Shown here piece after piece: positions 1 through 64,000 of a stretch of 64,000 nucleotides of DNA. Position numbers and translations under genes: made by a program. How positions within the stretch are numbered: the stretch's first letter is position 1; every line of letters begins with the position of its first letter. This DNA comes from Crossiella cryophila (lineage in GTDB: Bacteria; Actinomycetota; Actinomycetes; Mycobacteriales; Pseudonocardiaceae). A model generated the notes under the pieces. That model was not told the DNA's origin, did not search any database, and worked only from the letters and a program-made list of their open reading frames with translations. Location: positions 1,674,001 through 1,738,000 of the forward strand of contig NZ_JACHMH010000001.1 of the NCBI RefSeq assembly GCF_014204915.1, in the 5' to 3' direction.

Positions 1-800
1 GGCGTCCCGCCGGCCTCCCCCTCCCGCAGCGCCGTCCAGCACCGGGCGAACAGCTCCCGCGCCCGCGTGCCGGGCCACGGCCGGGGCAGCAGTTCCAGTG
101 GCAGCAACGGATCCGGCTCCATCACCCTGGTGAGTTCGGCCGCCAGTTCGATCGCGATGACCAGGAGTTCGTCCGGGGAGAGCGCGGTGGTTCCGGTGAG
201 CCGGGCCAGCCGGGGCTCGGCGATCCGGCTGAGCACGCGGTAGCCCTCGGCGATCTCCTCCTGCGGCCAGAGGGCGGCGGCGAGTTCGACCGGGTCGGTG
301 AGCCCGCCCCGGCACAGGTCGGTCGTGGTGCACAGGGTGAGTGCGTCCGGCACGCCGAGTTCGGCCGCCGCCTCCCGCAGGTAGGGCTCCCAGGCGTTGG
401 CGCAGACGTACAGGCCGCCCTGCAGGGGTGCGCCGCCGAGGTGGCGCAGGCACTCGCGCAGTGCGTCCCTGGCCGGGCGGGCCGATTCGGGCACCGCGAA
501 GGCGGCCAGGTGCCAGCGCCCGTCCCAGGGCGCGAGGCCGGTGTCCTGGCGGTAGGCGAGTTGCAGGAAGTCGAGTTCGGGGGCGAGTTCGCGCAGGGTG
601 TCCGCGGCGGCGTGCAGCACGGCCTTGCGCCCCCGGCCCTCGTGGGTGAACCGGCCCTCGGTGACCAGGCGTTTCACGCACAGCCGGACTTGCTGCTCGC
701 TCATCCCGAACAGCTCGGCCACCCGGTACAGCTCATCGGCGCCAACCGTGCCGTCCACCCGGATCAACGCGTGCACCAGCAGTCTGGTGGTCACCTGCAT
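1..800 (-). CDS. PaaX-family transcriptional regulator (C-terminus beyond the window)
   Basis: Reading leftward from ATG at 798-800 there is an open frame of about 266 codons with no stop before the window edge. It starts MQVTTRLLVHALIRVDG, continues through a winged-helix segment (AELFGMSEQQVRLCVKRL), and ends near the edge with LPLELLPRPWPG-x-RARELF, typical of the PaaX C-terminal domain. PaaX proteins are effector-responsive repressors, first known from phenylacetate catabolism; the ligand here cannot be read from sequence. The gene is divergent from the hydrolase at 857. Both start codons lie exactly 7 nt from one arm of a perfect inverted repeat, so autoregulation and control of the hydrolase are likely (inference). 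No phenylacetate genes are visible in the window. Confidence 0.82.
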   Translation of the reverse strand, partial: MQVTTRLLVHALIRVDGTVGADELYRVAELFGMSEQQVRLCVKRLVTEGRFTHEGRGRKAVLHAAADTLRELAPELDFLQLAYRQDTGLAPWDGRWHLAAFAVPESARPARDALRECLRHLGGAPLQGGLYVCANAWEPYLREAAAELGVPDALTLCTTTDLCRGGLTDPVELAAALWPQEEIAEGYRVLSRIAEPRLARLTGTTALSPDELLVIAIELAAELTRVMEPDPLLPLELLPRPWPGTRARELFARCWTALREGEAGGT

Positions 801-807
801 GACGGTA

Positions 808-849
808 AAACTATCATATCTACAACGACCGTTCCGTCAGTGATAGTTT
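808..849. promoter_or_regulatory. Symmetric divergent promoter/operator between the paaX-like gene and the hydrolase
   Basis: A perfect 9-bp inverted repeat, AAACTATCA (808-816) and TGATAGTTT (841-849), is separated by 24 bp. Read outward, each strand gives TGATAGTTT, then exactly 7 nt, then ATG (at 857 on plus, at 800 on minus). TAGTTT fits a TANNNT -10 element, so both genes may be leaderless, with the regulator's site embedded in both -10 boxes. Confidence 0.7.
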
Positions 850-856
850 CGCGCTC

Positions 857-1861
857 ATGGGTGTCAAAGTGCTGATCACGGTCCTGGTGGTGGCCCTGGG
901 GCTGGGTGGGCTGCTGCTGTGGCAGCACTCCTACGACCTGCACGAGCAGCAGGTCACCATCGAGCAGGACGGCCACCGGCTGCACGGCGTGCTGGCCAGA
1001 CCACGGGACGGCCGCCAGCGGCACGGCCTGGTGGTGCACCTGCACGGCGACGGCCCGGTCGAGGCCACCCATGACGGTGACTACCGGCCGATCTGGGAGG
1101 CCAACGCCAAGGCCGGCTACGCCACCCTGTCCTGGCACAAACCCGGCGTGGCAGGCGCACCCGGCAACTGGCTGGACCAGTCCATGGACGACCGGGCCAC
1201 CGAGGCCCTCGTCGCCATCGCCTGGGCCCGCGCCCGCCCGGACATCGACGCCGACCGGATCGGCCTGTGGGGCGCCAGTCAGGCGGGCTGGGTGCTGCCC
1301 AAGATCGCCGCCCAGACCCGGCTGCGCTTCGTGCTGGCCGTCTCACCCGCGATCAACTGGCTCCAGCAGGGCCGCCACCACCTGCTCGCCACCCTGCGCG
1401 CCGAGGGCGCCACCCAGACCAGGATCGAAGCCGAGATCACCCGCAGCGACACCATCCGAAACCTGCTGACCAGGCAGGCGAGCCACCAGGAATACGTCAA
1501 GGCAATGGGCGACGACCCGAACCCCCTGACCCCCGACCACTGGCGCTTCATCACCAGAAACCACACCGCCGACGCCACCGCGGACCTGCCCGCCCTGCGC
1601 GGCATCCCGGTCCTGCTCACCCTGGCGGGCCACGACCGCAACGTGGACACCGCGGACACCGAACGCGCCTACCGCGCCGCCCTGTCCGAAGCAGGCGCCC
1701 TCACCGTCCGGCACTACCCCGACGCGGCCCACTCCCTGGTCAAGGACAACATCGAACGCTCAGACCTCCAACTCACCCTCACCGCCCTGTTCGCCCCCAG
1801 GGCCCTCTTCGCCACCGGCCACCTGACCGACCAGCAACAGTTCCTGCACGCCCTGGGCTAG
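857..1861 (+). CDS. Membrane-anchored alpha/beta hydrolase
   Basis: The 334-aa protein has one N-terminal hydrophobic segment (about residues 3-22) that should act as a membrane anchor or uncleaved signal, followed by an alpha/beta-hydrolase fold. A nucleophile elbow G-A-S-Q-A-G places Ser141, Asp260 lies in AGHD, and His292 lies in DAAHS, giving a complete triad in the expected order. HLHGDG near residue 61 is the oxyanion-hole region. The family covers esterases and peptidases of the DUF1749/dienelactone-hydrolase type; the substrate is unknown. It is divergent from a PaaX-type regulator and probably its target. No Shine-Dalgarno sequence is seen, but a TAGTTT -10 element lies 7 nt before the ATG, suggesting leaderless translation. 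Its last 4 bases overlap the convergent gene at 1858. Confidence 0.8.
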   Translation: MGVKVLITVLVVALGLGGLLLWQHSYDLHEQQVTIEQDGHRLHGVLARPRDGRQRHGLVVHLHGDGPVEATHDGDYRPIWEANAKAGYATLSWHKPGVAGAPGNWLDQSMDDRATEALVAIAWARARPDIDADRIGLWGASQAGWVLPKIAAQTRLRFVLAVSPAINWLQQGRHHLLATLRAEGATQTRIEAEITRSDTIRNLLTRQASHQEYVKAMGDDPNPLTPDHWRFITRNHTADATADLPALRGIPVLLTLAGHDRNVDTADTERAYRAALSEAGALTVRHYPDAAHSLVKDNIERSDLQLTLTALFAPRALFATGHLTDQQQFLHALG

Positions 1862-3540
1862 GCCGCCGCCGCTCCCCGCTTCCGGAGCAGGTCCACCAGC
1901 GTCAGACCGGTGTTCTCGCCGACCAGCGTCTTGGCCAGTTCCGCCCGCGCGGCAAGCTCCAGCGGGCCCAACCCCTCGCCAAAGTAGGCGTGCGCGATCC
2001 GGTCCAGCCCGGCACCCAGCAATGGCGCGGCCGTGCGCAGGGTGGCGTCCAGCGTGACGCTTGAGGTCGAGCCGCCGTGCAGCACGATGTTGCGTGCCCG
2101 GTAGAGCCGCCGGAGCGTGATCCGCACTGCGGCTGTCAGTTCCCCGACCACCCGCTTCGGCTCGGCCACACATGCCGCCAACCGCTGCGCCGCGACCTGG
2201 TCACCGTGTCGCGTGCGCCCATGGAAGCGCAGGTTGGCCACGCCGTTCCTGGTGATCTCGTCGAACAGGACCAGGGCCTGCGCCCTGCTGGTGGTGCAGA
2301 CATCCCGACGCTCGGACAACTCGTCCATCTCGTCCTTGCGGCCATGCCTGCGCACCAGGGTGGTCAACTCCGCGCGTGGCCAGGAGCAGGCCACGATCGC
2401 GGCGAGGCGGTCCGCGGCCACGGCTTTGCCGCTGCGTTCACCCGCGGGGATGGGATCGCCCGGATGGCAGAGCAGCGACTCGATCGCCGCCCACGCCCCG
2501 GCCAGCGCGGTGCCAGGGGCGCCGGTCTGGTTCACCGGCGAGGCCAGTTCCAGGGCGTCGTCCACGGGGTTGCGTGGCCGCGCGACGTCGTATAGCTGGC
2601 CCTGGTGCGCGAGCGAGAGCACATCCGCGTGCCGGGCGGGCCCTACCAGGGGAAGGGGCTCGGGATGGCCGCTGACCCACAGCGTCGGGGAGGCGGTGAC
2701 CTGGCCTCGGTACCGGCGGGAGAAGCGCGAGCGCGCGACAATGCGTTCGAACAGCTGTCGCGCCTTGTCCGCGGCGCCGTGGTGATCTTGTGCGGAGATC
2801 CGGTAGAGGAAACCGCCCTGTGCTCGAACCCCGCTCGTGGAATGTCCTTCACGCTTGAGCCAGTTGATGACTTCTGAATTATTCAGCCAGTCAGGGGTAT
2901 TTTCCGCGCTCGACCGGTTGGGTATTGAGTTGAGTAGCAACAGAACATGAAAGTTTCGTGGCGGGATTCGGGCAAGGCCAGCCGCGCTGGCAATAATCGC
3001 CTCTGTGTGGGTATTTTTCGAACGCAACCCGGACAGCCACTGGGTGCCTAGGAACTGTGCGGTATAGCCGAGGTCCAGCAGATGCGCGGCGAGCGTGCGG
3101 GCCAGGCGCTCGGGCTTCACCTGTGCGCCCTCGGCCACCCGGTCAGCCCATCGGTCCAGGTAGCCGTCGCGCGCGTGATCGATCAGCTCCCGAAGTCGCC
3201 GGTGTCCGGGGCTGGGGTCGGTCAGGGTGTCCGAGTCGAGCAGCTGGACCATCTCCCGGCGCAGTGCCTTGTCACCCATCCCGAGGTCCGGCCCAAGCAG
3301 GCGGGCGAGCTGATGTCGCTGCCAATCAATGGCGCTGCCGGAAATGACCTTCCGGGACTGCCAGCTCACTGATTCCCACAGCTCCTCCAGTGTCAAGATC
3401 GATCCGATGTCCCACAGTCTTCTGGTCCACAGCACGCCATCGACTTGACAGAAGTCGGTGAGGCGGGCGAGCACGTGCTGGGCGTATTCGGGGTTTGCCG
3501 GTTGCACGGGATTGAGGTTAGCGGGTATAGTGGGAGTCAC
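1858..3540 (-). CDS. Large unassigned protein with HEPN-like R-x4-H motif
   Basis: I do not recognise this 560-aa family with certainty. The protein is soluble, with no signal peptide or membrane segment. Near the C-terminus (residues about 480-490) it carries RARNIVLHGG, which fits the R-x(4-6)-H motif of HEPN ribonucleases. About 110 residues earlier lies AWAAIESLL, the kind of helix that starts ApeA-type HEPN domains. The rest is helical with no other motif I can name. The start used is GTG at 3540 with a weak upstream GAGGA; a later start is possible. The coding region around 2860-3010 is locally AT-richer than its neighbours, a mild hint of acquisition. A role in defence is only an inference from the motif; it could also be a scaffold protein. 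Confidence 0.6.
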   Translation of the reverse strand: MTPTIPANLNPVQPANPEYAQHVLARLTDFCQVDGVLWTRRLWDIGSILTLEELWESVSWQSRKVISGSAIDWQRHQLARLLGPDLGMGDKALRREMVQLLDSDTLTDPSPGHRRLRELIDHARDGYLDRWADRVAEGAQVKPERLARTLAAHLLDLGYTAQFLGTQWLSGLRSKNTHTEAIIASAAGLARIPPRNFHVLLLLNSIPNRSSAENTPDWLNNSEVINWLKREGHSTSGVRAQGGFLYRISAQDHHGAADKARQLFERIVARSRFSRRYRGQVTASPTLWVSGHPEPLPLVGPARHADVLSLAHQGQLYDVARPRNPVDDALELASPVNQTGAPGTALAGAWAAIESLLCHPGDPIPAGERSGKAVAADRLAAIVACSWPRAELTTLVRRHGRKDEMDELSERRDVCTTSRAQALVLFDEITRNGVANLRFHGRTRHGDQVAAQRLAACVAEPKRVVGELTAAVRITLRRLYRARNIVLHGGSTSSVTLDATLRTAAPLLGAGLDRIAHAYFGEGLGPLELAARAELAKTLVGENTGLTLVDLLRKRGAAAA

Positions 3541-3698
3541 CCACGGGGGGTCCTCGCCGAAATGGCCAGGCCCCCCGGTTTTTTTTTGGGTTCACCAAAG
3601 CTGATGCCGGGCTGTTGCGTGCCCGCCTGTCAACAAGCAACCATCTGTGCGCTGAAGTGGTTAGTGATTGCCAGTCCCTGCCAGTGCTGGAGGTCATC

Positions 3699-4361
3699 AT
3701 GCGCACAGCCCTGCTCGCCCTAGCCGCCGTGCTCGCCCTCATCCCGGCCGCCCCCGCTCACGCGGCCACCACCGCCGCCCCACCCACCGCCGCCCAGCTC
3801 AAGGCCGCCGTGGCCGCCTGTACCAAGCAGGTCTCCAACGGCAAGTACGCGCACGACGCCGGTGGTGCCCGCACCGTCCCGGTCTGCGCCACCCGCACCG
3901 CCGTGCACTGGCGGGCCGATCTGGACATCGACTGCGACGGGCAGCGCACCGCCAAGTGCAACCCCAGCACCGATCCCTACTGGCAGAACGCCACCGCGTT
4001 CCCCCAGTCAGACGGCAAGCCGCTCAACGCCGAGACGTTGCCCTTCATCGTGTTGCCGTTGGCCAGCTCGACCTGGAACTACCGCAACTCCGGCATCACC
4101 GGCGGCACGGTCGCGGCCGCGGTCTACCGGGACAAGGTGGTCTACGGGGTGGTGGGGGACCTCGGGCCGAGCGCGATCATCGGTGAGGCCTCCTACCGGA
4201 TGGCGCAGTTGCTGGGGATCAACCCGCATCCGAGTACCGGGGGAGTCAGTGGGGCCGTGGTCGACTTCGTGGTGTTCCCCGGGGTCAAGTCGGTGCCCAT
4301 CCAGAACAACGCGACCGCGGTCCGCCTTGGTCAGCAGGCCGCGGCCGCGTTGGTCAGCTGA
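3699..4361 (+). CDS. Secreted chitosanase, glycoside hydrolase family 75
   Basis: The 220-aa protein has a Sec signal peptide (MRTALLALAAVLALIPAAPAHA, cut near residue 22-24) followed by a domain with GH75 hallmarks: a D-L-D-I-D-C-D-G metal or catalytic-region motif, a Cys-rich patch (CNPSTDPYWQN), LPFIVLPL, and a C-terminal block VVGDLGPSAIIGEAS. GH75 enzymes hydrolyse chitosan, so it would act outside the cell on fungal or arthropod polymer. The ATG at 3699 was chosen because GGAGG lies at 3689-3693 and it opens the signal peptide directly; an in-frame ATG further upstream lacks both. Its stop overlaps the end of the convergent helicase gene by 8 bases. The divergent upstream region holds a run of nine T (3579-3587), unusual in this GC-rich DNA. 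Confidence 0.85.
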   Translation: MRTALLALAAVLALIPAAPAHAATTAAPPTAAQLKAAVAACTKQVSNGKYAHDAGGARTVPVCATRTAVHWRADLDIDCDGQRTAKCNPSTDPYWQNATAFPQSDGKPLNAETLPFIVLPLASSTWNYRNSGITGGTVAAAVYRDKVVYGVVGDLGPSAIIGEASYRMAQLLGINPHPSTGGVSGAVVDFVVFPGVKSVPIQNNATAVRLGQQAAAALVS

Positions 4362-6015
4362 TCTCCGGTAGTGCCGGGCCGAGCAGGTCGTCCGCGTCCA
4401 CGATCTTGTACGCGTAGCCCTGCTCGGCCAGGAACCGCTGCCGGTGCGCGGCGTAGTCGGTGTCCAGGCTGTCCCTTGCCACCACCGAGTAGAAGTGCGC
4501 CTGGCGGCCGTCGCCCTTGGGGCGCAACAACCTGCCCAGCCGCTGGGCCTCTTCCTGGCGGGAGCCGAAGGTGCCGGAGACCTGCACCGCCACCGATGCC
4601 TCTGGCAGGTCGATGGAGAAGTTGGCCACCTTGGAGACCACCAGGGTCCGGATCTCGCCTCGGCGGAAGGCGTCGAAGAGGGCCTCGCGCTCCTTGTTGC
4701 GGGTGGAGCCCTGGATGACGGGGGCGTTGAGGGCCTCGCCCAGCTCGTCGAGCTGGTCCAGGTAGGCGCCGATGACCAGGGTCGGCTCGTCCGGGTGGCG
4801 GTCCAGGATGGCGCGGACCACCGGGGCCTTGGTGCGGGCGGTGGAGCACATCTTGTAGCGCTCCTCCGGCTCGGCGGTGGCGTACTGCAGGCGCTCGTTC
4901 TCGGTCATGGTGACCCGGACCTCGACGCACTCCGCGGGCGCGATCCAGCCCTGGGCCTCGATGTCCCGCCACGGCGCGTCGTAGCGCTTCGGGCCGATCA
5001 GCGAGAACACATCGCCCTCCCGGCCGTCCTCGCGCACCAGGGTGGCGGTCAGGCCCAGGCGGCGGCGGGACTGCAGGTCCGCGGTCATCCGGAACACCGG
5101 GGCGGGCAGCAGGTGCACCTCGTCGTAGACGATCAGGCCCCAGTCCCTGGAGTCGAACAGCTCCAGGTGCCGGTACTCGCCCTTGGTCTTGCGGGTGATC
5201 ACCTGGTAGGTGGCGATGGTGACCGGGCGGATCTCCTTGCGCTCGCCGGAGTACTCGCCGATCTCGTCCTCGGTCAGCGAGGTGCGCGCGACCAGTTCCC
5301 GCTTCCACTGCCGGCCGGCCACCGTGTTGGTCACCAGGATCAGCGTGGTCGCCTGCGCCTCGGCCATCGCGGCCGCGCCGACCAGGGTCTTGCCCGCGCC
5401 GCAGGGCAGCACGATCACGCCGGAGCCACCGGCCCAGAACGCCTGCGCGGCGTGCCGCTGGTAGTCGCGCAGCGTCCAGCCGTCCTCGGCCAGCGCGATC
5501 GGGTGCGCCTCGCCGTCGACGTAACCGGCCAGGTCCTCGGCCGGCCAGCCCGCCTTGAGCAGCAGCTGCTTGAGGTGGCCGCGCTCGCTGGCGTGCACCA
5601 CCACGGTGTCCGGGTCCAGCCGCTCGCCCAGCATCGGCGCGATCTTCTTGTTGCGCATCACCTCCTCCAGCACGGCGCGGTCCACAGTGGACATCACAAG
5701 GCCGTGCGCGGGGTGGTTGGTCAGCTGCAACCGTCCGAAGCGGCCCATGGTGTCCACCACGTCCACCAGCAGCGGCTGCGGCACCGAGTAGCGCGAGTAG
5801 CGGACCAGCGCGTCCACCACCTGCTCGGCGTCGTGCCCGGCCGCGCGCGCGTTCCACAGCGCCAGCGGGGTCACGCGGTAGGTGTGCACGTGCTCGGGCG
5901 CGCGCTCCAGCTCGGCGAAGGGCGCGATCGCGATGCGTGCCTCGTCGGCCAGCTCGTGGTCGACCTCGAGCAGCAGGGTCTTGTCGGACTGGACGATGAG
6001 GGGTCCGTCGGTCAC
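4354..6015 (-). CDS. ercc3: XPB/Rad25-type DNA repair helicase (Ercc3)
   Basis: This 553-aa protein is a superfamily 2 helicase of the bacterial XPB family, an ATP-dependent 3'-5' DNA translocase. An N-terminal damage-recognition-like region is followed by Walker A GAGKT at about residues 206-210, DEVH at about 298-301, GLTATLVRED (motif III region), and a C-terminal RecA domain with a QxxGRxxR-type motif VI (QRLGRLLRPKG). The GTG at 6015 was chosen because it gives the family N-terminus VTDGPLIVQSDKTLLLEVDH; an upstream ATG exists but adds a poor Pro/Arg-rich leader. In mycobacteria ercc3 (Rv0861c) lies next to Rv0862c; here the Rv0862c-like gene is 13 kb away at 19462, separated by the transporter and conservon blocks. 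Confidence 0.93.
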   Translation of the reverse strand: MTDGPLIVQSDKTLLLEVDHELADEARIAIAPFAELERAPEHVHTYRVTPLALWNARAAGHDAEQVVDALVRYSRYSVPQPLLVDVVDTMGRFGRLQLTNHPAHGLVMSTVDRAVLEEVMRNKKIAPMLGERLDPDTVVVHASERGHLKQLLLKAGWPAEDLAGYVDGEAHPIALAEDGWTLRDYQRHAAQAFWAGGSGVIVLPCGAGKTLVGAAAMAEAQATTLILVTNTVAGRQWKRELVARTSLTEDEIGEYSGERKEIRPVTIATYQVITRKTKGEYRHLELFDSRDWGLIVYDEVHLLPAPVFRMTADLQSRRRLGLTATLVREDGREGDVFSLIGPKRYDAPWRDIEAQGWIAPAECVEVRVTMTENERLQYATAEPEERYKMCSTARTKAPVVRAILDRHPDEPTLVIGAYLDQLDELGEALNAPVIQGSTRNKEREALFDAFRRGEIRTLVVSKVANFSIDLPEASVAVQVSGTFGSRQEEAQRLGRLLRPKGDGRQAHFYSVVARDSLDTDYAAHRQRFLAEQGYAYKIVDADDLLGPALPEIS

Positions 6016-6121
6016 GGGGTATCGGGCTCCTGGGCCTCGGCGGAGGGCGGGTGTGCCTTCCCAGGGTAGTGACCCCGGTGGGCTGGTGCGTTCTGGCTGG
6101 TTGAACGGGCATTGCATCAGA

Positions 6122-6137
6122 GAAGTTCTGATACTTC
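6122..6137. promoter_or_regulatory. Inverted repeat in the ercc3/tctC intergenic region
   Basis: GAAGT (6122-6126) and ACTTC (6133-6137) form a short inverted repeat in the 252-bp divergent gap between ercc3 and the transporter operon. It is a candidate operator only; the arms are just 5 bp. No other clear element was seen in this gap. Confidence 0.25.
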
Positions 6138-6267
6138 CTCGCGTTCGGCGGTAGTGGTATAGGGCGCGGGTGTGCTGGAATGCTCGCCGTTCGTAGCCAG
6201 AACATCACTGGGTATCTGAACCGCACTTCCAACCATGCAACTTCCCTCCATGGAGGAAGGACCTCTG

Positions 6268-7263
6268 ATGCTTCGCCAGATCCCGCGACGGCGCGTAGTC
6301 GCCGCCGGTGTCGTGACCGTGGTCGCCACCCTGCTCACCGGATGTACCGGCGGCTCGAGTGGTGGAGCGAACCAGCCGGTCACCGGGCTACGACTGATGG
6401 CGCCGGCCAAGGCAGGCGGCGGCTGGCACCAGTCCGCGCAGGCCATGCAGGACACCCTGCTCAAGGAGAAGCTGGCCACCGGCGCGCAGGTGTTCAACGT
6501 GGAGGGCGCGGGCGGCGTCACCGGCCTCAAGCAGCTGGCCGGGGAGAAGGACGACAAGCTGCTGATGGTGATGGGCCAGGTCATGGTCGGCGGCATCCTC
6601 AACGCCAAGTCCGACAAGACGCTCAAGGACACCACCCCGATCGCCAAGCTCACCGGCGAGGCGCTGGTCATCGTGATCCCGGCCACCCAGGCCGAGGTCA
6701 ACCTGGAGCAGTTCCTGACCACCTGGAAGCAGAACCCCAAGGGCACCGTGATCACCGGTGGCTCGGCGGGCGGCGCGGACCAGATCCTGGCCGGACTGGT
6801 CGCCGACGAGGTCGGCATCGACCCCGGACAGGTGAATTACGTGGCCAATTCCGGCGGTGGCGAGGCGGTGGCCAAGCTGCTCTCCGGCGAGGTCAAGGCG
6901 GGCATCTCCGGTGTCTCGGAGTTCTCCGAGCACGTCAAGTCCGGCAAGCTGCGCGCGATCGCGGTCAGCGGGGACCGGCGCTCGACCCTGCTGCCGGACG
7001 CCAAGACGCTGCGTGAGCAGGGCGTGCCGATCTCCTACCTGAACTGGCGTGGCGTGGTCGCCCGCCCCGGCCTGTCCGACAGCGCCAGGCAGACGCTGGT
7101 GGACATGGTCACCAAGATGCGCAACAGCGAGGCCTGGAAGCAGACGCTCAAGGCCAAGGACTGGGAGGACGCCTGGGCCACCGGCGCGGACTTCACCAAG
7201 TTCATCGAAGAGGACGAGGCGCGGGTCAAGAAGATGCTCGCCGAGATCGGCGCGGTGAAGTGA
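6268..7263 (+). CDS. tctC: Tripartite tricarboxylate transporter substrate-binding lipoprotein TctC (copy 1)
   Basis: The 331-aa protein has a lipoprotein signal (RRR n-region, hydrophobic core, lipobox LLTGC) and a TctC/Bug-type binding fold beginning RLMAPAKAGGGWHQSAQAMQ, with the conserved GVTGLKQLAGEKDD and AGISGVSEF segments. TctC proteins capture carboxylates such as citrate outside the membrane and hand them to TctAB. The ATG at 6268 is preceded by GGAGGAAGG at 6252-6260; an upstream in-frame ATG would put the charged region too deep for a signal peptide. It is the first gene of the C-B-A-C-A cluster and overlaps tctB by 4 bases (GTGA). A second tctC at 9373 is clearly paralogous. The substrate is unknown. 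Confidence 0.88.
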   Translation: MLRQIPRRRVVAAGVVTVVATLLTGCTGGSSGGANQPVTGLRLMAPAKAGGGWHQSAQAMQDTLLKEKLATGAQVFNVEGAGGVTGLKQLAGEKDDKLLMVMGQVMVGGILNAKSDKTLKDTTPIAKLTGEALVIVIPATQAEVNLEQFLTTWKQNPKGTVITGGSAGGADQILAGLVADEVGIDPGQVNYVANSGGGEAVAKLLSGEVKAGISGVSEFSEHVKSGKLRAIAVSGDRRSTLLPDAKTLREQGVPISYLNWRGVVARPGLSDSARQTLVDMVTKMRNSEAWKQTLKAKDWEDAWATGADFTKFIEEDEARVKKMLAEIGAVK

Positions 7264-7802
7264 CCGCTGGCACTGAGGAAAGTCCCGCGCTCGGCCGTCC
7301 CGGATCCCGGGGCGGCCGAGCCCGCGTCAGCGGCGAGCTGCTGCTGACCGCGCTGCTCGGCGGGCTCGGGGTGTACGTGCTGATCGAGACCCCGACGATC
7401 ATGGTGCCGCCCGCCGCCGCGGTGGCCGGGCCCCGGCTGTTCCCCTACCTCATCGGCGGGCTGCTGCTCGGCGTCGCGGTGCTGCTGACCGTGCAGGTGC
7501 TGCGCGGCCAGGACGCCCCGCCCGAGGAGGGCGAGGACATCGACCTCAGCCAGCGCAGCGACAAGCGCGCGGTGCTGCTGCTGGTCGGCCTGTTCGCCGG
7601 GCACGCGGTGCTGATCGAGCCGATCGGCTGGCCGCTGGCCGCCGCGCTGCTCTTCGCGGGCACCGCGGTGATCCTGGGCGCCCGCCGCTGGTGGGTGATC
7701 GTGGTCAGCGCGCTGGGCCTGGCGCTGGCGCTGTGGGCGATCTTCGTCTTCGGGCTCGGCGCCTACCTGCCGGGCGGGCCGTTGCAGGGGCTGGTCGGGT
7801 GA
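7260..7802 (+). CDS. tctB: Tripartite tricarboxylate transporter small membrane subunit TctB
   Basis: This 180-aa membrane protein is about the usual TctB length, with four hydrophobic segments: near residues 22-45 ([17 protein letters not shown]), 58-80, 100-125 and 130-170. A cytosolic Glu/Asp-rich loop ([16 protein letters not shown]) separates the second and third. TctB pairs with the large subunit TctA to form the proton- or sodium-driven permease. Start is GTG at 7260, overlapping the tctC stop, and its own stop overlaps the tctA start, so the three are translationally coupled. It is the only tctB in the cluster although there are two tctC and two tctA copies, so it may serve both. Confidence 0.85.
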
Positions 7803-9313
7803 GCGCGCTGATCCAGGGGTTCGAGAGCGCGCTGGCGCTGGAGAACCTGCTCTTCGCCCTGCTCGGGGTGCTGCTGGGCACGCTGGTCGGCGTGCTGCCC
7901 GGGATCGGCCCGGCGATGACGGTGGCGCTGCTGCTGCCCATCACCTACCTGGTCCCGCCGGCCGGGGCGCTGATCATGTTCGCCGGGATCTACTACGGCG
8001 GCATGTACGGCGGGTCGACCACCTCGATCCTGCTCAACACCCCCGGCGAGTCCGCCTCCATCATCACCGCGCTGGAGGGCAACAAGATGGCCAGGGCGGG
8101 GCGTGGCGCCCAGGCGCTGGCCACCGCGGCCATCGGCTCCTTCGTCGCGGGCACCATCGGCACCCTGCTGCTGTCCCTGCTGGCCCCGCAGATCGCCGAG
8201 TGGGCGATCAAGCTGACCTCGGCGGACTACTTCGCGCTGACCGTGCTGGCCTTCTGCACCGTCTCGGCCATGCTCGGCGCCTCCCCGCTGCGCGGCGTCG
8301 GCTCGCTGGCGCTCGGCCTGTTCCTCGGGCTGATCGGCACCGAATCGCTGACCGGGCAGAGCCGGTTCGACTTCGGCGTGGACGAGCTGTCCCGCGGCGT
8401 GCCGGTGGTGGTCGCCGCAGTTGGCCTCTTCGCCGTCGGTGAGGCGCTCTACGTGGCCTCCCGGATGCGGCACGGGGTGCCCGAGGTGATCCCGGTGAAC
8501 AAGGTGTGGTGGCTGCCCAAGGAGGACCTCAAGCGGTCCTGGTGGCCCTGGCTGCGCGGCACCGCGATCGGCTTCCCGATCGGCGCGGTCCCGGCAGGCG
8601 GCGCCGATGTCACCACCTTCCTCTCCTACGCGGTGGAGAAGAAGCTGGCCAAGAGGCCCGAGGAGTTCGGCAAGGGCGCGATCGAGGGCGTGGCCGGACC
8701 CGAGGCGGCCAACAACGCGGCCGCGGCCGGCGTGCTGGTCCCGCTGCTCACCCTCGGCCTGCCCACCTCGGCCACCGCGGCGATCATGCTGGCCGCCTTC
8801 ACCAGCTACAATATTCAGCCCGGTCCGCTGCTGTTCGAGACCGAGCCGGTGCTGGTGTGGACGCTGATCGCCTCGCTGTACGTGGGCAACGTGATGCTGC
8901 TGGTGCTGAACCTGCCGCTGGCCGGGCTGTGGGTGAAGATCTTGCGAGTTCCGCGGCCCTACCTGTACGCGGGCATCCTGCTGTGCGCCTCGCTGGGCGC
9001 CTACGCGGCCAGCAGCGCCTGGCAGGGCCTGATCGTGCTCGCCGGGATCGGCCTGCTCGGTTTTGTCATGCGGCGCTACGGCTGGCCGGTCGCGCCCGCC
9101 GTGCTCGGGCTGATCCTTGGCCCGGTGGCCGAGACCAACCTGCGCAAGGCGTTGCAGATCAGCCAGGGTGACGTCGGTGCGCTGGTGCACACCCCGTTCT
9201 CCATCGTGGTGCTCGGCGCGGCGGTGCTCGCGGTCGGTCTGCCGCTGGTGCTGCGGGCCAGGGCGGCGCTCAAGAACCGGTCGAGTCCGGCTGAATCCCC
9301 ATCGAGATATTGA
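7799..9313 (+). CDS. tctA: Tripartite tricarboxylate transporter large permease TctA (copy 1)
   Basis: The 504-aa integral membrane protein matches TctA in length, with about twelve hydrophobic segments. The TctA signatures are intact: [18 protein letters not shown] near residue 20, [19 protein letters not shown] near residue 65, and [16 protein letters not shown] in the second half. It forms the transport path for the solute delivered by TctC. The GTG at 7799 overlaps the tctB stop (GTGA), which fixes the start. The protein is closely similar to the second TctA at 10389 through the whole length, with long identical stretches, indicating local duplication. Confidence 0.92.
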
Positions 9314-9372
9314 AAGTTGGTTCTTTTCCAACGTCCTGTTACGCAATCGCTGTTTGTGGTTGGTTGCTCGCC

Positions 9373-10359
9373 ATGCGTGTTCAACGAGGAACGATGGCCG
9401 CGACCGCGGTGCTGCTCGCCACCGGACTGCTCGCGGGCTGCGGTGGCGGCGGCCCCGCCGGGCCCGGTGCGCCGGTGGAGAAGCTGCGCCTGATGGTGCC
9501 TGCCAAGGCAGGCGGTGGCTGGCACCAGACCGCCGAGGCAGTGCGCAACGTGCTGCAACGGGACAACCTGGCCACCGGCACCGAGGTGTTCAACGTGGCC
9601 GGGGCCAACGGCATCACCGGGCTGAACCAGCTCACCGGCGAGCGCAACGACAAGGTGCTCATGGTGATGGGCAAGGTCATGGTCGCCAGCGTGATCAACT
9701 CCAAGTCGGCCAAGACGCTCAAGCACACCACCCCGCTGGCCCGGCTCACCAGCGAGAGCATGGCGCTGGTGGTGCCTGCCAAGTCGCCGTACACCAACCT
9801 GCAGGACTTCCTCACCGGCTGGAAGCAGGACAGCAAGGGCACCGTGGTCACCGGCGGTGTGGTGGCCGACGTCGACCACATCCTGGCCGGGCTGATCGCG
9901 GACGAGGTCGGCATCGACCCCAAGGTGGTCAACTTCCTGCCGAACCAGGGCGGCGGTGGCGAGTCGGTGGCCAAGCTGCTCTCCGGTGAGGCGAAGGCGG
10001 GCATCTCCGGTGTCTCGGAATACGCCGAACAGGTGAAAGCCGGAAACCTGCGCGCGCTCGCGGTCTCCGGTGAACGGCGGTCAAAACTGCTGCCGGAAGT
10101 GAAAACGTTGAAGGAACAGGGTGTGCCGATCTCCTACGTCAACTGGCGCGGGATCGTGGGCACCCCCGACCTCGGCGACGGCTCCCGGCAGGAGCTGGTC
10201 GGCATGCTGACCCGGCTCAAGGAGAGCGCGGGCTGGCAGCAGATGTTGCGGGACAAGGACTGGGAGGATGCCTTCCTGGCCGGTCCCGAGTTCGACACCT
10301 ACATCGAGTCGGAGAGCGCGGCGGCGAAGAAGGTGCTCACCGAGATCGGGCTGGTCTGA
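9373..10359 (+). CDS. tctC: Tripartite tricarboxylate transporter substrate-binding lipoprotein TctC (copy 2)
   Basis: This 328-aa paralogue of the 6268 gene has a lipoprotein signal with lipobox LLAGC followed by RLMVPAKAGGGWHQTAEAV and the same downstream blocks (GITGLNQLTGERND, AGISGVSEYAEQ). The ATG at 9373 gives a signal peptide with two Arg before the hydrophobic core. ATG at 9394 has a better GAGGA but would leave no charged n-region, and a TTG overlapping the tctA stop is also open, so the start is uncertain. The 59-bp gap after tctA contains a GTTGG/CCAAC hairpin (9316-9332) and is AT-richer than its surroundings. Divergence from copy 1 in the pocket region suggests a different or wider substrate range (inference). 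Confidence 0.85.
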   Translation: MRVQRGTMAATAVLLATGLLAGCGGGGPAGPGAPVEKLRLMVPAKAGGGWHQTAEAVRNVLQRDNLATGTEVFNVAGANGITGLNQLTGERNDKVLMVMGKVMVASVINSKSAKTLKHTTPLARLTSESMALVVPAKSPYTNLQDFLTGWKQDSKGTVVTGGVVADVDHILAGLIADEVGIDPKVVNFLPNQGGGGESVAKLLSGEAKAGISGVSEYAEQVKAGNLRALAVSGERRSKLLPEVKTLKEQGVPISYVNWRGIVGTPDLGDGSRQELVGMLTRLKESAGWQQMLRDKDWEDAFLAGPEFDTYIESESAAAKKVLTEIGLV

Positions 10360-10388
10360 CCGGCACACCTTGAGGCAGAGGCGGGGCA

Positions 10389-11900
10389 TTGAGCACGTTC
10401 GACTACGTCATGCAGGGGTTCGCCGCCGCGGTCACCCCGGAGAACCTGCTCTTCGCCCTGCTCGGGGTGCTGCTGGGCACCCTGGTCGGGGTGCTGCCGG
10501 GGATCGGCCCCGCGATGACCGTCGCCCTGCTGCTGCCGATCACCTACTCGGTGCCTGCCGCGGCCGCGCTGATCCTGTTCGCCGGGGTGCTCTACGGCGG
10601 GATGTACGGCGGGTCCACCACGTCCATCCTGCTCAACACCCCCGGCGAGTCGGCCTCGGTGATCACCGCGCTGGAGGGCAACAAGATGGCCAGGGCGGGC
10701 CGGGGGGCGCAGGCGCTGGCCACCGCCGCCCTCGGCTCGTTCGTGGCAGGCACCATCGGCACCGTGCTGCTGGCCCTGCTCGCCCCGCAGGTCGCCGACT
10801 GGGCGGTGCACCTGACCTCGGCGGACTACTTCGCGCTGACCATGCTCGCCTTCTGCACGGTGGCCACCATGCTCGGCGGCAGCGCGGTCCGTGGCTTCGC
10901 CGCACTGGCGCTGGGCCTGGCCCTCGGACTGGTCGGCCTGGACCCGATGTCCAGCCAGGAGCGCTTCACCATGGGCGTTGGCGAGCTGGCCAACGGGGTC
11001 GACCTGGTGATCGCCGCGGTCGGCCTGTTCGCGGTCGGGGAGGCCCTCTACACCGCCTCCAGGCTGCGCCACGGCACGCCGGAGGTGATCCCGGTCAGCC
11101 GGGTCTGGTGGCTGCCCAAGGAGGACCTCAAGCGGTCCTGGAAGCCCTGGCTGCGTGGTGCGGCCCTGGGCTTCCCGCTCGGCGCGGTGCCCGCGGGCGG
11201 CCCGGTGATCTCCACCTTCCTCTCCTACGCGGTGGAGAAGAAGCTGGCCAAGCACCCTGAGGAGTTCGGCAAGGGCGCGATCGAGGGGGTGGCCGGGCCG
11301 GAGGCGGCGAACAACGCGGGCGCGGCCGGGATGCTGGTGCCGCTGCTCACCCTTGGCCTGCCCACCTCGGCCACGGCCGCGGTGATGCTGGCCGCCTTCG
11401 GCAGCTACAGCATCGAACCGGGCCCGCTGCTGTTCCAGACCCAGCCGCTGCTGGTCTGGACGTTGATCGCCTCGCTCTATCTGGGCAACGTGATGTTGCT
11501 GGTGCTAAATCTGCCGCTGGTCGGCATTTGGGTGAAAATTCTGCGGATTCCGCGCCCATATCTTTATGCGGGCATCTTGGTCTGCGCCTCGCTCGGGGCG
11601 TACGCGGGCAGCCAGCAGTACTCGGGATTGCTGGTGCTGCTGGCCCTTGGCATCGCCGGGCTGGCCATGCGCCGCTACGGCTGGCCGGTGCTGCCCGCCA
11701 TCCTCGGCCTGGTGCTCGGCCCGATCGCGGAGGAGAACCTGCGCAAGGCGCTGCAGGTCAGCCAGGGCGATCCGGGGGTGCTCGTGGCCAGCCCGTTCGC
11801 CAAGGTGGTGCTCGGGCTGGCGGTGCTGAGCCTGCTGGTCCCGCTGGTGCTGCGCGGCCTGCGGACGGTGCGTGCCCGCTCCGCCGCTCCGGTCAGCTGA
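10389..11900 (+). CDS. tctA: Tripartite tricarboxylate transporter large permease TctA (copy 2)
   Basis: The 503-aa paralogue of the 7799 permease has the same signatures ([49 protein letters not shown]) and about twelve membrane segments. The TTG at 10389 is used because the resulting N-terminus aligns with copy 1; an ATG seven codons downstream is the alternative. It follows tctC copy 2 by 29 bp, with no tctB between them. It ends 10 bp from the convergent binding-protein gene at 11910, and no terminator hairpin is evident there. Copy 2 presumably has to borrow the TctB made from 7260, or works without one. Confidence 0.9.
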
Positions 11901-11909
11901 ACAGGCCGG

Positions 11910-12893
11910 TCAGTTGACCGGGCTGGAGGGCGGCAGCAGCTGGAGCACGTCGAGCCGGGTGTTGAGCATCCGGGTGCTCTCCATCATGTCCGCGACCCGC
12001 TGCAGCCGGACCGGGTTGATCGACACCGGGTAGGTGCCAACCGCCACCAGGGCCGCGGTCAGGTTGTCCAGCTCGGCGTACTTGACCAGCACCTCCTGCA
12101 CCTTCAGGTGGTTGGTGCCGAGCAGCTGGGCCTCGGCGAGCACCTTGCGGAAGGCGGCGAAGGTCTTGGGGCTCTCCTCGGCGGACTTGCGGATCGCGGC
12201 GTAGCCCGACATCGGGAAGTCCAGGGTGCCGCCGCGGGCGGTGTCGCTGAGCACGACCGCGCCGATGGCCTTCTGGATCCGGGTGATGTGCGGCTCGACC
12301 ATCCAGGCGGCCTCGATCTGCTTGGAGGTGAGTTCCGCCTCCATCTTGCTGAAGTCCATCGGCTTGAGGGTGAAGTTCGGCGCGCCTGCCGCGTTCATCA
12401 CGCTCTTGGTGGTCAGCGCGCCGATGCTGTCCAGCGCGTCCACACCGATGGTCGGCTTGCTCACGCCGCGGTTGAGCGCGGTGAAGTTGGAGTTCTTCAG
12501 CGTGACCAGCGCCATGGTGTTGGTGCCAGCCTGGTACGCCTCGCCCTGCAACTGCAGGTCGGTGCCCTCGGAGGCGGCCTTGAAGAAGGTCACGTGGCTG
12601 GCGAAGGCGATGTCGATGGTCCCGTTGCGCAGGGATTCCATCGCCTGCTTCTCGTTGTCCTGCGGGATCGCGTCGATGTTCAGGCCCGCGGCGGCGAACT
12701 TGCCGTCCTCCTTGGCCATGTACAGCGGGGCCACGTCCACCAGCGGCAGGATGCCCACCCGCAGGTTGGTCTTCTCCAGCGTCGGCCTGGCGCCGGCGCC
12801 GCCGTCCCCGAACAGCGAGCAGCTCGCCGTCACCGCCACCATCGCCGTGCTCAGCGCCACTGCCACGCCACGTCGCAGCGTCTTGTTCGCCAT
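11910..12893 (-). CDS. SsuA/NMT1-type ABC transporter substrate-binding lipoprotein (orphan)
   Basis: The 327-aa protein begins MANKTLRRGVAVALSTAMVA and has a lipobox-like VTASC, then a periplasmic-binding type 2 fold of the SsuA/TauA/ThiY group: LRVGILPLVDVAPLYMAKEDG, GTIDIAFASHVTFF, and WMVEPHITRIQ. Such proteins bind sulfonates, nitrate, thiamine precursors or similar small anions for an ABC importer. No permease or ATPase gene lies next to it, so the partner must be elsewhere. The ATG at 12893 was chosen because it starts the signal peptide and follows GAGAGGC; the frame stays open far upstream but that part looks like antisense reading. It is convergent with tctA and divergent from the conservon. 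Confidence 0.82.
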   Translation of the reverse strand: MANKTLRRGVAVALSTAMVAVTASCSLFGDGGAGARPTLEKTNLRVGILPLVDVAPLYMAKEDGKFAAAGLNIDAIPQDNEKQAMESLRNGTIDIAFASHVTFFKAASEGTDLQLQGEAYQAGTNTMALVTLKNSNFTALNRGVSKPTIGVDALDSIGALTTKSVMNAAGAPNFTLKPMDFSKMEAELTSKQIEAAWMVEPHITRIQKAIGAVVLSDTARGGTLDFPMSGYAAIRKSAEESPKTFAAFRKVLAEAQLLGTNHLKVQEVLVKYAELDNLTAALVAVGTYPVSINPVRLQRVADMMESTRMLNTRLDVLQLLPPSSPVN

Positions 12894-13265
12894 CGGGAGA
12901 GCCTCTCGCCGTCCTGCCTTCGTGCCGCATACCACCACGGCTGACCTACACCGCGGCGCACGCTCTGTCTGTGCGCAGTGTCGCAGTGTGCCGGAAGACG
13001 ATGCTATCGAGGTAAGCGCCACCCACAAGCAGGACTTCAGATAGAGCTTTGGACACGTTCCGCAATCTTGCCCTTTCGCGCTGTGGGGGATTCCCACTAG
13101 GCTCTCCGGCCTAGCCGCTGGTGGTTCAGCTCTGCCACGCGTGTGCTCGGCGCCAACCCCCCTGGCGTCCCGAGTAAGAGCTGTGCTGCAATTCGGCCCG
13201 ATTCGCGAGTCCAACCTCGGTCCGGGGAGGGACCGGGACACTGCTGCTGGAAGAGGAAGCCCAGG
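12894..13265. other. Non-coding divergent region between the binding protein and the conservon
   Basis: This 372-bp gap has no convincing gene. It contains two adjoining inverted repeats just before the conservon: GTGGG/CCCAC (13083-13087 and 13093-13097) and CTAGGC/GCCTAG (13097-13102 and 13109-13114). These are candidate operator or hairpin sequences. Promoters for both flanking transcripts should lie here. Confidence 0.45.
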
Positions 13266-16200
13266 GTGGCCCGTCGAGAGAAAGGTCCCAGCCAGCGTGG
13301 CGCGGGGGAAGCCCCGCGCTCGGAGACCCCCGAAAAGGGTGATGAGGCGGCTTCGAAGAGTAACGGGGCCACGCAGGAGCGGGGAACCGCGACACCGGAC
13401 TCCACACCGGTGAGCACGGGCAAACCGTTGCAGTCCAGGTCGGTCCAGGAGGCGGGCACGGCCCGCTGGCGCCTGCGCAACTGGCGACTGCGGAGCAAGC
13501 TGCTCGCTGTTCTCCTCATCCCGACGGTGGTCGCCCTCGTGCTGGGTGGCGTCCAGGTGACCAACGAGATCGACCAGGCAGGCCGGCTGGCCAGGTTGGC
13601 GACACAGGCCCAGTTGCAGGGCAGTGTGTCCACGCTGGTGCACCAGATGCAGCGCGAGCGGGACCTCACGGTCCGGTTCGTGGCCTCGTCCAACGACGAG
13701 CGGAACGACCAGTCCCCGGTGCTGGATCGCCAGCGCAAGCGCGTCATCGACGCCACCGAGGTGCTGCGCAACCAGCTCAACGAGGTCGGGCCCTCACTGG
13801 ATGAGACCACCCGGCGCTCCTACATCACCGTCGTACAGCAGCTCGAGCGACTGAACCGGCTCCGTCAGGTGGCCGGGCTCACCGCGTACCCCGAGACCGA
13901 GATCCTGCGTAACTACACCGAGTCGATCCAGGCCCTGCTGGACCTGGGTGAGATCGCGGGCACCCAGGCCGACCAGCCGGACCTGATCCGGCTGCAGCTG
14001 GCCGCGGTCGCCCTCGGCCGGGCCAAGGAGCAGGTCTCCCGTAAGCGCGCGATTTTGCTGGACATCCTCCAGCAGAAGAAGTTCGAGCAGAACCAGACCA
14101 GGCAGATCCTGGCCGCGGACGCCGAACTGGAGGCCGCGCGCAACGACTTCCGCAAGTCGGCCACGCCCGAGCAGCGCAGGCAGTACGACGACACCGTCAC
14201 CGGTCTGATCGTCGACGTGGCCAACGACATGCAGGAGGCGGTGCTCCAGGTCGCCAACTCGGCCCAGACCCCGGCTGCCGCGGCCTTCGCCAGCCTGCAG
14301 ACCGACCGCTGGGACATGGCGGCGACGCTGACCATCAACCTGACCCAGCGGGTGGAGAACTCGCTCATCGAGCAGCTCAAGGCGGACACCGCCGCCGCGG
14401 CCGCCGATGTGCGCGCCTCCGCGACCACCCGTTCCATCCTGGTGCTCGCCGCGCTCGCGCTGGCGGTGTTCCTGGCGATGCTGGTGGCCTACTCGCTGCT
14501 GCGCCCGCTGCGCATCCTGCGCCGCACGGCGCTGGAGGTGGCCGACCGCAAGCTGCCGGAGGCGGTCGAGCGGATCCTGGCCGCGCCGGACCCGGCCGAG
14601 GCGGCCAAGACCGCCATCGAACCGGTGCCCGTGCACACCCGCGAGGAGGTCGGGCAGGTCGCCCGGTCCTTCGACGCGGTACACGGCGAGGCGGTCCGGC
14701 TGGCGGCCGAACAGGCCCTGCTGCGGGACAACGTGAACGCGATGTTCGTCAACCTCTCCCGCCGCTCCCAGGCCCTGGTGGAACGCCAGCTCAGCCTGAT
14801 CGACCGGCTGGAGCAGGACGAGCAGGACCCGGACCAGCTCTCCAGCCTGTTCGAGTTGGACCACCTGGCCACTCGGATGCGCCGCAACAGCGAGAACCTG
14901 CTGGTCCTCGCGGGCACCGACCTCACCAGGCGGCTCACCCGCCCGGTGCCGGTGGCCGAGGTGGTCGGCGCGGCCGTGTCCGAGGTCGAGCAGTACGCCA
15001 GGGTGCAGGTCACCGCGGTCCCCGACCTCGCGGTGATGGGCCGCGCGGTCAACGACGTGGTGCACCTGGTGGCCGAGCTGCTGGACAACGCCACCGCGTT
15101 CTCCGACCCGAACACCAAGGTCACCGTGCGCACCGCGCGGACCCGCAAGGGTGAGCTGGCTATCGAGATCAGCGACCGCGGTGTCGGCATGCCCGAGCAG
15201 GAGATCAACGACTACAACCAGCGGCTGGCCGACCCGCCGGAGGTCGACGTCGCGGTCTCCCGCCGGATGGGCCTGTTCGTGGTCGGTCGGCTGGCCCAGC
15301 GGCACGACATCCGGGTCCGCCTGCGCAACAACGAGGACATCGAGGGCGGCACCACCGCGCTCGTGGTGGTCCCCGCCGAACTGATCCAGCCGCTCAGCTC
15401 GCCTGCCGCGAGCCGCACCTCGGCCGGATCGCTGTTCACCCAGTCGCACACGGGTTCGCAGCCGCCGGTGCTCTCGCCCTACCAGCAGACCGCCGCGTCG
15501 GTGATCAACACCGGCGAGCACCGTTCGCTGTTCACCGCGGCCAACGATCCGGTGGAGCAGAGCCAGCCCTCGTTGCCGCCGATCCCACCGGTGGCCGAGC
15601 CGGAGCTGCCCGCCGAGATCAGCGCACCGGTGGCGGAGGAGCCAGCCGAGCACACGGACCTGACCGTGCAGGTGTTCACCAGCCGGGGCGAGCAGGATCC
15701 GGCGGCCCCGCCGGAGCTGTCCGCGCCGAGGGACATCTTCCAGCCGGTGGTCCCGCCCGCGCCGCAGCCCGAACCGGAGCCCGCTCCGGAGCCCGAGCCG
15801 GACCCGCTCGCCGAGCGGACCCAGGCCGGGCGCAGCAACCCGATCGTGCCGAGGGCGTCGGTCACGCCGCCTGCCTACGGCGCGCTGAACGGGACGGGGG
15901 AGCGGCCCAAGGGCGTCGAGTACGACCTGGACGCGCCAACCGAACGGCTGCCGATCTACGAAGCGGTGCTCTCCCAGTGGTTCCAGGCCGTGGACAGCGA
16001 GCCGGTCGGCGGGGCAGCCCCCTACCTCGGCTCCGACCGCGGCGACCTGGGCCTCGGTCCGGTCCCGCCGGTCAAGAAGCAGCCGGTGCCACCCGCGCCG
16101 GAGGCCCGGCCGGAGCCCAAGACCGAGCAGGTCCGGCTGCCCGCGCCCGAGCCCAAGACCGAGCAGGTCAAGGCGCCCGAGCCGCAGCGGCCGGTGGAGC

Positions 16201-16688
16201 CGGAACGTCCGGTGGAGCGTTCGGCGCCGCAGCCCGCGGTGCCGGTGGCGAAGGCGGAACCGGTCCAGGCCGCTGCCCCGCAGCGACGCCCGGCGGTTGA
16301 ACGTCCGGCCGCGCGCCTCCAGGATGAGACGGTGACCGCGCACCGGCCCGCCACCGACTGGCACTCGCCAGGCGATGACGGCTGGCAGGCCGCGCAGGCG
16401 GTGCTGAGCAGCGCCAACTCGCTGTCCGCGCAGACCACGGCCGGCCTGCCCAAGCGGGTGCCCAAGGCCCACCTGGTACCGGGTTCGGCGGCGCCTCGTC
16501 AGCAGCTGCCGTCGAAGGCGCCGGCATCCGGTCGCTCCGCGGACAATGTTCGTGGGAGGATGTCAAGTTTCCAGCAGGGAATCCGCCGGGGACGACACAG
16601 CAGGATCGACGTCCTGACGAACGAGTCGGCGCCGAACGATGACGAGACCCGCTCCAACGGGCAGGCGAGGAACGAGGAGCAGCCGTGA
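13266..16688 (+). CDS. cvnA: Conservon sensor kinase CvnA with nitrate-sensing-type domain
   Basis: The 1140-aa protein carries a charged N-terminal tail, a membrane segment (residues about 78-95), an extracytoplasmic helical domain of the nitrate/nitrite-sensing (NIT) type up to about 385, a second membrane segment (about 388-412), a HAMP-like linker, and a GHKL ATPase domain. The ATPase shows an N-box (ELLDNATAFS, near 600), a G-box (DRGVGMP, near 636) and RRMGLFVVGRLAQRHDI. The usual phospho-His box is replaced by NLSRRSQALVERQ ... LDHLATRMRRN, as in conservon kinases. Residues about 715-1100 are Pro/Glu-rich and probably disordered. GTG at 13266 follows GGAAGAGGAAG at 13249-13259. It heads cvnA-B-C-D and would signal to the CvnB/CvnD switch at the membrane. 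Confidence 0.88.
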   Translation: MARREKGPSQRGAGEAPRSETPEKGDEAASKSNGATQERGTATPDSTPVSTGKPLQSRSVQEAGTARWRLRNWRLRSKLLAVLLIPTVVALVLGGVQVTNEIDQAGRLARLATQAQLQGSVSTLVHQMQRERDLTVRFVASSNDERNDQSPVLDRQRKRVIDATEVLRNQLNEVGPSLDETTRRSYITVVQQLERLNRLRQVAGLTAYPETEILRNYTESIQALLDLGEIAGTQADQPDLIRLQLAAVALGRAKEQVSRKRAILLDILQQKKFEQNQTRQILAADAELEAARNDFRKSATPEQRRQYDDTVTGLIVDVANDMQEAVLQVANSAQTPAAAAFASLQTDRWDMAATLTINLTQRVENSLIEQLKADTAAAAADVRASATTRSILVLAALALAVFLAMLVAYSLLRPLRILRRTALEVADRKLPEAVERILAAPDPAEAAKTAIEPVPVHTREEVGQVARSFDAVHGEAVRLAAEQALLRDNVNAMFVNLSRRSQALVERQLSLIDRLEQDEQDPDQLSSLFELDHLATRMRRNSENLLVLAGTDLTRRLTRPVPVAEVVGAAVSEVEQYARVQVTAVPDLAVMGRAVNDVVHLVAELLDNATAFSDPNTKVTVRTARTRKGELAIEISDRGVGMPEQEINDYNQRLADPPEVDVAVSRRMGLFVVGRLAQRHDIRVRLRNNEDIEGGTTALVVVPAELIQPLSSPAASRTSAGSLFTQSHTGSQPPVLSPYQQTAASVINTGEHRSLFTAANDPVEQSQPSLPPIPPVAEPELPAEISAPVAEEPAEHTDLTVQVFTSRGEQDPAAPPELSAPRDIFQPVVPPAPQPEPEPAPEPEPDPLAERTQAGRSNPIVPRASVTPPAYGALNGTGERPKGVEYDLDAPTERLPIYEAVLSQWFQAVDSEPVGGAAPYLGSDRGDLGLGPVPPVKKQPVPPAPEARPEPKTEQVRLPAPEPKTEQVKAPEPQRPVEPERPVERSAPQPAVPVAKAEPVQAAAPQRRPAVERPAARLQDETVTAHRPATDWHSPGDDGWQAAQAVLSSANSLSAQTTAGLPKRVPKAHLVPGSAAPRQQLPSKAPASGRSADNVRGRMSSFQQGIRRGRHSRIDVLTNESAPNDDETRSNGQARNEEQP

Positions 16689-16725
16689 ACGAGCCAGCCG
16701 TGACGGCCCTTGAGGAGGAATCCGC

Positions 16726-17148
16726 GTGACCGAGTCAGTCCAACAGCCAGGCAGCTTCGGTTGGTTGATCACTGACTTCGTGCGCCGGGTGCCCGGTGTC
16801 GCTCACGCGGTCGTGGTCTCCGCCGACGGTCTGATGCTCGCCGGATCGGAGGGGCTGCCCAGGGACCGGGCCGAACAGCTCTCCGCGGTCTCCTCCGGCC
16901 TGATCAGCCTGACCGCGGGGGCCGCGAGGTGCTTCGAGGCCGGTGAGGTGGCCCAGACGGTGGTCGAGATGGAGCGGGGTTACCTGTTCCTGATGTCGAT
17001 CAGCGACGGGTCCTGCCTCTCCGTGCTCGCCGCGCCGAACTGCGACATCGGCCTGGTGGCGTACGAGATGACCTTGCTCGTGGAGCGGGTCGGCCAACAG
17101 CTCACCCCCGAACTGCGCGCCCAGCTGCATGGCGTGGTGCGCAGATAA
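16726..17148 (+). CDS. cvnB: Conservon roadblock/LC7-domain protein CvnB
   Basis: The 140-aa protein is a single roadblock/LC7 domain starting [18 protein letters not shown], with the family blocks [18 protein letters not shown] and [19 protein letters not shown]. In conservons, CvnB binds the small GTPase CvnD and the kinase CvnA, probably acting like a MglB-type GTPase regulator. GTG at 16726 has a strong GAGGAGGA at 16712-16719. It lies 37 bp after cvnA and 24 bp before cvnC, clearly one operon. Confidence 0.9.
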
Positions 17149-17172
17149 TGAAGCGATGGGGGTGACACAGCG

Positions 17173-17778
17173 ATGACCACAGGTTCAGGCTTCACTGGCG
17201 ACCGTTTCGACTACAAGGAGTGGGCGCTGGGCGGCTTCGGATACAACGAGCCGGACGACGACGGCGAGCTTCGGGGCGAGCACCCGGACACGCTGTCGCC
17301 GCGCGGCGGGCTGGACGGGATGGGTTCGGGCCTCTTCGGCGGCCCTGGCGCTGACCTGTTCGGCGGCGGGATGGTCGAGGACTCCCCCATTCCCCAGCAG
17401 GCCGCGCCGGGGGCCGCCTCGGCCGAGCCGGACCCCTTCACCGAGACCGGTTCGCTGGTGCGCCCCTACACCCGGACCGGCGGGCGTACCCGCCCCGACT
17501 ACGACCTGGCCATCGAGGCGCTGGTGTCCACCAGTGACCACGGCCGGGACGCCGCGGTGCTGCCCGAACACCGCTCCATCTGCGGGCTCTGCCTGGACGC
17601 CCGATCGGTCGCCGAGGTGGCCGCGCACCTCCGCCTGCCCCTTGGCGTCGTGCGGGTGCTCATCGGCGACATGGCGGGGCTCGGGCTTGTCACGATTCAC
17701 CAGGGCGGCTTGGTAATGGGGGACCGGCCGTCGCTTGCGTTCCTGGAAAGGGTGCTCAGTGGCCTCCGCAGGCTCTAA
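17173..17778 (+). CDS. cvnC: Conservon DUF742 protein CvnC
   Basis: This 201-aa protein has a C-terminal DUF742 domain (residues about 95-200): SLVRPYTRTGGRTRPDYDLAIE, LPEHRSICGLCLDARSVAEVAAHL, and LGVVRVLIGDMAGLGLV. The domain is a winged-helix-like fold of unknown biochemical role that always accompanies cvnB and cvnD. The N-terminal 95 residues are an acidic, Gly/Pro-rich extension, making it longer than typical CvnC of about 120-140 aa. ATG at 17173. The last 20 bases overlap the start of cvnD, so the two are coupled. Confidence 0.87.
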   Translation: MTTGSGFTGDRFDYKEWALGGFGYNEPDDDGELRGEHPDTLSPRGGLDGMGSGLFGGPGADLFGGGMVEDSPIPQQAAPGAASAEPDPFTETGSLVRPYTRTGGRTRPDYDLAIEALVSTSDHGRDAAVLPEHRSICGLCLDARSVAEVAAHLRLPLGVVRVLIGDMAGLGLVTIHQGGLVMGDRPSLAFLERVLSGLRRL

Positions 17779-18364
17779 TCCCCGCAACACGCCGGACACC
17801 CGGCGGGCCACCACCTCGGCCAAGATCGTGGTGGCCGGCGGGTTCGGCGTCGGGAAGACGACATTCGTCGGCGCGGTGTCCGAGATCGTGCCGCTGACCA
17901 CCGAAGCGGTGATGACCGAGGCCAGTGTCGGGGTCGACGACCTCAGCGCCACGCCCAACAAGGTCACCACCACGGTGGCGATGGACTTCGGTCGTGTCTC
18001 ACTGGACAGCGACCTCATCCTCTACCTGTTCGGCACCCCCGGCCAGCACCGGTTCTGGTTCATGTGGGACGACCTGGTCCGCGGCGCCATCGGCGCGGTG
18101 GTGCTGGTCGACACCCGCAGGCTGGCCGACGCCTTCGCCTCGATCGACTTCTTCGACGACCGGCAACTGCCCTACGTCGTGGCGATCAACTGCTTCGACG
18201 GCACGCTGCACCACCGCGTCGAGGACGTGCGCGAGGCCCTCACCATCGAGGAGGGCGTGCCGATCATCACCTGCGACGCCCGCAGCCGGGAGTCCACCAA
18301 GCAGGCGCTGATCCAGCTCGTGGAGCACGCCATGCGGCAGTGGATGGCGGTTCGCGCGGGCTGA
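17759..18364 (+). CDS. cvnD: Conservon small GTPase CvnD
   Basis: The 201-aa Ras-like GTPase has a P-loop GGFGVGKT at residues 27-34, a switch II region FGTPGQHRF, and NCFD as the G4-like element, all typical of the CvnD/MglA-related family. It would cycle between GTP and GDP states under control of CvnA, CvnB and CvnC at the membrane. GTG at 17759 is preceded by GGAAAGGG at 17745-17752 and overlaps cvnC by 20 bp. A perfect hairpin 24 bp after the stop ends the operon. No cytochrome P450 follows, unlike some Streptomyces conservons. Confidence 0.9.
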   Translation: MASAGSNPRNTPDTRRATTSAKIVVAGGFGVGKTTFVGAVSEIVPLTTEAVMTEASVGVDDLSATPNKVTTTVAMDFGRVSLDSDLILYLFGTPGQHRFWFMWDDLVRGAIGAVVLVDTRRLADAFASIDFFDDRQLPYVVAINCFDGTLHHRVEDVREALTIEEGVPIITCDARSRESTKQALIQLVEHAMRQWMAVRAG

Positions 18365-18387
18365 TCAGGCCCGTGACAGCACGAAGG

Positions 18388-18408
18388 CCCCGGCTGGAGC
18401 AGCCGGGG
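18388..18408. terminator. Hairpin terminator between cvnD and the repetitive secreted protein gene
   Basis: CCCCGGCTG (18388-18396) and CAGCCGGGG (18400-18408) form a perfect 9-bp stem with a GAG loop. There is no U-tract, as is common in actinobacteria. It lies between two convergent genes and can serve both. Confidence 0.7.
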
Positions 18409-18428
18409 CACTTCGGGCTACCGCGTGA

Positions 18429-19172
18429 CTAGCGAGCGGCTCGTTCGGCGATCTTCGCCTTGGCCGCGGCGCGGATGTCCTCCGCCTTGGACTTGCGGCC
18501 CTCCCCGTTGCCGCCGACCACCAGGCCGACGCCCGCGCCGACGTTGCCCGCACAGCTCGCGTTGACCGTGACCCCGCCGTTGACCCCGGCGCCTGCTGCG
18601 CAGTTCAGGTCCACGTTGGCGTTGCCGGTCACCACCGCGTTGATGCTGCCGACCCCGGCGCCAAGGCTCAGGCCGGTGATGCTCACGCTCCCGGTCGGTT
18701 TGACCGCCACCTGCGGACCGGCGTCCCTCGGGGTCGCCTTGATCTTGAGCTTGGCCTGCCGCTGCGCGATCTTGGCCGTGGCCGCCTTGCGGATCCCGTC
18801 GCCGATGCCCACGTTCGCGTCCACCCCGATGTCGGCGTTCACGTCCACGTCGGCGTCCACCGCGCCGTCCAGGGCGTTGACGCCCAGGCCGACTCCGGCG
18901 TCGGCGTCCACCGTGGCGTTGAGGTCGATGCCGTCGCTGACGTCCAGGCCGACTCCGGCGTTGATGCTGACGTTCACATCGGCGTTGACGCCCAGGTTGA
19001 CGCTGCCCACGCCCACCCCGAGGCTCAGCCCGGTGATCGAGATCCCGGCGTTGGGCCGGACGTTCACCTGGGGCTTGTCGCCGGCGCTGGCCAGGCCGGC
19101 ACAGGCGAGCAGGCCGAGCGATACCGCCGTGAAGCCCGCCGCCGAGCGCAGGGCCAGTCGGGAAATGGTCAT
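18429..19172 (-). CDS. Secreted repetitive Gly/Val/Asn/Asp-rich protein, function unknown
   Basis: I do not recognise this 247-aa protein. It has a clear Sec signal (cut near AGLASA, about residue 30). The mature part contains two long repeats sharing SITGLSLG-x-GVGS-[VI]-N (near residues 45 and 163) followed by alternating V/N/D/A strands such as NADVNVSINAGV. Between them lies a run rich in D-A-D-V-D-V-N-A-D. The pattern suggests a beta-rich, possibly metal-binding or amyloid-like surface protein. Only two cysteines occur in the mature part, both in the second repeat region. A Lys/Ala-rich helical tail (AAAKAKIAERAAR) ends it. ATG at 19172 follows GGAGGAGGAA. It is convergent with the conservon. 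Chaplin-like function is not supported because chaplin motifs are absent. Confidence 0.7.
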   Translation of the reverse strand: MTISRLALRSAAGFTAVSLGLLACAGLASAGDKPQVNVRPNAGISITGLSLGVGVGSVNLGVNADVNVSINAGVGLDVSDGIDLNATVDADAGVGLGVNALDGAVDADVDVNADIGVDANVGIGDGIRKAATAKIAQRQAKLKIKATPRDAGPQVAVKPTGSVSITGLSLGAGVGSINAVVTGNANVDLNCAAGAGVNGGVTVNASCAGNVGAGVGLVVGGNGEGRKSKAEDIRAAAKAKIAERAAR

Positions 19173-19461
19173 GCCATTCCTCCTCCGCAGTCGTTCGTGA
19201 AACGGTCCGAAAGACCGCCGGTTCGGAGGTGGCCGGTGCAGGTGGCAACCTCCGCTGCGAGAACGCTAGGCCGGAAAAGGCCACTACAACGGGTGGTCCG
19301 CGCGCCCCGTCGAGTGGATCGTCCACAGAGGACCGTTGTGCCTGCGCTGGGCACGTATTCGCAGGGGGGAACGATTCAGTTCAACGTCGTTCCGTATTCG
19401 ATCTTGGGTCGGCCACCATGATCGGCGACCGCCGTAGGGGTGGGTGAAGCGCGCAGCGAGA

Positions 19462-21717
19462 TCAGACGTCCTCGACCACGGCCACCGAGGTGATCCGGTG
19501 CACCGGGAAACGGCGCAGCGCGCCATGGGCCTGATCGAAGCCCTCGAGCATCCCGCCTGCCACGCTCACCGGGTTCACCACCCGCTGGCTGGCCACCCCG
19601 TGGTTGTCCACAAAACCGAGCCAGACGCTGCGGCCCGCCTCGGCTGCCGCACGCAGCAGGGCCAGGGTGGTCGCGCTGTCCGTCGGGGAGATTGTGGCAC
19701 CCCGTGGTGTGGCGGCCGCGGCGTCCCCCGCCTTCATCTGCGCGATGACCGCCAGCAGCTGGTCCTCACTGGGCCCGCCGGGCAGCATCGGACGGCGGTT
19801 GTGCCTGGTCCGGGCGGTGATCCGGCGGCCGGCCGGGCGCAGGTCGAGCACCTGTCCGTCCGGGCCCTCCGCGGCCGGGGCGAACCCGGCGGCACGCAGT
19901 CCGTCCAGCACTTCGGCCAGGCTCATCGGACTGACCAGCACCGTGGGTGCGATCCGGCGCAGGTCCAGCCGCTCGGCCGCCGCGCTGGCCAGCACCTCGG
20001 CCACCAGCACCGGGTCGTCGCAGCGCAGGAAGGACCCGGCCGCGCCACCGCGCAGCCGCCCGTGCCGCCTGGCCACGTCGTCGATCAGGTAGGTCAGCGA
20101 CTGCGGCACCGGGGTGCGCGAGCGACTGCGGAACAACTCGTGCAGGTCGGCCGCGCTCCGCCCGGCGTCCAGCGCCCGCCGCGCGGTGGCCTCGGTGACC
20201 CGGTACACCGTGGCCCCGCCAGCCGACTCCACATCGGCGACCAGCGCGATGTCCGCGGCCAGATCGGCTTCCAGCGGTCCCGGCGCGACCACGGTCAGGT
20301 CGGCCTGCACCAGCACGTGGTCCACCGGCGCGGGCAGTGCCTCGGCCATCGCCTTGGCGGCCGCGATGGGCCCCTCGGTCAGCAGCGTGCGGCCCGGTCC
20401 GGCCAGCGCGTCCAGCGCGATCACGCCCAGCGCGGTGCCCTCGCCGACGGTCCACTCGACCAGGTCGTCACGCAGCCTGCCGCCACGCCGGGGCGCCCGC
20501 CAGGCCAGCACCGCGGCCAGCTGCCGGACGTCCTTGACGGTGGCGCCCGGCGGCAGGTCGGCCAGCAGGTCCAGCACCCGCCGCCGTTCCCTCGGCGCGA
20601 CCGGGCGGCGCAGCTCCTCGCTGAGCACGCCCAGCGGCCGGTCCTTCTCGTCCCGGCGGCCGTAGAGGCCGGGCAGCCTCGGCAGGTCCAGCCAGGTCTG
20701 GGCCAGCGTGGCCCAGCGGTGCTCGGGCGTGCCGACCAGCCAGGTGTCGGCCAGCGTGGTGGGCACCCACTCCGGCTCGTTGCCCTCGCTGTCGCCGACC
20801 AGGCCGGCGCCGACCACCAGTTCGGCCAGCAGCCCCGCCCTGCGCTCCTCGACCTCGATCTCCTTGGCCAGCCTGCGCAGCTCGCGCACGCCCAGCCCGC
20901 CGGAGCGCAGCACCGGCGGTGGCTCCTCGCTCCAGAACCCGATCAGCGCCTCGACCTGGCGGCCCAGCTCCATGGCCGCCCCGGCCGCGGTCGAGTCCAC
21001 CGTGGACAGCGGGTACCCGCCGGTGTCCAGCCGCGGTTCGGTCACCTCTACGGCGCGGAAGGCCCGGTCCCCGCGCAGCGCCAGCCCGACCTGCCTTGGC
21101 AGCTCCACGGTCTCGGCGTCCCTGCGCAGCAACAGGCCGCGGGCGAGCAGCTTCTGCACCGGGTTGCGGGCCCGCTCCAGCGGCACCACCACCCCGGCGT
21201 CCTTGGTTCGCCCGGTCGGCTGACCACTGGCCAGGGTCTCCAGCAGCTTGCGCTCGCCCTCGTCCAGCCGGTCCAGCAGCGCGGGCAGGTCCACCTCGTC
21301 CAGCTGCGGGTCCGGCCGCCCCAGCCCGGCCGGGAACAGTGTCACCGCCTCGGTGGCCGCAGGCGGCACGCACAGCGCGGCATCCGGCCCCCAGGCCAGC
21401 GCGCGGGAGCGCAACAGCTCCACCGCGGCCTTGGCCGCCCTGACCGGCACACCCTTGCCGAGCAGCGCGGACACCTCGGTCAGCGGCCGCGGCCCGAGGT
21501 CGGCCCCGGCCAGCAGCAACGCCTCCAGCACGGTCAGCGTGAAGGAGTCCAGGTCCTCGCAGGCCCTGGCGATGGAGGCACGGATGCCGGCGCGGGTGGC
21601 CAGCACACTGGTGTCGCCGGGGGAGGGCGTGGCCAGGTCGGGGCGGGCGCGCAGCAGGGCCGCGAGCCTCGTCTCGTCCTGCGCGCGCAGCCACGCGGCG
21701 AGTGAAGGACCGGACAT
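19462..21717 (-). CDS. Helicase-associated protein with WYL-like C-terminus (Rv0862c-like, Ercc3 partner family)
   Basis: The 751-aa protein matches the mycobacterial Rv0862c family: an N-terminal winged-helix-rich region (LAAWLRAQDETRLAALLRAR; ALLLAGADLGPRPLTEVSALL), a central helicase-C-3-type domain (VDHVLVQADLTVVAPGPLE), and a C-terminal WYL-like segment (VWLGFVDNHGVASQRVVNPVS). These proteins are annotated as helicase-associated and are normally encoded beside ercc3, suggesting a role in DNA repair, but their biochemistry is not established. ATG at 21717 was chosen as the family N-terminus MSGPSLAAWL; the frame stays open upstream but that part lies over the divergent small gene. Neither a Walker A motif nor a DEAD box is visible, so it is unlikely to be an ATPase itself. 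Confidence 0.85.
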   Translation of the reverse strand: MSGPSLAAWLRAQDETRLAALLRARPDLATPSPGDTSVLATRAGIRASIARACEDLDSFTLTVLEALLLAGADLGPRPLTEVSALLGKGVPVRAAKAAVELLRSRALAWGPDAALCVPPAATEAVTLFPAGLGRPDPQLDEVDLPALLDRLDEGERKLLETLASGQPTGRTKDAGVVVPLERARNPVQKLLARGLLLRRDAETVELPRQVGLALRGDRAFRAVEVTEPRLDTGGYPLSTVDSTAAGAAMELGRQVEALIGFWSEEPPPVLRSGGLGVRELRRLAKEIEVEERRAGLLAELVVGAGLVGDSEGNEPEWVPTTLADTWLVGTPEHRWATLAQTWLDLPRLPGLYGRRDEKDRPLGVLSEELRRPVAPRERRRVLDLLADLPPGATVKDVRQLAAVLAWRAPRRGGRLRDDLVEWTVGEGTALGVIALDALAGPGRTLLTEGPIAAAKAMAEALPAPVDHVLVQADLTVVAPGPLEADLAADIALVADVESAGGATVYRVTEATARRALDAGRSAADLHELFRSRSRTPVPQSLTYLIDDVARRHGRLRGGAAGSFLRCDDPVLVAEVLASAAAERLDLRRIAPTVLVSPMSLAEVLDGLRAAGFAPAAEGPDGQVLDLRPAGRRITARTRHNRRPMLPGGPSEDQLLAVIAQMKAGDAAAATPRGATISPTDSATTLALLRAAAEAGRSVWLGFVDNHGVASQRVVNPVSVAGGMLEGFDQAHGALRRFPVHRITSVAVVEDV

Positions 21718-21789
21718 CCCCTCCACGGTATCTGCCCGGACCGGATCGTCGGGCACACTATGGCGCGTACGACGACAGAGGAGGATGAC

Positions 21790-21975
21790 GTGTCCAAGGC
21801 CGAGCGCCACGCGGATCGGATCGAACCCACCTGGCCGGAGGGTCCCTCCGAGAAGGAGCACGCGGTCAGCGAGCTCGTCAGCCACCTCCAGGGCGCGCAG
21901 TCGCCGTTCGGCGAGGTGAGCTTCCCGTTCGAGTCGGTGCCCTACAGCCACCCGACCACGGTGATCAACAAGTAG
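21790..21975 (+). CDS. Small conserved protein, 61 aa (positional match to Rv0863)
   Basis: A short acidic protein, VSKAERHADRIEPTWPEG ... ending HPTTVINK, starts at GTG 21790 just after AGAGGAGGA at 21777-21785. It has no membrane segment and no cysteine. It sits divergent from the Rv0862c-like gene and upstream of moaC, the position held by the small Rv0863 gene in mycobacteria; orthology is inferred from position only. The strong ribosome binding site and the following perfect 14-bp terminator argue that it is a real, independently transcribed gene. Function unknown. Confidence 0.72.
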   Translation: MSKAERHADRIEPTWPEGPSEKEHAVSELVSHLQGAQSPFGEVSFPFESVPYSHPTTVINK

Positions 21976-21988
21976 CTGTGCCGTAGTT

Positions 21989-22028
21989 CACGCGGCTCGG
22001 AACGAATTCAGCCTTTCCGAGCCGCGTG
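21989..22028 (+). terminator. Intrinsic terminator after the 61-aa gene
   Basis: CACGCGGCTCGGAA (21989-22002) pairs perfectly with TTCCGAGCCGCGTG (22015-22028) around a 12-nt loop. It begins 13 bp after the stop codon and separates the small gene from malic enzyme. Confidence 0.8.
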
Positions 22029-22089
22029 CGTACTTTAAGTAACCCGGGACTACGCTCATCGGTTGAAAGCGTTGTCTTGGAGGCCACCA

Positions 22090-23484
22090 ATGCCGGTTCC
22101 TGGTCCTGGGTACTCGATCACCGTCCGCCTTGAGGCGCCGCCGTCGGCGAGCGCGGCCGGCGACATGGCCAGTGCGGTCGGCCGGGTGGGTGGCGTGATC
22201 ACCGCCTTCGACGTGGTCGAGTCGCACAACGACCGGGTCATCGTCGACATCACCTGCAACGCCATCGGCGCCAACCACGTCACCGACATCACCGACGCGC
22301 TGGCGCTGCTGCCGGGGGTGAAGGTCCGCAAGATCTCCGACCGGACCTTCCTGATCCACCTCGGCGGCAAGCTGGAGATCGCCTCCAAGATCCCGCTGCG
22401 CAACCGGGACGACCTCTCCCGCGCCTACACCCCCGGGGTGGCCAGGGTCTGCCAGGCCATCGCGGCCAACCCCGAGGACGCGCGCCGGCTGACCATCAAG
22501 CGCAACACCGTCGCCGTGGTCACCGACGGCTCCGCCGTGCTGGGCCTCGGCAACCTCGGCCCGGAGGCAGCGCTGCCGGTGATGGAGGGCAAGGCGGTGC
22601 TGTTCAAGAAGTTCGCCGGCGTGGACGCCTGGCCGGTCTGCCTGGACACCCAGGACACCGAGGAGATCATCCGCGCGGTGGAGCTGATCGCCCCGGTCTA
22701 CGGCGGCATCAACCTGGAGGACATCGCCGCGCCGCGCTGCTTCGAGATCGAGGCCCGGCTGCGCGAGAAGCTGAACATCCCGGTCTTCCACGACGACCAG
22801 CACGGCACCGCGATCGTGGTGCTCGCCGCGCTGCGCAACGCGTTGCGCGTGGTCGGCAAGGAGATCTCCGACACCAAGATCGCGGTCTGCGGGGTCGGCG
22901 CGGCCGGTTCGGCCATCATCCGGTTGCTGCTCAAGCAGAAGCCGGGCGACATCATCGCGGTGGACGTGGACGGCATCGTGCACCCCGGCCGCGAGGGCAT
23001 GGACCCCAACCTGCAGTGGGTGGCCGACAACACCAACTCCGGCCAGGTCACCGGCAGCCTGCACGACGCGCTGGTCGGCGCGGACGTGTTCATCGGGGTC
23101 AGCGCGCCCAACCTGTTCGGCGCCGAGCAGGTGGCCACCATGGCCTCCGACGCCATCGTGTTCGCACTGGCCAACCCGGACCCGGAGATCGACCCCCTCG
23201 AAGCCCAGCAGCACGCCGCCGTGGTCGCCACCGGCCGCAGCGACTACCCGAACCAGATCAACAACGTGCTGGCCTTCCCCGGCGTCTTCCGCGGTCTGCT
23301 CGACGCCAACGCCAAGACCATCACCGACGAGATGCTGGTGGCCGCGGCCGGTGCGATCGCCGACGTGGTCGCGCCGGAGCGGGTCAACGCCTCCTTCATC
23401 GTGCCCAGCGTCTTCGACACCACCGTCGCGCCCGCGGTGGCCGAGGCCGTGCGCAAGGCAGCCGGATCGGCCGTGGCGGGCTGA
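22090..23484 (+). CDS. NAD(P)-dependent malic enzyme with N-terminal ACT domain
   Basis: The 464-aa enzyme converts malate to pyruvate and CO2. Residues about 5-80 form an ACT domain ([11 protein letters not shown] ... [10 protein letters not shown]) that likely binds a regulatory amino acid or metabolite. The catalytic part has [12 protein letters not shown] with the catalytic Tyr, [16 protein letters not shown] with the Lys, the metal-binding [13 protein letters not shown] and [11 protein letters not shown], and the Rossmann motif [13 protein letters not shown] at 22090 follows GGAGG; an in-frame start 27 nt upstream would swallow this ribosome site. It lies between the 61-aa gene and moaC and is not part of the mycobacterial order at this place. 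Confidence 0.92.
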
Positions 23485-23510
23485 ACCGGTCAACGGCCTA
23501 GCATTCGCTT

Positions 23511-23996
23511 GTGAGCGAACGCGGTGAGCTGACCCACGTCGATGCGGCCGGGGCGGCCCGGATGGTGGACGTCTCCGGCAAGGAGATCACCAGCAGGGTC
23601 GCGGTGGCCTCCGGCGTGCTGCGCACCACCGCCGAGGTGGTCGAGCTGCTGCGCCGGGACGGACTGCCCAAGGGCGACGCGCTGGCGACCGCGCGGATCG
23701 CCGGGATCATGGGCGCCAAGCGCACCCCGGACCTGGTGCCGCTGTGCCACCCGATCGCGCTGTCCGGGGTCAGGCTCGACCTGGCGCTGGGCGAAGCCGA
23801 GGTGGTGATCACCGCGACGGTGCGCACCACCGATCGCACCGGGGTGGAGATGGAGGCGCTCACCGCGGTGGCCGTCGCCGGGCTCACCCTGCACGACATG
23901 GTCAAGGCGGTGGACCCGGCCGCGGTGCTCGACGCCGTGCGGGTTGACCGCAAGGAGGGTGGGAAGACGGGACTATGGACGAGACCGCAGCCGTGA
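23511..23996 (+). CDS. moaC: Cyclic pyranopterin monophosphate synthase MoaC
   Basis: The 161-aa MoaC converts the MoaA product to cyclic pyranopterin monophosphate in molybdenum cofactor synthesis. The N-terminus LTHVDAAGAARMVDVSGK, the KGDALATARIAGIMGAKRT segment, the active-site block LCHPIALSGV, and GVEMEALTAVAVAGLTLHDMVKAVD are all conserved. GTG at 23511 has no Shine-Dalgarno, but TAGCAT (23499-23504) lies 6 nt upstream, so a leaderless transcript is likely. The last 22 bases overlap the mogA-moaE fusion gene, so the two are coupled. Confidence 0.95.
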   Translation: MSERGELTHVDAAGAARMVDVSGKEITSRVAVASGVLRTTAEVVELLRRDGLPKGDALATARIAGIMGAKRTPDLVPLCHPIALSGVRLDLALGEAEVVITATVRTTDRTGVEMEALTAVAVAGLTLHDMVKAVDPAAVLDAVRVDRKEGGKTGLWTRPQP

Positions 23997-24922
23997 ACCC
24001 GCGCAGCGCCAGGGTGATCACCGCCTCCAATCGGGCCAGCAGCGGGGTGTACGCCGACCGCACCGGCCCGGTCATCGTGACCTGGCTGCGCGAGCGCGGC
24101 TTCTGGGTGCCCGAGGCCGACGTGGTGCCCGACGGCGATCCGGTGGGCCAGGCCCTGCGCAAGGCGGTCACCGAACGGGTCGACGTGGTGATCACCACCG
24201 GCGGCACCGGCATCAGCCCGACCGACCGCACGCCGGAGGCCACCAGGGCGGTGCTCGACTACGAGGTGCCCGGCCTGGCGGACGCGATCAGGGCCGCCGG
24301 AGCGCCCGCGGTCCCCACAGCGGCTCTCTCGCGCGGGCTGGCCGGGGTGGCCGGTCGGACCCTCGTGGTGAACCTTCCGGGCTCCACGGGCGGTGTGCGG
24401 GACGGTCTGGGGGTACTCGAGGGCGTGCTGGACCACGCGGTGAGCCAGCTTCGCGGCGGCGATCACACCCCCGGCGGGCTCCCGCAGGCGGGTCCGGCGG
24501 CCGCGGTGCTGCGCGCCGAGGTCACCGAGGACCCCGTTGACGTGGAAGAACACGCCCGCCTGGTGACCCACCCCGCCGCGGGCGCGGTGGTCACCTTCGC
24601 CGGTGTGGTCCGCGACCACGACGAGGGCCGCGGCGTGACCGAGCTGGAGTACACCGGCCACCCCAGCGCGGCCGAGGTCATCGCCGAGGTCGCCGCCGAG
24701 ATCGCGCTCCGGCACCAGGGCGTCAGGGCCATCGCGGTCAGCCACCGGATCGGCCAGCTCAAGATCGGCGACGCCGCACTGGCCTGCGCGGTGGCCGGCG
24801 AACACCGCAAGGAGGCATTCGCCGCCTGCGCCGACCTGGTCGACGAGGTCAAGCGCCGCCTGCCCATCTGGAAGCGCCAGCTCTTCACCGACGGCGCCGA
24901 GGAATGGGTCAACTGCCCCTGA
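23975..24922 (+). CDS. MogA-MoaE fusion protein (molybdopterin adenylyltransferase domain plus molybdopterin synthase large subunit)
   Basis: One 315-aa chain joins two Moco enzymes. Residues about 10-165 are MogA/MoaB: RVITASNRASSGVYADRTGP, the TTGGTGISPTDRTPEAT loop, and LVVNLPGSTGGVRDGLGVL. Residues about 180-315 are MoaE: GAVVTFAGVVRDHDEG, LEYTGHPSA, AVSHRIGQLKIGD, and the C-terminal KRRLPIWKRQLF that carries the catalytic lysines. MoaE works with MoaD (gene at 33283) to put the dithiolene sulfurs in, and MogA then adenylates the product. ATG at 23975 has a purine-rich upstream stretch inside moaC. In mycobacteria mog and moaE2 are separate adjacent genes; here they are fused with a short Gly/Pro-rich linker. 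Confidence 0.92.
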   Translation: MDETAAVNPRSARVITASNRASSGVYADRTGPVIVTWLRERGFWVPEADVVPDGDPVGQALRKAVTERVDVVITTGGTGISPTDRTPEATRAVLDYEVPGLADAIRAAGAPAVPTAALSRGLAGVAGRTLVVNLPGSTGGVRDGLGVLEGVLDHAVSQLRGGDHTPGGLPQAGPAAAVLRAEVTEDPVDVEEHARLVTHPAAGAVVTFAGVVRDHDEGRGVTELEYTGHPSAAEVIAEVAAEIALRHQGVRAIAVSHRIGQLKIGDAALACAVAGEHRKEAFAACADLVDEVKRRLPIWKRQLFTDGAEEWVNCP

Positions 24923-24929
24923 ACGAACA

Positions 24930-24968
24930 CGAAACCCCCGGTCGCCACGTGAACGACCGGGGGTTTCG
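24930..24968. terminator. Bidirectional terminator between mogA-moaE and rpfA
   Basis: CGAAACCCCCGGTCG (24930-24944) pairs perfectly over 15 bp with CGACCGGGGGTTTCG (24954-24968) around a 9-nt loop. It lies between the convergent mogA-moaE and rpfA genes and can end both transcripts. Confidence 0.88.
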
Positions 24969-24995
24969 CGGAGCGTGCCTAGCGAGTCGCCAGAC

Positions 24996-25664
24996 TCACT
25001 TCACGTCGAGCTGCTGGCCCGGGAAGATCAGGTCAGCGTTCTTGACGATGTCCTTGTTGCGCTCGAACAGCGCCTTCCAGCCACCGTTCACCTGCAGCTT
25101 CTGCGCGATGGTGGACAGCGTGTCACCCGCGACGACGGTGTAGTCAGCACCGTTGCGCTCGGTGGCGACCGGAGCGGACTGCACCGGCGCGGCCGGCTTG
25201 ATGACCGGCTTGACCGCGACAGGCTTGGGAGCAGCCTGCTTCTTCACGACCGGCTTGACAGCAGCGGGCTTCGGGGCCGGCTTGGCCACGTTGCCCTTGA
25301 CGCCGGCGCGCTTGCCACAGTGCGGCCACGGGCTGGTGCCACGAGCCGCGAACAGGCGCTCGGCGACCGCGATCTGCTGGGCCTTGGAAGCCTGGTGGGC
25401 GTACGGCGCGTACTGGCCGCCACCGTTGGAGAGCCAGGTGCCACGGTCGAACTGGAGACCACCGTAGTAGCCGTTACCAGTGGCGATGTTCCACCGGCCG
25501 CCGCTCTCGCACTGAGCGATAGCGTCCCAGTTCACGCCACTCGCAGCGCTTGCGGTACCAGCCACGGCCATCGGGGCGGCCACGACGGCACCGGCCACGA
25601 CAACGCGGGCCACGGTGCGGGTGATGTTGGACTGCTTGCGGTGCTTGCCTCGGTAAGAAGCCAT
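24996..25664 (-). CDS. rpfA: Resuscitation-promoting factor RpfA with LysM domain
   Basis: The 222-aa secreted protein has a signal peptide (cut near GTASA, residue 40), a transglycosylase-like Rpf domain with catalytic Glu53 in AQCESGGRWN, a Lys/Pro/Val/Ala-rich linker (repeats of KP-x-AVKPVVK type, about residues 122-160), and a C-terminal LysM (YTVVAGDTLSTIAQKL, about 172-222). Rpf enzymes cleave peptidoglycan and help dormant cells or spores resume growth; LysM binds the wall. ATG at 25664 follows GAGAGGG. Upstream lie a ydaO-type c-di-AMP riboswitch and a CRP/GlxR-like site, matching known control of rpf genes. It holds the same place as Rv0867c, next to the Moco genes. Confidence 0.95.
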   Translation of the reverse strand: MASYRGKHRKQSNITRTVARVVVAGAVVAAPMAVAGTASAASGVNWDAIAQCESGGRWNIATGNGYYGGLQFDRGTWLSNGGGQYAPYAHQASKAQQIAVAERLFAARGTSPWPHCGKRAGVKGNVAKPAPKPAAVKPVVKKQAAPKPVAVKPVIKPAAPVQSAPVATERNGADYTVVAGDTLSTIAQKLQVNGGWKALFERNKDIVKNADLIFPGQQLDVK

Positions 25665-25680
25665 TTCCCTCTCGCCAACC

Positions 25681-25855
25681 GCGCCTACGAGGTGAGCTGT
25701 CGGGTTCGGACCGATCGTGCTGGCCCGGCCGGCTCGCACCGGCTTCACCCCAAGGACGCTGAGTGCTCGTCCGGAAGGTGGTTCCCCCGTCCCTGTCCAG
25801 TTGCAGTTTCGCTCGGGGTTTGGTCGGGAACCCGCTTGGACAGGGCTTGGCGCTA
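25681..25855 (-). ncRNA. ydaO/yuaA (c-di-AMP) riboswitch upstream of rpfA
   Basis: On the minus strand the leader shows the family's conserved blocks: GGGGGAACC, GGGGTGAAGCCGG, and the 3' core CCGAACCCGACAGCTCACC followed by TCGTAGGC. GCGCC (25849-25853) can pair with GGCGC (25681-25685) as the closing stem, and CCCTGTCC pairs with GGACAGGG as an inner helix. The class senses cyclic di-AMP and often controls wall-lytic genes in actinobacteria. Its 3' end lies only about 16 nt from the rpfA start codon, so the expression platform must be within or overlap the closing stem and the ribosome site. Confidence 0.9.
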
Positions 25856-25940
25856 CAGGTTCCCGTCGTGCTGGCCGGTTCGGGGCCGACCGAGAAGCGA
25901 CCGTACGTAACCCAGCAGGGGTCCGCCAAACCTTCTGGAC

Positions 25941-25956
25941 TGTGACCGTAGTCACT
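25941..25956. promoter_or_regulatory. CRP/GlxR-like binding site upstream of rpfA
   Basis: TGTGACCGTAGTCACT matches the TGTGA-N6-TCACA consensus of actinobacterial cAMP-receptor family proteins in all but the last base. It lies about 85 bp upstream of the riboswitch. In M. tuberculosis rpfA is a known CRP (Rv3676) target, which supports the call. The surrounding 25861-26060 stretch has no gene and should hold the rpfA promoter. Confidence 0.65.
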
Positions 25957-26060
25957 GTAACGTTTGGCGAAGTTCTGCGATGTCGGGTGTCGCGCCAGGT
26001 CAGCCCGCCGTTACCGCGCCGTGTCCTTACCGAGATCAATCACCGTCGGTGAGGCGTGGC

Positions 26061-26927
26061 TCACCCCGTAGCGGCACCCGAGTGACCCCGTAGGAACGCG
26101 GAGAGTCCCGCAAGATCATCGGTATTGAGGTGATCCACCCCGGCCGCCGCCAGCTCCCGCCAGAGCGCCGCACGGGCCGGGCCCGCCGCGTCCGGGGTCG
26201 CCCAGAATCGGAGCCGCTGCCCGCCCGCGTGCACCCGCTGGACCAGTTCCCGCAGCTTGGCCCGCTCGGCGGCCGGCATCTCGCCCACACCCTGCCAGGC
26301 GAACAACTTCGTCCAGTTGTCGGACACCAGCGGCGCCAGCTTCGGATCCGCACCGGGTCCGAGGTCGTTCGGATCGGTGAGGCGTCCGTCATAGAAGGCC
26401 AGTCGATCCCGCTGACCAGCCATAACGGCGCGCGGGCGATCGCCGGAGATGACCGCGGTCACAGCTCCGCGCAGCACGAACCCGTGCAGGTACCGGCTGA
26501 ACAGCCAGGAGTACCGCGGCGATCGCAGCACCCGGTCCAGCTCCGCGTACACCGCCACCCCGTTGGTCTTGATGTCCACCAGCAGCTGGAACAACCCACT
26601 CCGCCCCGGATAAACGCGGCCGCCATTGGCCAATGCCCGCTTCCGCAACGGCTCCAGGTACAGCGCCTGCAGGGTCCGCTCCGGCCGCAGGTCCCCGGGG
26701 TCGTGCCCGACCAGCAGCGCCCCGTCCACCAGGTAGATGTCCGCCTCGACACTGGTGAACCCGTGCTCCAGCGCGTCCAGCAACGGCCGCCCGTGCTCGT
26801 AGTCGTTGTGCGCGTGCGCCTGTGCGAGGGGCTTGACCCGCCCCGCCGCCCCGGCCTGCGCCACCGACCCGCCCAGCAGCCCGGCCACCGCCAGGAGCGC
26901 CAGTCCCGCCCGCAATCCGATCCGCAC
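26061..26927 (-). CDS. Secreted PI-PLC/glycerophosphodiester phosphodiesterase-like protein
   Basis: The 288-aa protein has a signal peptide (V-R-I-G-L-R-A-G start, cut after about residue 28) and a TIM-barrel phosphodiesterase pattern: AHAHNDYEHGRPL with the catalytic-type His-Asn, SVEADIYLVDGALLVGHDP with the metal-binding Glu-Asp and the second His, and LLVDIKTNG. The C-terminal part (FWATPDAAGPARAALWRELAAAGVDHLNTDDL) closes the barrel. The nearest relatives are extracellular GDPD-like or AIM6-like proteins; the exact phosphodiester substrate is unknown. GTG at 26927 is preceded by GGGAGG. The gene interrupts the rpfA-moaD order seen in mycobacteria. Confidence 0.82.
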   Translation of the reverse strand: MRIGLRAGLALLAVAGLLGGSVAQAGAAGRVKPLAQAHAHNDYEHGRPLLDALEHGFTSVEADIYLVDGALLVGHDPGDLRPERTLQALYLEPLRKRALANGGRVYPGRSGLFQLLVDIKTNGVAVYAELDRVLRSPRYSWLFSRYLHGFVLRGAVTAVISGDRPRAVMAGQRDRLAFYDGRLTDPNDLGPGADPKLAPLVSDNWTKLFAWQGVGEMPAAERAKLRELVQRVHAGGQRLRFWATPDAAGPARAALWRELAAAGVDHLNTDDLAGLSAFLRGHSGAATG

Positions 26928-27060
26928 ACGAACCTCCCGAGTGAGTGTGGGGCGGAAAGTAAAGCGGACGAACGACCGGCTGGTGAACGGGGACCGGCCG
27001 GTTGATTGCCGTGCCAGGGACATCCGGCCGTGCGACCATCGGCCGGGGCAGGGGGACCGC

Positions 27061-30000
27061 ATGGGACCGGAGATCGAGTTTCGGGTGCTCGGACCGCTGG
27101 AGGTCCGGGTCGGCAGCGCGCCACTGGTGATCGGCGCGGCCAAGCAGCGGGTGCTGCTGGCCGCGTTGCTGTTGCAGGCAGGCGATGAGGTCCGGTTCGA
27201 GGAGCTGACCGGCACGCTGTGGGAGTTCGCGCCGCCCGCCAACCCGCGCGCCGCACTCCATACCTATGTGCGCCGCCTGCGCCAGGCCCTGCCGGGGCCG
27301 GACCTGATCACCACCACCGAACGCGGCTACCGGGTCGACCTGACCCCGGAGCAGCTGGACCTGTTCCGCCTGCGTGGCCTGATCACCGGCGCGGAACGGG
27401 CCCGCGCCGCCGAGGACGCCGATTCCGAGCGCGCCTGCCTGGCCGAGGCACTGGAGCTGTGGCGCGGCCCGGTCCTGTCGGACATCCGGTCGGAACCGTT
27501 GCGCCGGACCGACGCGGCCCGGCTGAGCGAACAGCGCCTGGTGCTGCTGGAGCGCCGGATCGAGCTGGACCTGGACCTGGGCAGGCAGCGCGAGCTGATC
27601 GGCGAACTGACCGAGCTGACCACCCAGCACCCGCTGCGCGAACGCTTCTGGGAACAGCTGCTGCTCGCCCAGGTCCGCGACGGCAGGCAGGCCGAGGCCC
27701 TGCGTGCCTTCGGCCGGATCAGCGCACTGCTGAAGGCGGAACTGGGGGTGCGGCCCGGCGCCGCGCTGCGTGCCCTGCACGAGGCGATCCTGCGCGCGGA
27801 CACCTCTCTCTATAGGCGCGCGAAGCGCAGGCCCGCGCCACCCGGCCCGGTACCGGCCCAACTCCCCGCCGACATCCCCGACTTCATCGGCCGGACCGCC
27901 CTGGCCGAACAGATCGGCGCCGCCCTCACCGGCTCCGGTCTGGCCGCCCTGTCCGGCCCGCCGGGCGTGGGCAAGACCGCACTGGCCGTGCACACCGGGC
28001 ACCGCCTGCGCGAGCACTACCCGGACGGCCAGCTGCACGTGAACCTGCGTGGCTACGCCCCCGAACCCGCGCTGGCCCCGGAGCAGATCCTGGCCAGGTT
28101 CCTGCGCGCGTTGGGCGTCCGGCCGGAACAGGTGCCGATCCGGGTCGAGGCGCAGACCGCGCTGTACCGCCGCCTGCTGGCCGACCGCAAGGTGCTGGTG
28201 CTGCTGGACAACGCGGCCGACCCGGCCCAGATCGCCCCGCTGCTGCCCGAGTCCCCCGGCTGCGCGGTGCTCGTGACCAGCCGCACCGAGTTCCCGCACT
28301 CGATCCCGGTCGGCATGCTCGACCCGGCCGAATCAGTGGACCTGCTGCGCAGCATCCTGGGCCAGGAGGCGGTACGAGCCGAACCGGAGTCGGTGGCGGC
28401 CCTGGCGGAGACCTGCGCCCACCTGCCCCTTGCCCTGCGGGTGGCCGCGGCGAACCTGCTCGGCCACCAGGTCGGCGACTACCTGGACCAGCTGCGGCAA
28501 GGAGACCGGCTGGCCAAGCTCGCGGTCGACGGCGATGGCGCAGCCGCGGTCCGCCTGACCTTCGACCTGTCCTACACGGAACTGGCCCCGGACAGTCAGT
28601 ACGCCTTCCGCACCCTCGCCCTGGCCCCCGGTACCGACCTGAGCCTCCGGGCCGCCGCGGTCATGCTCGACTGGCCCGTCGATCGGACCCGCGAGGTCCT
28701 CACCAGTCTGGTCACCGTGAGCCTGCTCCAGGCGACCAGTCCGGACCGCTACGGCTACCACGACCTGATCCGCCTGTACGCCAGAGAAAAGGCGGAGCCG
28801 GGCGGAACCGCGGTGGCCCGGCTCGACGACTACATCCTCGGGGCCGCTCACGACGCGGCTGAGCTGATCATGCCGGAGCCGTTGTCCGCGGAACTGGACC
28901 GGCCGGGGACTCGTGGGATCGAGCGGTTCGCGGACATCGACCAGGCCGTGGCCTGGCTGGACACCGAGCGGGGCTTGATCCTCGCGGTCATCCAGGCGGC
29001 GGGGGAGTCCGACCGCCCGTGGATCTCGTGGTCCTTGGTGCGGGCACTGCGGAACTACTTCTACTTCTACGACCATCGCGCCGAGTGGCTCCTCGTGGCG
29101 GAGGCAGCCCTCCGCGCCGCCGAGCACAGTGGCAACACCTTGATGGTCGCGTCCATGTTGGACGGTGTGGGCACCGCGTTCTGGAGCGTCGGCGACTACG
29201 AACGGGCCCGGCAGTCCTACGGCCGGGCGCAGGAACTGCTCGGTTCCGCCGCTGCGGGGGGCGAGGTGCTGGCCGGGGTCCGGCTGCACCTCGGGATCGT
29301 GGCTCTGGAGACGGGCCACGTGCGCGATGCGGAATCCGCGGTCGCGCTGGCGCTGGCGCACTGGCGGGATGCGGGATCGGCCAAGCAGACCGCCCAGGCC
29401 CTGATGAACCTCGGCACGGCCAAGGGCCGGAGCGGAGACCTCGGCCAGGCCCGGCGACTGATGCTGGAGGCCATCGAACTGTGCCGCCGGATCGAATCCC
29501 GCTTCGGTGAGGGACTGTGCGCGACCAACCTGACCTACAACCGCCTGGCCGCCGGTGACTACGCCGTCGCACTGGAGTGGAGCGGGCGGGCCGTGGCCAT
29601 CAACGCCGAACTGGGGCGAACCGAACCTGACTGCTTCGAGCACCTGGCGGCGATCCACTGTGCGCTGGGACAGCTCGACGAGGCCGCCGCCCTGGCGGCC
29701 CGCGCGTGTCAGACCGCCCAGGAGTCCGGCGACCGGCGGGCGGAGATCGACGCCATGACCACGACCGGGCGGATCCACCTGCGAGCTGGGCGGAACAGCG
29801 AGGCTTGGGAGGCGTGCACCGAGGCATTCCGCCAGTCCACCCTGATCGGCTATGGCTTTGGCGAGATCGAGGCGATGGTGGTGATGAGCGCCGCGCTCCG
29901 GCGCCTGGGGCGGCCGGTGGAGGCGATGGACTACGGCGGCCGGGCACTGGTGCTTGCCTCTCGGCACGGCCACACCCTGGAGGCGGGACACGCGTTGACC

Positions 30001-30273
30001 GCGATGGCCGAGGCCCGGTTGGCCGAGGGGCTCGCCGAGGAGGCCGGGGAACTCGTGCGGCGGGCCATCCACACGCTGGACGGCACCGGTCACCGCCCTG
30101 GCGAAGCCGCCGCGCACCTGCTGGCCGGGCACGTGCACCACCGACAGGGCGAACCCGGTTTGGCGCGGCGGGCGTGGGAGCGGGCGCTCGGCCTCTTCGT
30201 CGACATGGGCGTGCCCGACGCCGAGAATGTCCGGGGGCTGCTGCTCGGGGTGAGGGACGGCGATGCGGGCTGA
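27061..30273 (+). CDS. AfsR/SARP-type regulator with NB-ARC and TPR domains (first of two)
   Basis: The 1070-aa regulator has an OmpR-like winged helix (residues about 1-95, EFRVLGPLEV ... AAKQRVLLAALLL), a bacterial transcriptional activation domain (about 96-245), an NB-ARC ATPase with P-loop GPPGVGKT at 299-306 and LVLLDNAADPAQI as Walker B, and a C-terminal half of tetratricopeptide repeats. Proteins of this layout (AfsR, large SARPs) activate secondary metabolism or development, with ATP binding and TPR contacts setting their state. ATG at 27061 has a G-rich upstream stretch. It overlaps the next regulator by 11 bases. Leucine is mostly CTG and codons end mainly in C or G, unlike the front part of the following gene. 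Confidence 0.88.
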   Translation: MGPEIEFRVLGPLEVRVGSAPLVIGAAKQRVLLAALLLQAGDEVRFEELTGTLWEFAPPANPRAALHTYVRRLRQALPGPDLITTTERGYRVDLTPEQLDLFRLRGLITGAERARAAEDADSERACLAEALELWRGPVLSDIRSEPLRRTDAARLSEQRLVLLERRIELDLDLGRQRELIGELTELTTQHPLRERFWEQLLLAQVRDGRQAEALRAFGRISALLKAELGVRPGAALRALHEAILRADTSLYRRAKRRPAPPGPVPAQLPADIPDFIGRTALAEQIGAALTGSGLAALSGPPGVGKTALAVHTGHRLREHYPDGQLHVNLRGYAPEPALAPEQILARFLRALGVRPEQVPIRVEAQTALYRRLLADRKVLVLLDNAADPAQIAPLLPESPGCAVLVTSRTEFPHSIPVGMLDPAESVDLLRSILGQEAVRAEPESVAALAETCAHLPLALRVAAANLLGHQVGDYLDQLRQGDRLAKLAVDGDGAAAVRLTFDLSYTELAPDSQYAFRTLALAPGTDLSLRAAAVMLDWPVDRTREVLTSLVTVSLLQATSPDRYGYHDLIRLYAREKAEPGGTAVARLDDYILGAAHDAAELIMPEPLSAELDRPGTRGIERFADIDQAVAWLDTERGLILAVIQAAGESDRPWISWSLVRALRNYFYFYDHRAEWLLVAEAALRAAEHSGNTLMVASMLDGVGTAFWSVGDYERARQSYGRAQELLGSAAAGGEVLAGVRLHLGIVALETGHVRDAESAVALALAHWRDAGSAKQTAQALMNLGTAKGRSGDLGQARRLMLEAIELCRRIESRFGEGLCATNLTYNRLAAGDYAVALEWSGRAVAINAELGRTEPDCFEHLAAIHCALGQLDEAAALAARACQTAQESGDRRAEIDAMTTTGRIHLRAGRNSEAWEACTEAFRQSTLIGYGFGEIEAMVVMSAALRRLGRPVEAMDYGGRALVLASRHGHTLEAGHALTAMAEARLAEGLAEEAGELVRRAIHTLDGTGHRPGEAAAHLLAGHVHHRQGEPGLARRAWERALGLFVDMGVPDAENVRGLLLGVRDGDAG

Positions 30274-33247
30274 GACGGAGTTCCGGGTGCTCGGGCCGTT
30301 GGAGGTGTGGGTGCGCCGGGCCGTGGTGCCGGTCGGGGCGGCCAAGCATCGGGTGTTGCTGGCGAGTTTGTTGTTGCATGCCAATGAGCCGGTCAGTGCC
30401 GAGGAGCTGATCGGGAACCTCTGGGACGGGCCGACGCCGGTGCGGCCGCGGGGGTCCCTGCACACCTATGTCACCCGGGTGCGGCAGATGCTGGGGGATC
30501 CGGGGCAGTTGCGGACCACTGGGCACGGGTACCTGCTGGATGTGGAGCCGGAGCAGTTGGACTTGTTCCGGTTTCGGCGGTTGGTGCGGCGGGCCGAGCA
30601 GTCGCGGGCGGCGGGGGATGTGGCCGCGGAGGCGATGTTGCTTGGGGAGGCCGTCGGGCTGGTGCGGGGGCCGGTGCTGGGGGATGTGCCGTCGGCCGCG
30701 TTGCACCGGAGTGAGGTCGCTTTGCTGACCGAGGCCCGGTTGGCGTTGTTGGAGCGGTGGATCGAGGTGGCGCTGGAGCTGGGGCGGCACGGTGAGGTGA
30801 TCAGTCGGTTGATCGCGTTGACCGCCGAGTATCCGTTGCGGGAGCGGTTCGCGGAGTTGTTGATGCTGGCCCGCTACCGGGATGGGCGGCAGGCCGAGGC
30901 GCTGGCCGGGTACCGGCAGGCGGAGCTGGTGTTGCGGCGGGAGCTGGATGCCGGGCCGGGGCCTGGGTTGCGGCGGATGCAGGCATTGGTGTTGCGGGCT
31001 GATCCGGGGTTGCGGGTGCCGGTGGTGCCGGTGGCTCGGGCCGCGCGGGTGCCCGCCGAACTGCCCGCGGTGGTGGGGGACTTTGTCGGGCGGGGTGAGC
31101 TGGTGGCGGAGTTGGGTTCGTTGCTGGGGTCCGGGGCTGTGGTGGCGGTGAGTGGGGCGCCGGGGGTGGGGAAGACGGCGCTGGCGGTGCGGGTGGGGCA
31201 TCGGTTGCGGGGGCGGTTTTCGGATGGGCAGCTTTTTGCCAATCTGCGGGGGTATTCGGCGGAGCCCGCGGCGACCGCGGGGCAGGTGTTGACCCGGTTC
31301 CTGCGTGGGTTGGGGGTGGCGCCGGAGGAGGTGCCCTCGGCGGTGGACGAGCAGTCGGCGTTGTACCGGCGGTTGCTGGCCGGGCGGCGGGTGCTGGTGG
31401 TGCTGGACAACGTGGCCGAGGTGGATCAGCTCGCGGTGTTGCTGCCGGGGGATCCCGGGTGCGGGGTGTTGATCACCAGTCGGCGGGGGTTGCCGGAGCG
31501 GCTGGGGGAGCAGGCGGTGCGGCGGATCTCGCTGGGGTCGCTGGCCGAGGGTGAGTCGGTGGAGTTGTTGCGGCGGGTGCTCGGCAGCGATGACGCCGCA
31601 CTGGGGGAGCTGGCGGCGGTGTGCGCGCGGTTGCCGTTGGCGTTGCGGGTGGCGGCGGCCAACCTGGCTGCCCAGCCCGCGCCGGATGTGGCCGGGTACG
31701 TGGCCCTGTTGCGGGCCGGGAACCGGTTGGCGGAGCTGGCCATCGACGGGGACGGGGCGACCGCGGTGCACAGCGCGTTCGACTCCTCCTACCGGGCGCT
31801 GGACCCGGCCGCGCGGACCGTGTTCCGGCGGCTCGCGCTGGTGCCGGGGGCGGATTTCACCGTGGCGGCGGCGGCCGCGTTGGTGGCGGGGGAGTCGGCG
31901 GCGGCGCTGGCTGGGCTGGCCGGGATGAGTTTGCTGGAGCCCGTCGGGGCGGATCGGTTTGGCTTTCATGACCTGATCCGGCTTTATGCCAGGGAACGGG
32001 CCGAGGTGGAGGAGCCTGCCGGGGAGCGGGCGGCGGCGCTGGGGCGGTTGTACGAGTACTACCTGGCCACCACCCGGCAGGCGGTCGCGCTGCTCACGCC
32101 GGATGTGCCGTTGCCCTCGGCCCCTGACCTGCCGCCGGTGCCGCCGTTCGCCGAGCGGGCCGCGGCGGTGGCCTGGCTGGACGCGGAGTTGCCGAACCTG
32201 GTCGCCGCGGTGCGGGCGGCGCCGGGACTGGGGCTGCATCAACGGTCCTGGCCGTTGGTGCGGGTGCTGGGCGGTTACTTCTACTTCCGGCTGCACCGCA
32301 CCGAGTGGATCGAGGCGGCTCGGGCGGCGCTGGCCGCGGCGCGCGAGGTCGGGGACCTGGCGATGGTGGGCGCGATGCTGGACAGCGTGGGCACCGCGCT
32401 GTGGGGGCTGGGGGATTTCGAGCAGGCGCTGCGGTACCACCGGGAGGCGATCGAGACCCTGGCGCACACCGATGCCGCGCCCGAGGTCGAATCGGACGCG
32501 TTGCTGCACCTGGGCATCGTCTACATGGAGATGGGCAGGCTGGCCGCGGCCGCCGACTGCTACGAGCGGGTGCTGCACCGGCACCGGCCCGAGGGCGGCA
32601 ACCGGGCCAAGGTGCTGCTCAACCTGGCCGCGGTGCGGATGTACCGCGGTGATCTGGCCGCCGGGCTCAGGCTGGCGCACGAGGCGCTGGCGATCTGCCA
32701 GGAGCAGGGCATCGCGTTCGGGGAGGCGCTCTGCCTTGGCAACCTCGCGGTGGCCGAACGGCTGCGTGGCAACCCGGTGCTGGCGATCAACCTGGCCCGC
32801 CGGTCCAGGGAGATCTACCAGGCCCTCGGCCAGGACAACGCCGATCCGGTGGACGCCCTGGCCGCCGCGCTGCTGGCCGCCGACCGGGCCGAGGAGGCGT
32901 TGCCGCTGGCCGAGCAGGCCTGTGAGCTGGCCGCCACCATGCACGACCGCCGGGCCGAGGCCGACGCCTACAACACCCGCGCCGCCTGCTGCGCCGCGCT
33001 GGACCGGCCGAGGGAGGCCGAGCGGCACCACACCGAGGCACTGCGGATCGCCACCCTGGCCGGGTACCTGCTGGGTGAGATCAACGCGCTGGCCGGGCAG
33101 GGCACCGTGTACGCGGGACTGGGGCGGCTGCACCAGGCCAGGGACCGGTTGCGTGGTGCGGCGGCGGCCGCTGCCCGCGGTGGGTTCCGGCTGGAGGAGG
33201 AGCGGGTCCAGCGGCTGCTGGGCGAGCTTCCGGTGACCTCTATATAG
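30263..33247 (+). CDS. AfsR/SARP-type regulator with NB-ARC and TPR domains (second of two)
   Basis: The 994-aa paralogue of the preceding gene has the same layout: winged helix (ETEFRVLGPLEVWVRR), BTAD, NB-ARC with P-loop GAPGVGKT at 298-305 and VLVVLDNVAEVDQ, and a TPR half. The front two-thirds (to about 32.2 kb) use TTG for leucine and GGG/GTG/GCG codons heavily. From about 32.3 kb codons switch to CTG/GCC/ACC like the rest of the window. This break suggests a mosaic origin or recombination between paralogues. ATG at 30263 lies inside the upstream gene, implying coupling. No biosynthetic gene cluster is adjacent, so the targets are elsewhere or within this region. Confidence 0.86.
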   Translation: MRAETEFRVLGPLEVWVRRAVVPVGAAKHRVLLASLLLHANEPVSAEELIGNLWDGPTPVRPRGSLHTYVTRVRQMLGDPGQLRTTGHGYLLDVEPEQLDLFRFRRLVRRAEQSRAAGDVAAEAMLLGEAVGLVRGPVLGDVPSAALHRSEVALLTEARLALLERWIEVALELGRHGEVISRLIALTAEYPLRERFAELLMLARYRDGRQAEALAGYRQAELVLRRELDAGPGPGLRRMQALVLRADPGLRVPVVPVARAARVPAELPAVVGDFVGRGELVAELGSLLGSGAVVAVSGAPGVGKTALAVRVGHRLRGRFSDGQLFANLRGYSAEPAATAGQVLTRFLRGLGVAPEEVPSAVDEQSALYRRLLAGRRVLVVLDNVAEVDQLAVLLPGDPGCGVLITSRRGLPERLGEQAVRRISLGSLAEGESVELLRRVLGSDDAALGELAAVCARLPLALRVAAANLAAQPAPDVAGYVALLRAGNRLAELAIDGDGATAVHSAFDSSYRALDPAARTVFRRLALVPGADFTVAAAAALVAGESAAALAGLAGMSLLEPVGADRFGFHDLIRLYARERAEVEEPAGERAAALGRLYEYYLATTRQAVALLTPDVPLPSAPDLPPVPPFAERAAAVAWLDAELPNLVAAVRAAPGLGLHQRSWPLVRVLGGYFYFRLHRTEWIEAARAALAAAREVGDLAMVGAMLDSVGTALWGLGDFEQALRYHREAIETLAHTDAAPEVESDALLHLGIVYMEMGRLAAAADCYERVLHRHRPEGGNRAKVLLNLAAVRMYRGDLAAGLRLAHEALAICQEQGIAFGEALCLGNLAVAERLRGNPVLAINLARRSREIYQALGQDNADPVDALAAALLAADRAEEALPLAEQACELAATMHDRRAEADAYNTRAACCAALDRPREAERHHTEALRIATLAGYLLGEINALAGQGTVYAGLGRLHQARDRLRGAAAAAARGGFRLEEERVQRLLGELPVTSI

Positions 33248-33253
33248 AGAGGT
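33236..33253. promoter_or_regulatory. Short inverted repeat at the SARP/moaD junction
   Basis: ACCTCT (33236-33241) and AGAGGT (33248-33253) flank a 6-nt centre and include the stop of the SARP gene. CTCTATATAGAG inside it is a 12-bp perfect palindrome. It could be a weak terminator between convergent genes or a protein site. Confidence 0.3.
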
Positions 33254-33282
33254 GTGTCAGCCGCCGGTATCCATGGGGCGGC

Positions 33283-33537
33283 TCAGCCGCCGGCGAACGG
33301 CGGCAGCACGTCGAGTTCCGCGGCATCCGGCACCACGGTCTCCTGGTCGCGCACGGCCACCCCGTTGAGCAGGAAGCTGCACGCCGGCAGTACCTCGGTC
33401 AGCTTGCCGGTGTGCCTGCCGCGGACCAGGTCCAGCACGTCCGCCACGGTGGAGACGCCGCTCAGCTCCACCGCCTCGTCCGGCACCCCGGCCGCGGCCC
33501 GCGCCCCGGCGAAATAGCGCACGGTCACCGATGCCAC
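33283..33537 (-). CDS. moaD: Molybdopterin synthase small subunit MoaD
   Basis: The 84-aa ubiquitin-fold protein ends in the diagnostic PPFAGG, whose C-terminal Gly-Gly is thiocarboxylated to donate sulfur to molybdopterin. It begins VASVTVRYFAGARAAAGV and contains FLLNGVAVRD. It works with the MoaE domain encoded at 23975. GTG at 33537 lies 2 bp after the moaA stop, so translation is coupled. It is the positional counterpart of moaD2 (Rv0868c), displaced from rpfA by the GDPD and SARP genes. Confidence 0.93.
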   Translation of the reverse strand: MASVTVRYFAGARAAAGVPDEAVELSGVSTVADVLDLVRGRHTGKLTEVLPACSFLLNGVAVRDQETVVPDAAELDVLPPFAGG

Positions 33538-33539
33538 CT

Positions 33540-34604
33540 TCAGCCTCCGATCGCACTCATCGGGCGCGCCGGCTGGGCGAACCCGACCTCGTTGATGCCG
33601 TGCCCGGCGGGCTTGGCCCACATCGCGGCCCGCCAGCGCTCGGCGAGCTGCTCATCGGTCGCGCCTGCCCGCATCGGCCCGCGCAGGTCGGTCTCGTCCT
33701 GGCCGAACAGGCAGGAGCGGAGCTGGCCGTCGGCGGTGAGCCGGGTCCGGTCGCAGGCCGAGCAGAACGGCTGGGAGACCGAGGCGATCACGCCGACGGT
33801 GGCCGGTCCGCCGTCGACCTGCCAGCGTTCGGCCGGGGCCGCGCCGCGTTCGGCGGTGTGCGGGGTCAGGGTGAACTTCGTGCGCAGGGCGGCCAGGATC
33901 TCCGGTCCGCTGACCATCTCCGCCCGGTCCCAGCCGTGCTGCGGGTCCAGCGGCATCTGCTCGATGAACCGCAGCTCGTAGCCGCCGTCCAGGCAGAACT
34001 CCAGCAGCGGGACGGCCTCGTCCTCGTTCACCCCGCGCATCAGCACCGCGTTGACCTTCACCGGCGCCAGTCCGGCCGCCCTGGCCGCGCGCAGCCCGGC
34101 CAGCACGTCCGGCAGCCGGTCCCGTCTGGTCAGCTCGGCGTAGCGGTCCCGCTGGATGGTGTCCAGGGACACGTTCACCCGGTCCACCCCGGCCGCGGCC
34201 AGTGCCTCGGCCCGCCGTTCCAGGCCGATCCCGTTGGTGGTCAGCGAGAGCAGTGGGCGCGGGCTCAGCGCGGCTGAGGCGGCCAGCACCTCTTCCAGGT
34301 CCTTGCGCAGCAGTGGCTCGCCGCCGGTGAAGCGCAACTCGGTCACGCCGAGCTTGAGCACCGCGATCTCGATCAGCCGGATCAGCTCGCCGGTGTCCAG
34401 CAGCGCCGACTTGGCCAGCCAGTTCAGGCCCTCGGCAGGCATGCAGTAGGTGCAGCGCAGGTTGCACCGGTCGGTCACCGACACCCGCAGGTCGGTGGCG
34501 ATCCGGCCGTAGGAGTCCAGCAGGACGGGCGTGTCCGGCCGGCCGGCGGGCCCCGCTGGCGGACCGGTCGTTATCGAGGGCATCCCGAGATGCACCGCTG
34601 TCAC
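33540..34604 (-). CDS. moaA: GTP 3',8-cyclase MoaA (radical SAM)
   Basis: MoaA makes the first Moco intermediate from GTP using two 4Fe-4S clusters. The radical-SAM motif CNLRCTYC lies near residue 50, GGEPLLRKDLEE follows, and the C-terminal cluster ligands are in FCSACDRTRLTADGQLRSCLF (split here as FCSAC and SCLF). The chain ends in GG, as required for the activating peptide in this family. Length is about 354 aa. GTG at 34604 gives VTAVHLGMP, which resembles mycobacterial MoaA2, but GGAGGG directly abuts it. GTG at 34595 or ATG at 34583 have better spacing and remain possible. moaA-moaD form an operon. Confidence 0.93.
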   Translation of the reverse strand: MTAVHLGMPSITTGPPAGPAGRPDTPVLLDSYGRIATDLRVSVTDRCNLRCTYCMPAEGLNWLAKSALLDTGELIRLIEIAVLKLGVTELRFTGGEPLLRKDLEEVLAASAALSPRPLLSLTTNGIGLERRAEALAAAGVDRVNVSLDTIQRDRYAELTRRDRLPDVLAGLRAARAAGLAPVKVNAVLMRGVNEDEAVPLLEFCLDGGYELRFIEQMPLDPQHGWDRAEMVSGPEILAALRTKFTLTPHTAERGAAPAERWQVDGGPATVGVIASVSQPFCSACDRTRLTADGQLRSCLFGQDETDLRGPMRAGATDEQLAERWRAAMWAKPAGHGINEVGFAQPARPMSAIGG

Positions 34605-34705
34605 CCCTCCGAGCGTAATCGTTCCCCCTGACTGTCCGATTCGCGGTTGACGACTGACCAACACATCAGCGTCTAGTCTGTGTCGACTGAGAACTGAGCC
34701 ATTTG

Positions 34706-34734
34706 CTAAGTCTCTTAGTTATAGAGGTACCTCT
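34706..34734. promoter_or_regulatory. Tandem palindromes upstream of the MarR gene
   Basis: CTAAG-TCT-CTTAG (34706-34718) is followed at once by AGAGGTACCTCT (34723-34734), a 12-bp perfect palindrome. The pair ends 16 bp before the marR start, where MarR repressors commonly bind their own promoters. It also lies within the divergent moaA promoter region. Confidence 0.55.
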
Positions 34735-34750
34735 GTAGCCGGGAGTAGAG

Positions 34751-35251
34751 GTGGGAACGGGCATGAGCAGTGAGAGCGCCACGACGACCGAGGGCCGCAG
34801 CGCGGCGGCCGTCACCCTTGGCGAGCTGGGGCGCGAGCTGAGCGCGGTCACCCTCGCCTTCCACGCGGCCGCCGCCGAGCGGATGGGCCTGTCCGGCACC
34901 GACCACAAGTGCCTTGACCTGGCCATGCACTCGCCGGGCCCGCTCACCGCGGGCCGGATCGCCGAACTCTCCGGCCTGTCCACCGGCGCGGTCACCGGCG
35001 TGATCGACCGGCTGGAACGCGGTGGTTTCGTCCGCAGGGTGCGCGACCCGCACGACCGGCGCAAGGTGCTGGTCGAGGTCACCACCTGCAACGAAGGCCG
35101 CTACGACCACATCTTCCACGGCCTGATCGAGGGCGTGACCGAGATCGTCGGCCGCTACCGGCCGGAGGAGGTCGAGGTGATCGTCCGGTACACCCGCGAC
35201 TCCATCGACCTGATGCGCGCCCAGATCGCCAGGCTGCACAACCTGTCCTGA
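34751..35251 (+). CDS. MarR-family transcriptional regulator
   Basis: The 166-aa protein has the MarR winged helix: [47 protein letters not shown] (helix-turn-helix then wing with the DxRR element). Such dimers usually repress their own gene and a neighbour until a small ligand binds. GTG at 34751 follows GGGAG; ATG at 34763 is the alternative. It lies 10 bp upstream of the HAD hydrolase and is probably co-transcribed with it. Two palindromes just upstream are likely its operator. Confidence 0.87.
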
Positions 35252-35261
35252 GTGGGGGATC

Positions 35262-36071
35262 ATGGCGGCCGTGACCGAGACCTCGCGCTGGAACTACCTG
35301 ATGGACATGGACGGCGTGCTCGTGCACGAGGAGCACCTGATCCCCGGCGCCGATGAGTTCCTCGCCGAACTCCGCGCGCACGACATCGGGTTCCTGGTGC
35401 TCACCAACAACTCCATCTACACCCCGCGTGACCTGCGGGCCCGGCTGCAGCGCACCGGGCTGGACGTGCCGGAGGCGGCCATCTGGACCTCCGCGCTGGC
35501 CACCGCCAAGTTCCTGGACTCCCAGCGCCCCAACGGCTCGGCCTACGTCATCGGCGAGGCCGGGCTGACCACCGCGCTGCACTCCATCGGCTACGTGCTC
35601 ACCGACCGCGATCCGGACTACGTGGTGCTCGGCGAGACCCGCACCTACAGCTTCGAGGCCATCACCAAGGCCATCCGGCTGGTCGAGGCAGGCGCCAGGT
35701 TCATCGCGACCAACCCGGACGAGACCGGCCCGAGCCGGGAGGGCGTGCTGCCCGCGACCGGGTCGGTGGCCGCGCTGATCGAGCGGGCCACCGGCCGCGC
35801 GCCCTACTTCGTGGGCAAGCCGAACCCGCTGATGATGCGCTCCGCACTGCGTTCCATCGGCGCGCACTCCGAACGCGCGCTGATGATCGGCGACCGGATG
35901 GACACCGATGTGCGCTCCGGCCTGGAAGCCGGGCTGCACACCATCCTGGTGCTCTCCGGCATCTCCACCGTGGACACCGCGGACCGGTTCCCGTTCCGGC
36001 CCACCAGGGTGATCGACTCCATCGCGGACCTGGTCGGCAACGCGAACAACCCGTTCCCCGACGGAGTCTGA
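35262..36071 (+). CDS. HAD-superfamily IIA phosphatase (NagD/glycerol-phosphatase type)
   Basis: The 269-aa enzyme has HAD motif [11 protein letters not shown], motif II LTNNS, a C2-type cap, and motif [14 protein letters not shown] and [16 protein letters not shown]. This is the NagD/p-nitrophenylphosphatase subgroup, which removes phosphate from sugar or glycerol phosphates. The substrate cannot be stated from sequence. ATG at 35262 has GGGGGA upstream. The gene follows marR by 10 bp, so its expression may be tied to the MarR ligand. Confidence 0.88.
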
Positions 36072-36097
36072 CCGCGGGGCCTGGCTAATCTCGCCCG

Positions 36098-36853
36098 ATG
36101 ACCTCCGAGCTGACCATGATCGACTACCCGGCGGTGGCCGCGGCCCAGATCGCCGCGATCACCGCCGCGGTGCGTCGCCCCGATGTGCTGGACCTGCCGG
36201 TGCCCTCCTGCCCCGGCTGGACGGTGACCGAGCTGCTGACCCACGCCGGCGAGGTGTGCGTGTGGTGGACGCACGCGCTGGCCGAGGGCGGGCTGGAGCC
36301 GGAGGAGGAGGTCGTGCAGGCCATGGCCACCCCCGGCGCCGACCTGCTCGGCTGGTGGGAGGCCCGGAGCGCGGCCCTGGTCGAGGTGCTGCGGACCACC
36401 TCGCCCGAGGCGGTGGCCTGGTGCTGGTGGCGGGACGAGGAGCGGGCGCCGGTGGCCGAGGTGGCCGGGTGGGTGGCGCACGAGCTGCTGACGCACCGCT
36501 GGGACGCGGAGAACGCGGTCGGCACGGCGGCCCCGGTGCCAGCCGAGCTGGGCGTGGCCGGGATCGCCGAGTTCGCCCTCCGGATGCTGCCTGCCCAGGA
36601 GGCGAGCTGGGCGGAGTCCACCGGGCTGATCCGGTTGCACGCCACCGACCTGGACCGGACCTGGGACTTCCGCGCGGACCAGGACGGCCCGCGGCTGCTG
36701 GCCGAACCCGGCGGCGAACCGGCGGTGCTGATCGCCGCCACGGCCGGGGAGCTGGACCTGCTGCTGTGGAACCGGCTGACGGTGGCGGAGGTCAGCATCA
36801 CCGGTGACCGGGAACTGGCCCTGATGTTCGTGAACTGGGTCGACTTCAGCTGA
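36098..36853 (+). CDS. Maleylpyruvate isomerase-family (MDMPI, DinB-like) protein
   Basis: The 251-aa protein has the mycothiol-dependent maleylpyruvate isomerase N-terminal fold: CPGWTVTELLTHAGEVCVWW with a metal-ligand-type His, and VAHELLTHRWDAENAVG with the second His cluster, followed by a C-terminal SCP2-like domain ending LTVAEVSITGDRELA. Many actinobacterial members are thiol-dependent transferases of unknown substrate. ATG at 36098 lacks a Shine-Dalgarno; TAATCT (36086-36091) lies 6 nt upstream, implying a leaderless mRNA. Confidence 0.8.
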   Translation: MTSELTMIDYPAVAAAQIAAITAAVRRPDVLDLPVPSCPGWTVTELLTHAGEVCVWWTHALAEGGLEPEEEVVQAMATPGADLLGWWEARSAALVEVLRTTSPEAVAWCWWRDEERAPVAEVAGWVAHELLTHRWDAENAVGTAAPVPAELGVAGIAEFALRMLPAQEASWAESTGLIRLHATDLDRTWDFRADQDGPRLLAEPGGEPAVLIAATAGELDLLLWNRLTVAEVSITGDRELALMFVNWVDFS

Positions 36854-36855
36854 GG

Positions 36856-37038
36856 TCAGGGCCCGCCGATGTACTCCCGGTACCCGCCAAGCTCGGCCTC
36901 GGTCTTGCTCTGCGGGCGATCGTTGGCCGGGCCGCCCGACGGGCTCACGGCCGGGCGCGCGCCACGGCGGATGAGTGCGATGGCCAGCAGCGCGATACCG
37001 CCGAAGGCCCCGATGCCCAGCACGATGAACTCGCTCAT
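36856..37038 (-). CDS. Small single-pass membrane protein, 60 aa
   Basis: [26 protein letters not shown] gives one N-terminal membrane helix, followed by a polar tail rich in Pro/Gly/Glu ending YREYIGGP. No family is recognised. It is convergent with the MDMPI gene, 2 bp apart, and divergent from the acyl-CoA synthetase. The membrane helix followed by a positive stop (RRGAR) and the compact fit between neighbours support a real gene, but it is short. Confidence 0.55.
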
Positions 37039-37172
37039 GCCCCCACTGTCCCACCTCGGTTCGCCGTTGTGGACTCTACCGGCCGGATTTCCGGGGCGGC
37101 GCCGGGTCGACGGGGGCGGCCGGGGACGTGAGGATGGGGTGGTCTGGTCGCCGGAGTCGCGGAGGTGTCGTG

Positions 37173-38801
37173 GTGCCTGGGGTTGCTAGTTACGCCTCCG
37201 GGGTTTCGGAAGTCCCGCTGCTGGGCGACACCATCGGCGACAACTTCGACGCCACCGTGGCCCGCTTCGGCGACCGGGACGCGCTGGTGGAGCGGGTCAC
37301 CGGGCGGCGCTGGAGCTACCGCGAGCTGGCCGCCGACGTCGAGGCGGTGGCGCTGGGCCTGCTCGGGCTCGGCGTGGCCAAGGGCGACCGGGTCGGGATC
37401 TGGGCGCCGAACTGCGCCGAGTGGGTGCTGGTGCAGTACGCCACGGCCAAGATCGGCGCGGTGCTGGTGAACATCAACCCGGCCTACCGGGTGCACGAGC
37501 TGGAGTTCGTGCTCAACCAGTCCGGGGTGCGCACCCTGGTGGCGGCCGCGGCGTTCAAGACCTCCGACTACGCCGGGATGATCGAGCAGGTCCGGCCGGA
37601 CTGCCCCGGCCTGCTCGACGTGCTGCTGCTGGGCGGGGCGGACTGGGACGCGCTGGTCGCGGCCGGGCGGGAGGGCGATCCGGCCGGGCTGGCCGCGGTG
37701 CAGGGCGGGCTGTCCGCGGACGATCCGATCAACATCCAGTACACCTCGGGCACCACCGGCTTCCCCAAGGGCGCGACCCTCTCGCACCACAACATCCTCA
37801 ACAACGGCTTCTTCGTCGGCGAGCTGTGCGGGTACACCGAGATCGACCGGGTCTGCCTGCCGGTGCCCTTCTACCACTGCTTCGGCATGGTGATGGGCAA
37901 CCTGGGCGCCACCTCGCACGGGGCCTGCGTGGTGATCCCGGCACCCGCCTTCGAGCCCAAGGCCACCCTGGCCGCGGTGCAGGAGGAGCGGTGCACCTCG
38001 CTGTACGGGGTGCCGACCATGTTCATCGCCGAACTCGCCGACGAGGACTTCGACGGCTACGACCTCAGCAGCCTGCGCACCGGGATCATGGCCGGGTCAC
38101 CGTGTCCGGTGGAGGTGATGAAGCAGGTCATCGAGCGGATGGGCATGCGCGAGGTGACCATCTGCTACGGCATGACCGAGACCTCCCCGGTGTCCACCCA
38201 GACCAGGGCCGATGACTCCATCGAACGCCGGGTGGCCACCGTGGGCCGGGTGCACCCGCACGTCGAGGTCAAGATCGTGGACCCGGAGACCGGCCTGACC
38301 GTGCCTCGCGGCAACCCCGGTGAGCTGTGCACCCGCGGTTACTCGGTGATGCTCGGTTACTGGGCGCAGCCGGACAAGACCGCCGAGGCGATCGACCCGG
38401 CACGCTGGATGCACACCGGCGATCTGGCGGTGATGGACGCCGACGGGTACGTCTCGATCACCGGGCGGATCAAGGACATGGTGATCCGCGGCGGCGAGAA
38501 CATCTATCCCAGGGAGATCGAGGAATTCCTCTACACCCACCCGGATGTCCTTGACGCACAGGTGATCGGGGTGCCCGACGCCAAGTACGGCGAGGAACTC
38601 ATGGCCTGGGTGCGGTTGCGGCCCGGCGCGGAAACCCTGACCGCACAGGCGGTCCGGGAGTTCTGCACCGGGCGGCTCGCGCACTACAAGATCCCGCGCT
38701 ACCTGCACGTGGTGGACGAGTTCCCGATGACGGTCACCGGCAAGATCCGCAAGGTGGAGATGCGGGAGAAGTCGGTGGAGTTGTTGGGGCGTAACGACTA
38801 G
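37173..38801 (+). CDS. Fatty acyl-CoA synthetase (AMP-binding, FadD type)
   Basis: The 542-aa enzyme activates a fatty or related acid to its CoA thioester through an acyl-AMP. The AMP-binding P-loop is [11 protein letters not shown], the A5 motif is [12 protein letters not shown]7/A8 is [18 protein letters not shown] and [16 protein letters not shown], and the A10 lysine is in [12 protein letters not shown] at 37173 is 7 nt after GGAGG; GTG at 37170 is also possible. Its last 4 bases overlap the convergent inhibitor gene. The closest functional class is medium/long-chain FadD35-like enzymes; the substrate is not assigned. Confidence 0.92.
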
Positions 38802-39196
38802 AGCGCGAACACGTCCCCGGTCATGCCGCGCAGCACGCAGCCGTTGCCGTAGGTCTTCTGATAGGCCAGCGGCTGGCCCTGCCAGATTCCCTTGAGCGTC
38901 ACCGTGACCGGCCGGTAGTCCATGGTGCACACCTGGGAATCCGGGTCACCGGCCAGGTTCGCCACCTGGCCATGGGCGGCGACCAGTTGCGCGCACGCCT
39001 TGGCCCGCTGCTGGTGCGTGCCGCCGGTCGGCTCGCAGGTGAGCGTGGCGACCTTGCCGGGTGGGGTGCCGGTCTCGCCGTCGGCGGTGGTCGCGGTCAG
39101 CACGGTTTCCTGGCTGACCGCGGCGGCCGGTCCGGCCCCGAGCAGGACAACCGCCAGCACGGAGAACGCCAGCGTCAGTACACGTTGAGCAGCCAT
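38798..39196 (-). CDS. Secreted SSI-type (subtilisin inhibitor-like) protease inhibitor
   Basis: The 132-aa protein has a signal peptide (cut near GPAAA, residue 26) and the Streptomyces subtilisin inhibitor fold: [18 protein letters not shown], the reactive-site region [15 protein letters not shown], and a C-terminal [13 protein letters not shown]. All four cysteines of the two SSI disulfides are present. By alignment the P1 residue is Met, as in SSI itself, with Asp at P1'. Such inhibitors block secreted serine proteases. ATG at 39196. Confidence 0.85.
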
Positions 39197-39263
39197 GCTT
39201 CCGGCATACCCCTAGATCAAACCTACCGGCCGGTTCTTCACCACTTGGCGCGGCCAGGTTCAC

Positions 39264-40034
39264 TCAGACGAGCAACTGTCCCTTGAGGACGGTCACAGCG
39301 CGTCCGGACAGGCTGACCCGGTTGCCGCGCAAGGTCATCCGCACGATCCCGCCGCGTGGCGAGGCCTGTTCCGCGGTCAGCGGGCCGTCGCCGAGCCGGG
39401 GCGCCCACCAGCTGGCCAGGGTGCAGTGCGCGGAGCCGGTCACCGGGTCCTCCGGGATGCCGAAGACCGGGTAGAAGCAGCGGCTGACCACGTCCAGGCC
39501 CGGCCGGTCGCCGGGCGCGGTGACGATCACGCCGCGGTTCGGGATGCGGCCGATCGCGGCCAGGTCGGGCACGAGCGCACGGACTTCGGCGGCCGAGGCC
39601 ACCTCGACCAGGATGTCGCTGACCGCCTGCGCGGTGGCCAGGATGGTCACCCCTGGCAGCCCGGCCAGCAGGTCGGGGCCGGGTTCGATCGGCTGCGGCT
39701 GGTCGGCCGGGAAGTCCATGGTGATCGAACCGTCCTCGGCAGGCGTGCAGCTCAGCTCGCCGCTGCGGGTGCTGAACCGCTGCGCGCCGCCGAGCACGTG
39801 CGCGGTGGCCAGGGTGGCGTGCCCGCACAGGTCGACCTCGGTGGTGGGGGTGAACCAGCGCAACGGTTTCGCGCCCTGCGCCGTGGGATCGACGAAGGCG
39901 GTCTCCGCGTGCTTCATCTCCGCGGCCACCGACTGCATCCATTCGGCGGAACGCGGTTCCGTCAGAAGCACCACCCCGGCCGGGTTTCCCCCGAAGGCGG
40001 TGTCGGTGAAGGCGTCCACCACAAAGATCTCCAC
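39264..40034 (-). CDS. PhzF-family isomerase/epimerase
   Basis: The 256-aa protein carries PhzF hallmarks: VVDAFTDTAFGGNPAGVV at the N-terminus, AETAFVDP with the catalytic Glu, RWFTPTTEVDLCGHATLA, and FGIPEDPVTGSAHCTLA in the second half. The family catalyses isomerisations in phenazine and amino-acid-like pathways; the substrate here is unknown. GTG at 40034 has TACGTT (40047-40042) exactly 7 nt upstream, supporting a leaderless start; a TTG three codons earlier is the alternative. It is divergent from the Gfo/Idh oxidoreductase. Confidence 0.88.
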   Translation of the reverse strand: MEIFVVDAFTDTAFGGNPAGVVLLTEPRSAEWMQSVAAEMKHAETAFVDPTAQGAKPLRWFTPTTEVDLCGHATLATAHVLGGAQRFSTRSGELSCTPAEDGSITMDFPADQPQPIEPGPDLLAGLPGVTILATAQAVSDILVEVASAAEVRALVPDLAAIGRIPNRGVIVTAPGDRPGLDVVSRCFYPVFGIPEDPVTGSAHCTLASWWAPRLGDGPLTAEQASPRGGIVRMTLRGNRVSLSGRAVTVLKGQLLV

Positions 40035-40066
40035 GACCGCCAACGTACCGGGTAGCGTCCGGGCAT

Positions 40067-41068
40067 GTGACCGAGAATCTGCGCTGGGGCGTGGTGGCCA
40101 CCGGCGGCATCGCGTCCACGGTGACCGCGGATCTGTTGCTGGTGCCGGGGATCGAGGTGCACGCGGTGTCCTCCCGGTCCCTGGAGCGGGCCAGGGAGTT
40201 CGCCGCTGGCTTCGGCATCCCCCAGGCCTACGGCGACTACCGCGAGCTGCTGGCCGATCCGGATGTGGACGTGGTGTACGTGGCCACCCCGCACAGCGAG
40301 CACCACGAGGTGGCCTCGGCCGCGCTGCGGGCAGGCAAGAACGTGTTGTGCGAGAAGGCGTTCACCGTCACCGTGGCGCAGACCGAGGAACTGATCGCGC
40401 TGGCCGAGGAACGCGGGCTGTTCCTGATGGAGGCCATGTGGACCCGGTTCATCCCGTTGATCCGCAGGCTGCGCGCGCTGCTGGCCGATGACGCGATCGG
40501 CGAGATCCGGTTGGTGCGCGCGGACTTCGGCGTGCAGGTGCCCTACGACCCCGCGCACCGGCTGTGGAATCCCGGCCTGGGCGGCGGCGCGCTGCTGGAC
40601 CTTGGCGTGTACCCGGTCTCCTTCGCGCACATGGTGCTCGGCGTGCCCAGCGCGGTGCACGTGCACGGTTCCCGCGCCGGCACCGGGGTGGACGCCGAGG
40701 CCGCGCTGCTGCTGGGTTATCCCGATGGCGCGCAGGCGTTGCTGAGCACCTCGCTGCGCGCGCGGACCCCGATCACCGCCGAGGTGATCGGCACCACCGG
40801 GCGGATCGAGCTGGGCTCGCCGTTCTACGCGCCGACCCGGATGACCCTGCACCGCGACGGCGCCGACCCGGAGACCTTCCGCGCGCAGCTGTGGGGATCG
40901 GGTTACACCTACCAGGCGCGGGAAGTGGTGGAGCAGATCACCGCCGGAGAGGTGGAAAGTCCGGAGATGGCTTGGGCCGACACGGTGAACGTCATGCGCA
41001 CCCTGTGTGCGGCACTGGGCCGGATGGGGGTCGCGCACCCGGCCAGCAAGACGAGTTCTGCCCCCTGA
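40067..41068 (+). CDS. Gfo/Idh/MocA-family NAD(P)-dependent oxidoreductase
   Basis: The 333-aa enzyme has a Rossmann start LRWGVVATGGIASTVTADLL, VYVATPHSEHHEVA, the EKAFTVT motif with the catalytic Lys, and a C-terminal alpha/beta domain (NPGLGGGALLDLGVYPVSF). The closest group is trans-1,2-dihydrobenzene-1,2-diol dehydrogenase-like or sugar dehydrogenases. GTG at 40067 has TAGCGT (40053-40058) 8 nt upstream and no ribosome site, so it may be leaderless. The substrate is not known. Confidence 0.88.
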   Translation: MTENLRWGVVATGGIASTVTADLLLVPGIEVHAVSSRSLERAREFAAGFGIPQAYGDYRELLADPDVDVVYVATPHSEHHEVASAALRAGKNVLCEKAFTVTVAQTEELIALAEERGLFLMEAMWTRFIPLIRRLRALLADDAIGEIRLVRADFGVQVPYDPAHRLWNPGLGGGALLDLGVYPVSFAHMVLGVPSAVHVHGSRAGTGVDAEAALLLGYPDGAQALLSTSLRARTPITAEVIGTTGRIELGSPFYAPTRMTLHRDGADPETFRAQLWGSGYTYQAREVVEQITAGEVESPEMAWADTVNVMRTLCAALGRMGVAHPASKTSSAP

Positions 41069-41106
41069 CGCTTCAGGTCTCTGGGTGCCCGGCCGATAGC
41101 CAACGG

Positions 41107-41544
41107 GTGGAACGGAGATCACTAGACGCCCTCGTCCACTCGCAAGACCTCGTCGAGGCGGCGCTCCGGATGGATCACGCCATTGGCGCGGACGGTCTGC
41201 CGCGCGCCAACGGCCGTGGCCTTGTGCACGACGTGATGCGCACGGCGGACCTGCTCCAGCGGGTCGCCGACGACCTGAAGGACACCGCGCTCACCTGGGT
41301 GGACGCCCAGGACATCAGCGAGGACGAGTACATCACGGTGTGCCAGCACCTTGACGAGATGATCCAGGGGCTACAGGCCACCTTCGTCTCGGCGCAGGCC
41401 GCCTACCACGCGCTGGGCACCGAGGCGCGGGAAAGCCCGACGGCCGCGGCCATGGCCGCCCTGCTGGCCGTGACCACCCCACTCGGGGAGGGCTTCCGCC
41501 CGCCCGCGCCCCGGCGCGAGATCCACAACGGGGCCGCCCGTTGA
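41107..41544 (+). CDS. Hypothetical helical protein, 145 aa
   Basis: I do not recognise a family. The chain is mostly helical and acidic (SLDALVHSQDLVEAALRMD, DISEDEYITVCQHLDEMI) with a Pro-rich C-terminus, no signal peptide and no membrane segment. GTG at 41107 has no clear ribosome site; ATG at 41170 is another option. It follows the oxidoreductase by 38 bp in the same direction and is convergent with the SRPBCC gene 18 bp away. A cytoplasmic role is likely but unknown. Confidence 0.55.
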   Translation: MERRSLDALVHSQDLVEAALRMDHAIGADGLPRANGRGLVHDVMRTADLLQRVADDLKDTALTWVDAQDISEDEYITVCQHLDEMIQGLQATFVSAQAAYHALGTEARESPTAAAMAALLAVTTPLGEGFRPPAPRREIHNGAAR

Positions 41545-41562
41545 CCCTGACAACTCAAGTTC

Positions 41563-42033
41563 TCAGGCGGCCTGCTCGCTGACCCAGCGGGACAGCGCCA
41601 GCAGCGTGCTCTCCGCGCTGTCCGCCATCACCTCGCGGAGGCCGAGCACCGCCTCCCGGGTGTCGCCGAAGCGCTCGTCCATCCGCAGCACCTGCCAGTG
41701 CTGGGCGACCACGGTGCCCGGCCCGTCCGCGGTGAAGGTCCACCGCCAGCGCACCAGGCCGTCCGCCAGTCCGCCGACCACGAAGGCGAACTCGGCGCCC
41801 GGTTCGGCGGTCTGCACCTGCGAGCGGGACTGCCAGGACCGCTCACCGTGCTGGTTGCGCCCGGAGAACCAGGCGCCCGGCCGCGGCCCCGCGCCCTCGT
41901 CGTAGTCGGCGCCGATCGCGATCGGGCTCCAGGTGCCGATCATGGAGACGTCGCTGACCAGGTCGTACAGCGCGGCGGGGGTGGCGGGCAGCCAGGCCCG
42001 GCGGGTGAAGGTCAGTTCGTCGAGGGAGATCAT
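41563..42033 (-). CDS. SRPBCC-family (polyketide cyclase/START-like) protein
   Basis: The 156-aa protein has the SRPBCC helix-grip pattern: FTRRAWLPATPAALYDLVSDV at the N-terminus, MIGTWSP, WSFSGRN-like turn, and a long C-terminal helix (REAVLGLREVMADSAESTLLAL). These small proteins bind hydrophobic ligands in a deep pocket. ATG at 42033 follows GGTGGCGG. It is divergent from the MmyB-type regulator at 42136, which may control it (inference). Confidence 0.75.
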   Translation of the reverse strand: MISLDELTFTRRAWLPATPAALYDLVSDVSMIGTWSPIAIGADYDEGAGPRPGAWFSGRNQHGERSWQSRSQVQTAEPGAEFAFVVGGLADGLVRWRWTFTADGPGTVVAQHWQVLRMDERFGDTREAVLGLREVMADSAESTLLALSRWVSEQAA

Positions 42034-42135
42034 GCCGCCACCCTCGGGGACCGGGCGCCGGGTTAGCCAGCCCGGCGTTGTCCTACCACTGGCAGTGTCA
42101 CCCTCGGGCAGGCGATCACCCGGATACTCGAGGGC

Positions 42136-42984
42136 ATGGACTCCGGACTCGCCGATTTCCTGCAGGCCCGCCGGGCCCGGCTGCGACCGCAGGACGTGGG
42201 CCTGCTGCCAGGTGACCGGCGCCGGGTGCCCGGACTGCGCCGGGAGGAGCTGGCCCAGCTGGCCGGGGTGAGCACCTCCTACTACGTGCGGCTGGAACAG
42301 GGCCAGTCCCGCAACGCCTCGCCCGAGGTGATCGACGCGCTGGCCAGGGCGCTGCTGCTGGACTCCGACGAGCACCAGCACCTGCGCGACCTGGCGGGCC
42401 CCGGGCAGCGCGGGCCGCGGGTGCGCAGGCCGCCGGTGGAACACGCCTCGGCAGGCACCCTGGAGCTGCTGACCGCGCTCGGCGACACCCCGGCGCTGGT
42501 CATCGGCCGGGCCTCGGACCTGCTGGCCTGGAACCCGATGGGGCACGCGCTCTTCGCCGGGCACCTGGACTTCACCGCGCCGCTGCGCCCGGACCGGCGG
42601 CCGAACCTGGCCCGCCAGGTGTTCCTGGACCCGCACACCCGCGAGCTGTACGTCAGCTGGGCGGAGAAGGCGCTGGCGCTGGTGGCCACCCTGCGACTGC
42701 GGGCAGGCCGCTACCCCGACGACCCGCGGCTGACCGGGCTGATCGGCGAGCTGTCCACCCGCAGCACCGAGTTCGCCACCCTGTGGGCCAGCAACGAGGT
42801 CGCGGCCTGCAACGGCGCGGTGTACCGGCTGCGGCATCCGCTGGTCGGCTCGTTCACCGTGCTCCAGCAAACCCTGATCCCGGTCGGCGAGTGGAACCAG
42901 ACGCTGGTGGTGAACACCGCTCACGACGAGGCGGCGCGCAGCGCGCTGGCCCTGCTCGCGCACGAGGTCAGCTCGCGCCGGTGA
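42136..42984 (+). CDS. XRE-type regulator with MmyB-like ligand-binding domain
   Basis: The 282-aa protein has an N-terminal helix-turn-helix ([23 protein letters not shown]) and a C-terminal MmyB-like PAS-type domain ([35 protein letters not shown]). MmyB relatives bind fatty-acid-like ligands and regulate neighbouring redox or antibiotic genes. ATG at 42136. Its last 17 bases overlap the end of the convergent R2lox gene. The adjacent SRPBCC gene, transcribed divergently, is the obvious candidate target. Confidence 0.87.
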
Positions 42985-43912
42985 CCGCCAGCGCGGCCGC
43001 GTCCTCCTCGCCGAACTTCTCCTCCAGCTCCTCCGGCGAGTAGTCCAGATCGATCTTCGCCACCGGCACGCCTCGGGCGGACTCGATCGCACCCAGCCGC
43101 CGCTGCGCCCGGTTGGCCGCGTAGGCCACGAATTCGTCCACGTCGAAGTCGTACGGCTGGGTCTCGAACTGGTCCTGCACCCACTGGATGGAGGCCAGCG
43201 CGTGCGGCAGCAGCTCGCCCATCACCTGCTGCACCAGGTCCCAGTTGCGGTCGTCCGCGGCCACGTGCCGACGGCAGGTGAAGGTGCCCCAGGCCATGTG
43301 CCGCCGCTCGTCGTCGCCGATCTTGCGGATCAGCTCCTGCATGCCAGGCAGGATCCCGTTCTCCTGGCAGACCTTGTTCCAGGCGTGGTAGCCGGTCAGC
43401 GCCAGGGTGCCCTCGACCACGTGGTTGTAGGTGACGCTGGCCCGGATCTGGTTGGCCGGACTGGGATCCTCGGCCACCGCGCTCAGCGCGGCAGGCAGCG
43501 CGTCGTAGAAGATCGCCCGGTAGCCGGGGTTGCCGTCCACGTAGCGGTGCAGGTCCTCGGTCAGGCCCACCGCGTCCAGCCAGCGCCGGAACACCTCGGT
43601 GTGCTTGGCCTCCTCGAAGGCGAACTGGGTCAGGTACATCTCGTCGGCGATCCGGCCCTCGGCGGCCATCGCCCTGATGAACGGCTGGATGTCCTCGGTC
43701 ACCGCCTCCTCACCGGCGATGAACATCGCGGTCAGGTAGGTGCCGCTGGTGCGCTGGTCCTCGCCCATCGCCGCCCAGTCCAGGGCGTCCTGGCCGAAGT
43801 CGATGTCCGCCGGGTTCCAGAACCGGGCGTTGCCCTTGACGAACAGGCGCAGTGGGAAGGAATCCCAGTTGAGCCCGCCCTGACGTAGTGAGTGGAAACC
43901 CTGTCGCGTCAC
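42968..43912 (-). CDS. R2-like ligand-binding oxidase (R2lox, Mn/Fe)
   Basis: The 314-aa protein is a close match to the R2lox group typified by M. tuberculosis Rv0233. All dinuclear metal ligands are in place: Glu68, Glu101, His104, Glu167, Glu202 and His205. The residues forming the Val-Tyr ether cross-link in R2lox, Val71 and Tyr162, are also present. This separates it from true ribonucleotide reductase R2 subunits. R2lox binds a long-chain fatty acid and performs two-electron oxidation; its physiological substrate is unknown. GTG at 43912 has AAGGAGTGAG upstream, inside the tetR end, so tetR and R2lox form an operon. Confidence 0.92.
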
Positions 43913-43915
43913 GTC

Positions 43916-44518
43916 TCACTCCTTTGTGGACAGATAGGGACCGAGCATCGCCGCGGCGACGGTGGCCACCGCCTCGGCGGCGTGGCCGGGTTCGCCGGAG
44001 GGCAGCAGCAGGTGGCTCACGGTCAGCCGCACCGCGGTCTCCGCGTACAGCTCGGCCAGTGGCGCGGGCAGTCCGGGCAGCCGGGCGCGGGTGTGCCGGC
44101 AGACCAGTTCGGCGGCCGAGGTCAGCACCGGGGCGCCGCGGGTGGTCAGGAACGGCAGCATGTCCTGCGCGTCCGCGCCGGTGAGCATCGCGCCGATCAG
44201 CCGGTTCTCCGCGGCGTGCACGAGGATGTAGCTCGTGGCCGCCCGGATGCCGTCGAGCAGGTTCTCCTCGCGGTCCAGCCGGTCCGCGGTGCCGGCCAGG
44301 AACTGCGCGGTCAGCCGCAGCGCGACCGCCTGCACCAGCGCGTCCTTGTTGCCGAACTCGTTGTAGACGGTCTGCCTGCTCACCCCGGCCGCGGTGGCCA
44401 CATCGGCCATCCGCAGGCCCTGGTAGCCGCCCTCGGCGAGCAGGTCACCCGCCGCGTCCAGCAGCGTCTCGCGCAGTGATGCCTTGACCCTGGCGCTGAA
44501 AGGTGTGATCTGAGCCAC
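43916..44518 (-). CDS. TetR-family regulator, first gene of the R2lox operon
   Basis: The 200-aa protein has a TetR DNA-binding domain (LLDAAGDLLAEGGYQGLRMADVATAAGVSRQTVYNEFGNKDALV, split as helix 1 and HTH) and an all-helical ligand domain. GTG at 44518. It is immediately upstream of R2lox and a perfect 7-bp inverted repeat lies in its promoter, so it most likely represses its own operon and responds to a lipid-like ligand (inference). Confidence 0.86.
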   Translation of the reverse strand: MAQITPFSARVKASLRETLLDAAGDLLAEGGYQGLRMADVATAAGVSRQTVYNEFGNKDALVQAVALRLTAQFLAGTADRLDREENLLDGIRAATSYILVHAAENRLIGAMLTGADAQDMLPFLTTRGAPVLTSAAELVCRHTRARLPGLPAPLAELYAETAVRLTVSHLLLPSGEPGHAAEAVATVAAAMLGPYLSTKE

Positions 44519-44527
44519 GGTCTGAGT

Positions 44528-44552
44528 TTGACACGAAGGCGCTCGGTGTCAA
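44528..44552. promoter_or_regulatory. TetR-type operator upstream of the tetR-R2lox operon
   Basis: TTGACAC (44528-44534) and GTGTCAA (44546-44552) form a perfect inverted repeat with an 11-bp centre, lying 10-34 bp upstream of the tetR start and also upstream of the divergent HAD gene. TTGACA could be the -35 element as well. Confidence 0.65.
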
Positions 44553-44601
44553 GTGGGTGGACAGGGCTAAATCAGTTGTCAAGCGACGTACGGTAGGAGC
44601 C

Positions 44602-45300
44602 GTGAGTGCGCCGACCGTGGGTTTCGACCTGGACATGACGCTGATCGACCCTCGGCCAGGCATGGTGCTGGCCATGGACGAGGTGCGCAGGCGCACCGGT
44701 TTCCCGGTCGACGGGGAGCTGTTCGCGAGCAACCTCGGCCCGCCGCTGGACGGCTACTTCCGCGGCTGCGGCCTTGATGAGGAGCAGGTCCTCGCCGGGG
44801 TCAGGGAGTTCCGCGCGCTCTACCCGGAAATCGTCATCCCGCGCACCGTCGGGCTGCCCGGCGCGGCCGAGTCCCTGGCCGCGGTGCGTGCCGCCGGCGG
44901 CGCCGCGGTGGTGGTGACCGGCAAGTACGGGCCCAACGCGCAGCTGCACCTGGACGCGCTGGGCTGGGAAGTGGATCACCTGGTCGGCGAGCTGTGGTCG
45001 ACCGAGAAGGCGGTGGCGTTACGCCGGTTCGGGGCCAAGGTCTACGTGGGCGACCACATCGGCGATGTCAACGGGGCCAAGGCGGCAGGCGCGTTCTCGG
45101 TGGCGGTGCCCAGCGGGCCGTGCACCGCGCGGGAGCTGCTGGCGGCGGGCGCGGACCTGGTGCTGGACTCGCTGACCGAGTTCCCTAGGTGGCTCGCCGG
45201 CTCAGCCGCGGTCCTTGCGGGACTGCCGGAACACCGCGAAAACGCCGAGCGCGAGGCCGATCGGCAGCAGCAGACAGGCCAGGTTCAACCACAGGGGTAG
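44602..45300 (+). CDS. HAD-superfamily hydrolase (phosphoglycolate phosphatase-like)
   Basis: The 232-aa protein has HAD motif I FDLDMTLIDPRPG, motif II VVVTGKYGPNAQ, and motif III/IV KVYVGDHIGDVNGAKAAGA. This fits Gph-type phosphatases with a helical cap. GTG at 44602 follows AGGAG. The last 99 bases run antisense through the small membrane gene at 45202; the family domain ends near residue 195, so the Gln-rich tail (EREADRQQQTGQ) may be a readthrough extension after loss of an older stop. Confidence 0.85.
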   Translation: MSAPTVGFDLDMTLIDPRPGMVLAMDEVRRRTGFPVDGELFASNLGPPLDGYFRGCGLDEEQVLAGVREFRALYPEIVIPRTVGLPGAAESLAAVRAAGGAAVVVTGKYGPNAQLHLDALGWEVDHLVGELWSTEKAVALRRFGAKVYVGDHIGDVNGAKAAGAFSVAVPSGPCTARELLAAGADLVLDSLTEFPRWLAGSAAVLAGLPEHRENAEREADRQQQTGQVQPQG

Positions 45301-45414
45301 CTCCGTCCGGCCGCTGGCGAACAGGCCGAACGTGCTGACCACGGCGAGCAGCCCGATCGCGAAAACCACGATGGCTACCGGTATCAGCTTGATCTTCGGG
45401 GCGGTCACGGCCAC
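45202..45414 (-). CDS. Small two-pass membrane protein, 70 aa
   Basis: MAVTAPKIKLIPVAIVVFAIGLL and LNLACLLLPIGLALGVFAVF form two membrane helices, followed by a basic tail RQSRKDRG on the cytoplasmic side. No function is known. It lies just upstream of and divergent from the csp gene, as the membrane protein gene Rv0870c does before cspB in mycobacteria; orthology is inferred by position only. GTG at 45414. It overlaps the HAD gene by 99 bp tail to tail. Confidence 0.68.
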   Translation of the reverse strand: MAVTAPKIKLIPVAIVVFAIGLLAVVSTFGLFASGRTELPLWLNLACLLLPIGLALGVFAVFRQSRKDRG

Positions 45415-45480
45415 GCTGGAAGCTTAGACGTTCACGCGGGGACAACGGGTAGCGCGACTGACTCGGCTACTCTGGAGAAC

Positions 45481-45508
45481 ACGCGCCTCTCGGTTTCTTG
45501 AGGCGCGT
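45481..45508 (+). promoter_or_regulatory. Hairpin in the leader of the csp gene (terminator or attenuator)
   Basis: ACGCGCCTC (45481-45489) pairs with GAGGCGCGT (45500-45508) over 9 bp around a pyrimidine-rich 10-nt loop, followed by TTGTCG. It sits 30 bp before the csp start on the same strand. It may end HAD readthrough, or act as a leader element of the csp mRNA. Confidence 0.5.
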
Positions 45509-45538
45509 TTGTCGTGACTTAGGGAAACGGTGAGGACA

Positions 45539-45928
45539 GTGCCGAGCGGCAGGGTCAAGTGGTACGACGCGGAGAAGGGCTTCGGCTTCGTGACCCAGGA
45601 CGGTGGGGAGGACGTGTACGTGCGCGCCTCCGCCCTACCCGAGGGGGTATCCGCGCTCAAGCCCGGCATGCGGGTGGAGTTCGGCGTGGCTGACGGCCGC
45701 CGGGGCCCGCAGGCGCTCTCCGTCCGGCTGGTCGACCCGGTGCCCTCGGTGGTCGAGGCCCGCCGCCGCCCGGCCGAGGAATTGCACGGCCTGATCGAGG
45801 ACATGATCAAGGTGCTGGAGTCCACCGTGCAGCCGGACCTGCGCCGCAACCGCTACCCCGACCGCAAGGTGACCAAGCGGATCGCCGACGTCGTGCGCGC
45901 GGTGGCCAGGGAGCTGGACCCGAACTGA
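45539..45928 (+). CDS. cspB: Cold-shock-domain protein, CspB-like
   Basis: The 129-aa protein has an N-terminal cold-shock domain, [20 protein letters not shown] with RNP1 KGFGFV and RNP2-like VYVRASAL, and a C-terminal helical extension ([20 protein letters not shown]) that is typical of mycobacterial CspB (Rv0871), not of 67-aa CspA. It likely binds single-stranded RNA or DNA. GTG at 45539 gives the family start; GTG at 45530 is the alternative. A hairpin in the leader may regulate it. Confidence 0.9.
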
Positions 45929-45941
45929 TCTTGGTTGGGGC

Positions 45942-45964
45942 GGCCGCGGCCTCTAGCCGCGGTC
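45942..45964. terminator. Bidirectional hairpin between csp and the DUF2771 gene
   Basis: CCGCGGC (45944-45950) and GCCGCGG (45956-45962) form a stem extended by flanking G-C and G-U pairs, with loop CTCTA that contains the DUF2771 stop codon complement. It serves two convergent genes. Confidence 0.6.
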
Positions 45965-46435
45965 GTCCACCGAGACAACCCACGTGCCCCGCGTCCCGAA
46001 ACTCACGCCGCCCTCGGTGTTGGCGCTGATCGCCGCGCCGAACTGGTGCACCTCGATCGTCTCCAGCTGCGAGGTCGCCTCCGGCAGCTTCAGCGTGTAC
46101 GCGAGCTGCTTGTTCGGCGCGAACACCTCGCTGCGCCCGTCGATCCGCCCGTTGTCCGGCTGCCGGTAGCGGAAGACCACCTGCCAGGGCGTCTGGCCGA
46201 TCCGCGGGTCCACCGAGATGGTGACCTCCTGGCCCTTGGGCACCCGCAGCACGGCCGCGGCCTTCGAATCGGCCTGGCAGTTCTCCACCTTCACGTCGCA
46301 GTACTGCGTGGGCTTGGCCGCGACCGACTTGCCGGAGGCGAAGAAGGTCACCTCCGGCGGCCCAACGGGGCCGGCACAGGCGGCCACGCCCAGCGCCCCG
46401 GCGGTGACGAGCAGCAACGACAGTCCTCTACGCAC
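45953..46435 (-). CDS. DUF2771-type lipoprotein (Rv0875c-like position)
   Basis: The 160-aa protein starts VRRGLSLLLVTAGALGVAACAG, a lipoprotein signal with lipobox VAAC, followed by a single beta-rich domain with two more cysteines (YCDVKVENCQ). It matches the exported Rv0875c position beside the MFS gene. Function unknown; it is anchored outside the membrane. GTG at 46435 has no ribosome site; TATAGT (46450-46445) lies 9 nt upstream, indicating a leaderless mRNA. That -10 element coincides with the outer end of the long inverted repeat at 46448-46613. Confidence 0.78.
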   Translation of the reverse strand: MRRGLSLLLVTAGALGVAACAGPVGPPEVTFFASGKSVAAKPTQYCDVKVENCQADSKAAAVLRVPKGQEVTISVDPRIGQTPWQVVFRYRQPDNGRIDGRSEVFAPNKQLAYTLKLPEATSQLETIEVHQFGAAISANTEGGVSFGTRGTWVVSVDDRG

Positions 46436-46447
46436 GAACCCGAGACT

Positions 46448-46613
46448 ATAGGGCCGGTGTGCGAGGCCTCGCCCGCGATAGCCGCGCCGAGGCGGCCCCT
46501 GGCGGCACGGCCGGACCACCCGAATACGCCCGGTATGAGGGCGGCCCGGCCGCGCCACCAGGAACCACCTCGATCACGACTCTCGCAGACGAGGCCGCGC
46601 ACACAGGCCCTAT
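46448..46613 (-). repeat. Long imperfect inverted repeat (about 80-nt arms) between the MFS and DUF2771 genes
   Basis: Bases 46448-46527 pair with 46533-46613 around apex ATAC-GCCCG-GTAT (46524-46536). My hand alignment gives about 62 Watson-Crick pairs, 12 positions differing by a transition, 6 other mismatches and one bulge. All 12 transitions have the same polarity: in minus-strand RNA they become G-U wobble pairs. The right arm begins at the MFS stop codon and the left arm ends in the -10 box of the DUF2771 gene. It may be a structured intercistronic RNA, a miniature palindromic element, or a decaying duplication. Confidence 0.75.
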
Positions 46614-48226
46614 GTGGTCGCCGGACGCAGCGGCCGATCGCCTCCGAAGCCGGGGATCAGCGAGGAGCCGCGACCGGCCAGCAGGGTCTGGGTGAAGCCG
46701 ACCGCCAGCAGCACCGAGACCACGGTGAAGCCGAGCCAGTACTCCGGCGGCAGCAGCAGGCCGACCGCGCCGCCCAGGGTCCAGGCCAGCTGCAGCACGG
46801 TCTCGGAGCGGCCGAAGGCCGAGGCCCGCGACTCCTCCGGCATGTCCCGCTGCACCACCGCGTCCAGGCAGACCTTGGCCAGTGCCGAGGCGGTCGCGCC
46901 GACCAGGCCGACGATGGCCGCCGTGGTCAGCCCGCCGAAGACCGCGGCCACCACGGTGGCGGCCAGCGTGGAACCCACGCACACCAGCAGCAACTGGTCC
47001 GGCTTGGTGAAGCTCAGCCGGGCGCCCACCGCGCTGCCCAGGAAGTTCCCGATGCCTGCTGCCGCGCCGATGATGCCCAGCAGCAGCAACTGCATCACCG
47101 GCTCGCCCTGGGTCTGCGCCTTGACCGCGAAGGCGGCGAAGAGCATCAGGAACCCGGTCAGCACCCGGATGGTGGCGTTGGCCCACAGCGTGACCACCAG
47201 CACCCGGCCCATCGGCTGCCGCGCCCGCTTGGGGTGTGCGCCGACCGTGGCCGGCACCTCGCCCTCGGTGACCTCCACCCAGGCCGGGATGCGCACGCAG
47301 GACCAGACGCCGACCGCGCAGATCGCCGCGGTGAACCAGAGCGCGCCCTGCGGGCCGAAGAGCTGGCCCAGCCCGGCCGCGATACCGCCGAAGGCCACGC
47401 TGGCGACCAGGCCGAACACGGTGAGCCGGGAGTTGGTCTTGACCAGGTCCAGCTCATCCGGCAACACCCTGGGTGTCACCGCGGCCTTGAGCACGCCGAA
47501 GGATCTGGACAGCACCATGCAGCCCAGTGCGGCCGGGTAGAGCGCCCAGCTGTCGAAGTTGAGCGCCATCACCGCGGCCAGCGCGATCCGGCCGGCGAAG
47601 GAGACACCCAGAGCCAGTCGCCTGCCCTGCTGCAACCGGTCCAGCAGCGGACCGACCACCGGGGCGACCAGCGCGAACGGGGCCACCGTGATCAACAGGT
47701 AGAGCGCGACCTTGCCCTTGCTCTCCGCGCTCGCCGCGGAGAAGAACAGCGTGTTGGCCATGGCCACCGCGATGGCGGCGTCCACGGCGTAGTTGAGCAT
47801 GGTGGCGTAGGTCAGCGCGGACAGGCCGGACTCGCGGGCCCCGTCGGCGTGCACCCCGCGGCGGAAGGCACGCACCGCCTGCTGGGTCAGGTGCTTGCTG
47901 CGCCACATCATCACCCTGGTGACGGTGATCTTCTTCGGCGGCGTCGGGCCCTCCGGCTGCGGCTGCGGCGCGGTGGGCTCCTCGTACTGCTCGTCCGGGT
48001 AGTACGGCGAGGGCGGCGGCCGGTGCGGCCGGGTCGAGCGCGGGGGTGGCGGCGGCGGTGGGGGCGTGCGGCGGCGCACCGGCTCGGTGCGGCGCTCGCC
48101 CTGGTAGTCCGGGTCGTCCTGCCACGGATAGCTCCGGCCGCCGGAGTCGCCGGCGGCCGGTGGTTCGTAGCCGCGCGTGCGCCCGCGACTGCCGTTGCGG
48201 GTCGGCTCGTCGGGTCCGGGTCGCAT
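46610..48226 (-). CDS. MFS-type membrane protein with Pro-rich N-terminal tail (Rv0876c-like)
   Basis: The 538-aa protein has about 110 cytoplasmic residues rich in Pro, Arg and Tyr, then twelve predicted membrane segments of the major facilitator type (ALTYATMLNYAVDAAIAVAMA; ALYLLITVAPFALVAPVVGPLLDRLQQGRR with the MFS loop; LLLLGIIGAAAGIGNFLGSAVGARL). It is the likely counterpart of mycobacterial Rv0876c by position and layout; the substrate is unknown. ATG at 48226 follows AGGAG. It starts 7 bp after the glutaminyl cyclase gene, forming an operon. The 175-bp gap to DUF2771 is almost filled by a long inverted repeat. Confidence 0.85.
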   Translation of the reverse strand: MRPGPDEPTRNGSRGRTRGYEPPAAGDSGGRSYPWQDDPDYQGERRTEPVRRRTPPPPPPPPRSTRPHRPPPSPYYPDEQYEEPTAPQPQPEGPTPPKKITVTRVMMWRSKHLTQQAVRAFRRGVHADGARESGLSALTYATMLNYAVDAAIAVAMANTLFFSAASAESKGKVALYLLITVAPFALVAPVVGPLLDRLQQGRRLALGVSFAGRIALAAVMALNFDSWALYPAALGCMVLSRSFGVLKAAVTPRVLPDELDLVKTNSRLTVFGLVASVAFGGIAAGLGQLFGPQGALWFTAAICAVGVWSCVRIPAWVEVTEGEVPATVGAHPKRARQPMGRVLVVTLWANATIRVLTGFLMLFAAFAVKAQTQGEPVMQLLLLGIIGAAAGIGNFLGSAVGARLSFTKPDQLLLVCVGSTLAATVVAAVFGGLTTAAIVGLVGATASALAKVCLDAVVQRDMPEESRASAFGRSETVLQLAWTLGGAVGLLLPPEYWLGFTVVSVLLAVGFTQTLLAGRGSSLIPGFGGDRPLRPATT

Positions 48227-48233
48227 CACACTC

Positions 48234-49019
48234 CTAATCCTGCCGTACCGGAACGAACTTGACCCGGAACAACGCAGGCCACAGCTTGCCCGTGACCAGG
48301 AACTCGTCCGTGCCCGGGATGGCCGCGATGCCGTTGAGCACGTCAGCCCCCTCCTTCTGCTCCGGCCGGAGCAGCCCACTGGCATCCACTGTGCCGGTCA
48401 CCGCCCCGCTGGCGGGGTCGATCCGCAGGATCTCGTCGGTTTGCCACACGTTCGCCCAGACCACGCCGTTGACGCACTCCAGCTCGTTGAGGTTGCCGAC
48501 CGCGGCCCCGGCACGACGCACGGTGACCGAGCCGGTGACCGCGAAGCTGCCGGGATCGCGGAAGGTCAGCTGGTCCGAGCCGTTGCTCATGACAAGGCGG
48601 TTGCCGTCGTGGCAGAGGCCCCAGCCCTCGCCCTCGTAGCTGGCCTGGCCGGTCTGGGTCAGGGTCTGCCGGTCCCAGCGCAGCGCCAGGCCCTGCTGCC
48701 AGGTGAGCTGCCAGATCTTGTCGCCGATCACCGTGATGCCCTCGCCGAAGTGGTCGGCAGGCAGGTCAGCGCGCTGCTGGACCACGCCGGTGACCGGGTC
48801 CACCCGGCGCAGGGTGGAGTAGCCCTCCCGGCCGGTGCCCTCGTACAGCGCGCCGTCGGCCAGCTCCAGGCCCTGGGTGAACGCGCCCGGATCGTGCGGC
48901 CGGGTTTCCAGCAGTTCCACCCGAAGTTTTTCCGGTTGGGGCAGCGGCGCGTCGGCCTGGCTCACCGCGGAACAGCCGGAAAACACCAGGACCCCGCACA
49001 GCACCGCAAGCACTCGCAC
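48234..49019 (-). CDS. Glutaminyl-peptide cyclotransferase (plant/bacterial QC type), lipoprotein
   Basis: The 261-aa protein has a lipoprotein signal (VRVLAVLCGVLVFSGCS) and the five-bladed propeller motifs of plant-type glutaminyl cyclases: FTQGLELADGALYEGTGREG, HFGEGITVIGDKIWQLTW, YEGEGWGLCHDG, LNELECVNGVVWANVW, and DVLNGIAAIPGTDEFLVTGK. These enzymes form N-terminal pyroglutamate on exported proteins. GTG at 49019 is chosen as the signal start; a weak GAAG precedes it. It is co-transcribed with the MFS gene and divergent from DUF3027. Confidence 0.87.
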   Translation of the reverse strand: MRVLAVLCGVLVFSGCSAVSQADAPLPQPEKLRVELLETRPHDPGAFTQGLELADGALYEGTGREGYSTLRRVDPVTGVVQQRADLPADHFGEGITVIGDKIWQLTWQQGLALRWDRQTLTQTGQASYEGEGWGLCHDGNRLVMSNGSDQLTFRDPGSFAVTGSVTVRRAGAAVGNLNELECVNGVVWANVWQTDEILRIDPASGAVTGTVDASGLLRPEQKEGADVLNGIAAIPGTDEFLVTGKLWPALFRVKFVPVRQD

Positions 49020-49075
49020 TGCTTCAGGGTGGCATGCCGCATCGGCGCCTGCCGAGATGCGGCACAATCTGCTAT

Positions 49076-49981
49076 GTGACCCCAACCTCCACTCCAGCCG
49101 AGCACCGGACCGACTCGATCGACGGCACGCCGGAGAGCACCGCCCTGGTGAACGCGGTTCCGCTGGCGCAGGCCGCGGCCGAGGAGGCAGCCGAGGGCGA
49201 GGAGGTCGGCGGGCACGTCGGCATCTCGGTCGAGGACCCGGCTGCGGTCACCCACTTCTTCGAGGCCGCGCACCCCGGCTACAGCGGCTGGCGGTGGGCG
49301 GTCACCGTCTCCCAGGCCGGTGGCGAGGAGCCGGTCACGGTCAGCGAGGTCGTGCTGCTGCCCGGCCCGCAGGCCCTGGTCGCGCCGGACTGGGTGCCGT
49401 GGAACCAGCGGGTCAAGGCGGGCGACCTCGGTGTCGGCGACCTGCTGCCCACCGCCCCGGACGACCCCCGGCTGGTGCCGGGCTTCCTGGCCAGCGACGA
49501 CTCCGCGGTGGAGGAAGCCGCCAAGGAGATCGGCCTCGGCCGGATGCGGGTGCTGTCCTGGGAGGGACGCGCCGAGGCGGCCGAGCGCTGGACCGGCGGC
49601 GACTTCGGTCCCGGCAGCGATATGGCGCGCAGCGCGCCGGGCTCCTGCGCGGGCTGCGGGTTCTTCCTGCCGCTGGCCGGGGCACTGCGAGCGGCCTTCG
49701 GGGTGTGCGGGAACGAGTACGCGCCTGCCGACGGCCGGGTGGTGCACGCGGAGTACGGCTGTGGCGCGCACTCCGAGGCCGAGGTGGACACCACGCCGCT
49801 GGTGCCGGTGGCCGAGGTGGTCTACGACGACTCGATGCTCGAGGTCGAGCACACCGTGCTGACCGTGCCTGCCCCCGAGCCCGTCGCGGAGACCGAGACC
49901 GCCGAGGCCGAGGCAGCTGTGGTCGAGACCGCTGTGGTCGAGACCGAGGCCGACGCCGCCGCGAACGAAGCACGGGAGTGA
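49076..49981 (+). CDS. DUF3027 protein (Rv0877-like)
   Basis: The 301-aa protein is cytoplasmic and acidic, with DUF3027 blocks GYSGWRWAVTVSQAG, VLLPGPQALVAPDWVPWNQRV, PGSCAGCGFFLPLAG and FGVCGNEYAPADGRVVH. The CAGC and nearby Cys (VC-G, GC-G) could form a zinc site (inference). Its function is unknown; in mycobacteria the same family (Rv0877) is beside the Rv0876c gene. GTG at 49076 has CACAAT 7 nt upstream, indicating a leaderless transcript. The stop overlaps the start of the ATPase gene (GTGA), so both are coupled. The last 60 residues are repetitive Glu/Ala/Val (VVETAVVETEA). Confidence 0.85.
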   Translation: MTPTSTPAEHRTDSIDGTPESTALVNAVPLAQAAAEEAAEGEEVGGHVGISVEDPAAVTHFFEAAHPGYSGWRWAVTVSQAGGEEPVTVSEVVLLPGPQALVAPDWVPWNQRVKAGDLGVGDLLPTAPDDPRLVPGFLASDDSAVEEAAKEIGLGRMRVLSWEGRAEAAERWTGGDFGPGSDMARSAPGSCAGCGFFLPLAGALRAAFGVCGNEYAPADGRVVHAEYGCGAHSEAEVDTTPLVPVAEVVYDDSMLEVEHTVLTVPAPEPVAETETAEAEAAVVETAVVETEADAAANEARE

Positions 49982-52908
49982 ACGAACTCTTCCGCGCCGA
50001 CGAGCTGCGCCAGGCGACCCTGGCCGCCTGGGCGTCCTCGCCGACCCGGTTCCGCGAGGACGCCAACGCCGAGGACGACCTGCGCTACGGCGGTTACCGC
50101 GACCGGCTCTTCGTCGAACTCGCGCAGAACGCCGCCGACGCCGCCGGTGCGGGCGGCATCCTGCGCGCCACCGTGGCCGATGGCGAACTCCGGGTGGCCA
50201 ACACCGGCGCCCCGCTGGACGCCGAGGGCGTGGCCGCGCTGGCCTCGCTGCGGGCCTCGGCCAAACGCTCCGGTGGCGTCGGGCAGTTCGGCGTCGGGTT
50301 CGCCGCGGTGCTGGCGGTCAGCACCGAGCCGAGCGTGCGCTCGGCAGCCGGTGGTGTGCGGTTCTCCGCCGCGGACACGCTGACCGCGGTCCAGGCGCTG
50401 CCCGAGCTGGCCGCCGAACTCGCCGACCGGGACAACGCGGTGCCGGTGCTCCGGCTGCCCTGGCCGGTGGATCCCTCGCCGCTGCCATCCGGCTTCGACA
50501 CCGAGGTGCGCCTGCCACTGTCCGATGTGGATGGTCAGGCGTTACTGGACCAGCTGGCCGGTCAGGCCGAGGACCTGCTGCTCGCCCTGCCCGGACTGAG
50601 CCGGATCGAGGTCGCCGACCAGGTCTGGACCCGCACCGACCACCCCGACGGCACCACCGAGCTGCACACCCCCGACGGCCCGAAGCGCTGGGCGCTGCAC
50701 CGGGAATCCGGGCAGCTCGGCGAGGAGGTCCTGCTCGGGCTGGGTGTGGAGGCGCGGCGGCGGACCGGGTGGACGGTGTGCTGGGCGGTCCGGCTGGACG
50801 AGTCCGGTCAGCCGCGACCGGCCGGGTCCGACGTGCTCTACGCGCCGACCCCCACCGACGAACGGCTCTCGCTGCCCGCGCGGTTGTTCGCCGGGCTGCC
50901 GATCGAGCCCTCCCGGCGGCGGCTGGCGCCGAGCCCGGCCGCGGACGCGGTGCTGCGGGCCGCGGCCGCCTGTTACCCGCAGCTGCTGCTCGCGCTGCCA
51001 GCCAACAGCCGGACCGCGCTGGTGCCGCTGCCGGAGTTCCCGCTCTCCGAGGTCGACGAGAAGCTGCGTGAGCTGGTGCTCACCGCGCTGAGCAACGCCG
51101 AATGGCTGGTCGGCGCGGACGAGGACACCGTGCTCTCGCCGCGGCAGGCCTGCCTGCTGGACGTGGCCGCGCCGGAACTGGTCGAACTGCTCGGGCCCTC
51201 GCTCGGCGGGTTGCTGCCAGCCGAACTGGCCGAGGCCGAGCACCTGCGTGCGTTGCAGGCCGTCGGCGTGCGGCGGATCCGGCTGCCCGAGGTGGTCGCC
51301 ACCGTGGCCGGGGTGGATCGCGCGCCCGAGTGGTGGCACCGGCTCTACACCGCGCTCGCGCCGGTGGCCGAGGTCGACTCCACCGCCCGCGAGGAACTCG
51401 GCGCGCTGCCGGTGCCGCTGGTGGACGGCCGCACCGTGACCGGCCCGCGCGGGGTGCTGCTGCCCGAGGTGGCCGCGGACATCCTCACCGCGATGTCCAC
51501 AGTGGACATCGGCCTGCGGGTGGTGCACCCGGACGCGGCGCACCGGCTGCTGGAACGCCTTGGCGCCCGGCAGGTCGGCGCGGCCGAACTCCTGGACGAG
51601 CTGCGGCCGGCGGTGGAACGCAGTGTCGAGGACCTGGAAGCCGGGCTGGACACCGCCGCGCTGACCGAGGTGGTGCTGCGGCTGGTGGACCTGGCCGGAC
51701 TGCGCAGGGGCGAGGCGCCCTGGCTGTCCGCGCTGGCCCTGCCGGACGAGCACGGCGACCCGCGTCGCGCGGACGAACTGCTGCTGCCGGGCTCGCCGCT
51801 GCGCGCGGTGCTCGCGCAGGACAGTCCGCTGGACGTGGTCGCCGCCGAGGTCGCGCAGCGCTGGGCGCCGAGTCTGCTCACCGCGATCGGCGTGCTCGAC
51901 TCCTTCCCGATCATCGTCGACGAGAACCCGACCGGGCCCGAGCACGACCTGCCGGACGAGCAGGAGTGGTGGGACGAACTCGCCGCCGCGCACCCGGCCG
52001 GTGAAGGCCCCCGGCAGATCATCGCGGTCGGCGATCTGGACCTGGTCGCCGAGGAGCACTGGCCCGAGGCGCTGCGGCTGCTCGCCGCGGATCCGCTTGC
52101 CTGGCAGGCACTCCGGCTGCGGGACGGGCACACCGCGTGGTGGCTGTCCCGGTTCGCGCTGATCGGCGGCCGCCCGCCGCGGGACTGGCGGCGGGCCGAC
52201 GTGGACGAGCTGAACGGCCTGTACGAGGTGGTGCCGGCCGAGGGCCTCAGCGATGAGCTGCTGGCCCTGCTCGGGGTCCGCGATTCGGTGGAAGTGTCCG
52301 ATGTGGACGATGCCATCGACGTGCTGGCCCGGCTGGCCGATCCGGACCGCCTGGTGCGCGAGGGCGTGGTGCTGCGCGCGCACGAGGCGCTGGCCGACGC
52401 GGTCAGCCAGGGCCGGGTCGATCCGGCCGAGGTGGACCCGCCTGCCGCGGTCCGCTCCCTGGCCGGGACCGTGGTGGCCACCGAGCGGGCACTGGTGCTG
52501 GACGGTCCGTGGTGGCTGGCCGTGCTGGACCCGGCCGAGGTGGTCGCGGGCGGCGAGGCGTCCCCGCTGGCCGACCTGCTGGACCTGCCGACCTCCGACG
52601 GCGACGAGGTGGTCAGCGACAGCCGGGTGCAGCCGTGGGCGGAACTGGACGGCGTGGTCGAGTCCTGCGACCTGCTCGGCCTGGACTACCCGGACGGCGA
52701 CCTGCACGTGCACGAGGAACTCGTGGTGCTCCTCGACGAGGTCCGGCACACCGTGCCCTGGTGGCTGGACCCGGACGGCGAACTGCACACCACCGAGGAC
52801 CCGCAGGGCCTGGCCCGCGCGCTGGCCTGGACCCTGGACCGCTGGGAGGACCGGCACCTGCTGGCCGCCCTGCTCGCCGATCCGACCGCGCCCACCCTGT
52901 TGCGCTGA
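49978..52908 (+). CDS. Hsp90/sacsin-like GHKL ATPase protein
   Basis: The 976-aa protein has an N-terminal GHKL ATPase of the sacsin/Hsp90 type: FVELAQNAADAAGAGG (N-box), VANTGAPLDAEGVAALASLRAS (G1-type), and GGVGQFGVGFAAVLAVS (G2-type lid), within residues about 40-130. The remaining 800 residues have no domain I can name, although WWLDPDG, WWHRLYTAL and similar Trp-rich patches repeat. The standard HtpG middle domain was not seen. It probably acts as an ATP-dependent chaperone or complex assembly factor. GTG at 49978 overlaps the DUF3027 stop, and the tight coupling suggests the two proteins act together. A 9-bp perfect hairpin follows its stop. Confidence 0.82.
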   Translation: MNELFRADELRQATLAAWASSPTRFREDANAEDDLRYGGYRDRLFVELAQNAADAAGAGGILRATVADGELRVANTGAPLDAEGVAALASLRASAKRSGGVGQFGVGFAAVLAVSTEPSVRSAAGGVRFSAADTLTAVQALPELAAELADRDNAVPVLRLPWPVDPSPLPSGFDTEVRLPLSDVDGQALLDQLAGQAEDLLLALPGLSRIEVADQVWTRTDHPDGTTELHTPDGPKRWALHRESGQLGEEVLLGLGVEARRRTGWTVCWAVRLDESGQPRPAGSDVLYAPTPTDERLSLPARLFAGLPIEPSRRRLAPSPAADAVLRAAAACYPQLLLALPANSRTALVPLPEFPLSEVDEKLRELVLTALSNAEWLVGADEDTVLSPRQACLLDVAAPELVELLGPSLGGLLPAELAEAEHLRALQAVGVRRIRLPEVVATVAGVDRAPEWWHRLYTALAPVAEVDSTAREELGALPVPLVDGRTVTGPRGVLLPEVAADILTAMSTVDIGLRVVHPDAAHRLLERLGARQVGAAELLDELRPAVERSVEDLEAGLDTAALTEVVLRLVDLAGLRRGEAPWLSALALPDEHGDPRRADELLLPGSPLRAVLAQDSPLDVVAAEVAQRWAPSLLTAIGVLDSFPIIVDENPTGPEHDLPDEQEWWDELAAAHPAGEGPRQIIAVGDLDLVAEEHWPEALRLLAADPLAWQALRLRDGHTAWWLSRFALIGGRPPRDWRRADVDELNGLYEVVPAEGLSDELLALLGVRDSVEVSDVDDAIDVLARLADPDRLVREGVVLRAHEALADAVSQGRVDPAEVDPPAAVRSLAGTVVATERALVLDGPWWLAVLDPAEVVAGGEASPLADLLDLPTSDGDEVVSDSRVQPWAELDGVVESCDLLGLDYPDGDLHVHEELVVLLDEVRHTVPWWLDPDGELHTTEDPQGLARALAWTLDRWEDRHLLAALLADPTAPTLLR

Positions 52909-52914
52909 GCCGAC

Positions 52915-52943
52915 GGCGTCGCCGCCAACCCGGTGGCGACGCC
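52915..52943. terminator. Bidirectional terminator after the Hsp90-like gene
   Basis: GGCGTCGCC (52915-52923) pairs perfectly with GGCGACGCC (52935-52943) around an 11-nt loop. It fills the gap between the ATPase gene and the convergent DUF2530 gene. Confidence 0.75.
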
Positions 52944-53225
52944 CTAGACCCCGGTCTGCGCCGTGCGCGACCCACGCCGGGCCGCGGCCCGCTGCCAGGC
53001 GATCACGGCCAGGCCGGTGAACCCGAGCAACCCGCCCACCAGGCAGGTCCAGGTCCACACCGACTCGGTGCCGCGCACCAGCAGCAGCACCACGAACGCG
53101 GCGAAGAAGATCCCGGTGCCGACCGAGACCGCGGGCACCGCGTCGGTCAGACCACGCGGCAGGGCCGGCGGCGGCGGTGGGGTTTGCCTGTTCGTAACCG
53201 GGCTGGGTTCGCTTCTCTCGGCCAC
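52944..53225 (-). CDS. DUF2530 small membrane protein (Rv0879c-like position)
   Basis: The 93-aa protein has a polar Pro-rich N-terminus (PSPVTNRQTPPPPPALP), then two membrane helices (GTGIFFAAFVVLLLV and WTCLVGGLLGFTGLAVIAW), and a basic tail. This is the DUF2530 pattern; its function is unknown. GTG at 53225. It is divergent from the purine permease, and a GGCAGG-CTA-CCTGCC repeat lies between them. Its position upstream of a MarR gene echoes Rv0879c-Rv0880 of mycobacteria, with two genes inserted. Confidence 0.75.
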   Translation of the reverse strand: MAERSEPSPVTNRQTPPPPPALPRGLTDAVPAVSVGTGIFFAAFVVLLLVRGTESVWTWTCLVGGLLGFTGLAVIAWQRAAARRGSRTAQTGV

Positions 53226-53229
53226 GTCA

Positions 53230-53244
53230 GGCAGGCTACCTGCC
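53230..53244. promoter_or_regulatory. Inverted repeat between DUF2530 and the purine permease
   Basis: GGCAGG (53230-53235) and CCTGCC (53239-53244) form a perfect 6-bp inverted repeat with a CTA centre, 36 bp before the permease start. It is a possible operator for either gene. Confidence 0.35.
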
Positions 53245-53279
53245 GAAACGATCGACGTTGGCAGCAGGGAGGAGCCGCG

Positions 53280-54737
53280 ATGGCCAAGACGTGGGTGCCG
53301 TCCGGTCTGGACCGGTTCTTCAAGATCTCCGAGCGCGGTTCCTCGGTCAGCAGGGAGGTCCGCGGCGGCCTGGTCACCTTCGTGACCATGGCCTACATCG
53401 TGGTGCTCAACCCGCTGATCCTGGGCAGCTTCTCGGCCCAGGACGCCGCGGCCAAGAAGGACGTGCTCGGCGAGATCCTGCCGGTGCCGCAGGTGGCCGC
53501 GGTCACCGCGCTGGTCGCCGGGGTGATGACCATCCTGTTCGGGCTGATCGCGAACTACCCGTTCGCCATCGCCACCGGCCTCGGCATCAACAGCCTGGTC
53601 GCGGTCACCATCGCGCCGCAGGTCACCTGGCCGGAGGCGATGGGCCTGATCGTGGTCAACGGCCTGGTGGTGCTGCTGCTGGTGGTCACCGGGTTCCGCA
53701 CCGCGGTGTTCAACTCGGTGCCACCACCGCTGAAGGCGGCCATCGCGGTCGGCATCGGCCTGTTCATCTGCCTGATCGGCCTGGTCGACGCGGGCTTCGT
53801 GCGCCGCATCCCGGACGCCGCAGGCACCACCGTGCCGGTCGGTCTCGGCATCGGCGGCTCGATCGCCTCCTGGCCCACCCTGGTGTTCGTGGTCGGCCTG
53901 GTGCTCACCGGGATCCTGGTGGCGCGCAAGGTCCGCGGCGCCATCCTGATCGGCGTGCTGGGCAGCACCGTGCTGGCCATCGTGATCGAGGCCCTGGTCA
54001 ACGCGGGCCCGTCCAAGGGCGTCAACCCGCGCGGCTGGAACCTGGGTTACCCCGCGCTGCCGGAGAGCTTCTTCAGCCTGCCCGACCTGTCCCTGGTCGG
54101 CGAGGTCTCCTTCGGCGCCTGGACCCGGCTGCCCGCGCTGGCCGCCGCGATGCTGGTCTTCACCCTGGTGCTGACCGACTTCTTCGACACCATCGGCACC
54201 ATGACCGGCCTCGGCAAGGAGGCCGGTCTGGTGGACAAGAACGGCCAGCTGCCCAACACCAGCAAGGCCCTCTTCGTCGACGGCGTGGCCGCGGTGGCCG
54301 GCGGCGTCGCCTCCAGCTCCTCCAACACCGTCTACCTGGAGTCCGCGGCGGGCATCGCCGAGGGCGCCCGCACCGGCCTGGCCAACGTGGTCACCGGCCT
54401 GCTGTTCCTGGCCGCCATGTTCTTCACCCCGCTCTACCAGGTGGTGCCGGTGGAGGCGGCGGCCCCGGCGCTGGTGATCGTCGGCGCGCTGATGATGACC
54501 CAGATCACCGACATCGACTTCACCGACTTCACCATCGCCCTGCCGGCCTTCCTGACCATCGTGGTCATGCCGTTCACCTACTCCATCGCCAACGGCATCG
54601 GCGCCGGGTTCGTCAGCTACGTCGCGCTCAAGGTGGCCACCGGCAAGGCCCGCACCATCCACCCGCTGATGTGGGTGGTGGCGGCGGCCTTCCTGCTCTA
54701 CTTCGGCATCGGCCCGCTGCGTGGGCTGTTCGTCTAG
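53280..54737 (+). CDS. AzgA-type purine (xanthine/adenine/guanine) permease, NCS2 family
   Basis: The 485-aa membrane protein begins MAKTWVPSGLDRFFKISERGSS and shows NCS2/AzgA signatures: GGLVTFVTMAYIVVLNPLIL, ANYPFAIATGLGINSLVAV, and FTLVLTDFFDTIGTMTGLGKEAG, plus about 12-14 membrane segments. The group imports adenine, guanine or hypoxanthine with protons. ATG at 53280 follows GGGAGGAG. It is divergent from DUF2530 and its stop overlaps the convergent oxidase gene by 4 bp. Confidence 0.92.
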   Translation: MAKTWVPSGLDRFFKISERGSSVSREVRGGLVTFVTMAYIVVLNPLILGSFSAQDAAAKKDVLGEILPVPQVAAVTALVAGVMTILFGLIANYPFAIATGLGINSLVAVTIAPQVTWPEAMGLIVVNGLVVLLLVVTGFRTAVFNSVPPPLKAAIAVGIGLFICLIGLVDAGFVRRIPDAAGTTVPVGLGIGGSIASWPTLVFVVGLVLTGILVARKVRGAILIGVLGSTVLAIVIEALVNAGPSKGVNPRGWNLGYPALPESFFSLPDLSLVGEVSFGAWTRLPALAAAMLVFTLVLTDFFDTIGTMTGLGKEAGLVDKNGQLPNTSKALFVDGVAAVAGGVASSSSNTVYLESAAGIAEGARTGLANVVTGLLFLAAMFFTPLYQVVPVEAAAPALVIVGALMMTQITDIDFTDFTIALPAFLTIVVMPFTYSIANGIGAGFVSYVALKVATGKARTIHPLMWVVAAAFLLYFGIGPLRGLFV

Positions 54738-57400
54738 CCGATCCCCCAGAACTGGTTCAGCCCGCGGTGCACGTGGTAGACGACGATGTCCGCCCCGTTG
54801 TTGGGGTTGAAGTTGCCCACGTCCACCGCGAGCCCGTTGCTGCCAGCGCGCAGCACCCTGGTCGCCGGGTTGTAGCTCCAGATCTGCCCGTCGCCCCCGC
54901 AGGGCTGCACGGTCACCAGGTGCGGGGCAGGCGGGTTGTCCGGGCCGTGGTCCAGGCAGCCGCCGCTGGCGATGGCCATCCGGCCGTCCGGGCGGTGGGT
55001 GAAGCGCTGGGCCGGGCTGCCGTTGCAGTCGTAGAGCTGGATCTTGGTGCCGGGGGCCGATGAGCCGCCGGCGGCGTCCAGGCAACGGGCGCCGTCCAGG
55101 TCGGTGTGCAGCAGGGAGTTGTCCGGGCGCGGGCCGTTGGCCGGGGTCCAGGTCTGGTTGGGGTTGTTCAGCGGATGCCACAGGCCCAGTTCGGCCCCGG
55201 CGTCGCTGCGGTTGCCGAAGACGTCCAGCACCAGGTTGTTCGGTGCCAGCAGGGCGCGTTTGGCGGTGTCGTAGGTGAAGACCTGGCCGTCGCCGCCGCA
55301 GTTCTGGATGGTGACCACCCGGCCTGCCGCGGGCTGGTCGTCGCCGTAGTCCACGCAGCCGCCGCTGGCGATGGCCAGCCTGCCGTCGGCGCGCAGGGTG
55401 ACCCGCTGGGCGTTGCTGCCGTTGCAGTCCCAGATCTGCACCTTGGTGCCGGGGGCGTTGCGGGCGCCCGCGGCGTCGACGCACCGCTCGCCTGGCTGGT
55501 CGGTGGTGACCGGCGCGTCGGTGAAGGTGGCCCGGCGCTGGGCCTGCGGGTCGAACCGGACCGGCACCGACACACTGGGCGCGCCGGTGGCGGTGAGCAG
55601 GAAAAGCATGTGGTAACCGGGCAACGCGGCCGCCGCGTCGGCCGGGGCGCGCAGTGTCAGCTTACCGTCCACAGTGGACTCAACGGTCAGTTCCACGTGG
55701 CGCTGGGTGGTGTTGAGCGAGTGCGTGGAGGCGCTGGGGGCGACCAGCACCGCGCGGGTGGCCGGGGCCTCGCCCTGGTAGTCCACGGTGAAGGACTGCC
55801 CGTACTGCAACACCTCCGGCGCGTGCGTGATCGACGGGCGCGGGCCGCGGAAGAGGTTCGGCGGCTGGTAGACCTCGATCGAGCCGAGCAGGTTGTCGTT
55901 CTTGTCCGGGTCGCGGGTCATCTGCTGGAACTCGTCCCCGGTGACCAGCACCCGGCCGTCGGCCAGCAGCACCGCGTTGGAGTGGTAGCCGCGCAGCATC
56001 GCCGAGGACGGGCCGAGCCGCCAGCTCTTGGCCGCCGGGTCGTACAGCTCCACCTGCCGGTAGCGCTGATCCCCTTCGGCCACCTTGTATCCGGCGCCGT
56101 AGTCGCGCAGCGCGCCGCCGGTCTCGCCGTTGACCGAGAGCACGCCGCCGTCGGGCAGCAGCACCAGGTTGTCGTTGTTGCGGCTGAACGCCCTGGTGCT
56201 GTCGGTGCTCCACTGCCCGGTGGCCGAGTCCAGCCGCAGTGCCCTGGGATCACCGGCGTTGCCACCGGCCACCAGCGCCTGGGTCGGGCCGTTCGTGCCA
56301 CCCGGCAGCGCCACCGCCCCGGCGTAGCGCCGGACCGCGCCGTCCGGCCGGTCGGCCAGCCGCTGGATCGACCAGGAGGTGGTGTTGATCCGCTGCTGCT
56401 GGTCGGCGCCGCGGCCGAGCAGGTAGGTCGAGCCGTCGGCCATGGTGAAGGCGTGCGGGTAGTCCCAGGTGAAGACCTGCATCGGCGCGACCTCGCTGGG
56501 CAGGTTCGTCGCGTTCCGTTGGGTGACACCGGGAATCGCGGTGTTGCGGGCCGGGAACAGCTCGGTCTTGGCGGTGAGCCAGCCGTTCTCGTCCTCGCCG
56601 GAGACGCTGCCGACCCGGCCGTCCGGGGTGAGGAAGGAGGTCGGGTACCAGCGGCCGACGGAGAGGTCCTGCTGCCGGTGCCAGGTCTCGGTCCACGGGT
56701 TGAAGGTGAACACCAGCCGGGCCCCGGAGAGCTGGCCGTTCCTGGCCAGGTTGCCGCCGAAGACGGCCAGGTTCCCGTTGGGCAGGAAGGCCATCCCGGT
56801 GCAGAACAGCGGCGCGGGCCTGGCCTGGCCGGTGCCGTCCGGCATGTCGATCATCGGCGGCGGCACCGACTTCCACGCGTTCGCCCCGGTGCCGGCGTTC
56901 GGGTCCCAGAGGTAGGCGCGGCCGCGGTTGCGCGGGCCGACGGTGTAGGTCGGGGCGGTCTCCTCCTGCGGGTTCTTGGTGACCTCGTCGAAGCTGAAGG
57001 AGAGCACCTTGCCGGTGGGCAGCACCGCCACGTGCACGCCGTAGTCCGGCGAGGGCTGGGCCGCGCCACTGGTCTCGAACCGGCCCACCTCGTGCGCGGG
57101 GCCAGGTGGCGGCGGTGTCTCACCCGGCGCGAACTTGGCGTGCGGGTCGGCCTTGCGCCCCTCTCGCAGCGAGCGCTTGCGCGCATCCAGGTGCTCGCGC
57201 GCGTGCTGCTCGCCGAGGACCTTGCGTTCCTGCTCGTAGAGGTACTCCGGGGTCTCCCGGTCCGGGCTGGCTCCAGGCGGCAGGCCATGGCTGTGCGTGC
57301 CGTGGTCGTGACCGTGGGCGGCGTGATCATGCGGTGGGGCGGCCACGGCCGTCCCGGCCAGTAGTACGGACAGCACCAGCCCAGGCAGGATTCTGCGCAC
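54734..57400 (-). CDS. Secreted copper-radical oxidase (GlxA/galactose-oxidase-like) with ricin-type lectin tail
   Basis: The 888-aa protein has a signal peptide (V-R-R-I start), a His-rich segment directly behind it (HDHAAHGHDHGTHSHG), a seven-bladed kelch-type oxidase domain, a DUF1929 domain, and two ricin-B-type lectin modules in the C-terminal 260 residues. By alignment with galactose oxidase the copper and radical residues are present: Cys200 and Tyr252 for the thioether cofactor, axial Tyr472, and His473 and His560. It would oxidise a primary alcohol or aldehyde to yield H2O2. Streptomyces GlxA acts in hyphal glycan formation; the lectin tail here suggests binding to a cell-surface or environmental polysaccharide. 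GTG at 57400 begins the signal. Confidence 0.88.
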   Translation of the reverse strand: MRRILPGLVLSVLLAGTAVAAPPHDHAAHGHDHGTHSHGLPPGASPDRETPEYLYEQERKVLGEQHAREHLDARKRSLREGRKADPHAKFAPGETPPPPGPAHEVGRFETSGAAQPSPDYGVHVAVLPTGKVLSFSFDEVTKNPQEETAPTYTVGPRNRGRAYLWDPNAGTGANAWKSVPPPMIDMPDGTGQARPAPLFCTGMAFLPNGNLAVFGGNLARNGQLSGARLVFTFNPWTETWHRQQDLSVGRWYPTSFLTPDGRVGSVSGEDENGWLTAKTELFPARNTAIPGVTQRNATNLPSEVAPMQVFTWDYPHAFTMADGSTYLLGRGADQQQRINTTSWSIQRLADRPDGAVRRYAGAVALPGGTNGPTQALVAGGNAGDPRALRLDSATGQWSTDSTRAFSRNNDNLVLLPDGGVLSVNGETGGALRDYGAGYKVAEGDQRYRQVELYDPAAKSWRLGPSSAMLRGYHSNAVLLADGRVLVTGDEFQQMTRDPDKNDNLLGSIEVYQPPNLFRGPRPSITHAPEVLQYGQSFTVDYQGEAPATRAVLVAPSASTHSLNTTQRHVELTVESTVDGKLTLRAPADAAAALPGYHMLFLLTATGAPSVSVPVRFDPQAQRRATFTDAPVTTDQPGERCVDAAGARNAPGTKVQIWDCNGSNAQRVTLRADGRLAIASGGCVDYGDDQPAAGRVVTIQNCGGDGQVFTYDTAKRALLAPNNLVLDVFGNRSDAGAELGLWHPLNNPNQTWTPANGPRPDNSLLHTDLDGARCLDAAGGSSAPGTKIQLYDCNGSPAQRFTHRPDGRMAIASGGCLDHGPDNPPAPHLVTVQPCGGDGQIWSYNPATRVLRAGSNGLAVDVGNFNPNNGADIVVYHVHRGLNQFWGIG

Positions 57401-57584
57401 GCCGAATACACCTCTCGTTACGGAGTGGATTGGGCGCGCGTTCCCCCCGACGGGCCTGCTGCCCGTCCTCCAGTTGACGATGCGATTGCCGTTCTGGGTA
57501 GAGCCGAATGGCCGCAACCAGGCGTCTTGTGGCGTAGGTCAAACAGCACAGCCGCGGGCGAAAGTCGTGAGGTATGCTAAGGAT

Positions 57585-58016
57585 GTGTCGGAGTTCGAGA
57601 CAGAGCCCACCCTCGCCAGCCGGTTGCGGCTGTCCGTCGTGCGGCTCAACCGCAGGCTCCGCGCCCAGCGCACCGACTCCACGGTCACCCTGACCCAGCT
57701 GTCGGCGTTGTCCTGCCTGTTCAAGTGCGGACCGCTGACCCCTGGTGAGCTGGCGGCCAAGGAGGGCGTGCAGCCCCCCTCGATGACGAGGGTCATCGCC
57801 GCGCTGGAGGACCACCGTTTCGCCACCCGGCGTCCGCATCCCACGGACGGCAGGCAGGCGATCGTGGAGATCAGCGATCAGGGGCGGGCGTTCATCCGGG
57901 CCGATGTGCAGGCGCGGGAACGCTGGCTGGACAAGCAGTTGGCCGAGCTCGACGACTCGGACCGGGAAGTATTGGCCCGTGCCGCCGAGATCATAGACAG
58001 GATGGCGGGGCAGTAA
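57585..58016 (+). CDS. MarR-family regulator (Rv0880-like)
   Basis: The 143-aa protein has the MarR winged helix: TLTQLSALSCLFKCGPLTPGELA, VQPPSMTRVIAALEDHRFATR, and PTDGRQAIVEIS. It resembles mycobacterial Rv0880 over its length. GTG at 57585 is 6 nt after TATGCT (57573-57578), with little ribosome site, so it is probably leaderless. It lies 3 bp before an MFS gene and probably controls that pump in response to a drug or phenolic ligand (inference). Confidence 0.88.
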   Translation: MSEFETEPTLASRLRLSVVRLNRRLRAQRTDSTVTLTQLSALSCLFKCGPLTPGELAAKEGVQPPSMTRVIAALEDHRFATRRPHPTDGRQAIVEISDQGRAFIRADVQARERWLDKQLAELDDSDREVLARAAEIIDRMAGQ

Positions 58017-58019
58017 CGA

Positions 58020-59369
58020 GTGACGACCTACGCGGAACGTGAGCCGGAACAGTTAGACCGTTCGCCCAACGACTCCCCACCCCCGCGTAGCAGTCCATCC
58101 CCGGTACGGCGCAAGGGCATGTTCGCCTCCCTGCGCACCCGCAACTACCGCTACTTCGTCGCAGGCGCGAGTGTTTCGCTGATCGGCGTCTGGATGCAGC
58201 GGGTCGCCCAGGACTGGCTGGTCCTGGATCTCTCGCACGGCAGCGCGGTCGCGCTCGGCATCGCGGCCGCCCTGCAGTTCGCGCCCACCCTGGTGCTCTC
58301 GCTGTGGGCTGGCGTGCTCGCCGACCGGATGGACAAGCGCAAGCTGCTGATCGGCCTGCAGACCGCGATGGGCCTGTGCGCGCTGGCACTGGGCCTGCTG
58401 GTGGTCACCGGCGCCGCGCAGCTCTGGCACGTCTACGCGCTCTGCCTGGCGCTGGGCTGTTTCACCGCGGTGGAGACGCCGGTGCGGCAGTCCTTCGTGG
58501 TGGAGATGGTCGGCAAGGACCAGGTGACCAACGCGGTCGCGCTGAACTCGATGAACTTCAACATGGCCCGGATCACCGGCCCGGCCATCGCCGGCGTGCT
58601 GATCACCCTGATCGGCACCGGCTGGGTGTTCCTGCTCAACGCGGCCACCTTCGTCGCGGTCATCCTCGGCCTGTTCCTGATGAACCCGGCCCAGCTGCAC
58701 CGCAGCCCGCCGGTGCCCCGCGCCAAGGGCCAGCTGCGCGAGGGCCTGCGCTACGTGCGCGGCCGCAAGGACCTGGTCGTGGTGATGGTGCTGGTGTTCT
58801 TCGTCAGCACCTTCGGCCTCAACTTCAGCACCACGCTGGCGGTGGTGGCGCGCAACGTCTTCCAGCGCGACGCCGACGGCTACGGCCTGCTCTCCACCCT
58901 GCTGGCGGCGGGCACCTTCCTCGGCGCGCTGCTGGCCGCCCGGCGCAGCACCAAGGGCAAGCCGCGGCTGCGGGTGATGATCGGCGGCGCGATCGTCTTC
59001 GGGATCCTGGAGATCGTGGTCGGGCTGATGCCCACCTTCACCGCGCTGGGGCTGATGCTGATCCCCACCGGCATCGCCGTGATGACGTTCACAACCACGG
59101 CCAACTCCACCGTCCAGCTGGCCGTCCGGCCGGACATGCGTGGGCGGGTGATGGGCCTGTACATGCTGGTCTTCCTGGGTGGCACCCCACTGGGCAGTCC
59201 GGTGATGGGGTGGGTCGCGCAGGAGTACGGGGGCCAGGCGCCGCTGCTGGTGGGCGGGATCGTGTCCCTGCTGGCCGCAATCGTGTGCGGAGCCGTTCTC
59301 GCAGGTCGCGGCGGTATCCGGCGGCCGGTCGGCCGATGGTCACGCTTTCGGGCAGGCCGTCGGGCTTGA
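58020..59369 (+). CDS. MFS exporter, EntS/multidrug type
   Basis: The 449-aa protein has twelve membrane segments and MFS motifs: NYRYFVAGASVSLIGVWMQRVAQDWLVL at the N-terminus, GVLADRMDKRKLL (motif A), and the linked RPDMRGRVMGLY in the second half. The group (DHA3/EntS) exports siderophores, macrolides or other drugs. GTG at 58020 is translationally coupled to marR. An iron box lies just 9 bp past the stop, but on the wrong side to control this gene directly. Confidence 0.88.
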   Translation: MTTYAEREPEQLDRSPNDSPPPRSSPSPVRRKGMFASLRTRNYRYFVAGASVSLIGVWMQRVAQDWLVLDLSHGSAVALGIAAALQFAPTLVLSLWAGVLADRMDKRKLLIGLQTAMGLCALALGLLVVTGAAQLWHVYALCLALGCFTAVETPVRQSFVVEMVGKDQVTNAVALNSMNFNMARITGPAIAGVLITLIGTGWVFLLNAATFVAVILGLFLMNPAQLHRSPPVPRAKGQLREGLRYVRGRKDLVVVMVLVFFVSTFGLNFSTTLAVVARNVFQRDADGYGLLSTLLAAGTFLGALLAARRSTKGKPRLRVMIGGAIVFGILEIVVGLMPTFTALGLMLIPTGIAVMTFTTTANSTVQLAVRPDMRGRVMGLYMLVFLGGTPLGSPVMGWVAQEYGGQAPLLVGGIVSLLAAIVCGAVLAGRGGIRRPVGRWSRFRAGRRA

Positions 59370-59377
59370 CTCGGGAG

Positions 59378-59396
59378 TGAAGTAAGCCTAACCTAA
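59378..59396 (+). promoter_or_regulatory. Iron-box (IdeR/DmdR/DtxR) consensus match with no protein gene downstream
   Basis: TGAAGTAAGCCTAACCTAA matches the IdeR/DtxR 19-bp pattern TWAGGTWAGSCTWACCTWA at 17 of 19 positions, with a perfect right half. The nearest plus-strand gene lies over 1 kb away, and sodA is convergent. It precedes the candidate small RNA at 59404. Confidence 0.7.
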
Positions 59397-59403
59397 GTCT
59401 TGT

Positions 59404-59488
59404 CCGCTTCGTGGTGGGAGCGGCAGTCAGTTCGGGAACAGAGTGAGGCCCCGGCTCCGCAAGGAGTCCGGGGCCTCACTCTTTCGGC
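59404..59488 (+). ncRNA. Candidate iron-regulated small RNA
   Basis: Between the iron box and the next coding region lies an approximately 85-nt stretch made of two hairpins: CCGCT (59404-59408) with AGCGG (59419-59423), then the strong terminator stem at 59441-59481 followed by TTTC. No start codon with a credible ribosome site or coding pattern is visible. The layout (regulated promoter, short structured body, intrinsic terminator) is that of a bacterial sRNA. Transcription start is estimated near 59404 from the overlap of box and -10. Confidence 0.45.
59441..59481. terminator. Strong bidirectional terminator between MFS/iron-box region and sodA
   Basis: GAGTGAGGCCCCGGCTCC (59441-59458) pairs with GGAGTCCGGGGCCTCACTC (59463-59481), with one unpaired base, around loop GCAA. 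Plus-strand continuation is TTTCGG. It can end sodA from the other side. Confidence 0.88.
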
Positions 59489-59536
59489 GACGTCAACTTG
59501 TCGGAGCATCCACCGCCGAAGTTCTGGGGGCTGCGA

Positions 59537-60160
59537 TCAGGGCAGCAGCAGGCCGTTCTTGCCTGCGCGGGCGTCCTCGAAGCGCTTGCCGACCTCGGCC
59601 CAGTCCACGATGTTCCACAGGGCGTTGATGTAGTCGGCCTTCACGTTGCGGTACTGCAGGTAGTACGCGTGCTCCCACACGTCGAAGACCACCAGGGGGG
59701 TGGTGGCGATCGACAGGTTGGAGTGGTGGTCCTTGAGCTGCTGGGTGATCAGCCGCTGACCGATCGGGTCCCAGGCCAGCACGCCCCAGCCGGAGCCCTG
59801 GATAGTGGTGGAGACGGCGTTGAGCTGGGCCCGCAGCTTGTCGAAGGAGCCGAACTCCTCATCGATTGCGGCGGCGAGTTCGCCGGTGGGCTTGTCCCCG
59901 CCGTTGGGCGAGAGGATCTTCCACCACACCACGTGCATGGCGTGCCCGGCCAGGTTGAAGGCCAGGGTGTGCTCCAGGCCCACGATCGAACCGAAGTCGC
60001 CCTTGTCCCGGGCCTCGGCGATCTTGTCCAGGGTGTCGTTGGTGCCCTTGACGTAGGCGGCGTGGTGCTTCGAGTGGTGCAGCTCGTTGATCTCGCCGCT
60101 GATCGCCGGCGCGAGCGCGGAGTAGTCGTAGTCCAGATCGGGCAGGACGTAGGCGCCCAT
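59537..60160 (-). CDS. sodA: Fe/Mn superoxide dismutase
   Basis: The 207-aa enzyme removes superoxide. Metal ligands His28, His76, Asp160 and His164 are all present (HHSKHHAAYV; AGHAMHVVWW; FDVWEHAYYLQY). The active-site Gln-type segment IQGSGWGVLAWD is intact, but iron versus manganese cannot be decided from sequence alone. ATG at 60160 follows GGGGAGG. It is convergent with the iron-box/sRNA candidate and shares its terminator, and divergent from the B12 operon. Confidence 0.95.
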   Translation of the reverse strand: MGAYVLPDLDYDYSALAPAISGEINELHHSKHHAAYVKGTNDTLDKIAEARDKGDFGSIVGLEHTLAFNLAGHAMHVVWWKILSPNGGDKPTGELAAAIDEEFGSFDKLRAQLNAVSTTIQGSGWGVLAWDPIGQRLITQQLKDHHSNLSIATTPLVVFDVWEHAYYLQYRNVKADYINALWNIVDWAEVGKRFEDARAGKNGLLLP

Positions 60161-60311
60161 CAAGAGCCTCCCCATGTGAATGGCAGTCAGTTCATGAGAG
60201 TGCTGTGCAACTACAACCTACTTGCAACAAGCCATGGTCACGAGTTGGGGTCAGCGGTTTGACCTGGCTTGTCCTGCCGGGTGAGCATCAGCGGCAGTAG
60301 TCCGAATGTTC

Positions 60312-60402
60312 GCCCTCAGGCAGGGGAAGCCGGTCGAAATCCGGCGCTGACCCGCAACGGTGGGCCGCTTCACGCGGTGAGCCCGAGTACCTGCCGAGGG
60401 TG
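60312..60402 (+). ncRNA. Cobalamin riboswitch upstream of the btuFCD-type operon
   Basis: The core matches the B12-box pattern: GGGGAAGCCGGT, AATCCGGCGCTGACCCGCAA (part), CGGTGAGCCCGAGTACCTGCC. CCCTC and GGCAGG on the 5' side pair with CCTGCC and GAGGG on the 3' side to close it. About 38 nt separate it from the start of the binding-protein gene; that gap would hold the expression platform. It senses adenosyl- or methylcobalamin and turns import off when B12 is plentiful. Confidence 0.92.
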
Positions 60403-60440
60403 CGATCACCGAACTCCGTCGAGGCTCGCGGAAGGTGTCC

Positions 60441-61418
60441 ATGAAGAAGTCGTTGCTCGCCGCTGTGTGCGTGCTCACGCTCTCGTTCTCGGCTTGTGGG
60501 AGTCCGGCGGCCACGCCGCAAACCCCGGCCGCGGCCGCACAGGAGATCGTCAACTGCGGCCGGACGCAGAAGTTCGACGGGACGCCCAAGCGGATCCTGA
60601 GCATGAACCAGCACGCCACCGAGGTGCTGGTGGCCCTTGGCGTGACCGACCGGATCGTGGGCACCGCCTACCCGGACACCCCGGACGTGCCTGCGGCCAT
60701 CGCCACCGAGTACGCCAAGGTCAAGACCATCTCGCAGAAGTACCCGACCCTGGAACAGCTCCTGGGCACCGAGCCGGACCTGGTGGTCGGCGGCTACGCC
60801 AGCGCCTTCGCCGAGAAGGACGGCCGCGGCCGGGACGCCCTGGAGGCCAAGGGGATCCGCACCTTCCTGCTCTCGGAGAACTGCCCGGACGCCACCGCGG
60901 GTATCGGCACCTACACCGATGACCTCGGCGTGCTCGGCCGGGTACTCGGCGCGACCGAGGCGGCCGCGAAGCTGATCGGGGAGACCACCAGGGCGGTGGA
61001 CGAGGTGACCGCCAAGGTCGCCGCCGCGAACAGGCCCGCGGTGCCGGTGTTCTTCTACGACAGCGGCGAACAGGCCCCGTTCACCGTCGGCGGGCGCGGG
61101 CTGGGCAACGACCTGGCCAAGCGGGCGGGTGGCCGCAACATCTTCGCCGACGTGCCCAAGGTCTTCGGCGACGCCAGCTGGGAACAGGTCGGCGAACGCG
61201 CGCCCGAGGTGATCGTGCTGGTGGACTACCTCGGCGACAACGGCGGCGTGGACGCCAAACGCCGCTTCCTCGAAGCTCATCCGCTGGCCTCGGCCACCCC
61301 GGCGGTGCGGAACAAGCGGTTCGTCACGCTCACCCTGCCCGACCTGATCGAAGGCATCCGGCTGCCCCCGGCGCTGCGCACGCTCACCGCCGGGCTGCAC
61401 CCGGACCTGGCCAAGTGA
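60441..61418 (+). CDS. btuF: Cobalamin-type ABC transporter substrate-binding lipoprotein (BtuF-like)
   Basis: The 325-aa protein has a lipoprotein signal (MKKSLLAAVCVLTLSFSACGS) and a class III periplasmic-binding fold (FecB/BtuF): KRILSMNQHATEVLVALGV, YPTLEQLLGTEPDLVVGG, and a conserved C-terminal DYLGDNG. The cobalamin riboswitch upstream assigns corrinoid as the likely ligand, since the fold alone also serves siderophores. ATG at 60441 has GGAAGG at 60430-60435; GTG at 60435 is an alternative. It overlaps the permease gene by 4 bp. Confidence 0.88.
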   Translation: MKKSLLAAVCVLTLSFSACGSPAATPQTPAAAAQEIVNCGRTQKFDGTPKRILSMNQHATEVLVALGVTDRIVGTAYPDTPDVPAAIATEYAKVKTISQKYPTLEQLLGTEPDLVVGGYASAFAEKDGRGRDALEAKGIRTFLLSENCPDATAGIGTYTDDLGVLGRVLGATEAAAKLIGETTRAVDEVTAKVAAANRPAVPVFFYDSGEQAPFTVGGRGLGNDLAKRAGGRNIFADVPKVFGDASWEQVGERAPEVIVLVDYLGDNGGVDAKRRFLEAHPLASATPAVRNKRFVTLTLPDLIEGIRLPPALRTLTAGLHPDLAK

Positions 61419-62446
61419 CCAGGTTCCCCCTCGGCCTGACCCTGCTGCTCGGCTTCCTGACCCTGCTCGGCGCCGCCAGCCTGGCCCTGTCCTTCGGGTC
61501 GGTGGCGGTGCCGGTCGGGCAGGTCTGGCGGATCCTGCTGCACTGGGCCGCGCCCGGCCTGGTCGAGGTCGACTGGACCCCGGTGCGGGCCACCATCATC
61601 CGCGAGTCCCGGCTGCCAAGGGTGGTGCTCGCGGTGCTGGTCGGCGCGGCGCTCGCGCTGGCCGGGGCGGTGGCCCAGGTGGTCACCCGCAACCCGCTCG
61701 CTGACCCGTACCTGCTGGGCGTCAACTCCGGGGCCGGGTTCTTCGTGGCCGTGGTGCTGGTGCTGGGCATCGGCGCCGGCGTGCTCGGCGCGGCCACCGT
61801 GCCGATCGCGGCCTTCCTTGGCGCGCTGGTGGCGTTGCTGCTGGTGCTCACGGTGGCCGGGCGGTTCGGCTCGGTGACCGCGCTGGTGCTCGGCGGACTC
61901 GGCGTGGCGCAGATCTTCGGTGCGGGCATCCTGATGGTGATCTTCCTGGCGGCCAAGGGCGATCAGGCCAAGCAGGTGTTGTTCTGGCTCAGCGGCGGGC
62001 TCGGCGACGCCCGCTGGGAGAGCATGGTCGTGCCGGGCGTGGTGCTCGTGCTGGCACTGGCCGCGGGCATGGCGGTCGGGCGCTGGCTCAACCTGCTCTC
62101 CGCGGGCGATGACGGGGCCGCCGCACTCGGCGTTGACCCGAAGAAACTGCGGCTGCTGGCCCTGATCGGGGTCGCGCTGCTGGCGGGTACCTCGGTCACG
62201 GTGGCAGGCGGCATCGCCTTCGTCGGACTGATCATCCCGCAGGCGGCCGCGTTCCTGGTGGGCGCGGACGCCCGGCGGCTGCTGCCGGTGGCCGCGCTGC
62301 TCGGCGGGGTGTTCCTGGTCGCGGCGGACCTGCTGGCCAGGGTGGTGATCGCGCCGCTGGAGATCCCGGTCGGCGCGGTCACCTCCTCGGTGGGCGGGGT
62401 GGTGTTCCTGGTGATGCTCTACCGGCGGCGGGGGAGGGCGGCATGA
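61415..62446 (+). CDS. btuC: ABC transporter permease, FecCD/BtuC family
   Basis: The 343-aa protein has 9-10 membrane helices and the BtuC signatures RLPRVVLAVLVGAALALAGAVAQ, NPLADPYLLGVNSGAGFF, and GIAFVGLIIPQAAAFLVG (coupling-helix region facing the ATPase). It forms the channel for the B12 importer, dimerising in the membrane. GTG at 61415 overlaps the btuF stop, and the stop overlaps the ATPase start, so the three genes are one coupled operon under the riboswitch. Confidence 0.92.
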   Translation: MTRFPLGLTLLLGFLTLLGAASLALSFGSVAVPVGQVWRILLHWAAPGLVEVDWTPVRATIIRESRLPRVVLAVLVGAALALAGAVAQVVTRNPLADPYLLGVNSGAGFFVAVVLVLGIGAGVLGAATVPIAAFLGALVALLLVLTVAGRFGSVTALVLGGLGVAQIFGAGILMVIFLAAKGDQAKQVLFWLSGGLGDARWESMVVPGVVLVLALAAGMAVGRWLNLLSAGDDGAAALGVDPKKLRLLALIGVALLAGTSVTVAGGIAFVGLIIPQAAAFLVGADARRLLPVAALLGGVFLVAADLLARVVIAPLEIPVGAVTSSVGGVVFLVMLYRRRGRAA

Positions 62447-63216
62447 GCGTGCGCACCGAAGGCGTGCGGGTGGCCCTTGGCGGCCGCATCGTGGTGGACG
62501 GCGTGGACCTCGAACTGGGTGCCGGTGAGGTGCTGGGACTGGTGGGGCCCAACGGTTCCGGCAAGACCTCGCTGCTGCGCACGCTGTACCGGGCACTGGC
62601 CCCGGCCGGCGGCGCGGTGCTGGTGGACGAGCGGCCGGTCGCCGGGTTCGGACGGCGGGAACTGGCCAGGACACTGGCCGCGACCACCCAGGAATCCGAG
62701 CACGCGGCCGCGCTGACCGTGACCGAGGTGGTCACCCAGGGCCGCACCTGCCACCGCGGCTGGCTGGAATCGCTGCGGGCCGATGACCACGCCGCGGTCG
62801 GCGAGGCGATCAAGCTGGCCGACCTGGAAGCCTTGCGGGACCGGGATGTCCGCACCCTCTCCGGTGGTGAACGGCAACGCGTCTCCATCGCCCGCGCACT
62901 CGCCCAGCAGCCCCGGATCCTGGTGCTGGACGAGCCGACCAACCACCTCGACCTGCGGCACCAGCTCGCCGTGCTGGAACTGCTGCGCGCCCGCGCGGGC
63001 GAGGGCCTGTCCGTGCTGCTCACCCTGCACGACCTGCGGCTGGCGGTGGAACACTGCGACCGCCTGGTGGTGCTCGAGGAGGGCAGGGTGGTCACCGCCG
63101 GACCGCCAGTGCGGGTGCTCACCGCGGACCTGCTCGCCGGGGTTTTCGGCGTGCGCGGTCAGCTCAGGGAGCTGGCCGACGGACGGTCCACAGTGGACAT
63201 AGCGGGCACGGTATGA
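62443..63216 (+). CDS. btuD: ABC transporter ATP-binding protein (BtuD/FecE type)
   Basis: The 257-aa ATPase shows Walker A GPNGSGKTS (near residue 36), Q-loop TQESEH, signature LSGGERQR, Walker B ILVLDEPTNHLD and H-loop TLHD, in family order. It powers the permease encoded upstream. ATG at 62443 overlaps the permease stop (ATGA). The C-terminal domain is short, as for FecE/BtuD importers. It ends 5 bp from the convergent regulator gene. Confidence 0.92.
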   Translation: MSVRTEGVRVALGGRIVVDGVDLELGAGEVLGLVGPNGSGKTSLLRTLYRALAPAGGAVLVDERPVAGFGRRELARTLAATTQESEHAAALTVTEVVTQGRTCHRGWLESLRADDHAAVGEAIKLADLEALRDRDVRTLSGGERQRVSIARALAQQPRILVLDEPTNHLDLRHQLAVLELLRARAGEGLSVLLTLHDLRLAVEHCDRLVVLEEGRVVTAGPPVRVLTADLLAGVFGVRGQLRELADGRSTVDIAGTV

Positions 63217-63221
63217 GCTGC

Positions 63222-64000
63222 CTAACCAAGTTCCTTGGCGAACTGGCGGATCAGGCGCAGCGAGTCCGTTGTGCTCAGCGCGCGTTCCAGGGCCTGGTCG
63301 AAGGCGGAGTCGAACTCGCGCAACCGCACCGGGTGGTCGAGGAGCGAGGTCGCGGTCACCGTCTCCTGCCACAGCAGCGCGGGCAGTCGCGGGCCGGGGA
63401 ACTCCAGCAGGTGGAACCCGCCGCCGCCGAGGGCGTGGAATGCCTCCGCGGTGAACGGCACCAGCCGGATGTCCACAGTGGACGGACGCTGCTCCACCAT
63501 CGCGGCCAGGTGCCGCAGTTGCGCGGCCAGCACCGCGCGGCCGCCGACCTGCTGGTGCAGCACGGCCTCGGTGACCACCGCGGTCAGCCGCAACGGGTCG
63601 GGGCCGTCCAGCCGGTGCTGGCGGATCAGCCGGGCCTCCAGGACCCGCTCGACGTCGGCCATCCGGATGTTCGGCCCGGCGCCGCGGATCACCGCGCGGG
63701 CGTAGTCCTCGGTCTGCAGCAGGGCCGGGATCAGTCCGCCGTCATAGGAGCGGATCGCGGCCGCGCCGTGTTCGTAGCCGAAGAAGCGCAGCGTGTCGTC
63801 GTTGAACAGCCCGCCGTAGCCCTGCCACCAGGACCGCTGCTCGGCGGCCGAACGCAGCTCGATCAGCCCGGCGTAGGACTCCTCGCTGAGCCGGTAGGCC
63901 TTGGCCAGCGCCTTCAACCGCACGTCGGTGATCTTCAGCTTCCCGCCCTCGACCCCGGAGACGTAGGGCTGGGTGAGCCGGGCGGCCTTGGCCGCGGCGA
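63222..64000 (-). CDS. XRE-family regulator with DUF5753 (5' end beyond the window)
   Basis: The minus-strand frame stays open from the right edge to the stop at 63222. The visible part begins inside the helix-turn-helix (AARLTQPYVSGVEGGKLKIT) and continues with a DUF5753 domain (YEHGAAAIRSYDGGLIPALLQTEDYARAVI; VDIRLVPFTAEAFHALGGGGFHLLEFPG; LWQETVTATSLLD). These proteins are abundant in streptomycetes and relatives, usually paired with a small DUF397 protein; none is visible here because the upstream part is missing. The N-terminus and start codon cannot be given. Convergent with btuD. Confidence 0.85.
   Translation of the reverse strand, partial: AAAKAARLTQPYVSGVEGGKLKITDVRLKALAKAYRLSEESYAGLIELRSAAEQRSWWQGYGGLFNDDTLRFFGYEHGAAAIRSYDGGLIPALLQTEDYARAVIRGAGPNIRMADVERVLEARLIRQHRLDGPDPLRLTAVVTEAVLHQQVGGRAVLAAQLRHLAAMVEQRPSTVDIRLVPFTAEAFHALGGGGFHLLEFPGPRLPALLWQETVTATSLLDHPVRLREFDSAFDQALERALSTTDSLRLIRQFAKELG

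Follow-up and report, generated by a model that had tools for sequence, protein, structure and literature searches.

We analysed a window of 64,000 nucleotides from Crossiella cryophila (contig NZ_JACHMH010000001.1, positions 1,674,001 to 1,738,000); positions below are counted from its first letter, G and L numbers label genomes and loci, and G000 is the window's own genome. The locus of interest is a long hairpin between two genes for which the first-pass annotation had given an MFS transporter and a DUF2771 protein, both on the minus strand; profile matches to MFS_1 and DUF2771, both on that strand, agree. The features are as follows, 5′ and 3′ referring to the sense (minus) strand of the element.

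46610 to 48385, minus strand: MFS transporter gene (PF07690), the insertion host at its stop codon.
46611 to 46612, no strand: TA of the 5′ junction, belonging to the MFS gene's in-frame stop codon, TAG (sequence, empty sites, in-frame stop distance 0).
46451 to 46610, minus strand (sense, the well-folding strand): body of the element, about 160 nt (copy alignment, empty orthologous sites, folds).
46592 to 46610, minus strand: 5′ terminal inverted repeat, an IS5-like end, GGGCCTGTG... (end comparison with IS ends, 151 rows).
46582, minus strand: G of a 1x1 G.A mismatch, conserved, whose partner A lies at about 46479 (in alignment A1, columns 31 and 136 stay unpaired in the consensus fold).
46574, minus strand: conserved bulged A of the 5′ arm (A1 column 39, unpaired and without a partner).
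46519 to 46541, minus strand: apical region, CCCTCATACCGGGCGTATTCGGG, containing a UC/UC internal loop (also present in copies of G039, which otherwise have different stems).
46451 to 46469, minus strand: 3′ terminal inverted repeat (copy alignment and end comparison).
46449 to 46450, no strand: TA of the 3′ junction (sequence and empty sites).
45953 to 46435, minus strand: DUF2771 gene, downstream, with a likely GTG start at 46433-46435 (PF10969 on 45953-46438; start chosen by eye).

The hairpin had been placed between the MFS stop codon and the -10 box of the DUF2771 gene. The first boundary is right, the base of the stem being the stop codon TAG itself (46610-46612); the second needs amending, as the hexamer TATAGT overlaps the other junction. 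This hexamer (46445-46450), upstream of the DUF2771 gene, spans the 3′ junction, and the promoter-like sequence was changed by the insertion, since the nearest empty site has CTAGTCT there instead. Beyond the 3′-junction TA (46449-46450) stands a further TAG where the empty sites have G alone, which leaves two extra bases.

Folded as RNA, 46440-46620 forms a single hairpin on either strand, the minus strand folding better (-159 kcal/mol, z = -14.5, 0 of 200 shuffles equal) than the plus strand (-120.9 kcal/mol, z = -9.9, 0 of 200 shuffles equal), a comparison that the first-pass annotation had proposed. With DNA parameters, 46449-46612 gives -77 kcal/mol on the minus and -59.8 kcal/mol on the plus strand. 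The hand alignment of that annotation had counted 12 transition differences between the arms, all of the polarity that makes G-U pairs on minus-strand RNA, and an arm alignment weighing both transition polarities alike returns the same figure (12 G-U and 0 A-C on the minus strand). The longest unbroken run in the window copy is 7 bp as a DNA palindrome, 35 pairs in minus-strand RNA and 7 on the opposite strand.

The same hairpin, looked for at the orthologous locus, is absent: the site, which falls within the MFS stop codon TAG, is empty in all four congeners and reads CTAG in three of them and ATAG in one. The nearest empty site is ...ACCAC-CTAG-TCTCGGG, and the adjoining 800 bp are 99% identical. 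The window copy is a private insertion.

Further copies, a search for which had been suggested, were found in the own genome (12 BLAST hits, weak and reverse-strand ones included) and beyond it. Ten hairpin copies of the own genome were analysed, and an eleventh was listed by a covariance model built on 34 copies from the window's genus. BLAST hits occurred in 19 of the 60 genomes searched, the own genome included, and the model, with at most 11 candidates scored per genome, matched 83 of 249 Pseudonocardiaceae genomes in 20 of 46 genera. G213 has at least 51 distinct copies among the covariance-model matches listed. Among named records, a 25-base piece was matched exactly in Crossiella and Actinokineospora (seven stretches), and an exact 23-base core was found in no stretch of the viral contigs. 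In G039, which belongs to another family of the same order, three copies (L103-L105) have the apical 25 nt identical and the stems different, and a further copy (L023) has a different loop. The flanks of 87 loci gave orthologues and groups of two or three loci only, with no gene recurring beside the element that could mark an autonomous version, and we found no description of this family among the open-access PMC papers searched. The family is short, multicopy and dispersed, as MITEs are; the element is mobile DNA of about 160 bp, palindromic and present in many actinobacteria. Of the identities first proposed for the hairpin, a miniature palindromic mobile element is supported by the many copies, by the empty sites and by ends resembling those of the IS5 family. 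An inverted duplication of the DUF2771 promoter region, another of those proposals, is excluded by the copies elsewhere and the empty orthologous sites.

For the counts across copies, hits with more than 50 Watson-Crick pairs were kept, and nine were later dropped as not being elements. The resulting 151 rows, all of them used in the comparison of ends, represent 150 distinct copies, since L046 is the same as L237; 87 came from sequence searches and 63 from the covariance-model search (39 regions hand-picked among the matches listed). Gene context was counted at 87 loci after four duplicate loci had been removed.

Targets are mostly CTAG, often a gene's stop codon. TA is present at the target in the nearest empty site in 14 of the 24 loci examined (L001-L004, L007, L008, L013, L014, L031, L032, L042, L049, L052, L060), three empty sites have no TA at the junction (L006, CTGA; L010, TTCG; L044, CTTG), and at the other loci (L005, L009, L048, L054, L058, L074, L079) the site is unreadable, a remnant or without an empty counterpart. 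TA on both sides is compatible with a 2-bp duplication, and a non-duplicating 162-bp unit between T and A gives the identical sequence; a duplication of the four bases CTAG is rejected, since in copies such as L076 and L094 the tetranucleotide on the left is not the one on the right. One CTAG was hit twice, since L002 (own genome) and L229 (G003) are different copies there and three other congeners are empty at that place; this site is an insertion hotspot. At two orthologous sites, L121 (G001) and L183 (G002), the hairpin is gone and short pieces of both ends are left, as expected from hairpin deletion or imperfect excision.

The polarity seen in the window extends to the family. Over the 150 distinct copies, from 42 genomes, 1548 cells are G-U and 151 are A-C; 148 copies have more G-U, two have equal numbers (L020, L036) and none has more A-C. 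The copies are related, so that the counts are not independent, and the covariance model favours pairing: G-U to A-C is 891:126 in the 87 sequence-found copies and 657:25 in the 63 copies found with the model. Copy orientation was taken from homology to the window copy or to the model, which might favour G-U; orientation by the apical motif alone agrees in 114 of the 151 rows, is opposite in one, ambiguous in five and unavailable, for want of the motif, in 31. Polarity is mainly a property of the element, since it runs in the same direction in both gene and both fork orientations: copies sense to both flanking genes have 192 G-U and 17 A-C (17 copies), those antisense to both have 296 and 49 (30 copies), and the ratio is 215:12 in 19 anti-fork and 125:11 in 13 co-fork copies. 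A-C cells are somewhat commoner in antisense copies (49/345) than in sense ones (17/209). The outer 22 positions, where stems vary, have 157 G-U and 25 A-C.

A test of covariation, also proposed beforehand, was run on the 34 copies. Standard pairs make up 98.7% of the 2516 pair cells, and two-sided changes affect 37 of the 74 pairs (277 cells), a figure that none of 500 shuffles reached; slid controls gave 11-20 pairs with two-sided change, the true structure being favoured over its slid versions in that it was derived from the same alignment. The outer stem exchanges G-C for C-G, as in column 7/160 (18 GC, 14 CG, 1 AU, 1 UA, no mismatch). Some G-U pairs are fixed by column, namely 40/128 (UG, 34/34), 37/130 (UG, 33/34) and 60/108 (GU, 33/34), and so are certain irregularities: the bulged A, the G.A mismatch and the UC/UC internal loop below the apex. 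Pairing survives a G-C to T-A exchange and several C/T changes between the orthologues L054 and L225, an outcome that conversion from another copy could also explain; between L003 and L012, one of the four differences disrupts a pair. More generally, template switching or gene conversion between copies could keep the arms complementary. Uninterrupted pairing has a median of 29 on the sense strand, 16 as a DNA palindrome and 18 on the other strand. Two explanations of the one-sided polarity had been offered at the outset, selection to keep the stem and strand-biased cytosine deamination of a decaying palindrome. Deamination fits worse, because it cannot produce G-C to C-G exchanges, and the sameness of polarity in both fork and both gene orientations also speaks against it; the two-sided changes in half of the pairs and the orientation-independent polarity fit selection better.

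We compared the ends of the element with those of candidate helpers, the search covering PF13340, PF13358 and PF01797 transposases. PF13340 elements of the IS5 family are present in each of 15 genomes searched, and 22 of 46 PF13340 loci have TA-flanked ends; most of these ends are of the form CTAG-GGSCSTGTYYC, and most lie at CTAG. The proteins of one such locus, L199, match PF13340, PF01609 and the NCBIfam IS5 family transposase entry, the last in both of its frames, and the second frame of L198 matches PF01609. Set against 19 IS ends, the 18-nt ends of the element agree with the best of them at a median of 14/18 positions on each side (151 rows; best 17/18), compared with a median of 9/18 for inner control segments treated in the same way with equal offset freedom. 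Compared by eye, an element end in G202 matches an IS of the same genome at 17/18, and one in G004 matches its own L199 at 16/18 and a G012 end at 17. Terminal repeats are thus shared with autonomous IS5-family elements across genomes, though not inside the own genome, where none of the three PF13340 hits has TA-flanked terminal repeats and a resident helper was not found; nor was a PF13340 locus with TA-flanked ends found in G001, G008, G011, G025 or G213, all of which carry the element. In these genomes and the own one the helper may have been lost. An IS630 helper resident in the own genome is rejected, PF13358 (DDE_3) giving no hit there. From the likeness of the ends we infer that an IS5-family transposase would recognise them and move the element in trans.

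Leaving out L200 and L323 from the 22 PF13340 loci with ends, 10 distinct end pairs could be compared, in which the two IS ends agree at a mean of 14.5/16. The element arms have 15.05/16 Watson-Crick pairs, with 91 G-U, 12 A-C and 40 other cells (best-match offsets). IS ends are therefore slightly more unlike each other than element arms are, and the difference is small.

How the element lies relative to genes was read from codon usage at the 87 loci. Tandem flanks are sense in 17 cases and antisense in 30, and the remaining loci are convergent (22), divergent (13) or unclear (5). The first-pass annotation had also proposed a structured intercistronic RNA; as a function in the transcripts of flanking genes this is not sustained, orientation to genes not being sense-biased. 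The upstream gene's stop lies exactly at the 5′ junction in 15 of the 87 loci, the window copy included (codon-usage frames).

Orientation relative to replication is biased. We used nine single-contig genomes in which dnaA was located, with the terminus assumed to lie opposite dnaA, and the sense strand was anti-fork, i.e., the leading-strand template, in 98 and co-fork in 34 of the 132 copies listed (binomial P = 2e-8, taking copies as independent). Without the terminal third the ratio is 81:28 among copies listed. By genome, anti-fork to co-fork counts among copies listed are 10:1 in G000, 39:12 in G213, 8:0 in G254, 7:1 in G111, 13:5 in G237 and 8:3 in G003; the bias is weak in G025 (4:3) and G030 (2:1) and absent in G002 (7:8). 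At tandem copies of the own genome most flanking genes are sense to the element (5/6), so that here the bias goes with replication rather than with gene direction. Over all genomes, part of the antisense lean could reflect the fork bias by way of genes oriented with the fork. The two ends of the element hardly differ, so the cue for the bias is evidently the asymmetry of its body. Among IS elements themselves, the transposase gene of one IS5 family in G003 runs with the fork in 10 of 11 copies, and 12 of 20 PF13340 hits in G025 run with the fork. The DnaA search also returned, in G030, five equal-scoring 282-aa DnaA-like frames (PF00308) besides dnaA, which are probably ATPases of a repeated transposon, of the IstB type.

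An almost perfect fold on one strand only hints at a role in the life cycle for a folded single strand, whether RNA or DNA, and we infer selection on that strand. The simplest reading that covers the results is a MITE-like, non-autonomous element that IS5-family transposases move and whose folded sense strand is itself selected, and we hold this to be probable. An IS5-family transposase would act in trans; different copies would wear the ends of different IS5 subfamilies, nearly always as matched pairs, which would make the outer stem variable; and selection would act on the sense strand in its folded, single-stranded form. Long perfect palindromes are unstable in bacteria. With G-T or G-U pairs the sense fold would stay continuous, while the duplex would be a broken palindrome and the other strand would fold poorly. 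An orientation in which the fold-prone strand is not the lagging-strand template would limit hairpin-driven loss. The fork bias could arise at insertion or by loss. The remnant L183 in G002 fits hairpin loss, its sense strand being, by our reading, the lagging-strand template; L121 is in a draft genome and its G000 orthologue is oppositely oriented; the two cases decide nothing. Of the earlier interpretation as a whole, the mobile element is supported and selection on a one-strand stem is the better fit; the role in flanking transcripts and deamination are not supported, and the promoter duplication is excluded.

As to which single strand is selected, we lean, with less than even confidence, toward DNA exposed in replication or transposition, which we place somewhat ahead of RNA; RNA made from the element is a tentative second choice, and that G-T pairs weaken a DNA hairpin speaks for it. 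We know of no DDE transposase that acts on a folded single strand. It is doubtful, though worth stating, that the family represents a class of transposable element with a DDE (IS5-family) transposase which is nevertheless selected and propagated as a folded single strand, with a strand-specific hairpin body, a conserved apical motif, helper-interchangeable ends and an orientation set by the fork.

The alternative that survives best, and which overlaps the IS5-moved element with a selected fold, is a sense RNA hairpin, transcribed from its own promoter or arising in source-copy transcripts, with a role at the RNA level, for instance protein binding through the apical loop or an action on helper expression. 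The G-U pairs would then be ordinary wobble pairs, and the broken DNA palindrome would merely avoid instability. This seems quite possible: the G-U pairs sit at fixed columns, the apical motif is common to G039 copies with different stems, and sense pairing exceeds both the DNA palindrome and the other strand. It does not predict the replication bias, however, and copies are not oriented with flanking genes. Rfam, too, gave no match above gathering score (four matches to E 10 in 46300-46800, all far below gathering scores, and no match at six loci of the element), although this negative says merely that the element is not a described RNA family.

A neutral origin would hold that the element is an IS5-derived MITE whose arms are corrected by template switching or conversion and whose polarity was inherited from one ancestral master copy. 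Palindromes do undergo arm-correcting mutation, the core shared among copies means that some polarity is inherited, and remnants with the hairpin deleted exist (L121, L183). Arm correction would, however, erase conserved G-U pairs, so that the persistence of G-U columns is unexplained, and the polarity is kept by variable outer stems and in both fork orientations. We therefore consider this account improbable.

Movement as single-stranded DNA by a Y1 HUH transposase, as a REP/RAYT- or IS200-like element, is brought to mind by the strand-specific fold, the bulged base, the replication-strand bias and the CTAG at the ends, which resemble that class, REP features included, and two carriers (G001 and G011) have three Y1_Tnp hits each. 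It is very unlikely, as eight carriers (G002, G003, G004, G008, G012, G025, G033, G039) have no Y1_Tnp match, G000 has one partial hit with a stop, and the ends resemble those of the IS5 family. Equally remote is a transcription terminator or mRNA 3′-end hairpin selected for host genes, to which the stop codons at the 5′ junction might point, since CTAG targets account for those stop codons, four congeners lack the window copy and orientation to genes is not sense-biased.

Several described systems resemble the family in part. RUP of pneumococcus (with IS630-Spn1) and Correia/NEMIS are likewise short and present in many copies with TA at the target or ends, and RUP is described as having its ends in common with an autonomous IS (PMC2229807). 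Here, by contrast, the helper looks to be of the IS5 family and not IS630, and the whole stem is kept on one strand with covariation and a replication-strand bias. ERIC and YPAL of enterobacteria are intergenic repeats able to fold into long stem-loops; in the same paper the effects of ERIC depend on its orientation in the host transcript, and YPAL is given as 168 bp, without TA at its ends and with target duplications of 3-26 bp (PMC2229807). Both have other hosts; an orientation to genes that is not sense-biased sets the present element apart from ERIC, and TA at its ends from YPAL. In attC sites one strand is the recombinogenic fold, and chromosomal integrons keep that strand on the leading-strand template (PMC11023631); the likeness noted, a fold strand mostly on the leading-strand template, concerns fold and replication strand, whereas the present element has dispersed copies at TA/CTAG and IS5-like ends. 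Replication-related orientation bias is known for several IS families, and for IS200/IS605 single-strand transposition and replication-tied orientation are described (both PMC5371812). Unlike these and REP/RAYT, the element has IS5-family-like ends and eight carriers without a Y1 transposase match.

MITEs are usually seen as passive relics recognised by their ends alone. Here the whole body is under a one-strand structural constraint, orientation leans with replication, and both ends appear to be exchanged together, as matched pairs, for those that suit another helper. Should the mobile or regulatory form be the folded strand, one could test whether a DDE transposase can make use of hairpins at the replication fork, and by what means an element retains a working fold while carrying no unstable DNA palindrome. 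Targeting of CTAG is a simple route to a harmless landing at stop codons in GC-rich genomes.

Two loci show IS5-family sequence in other arrangements. L210 (region G000:C1:6954624-6954740) derives from an IS5-family element by internal deletion: it is short, its ends are TAGGGCGTGTCC... and between them lies a weak remnant of PF13340. It is a second, non-palindromic type of MITE in the own genome. At L266 (G154:C4:710905-711424), an IS5-family PF13340 hit stands about 120 bp away from a copy of the element, and this copy may be a nested insertion.
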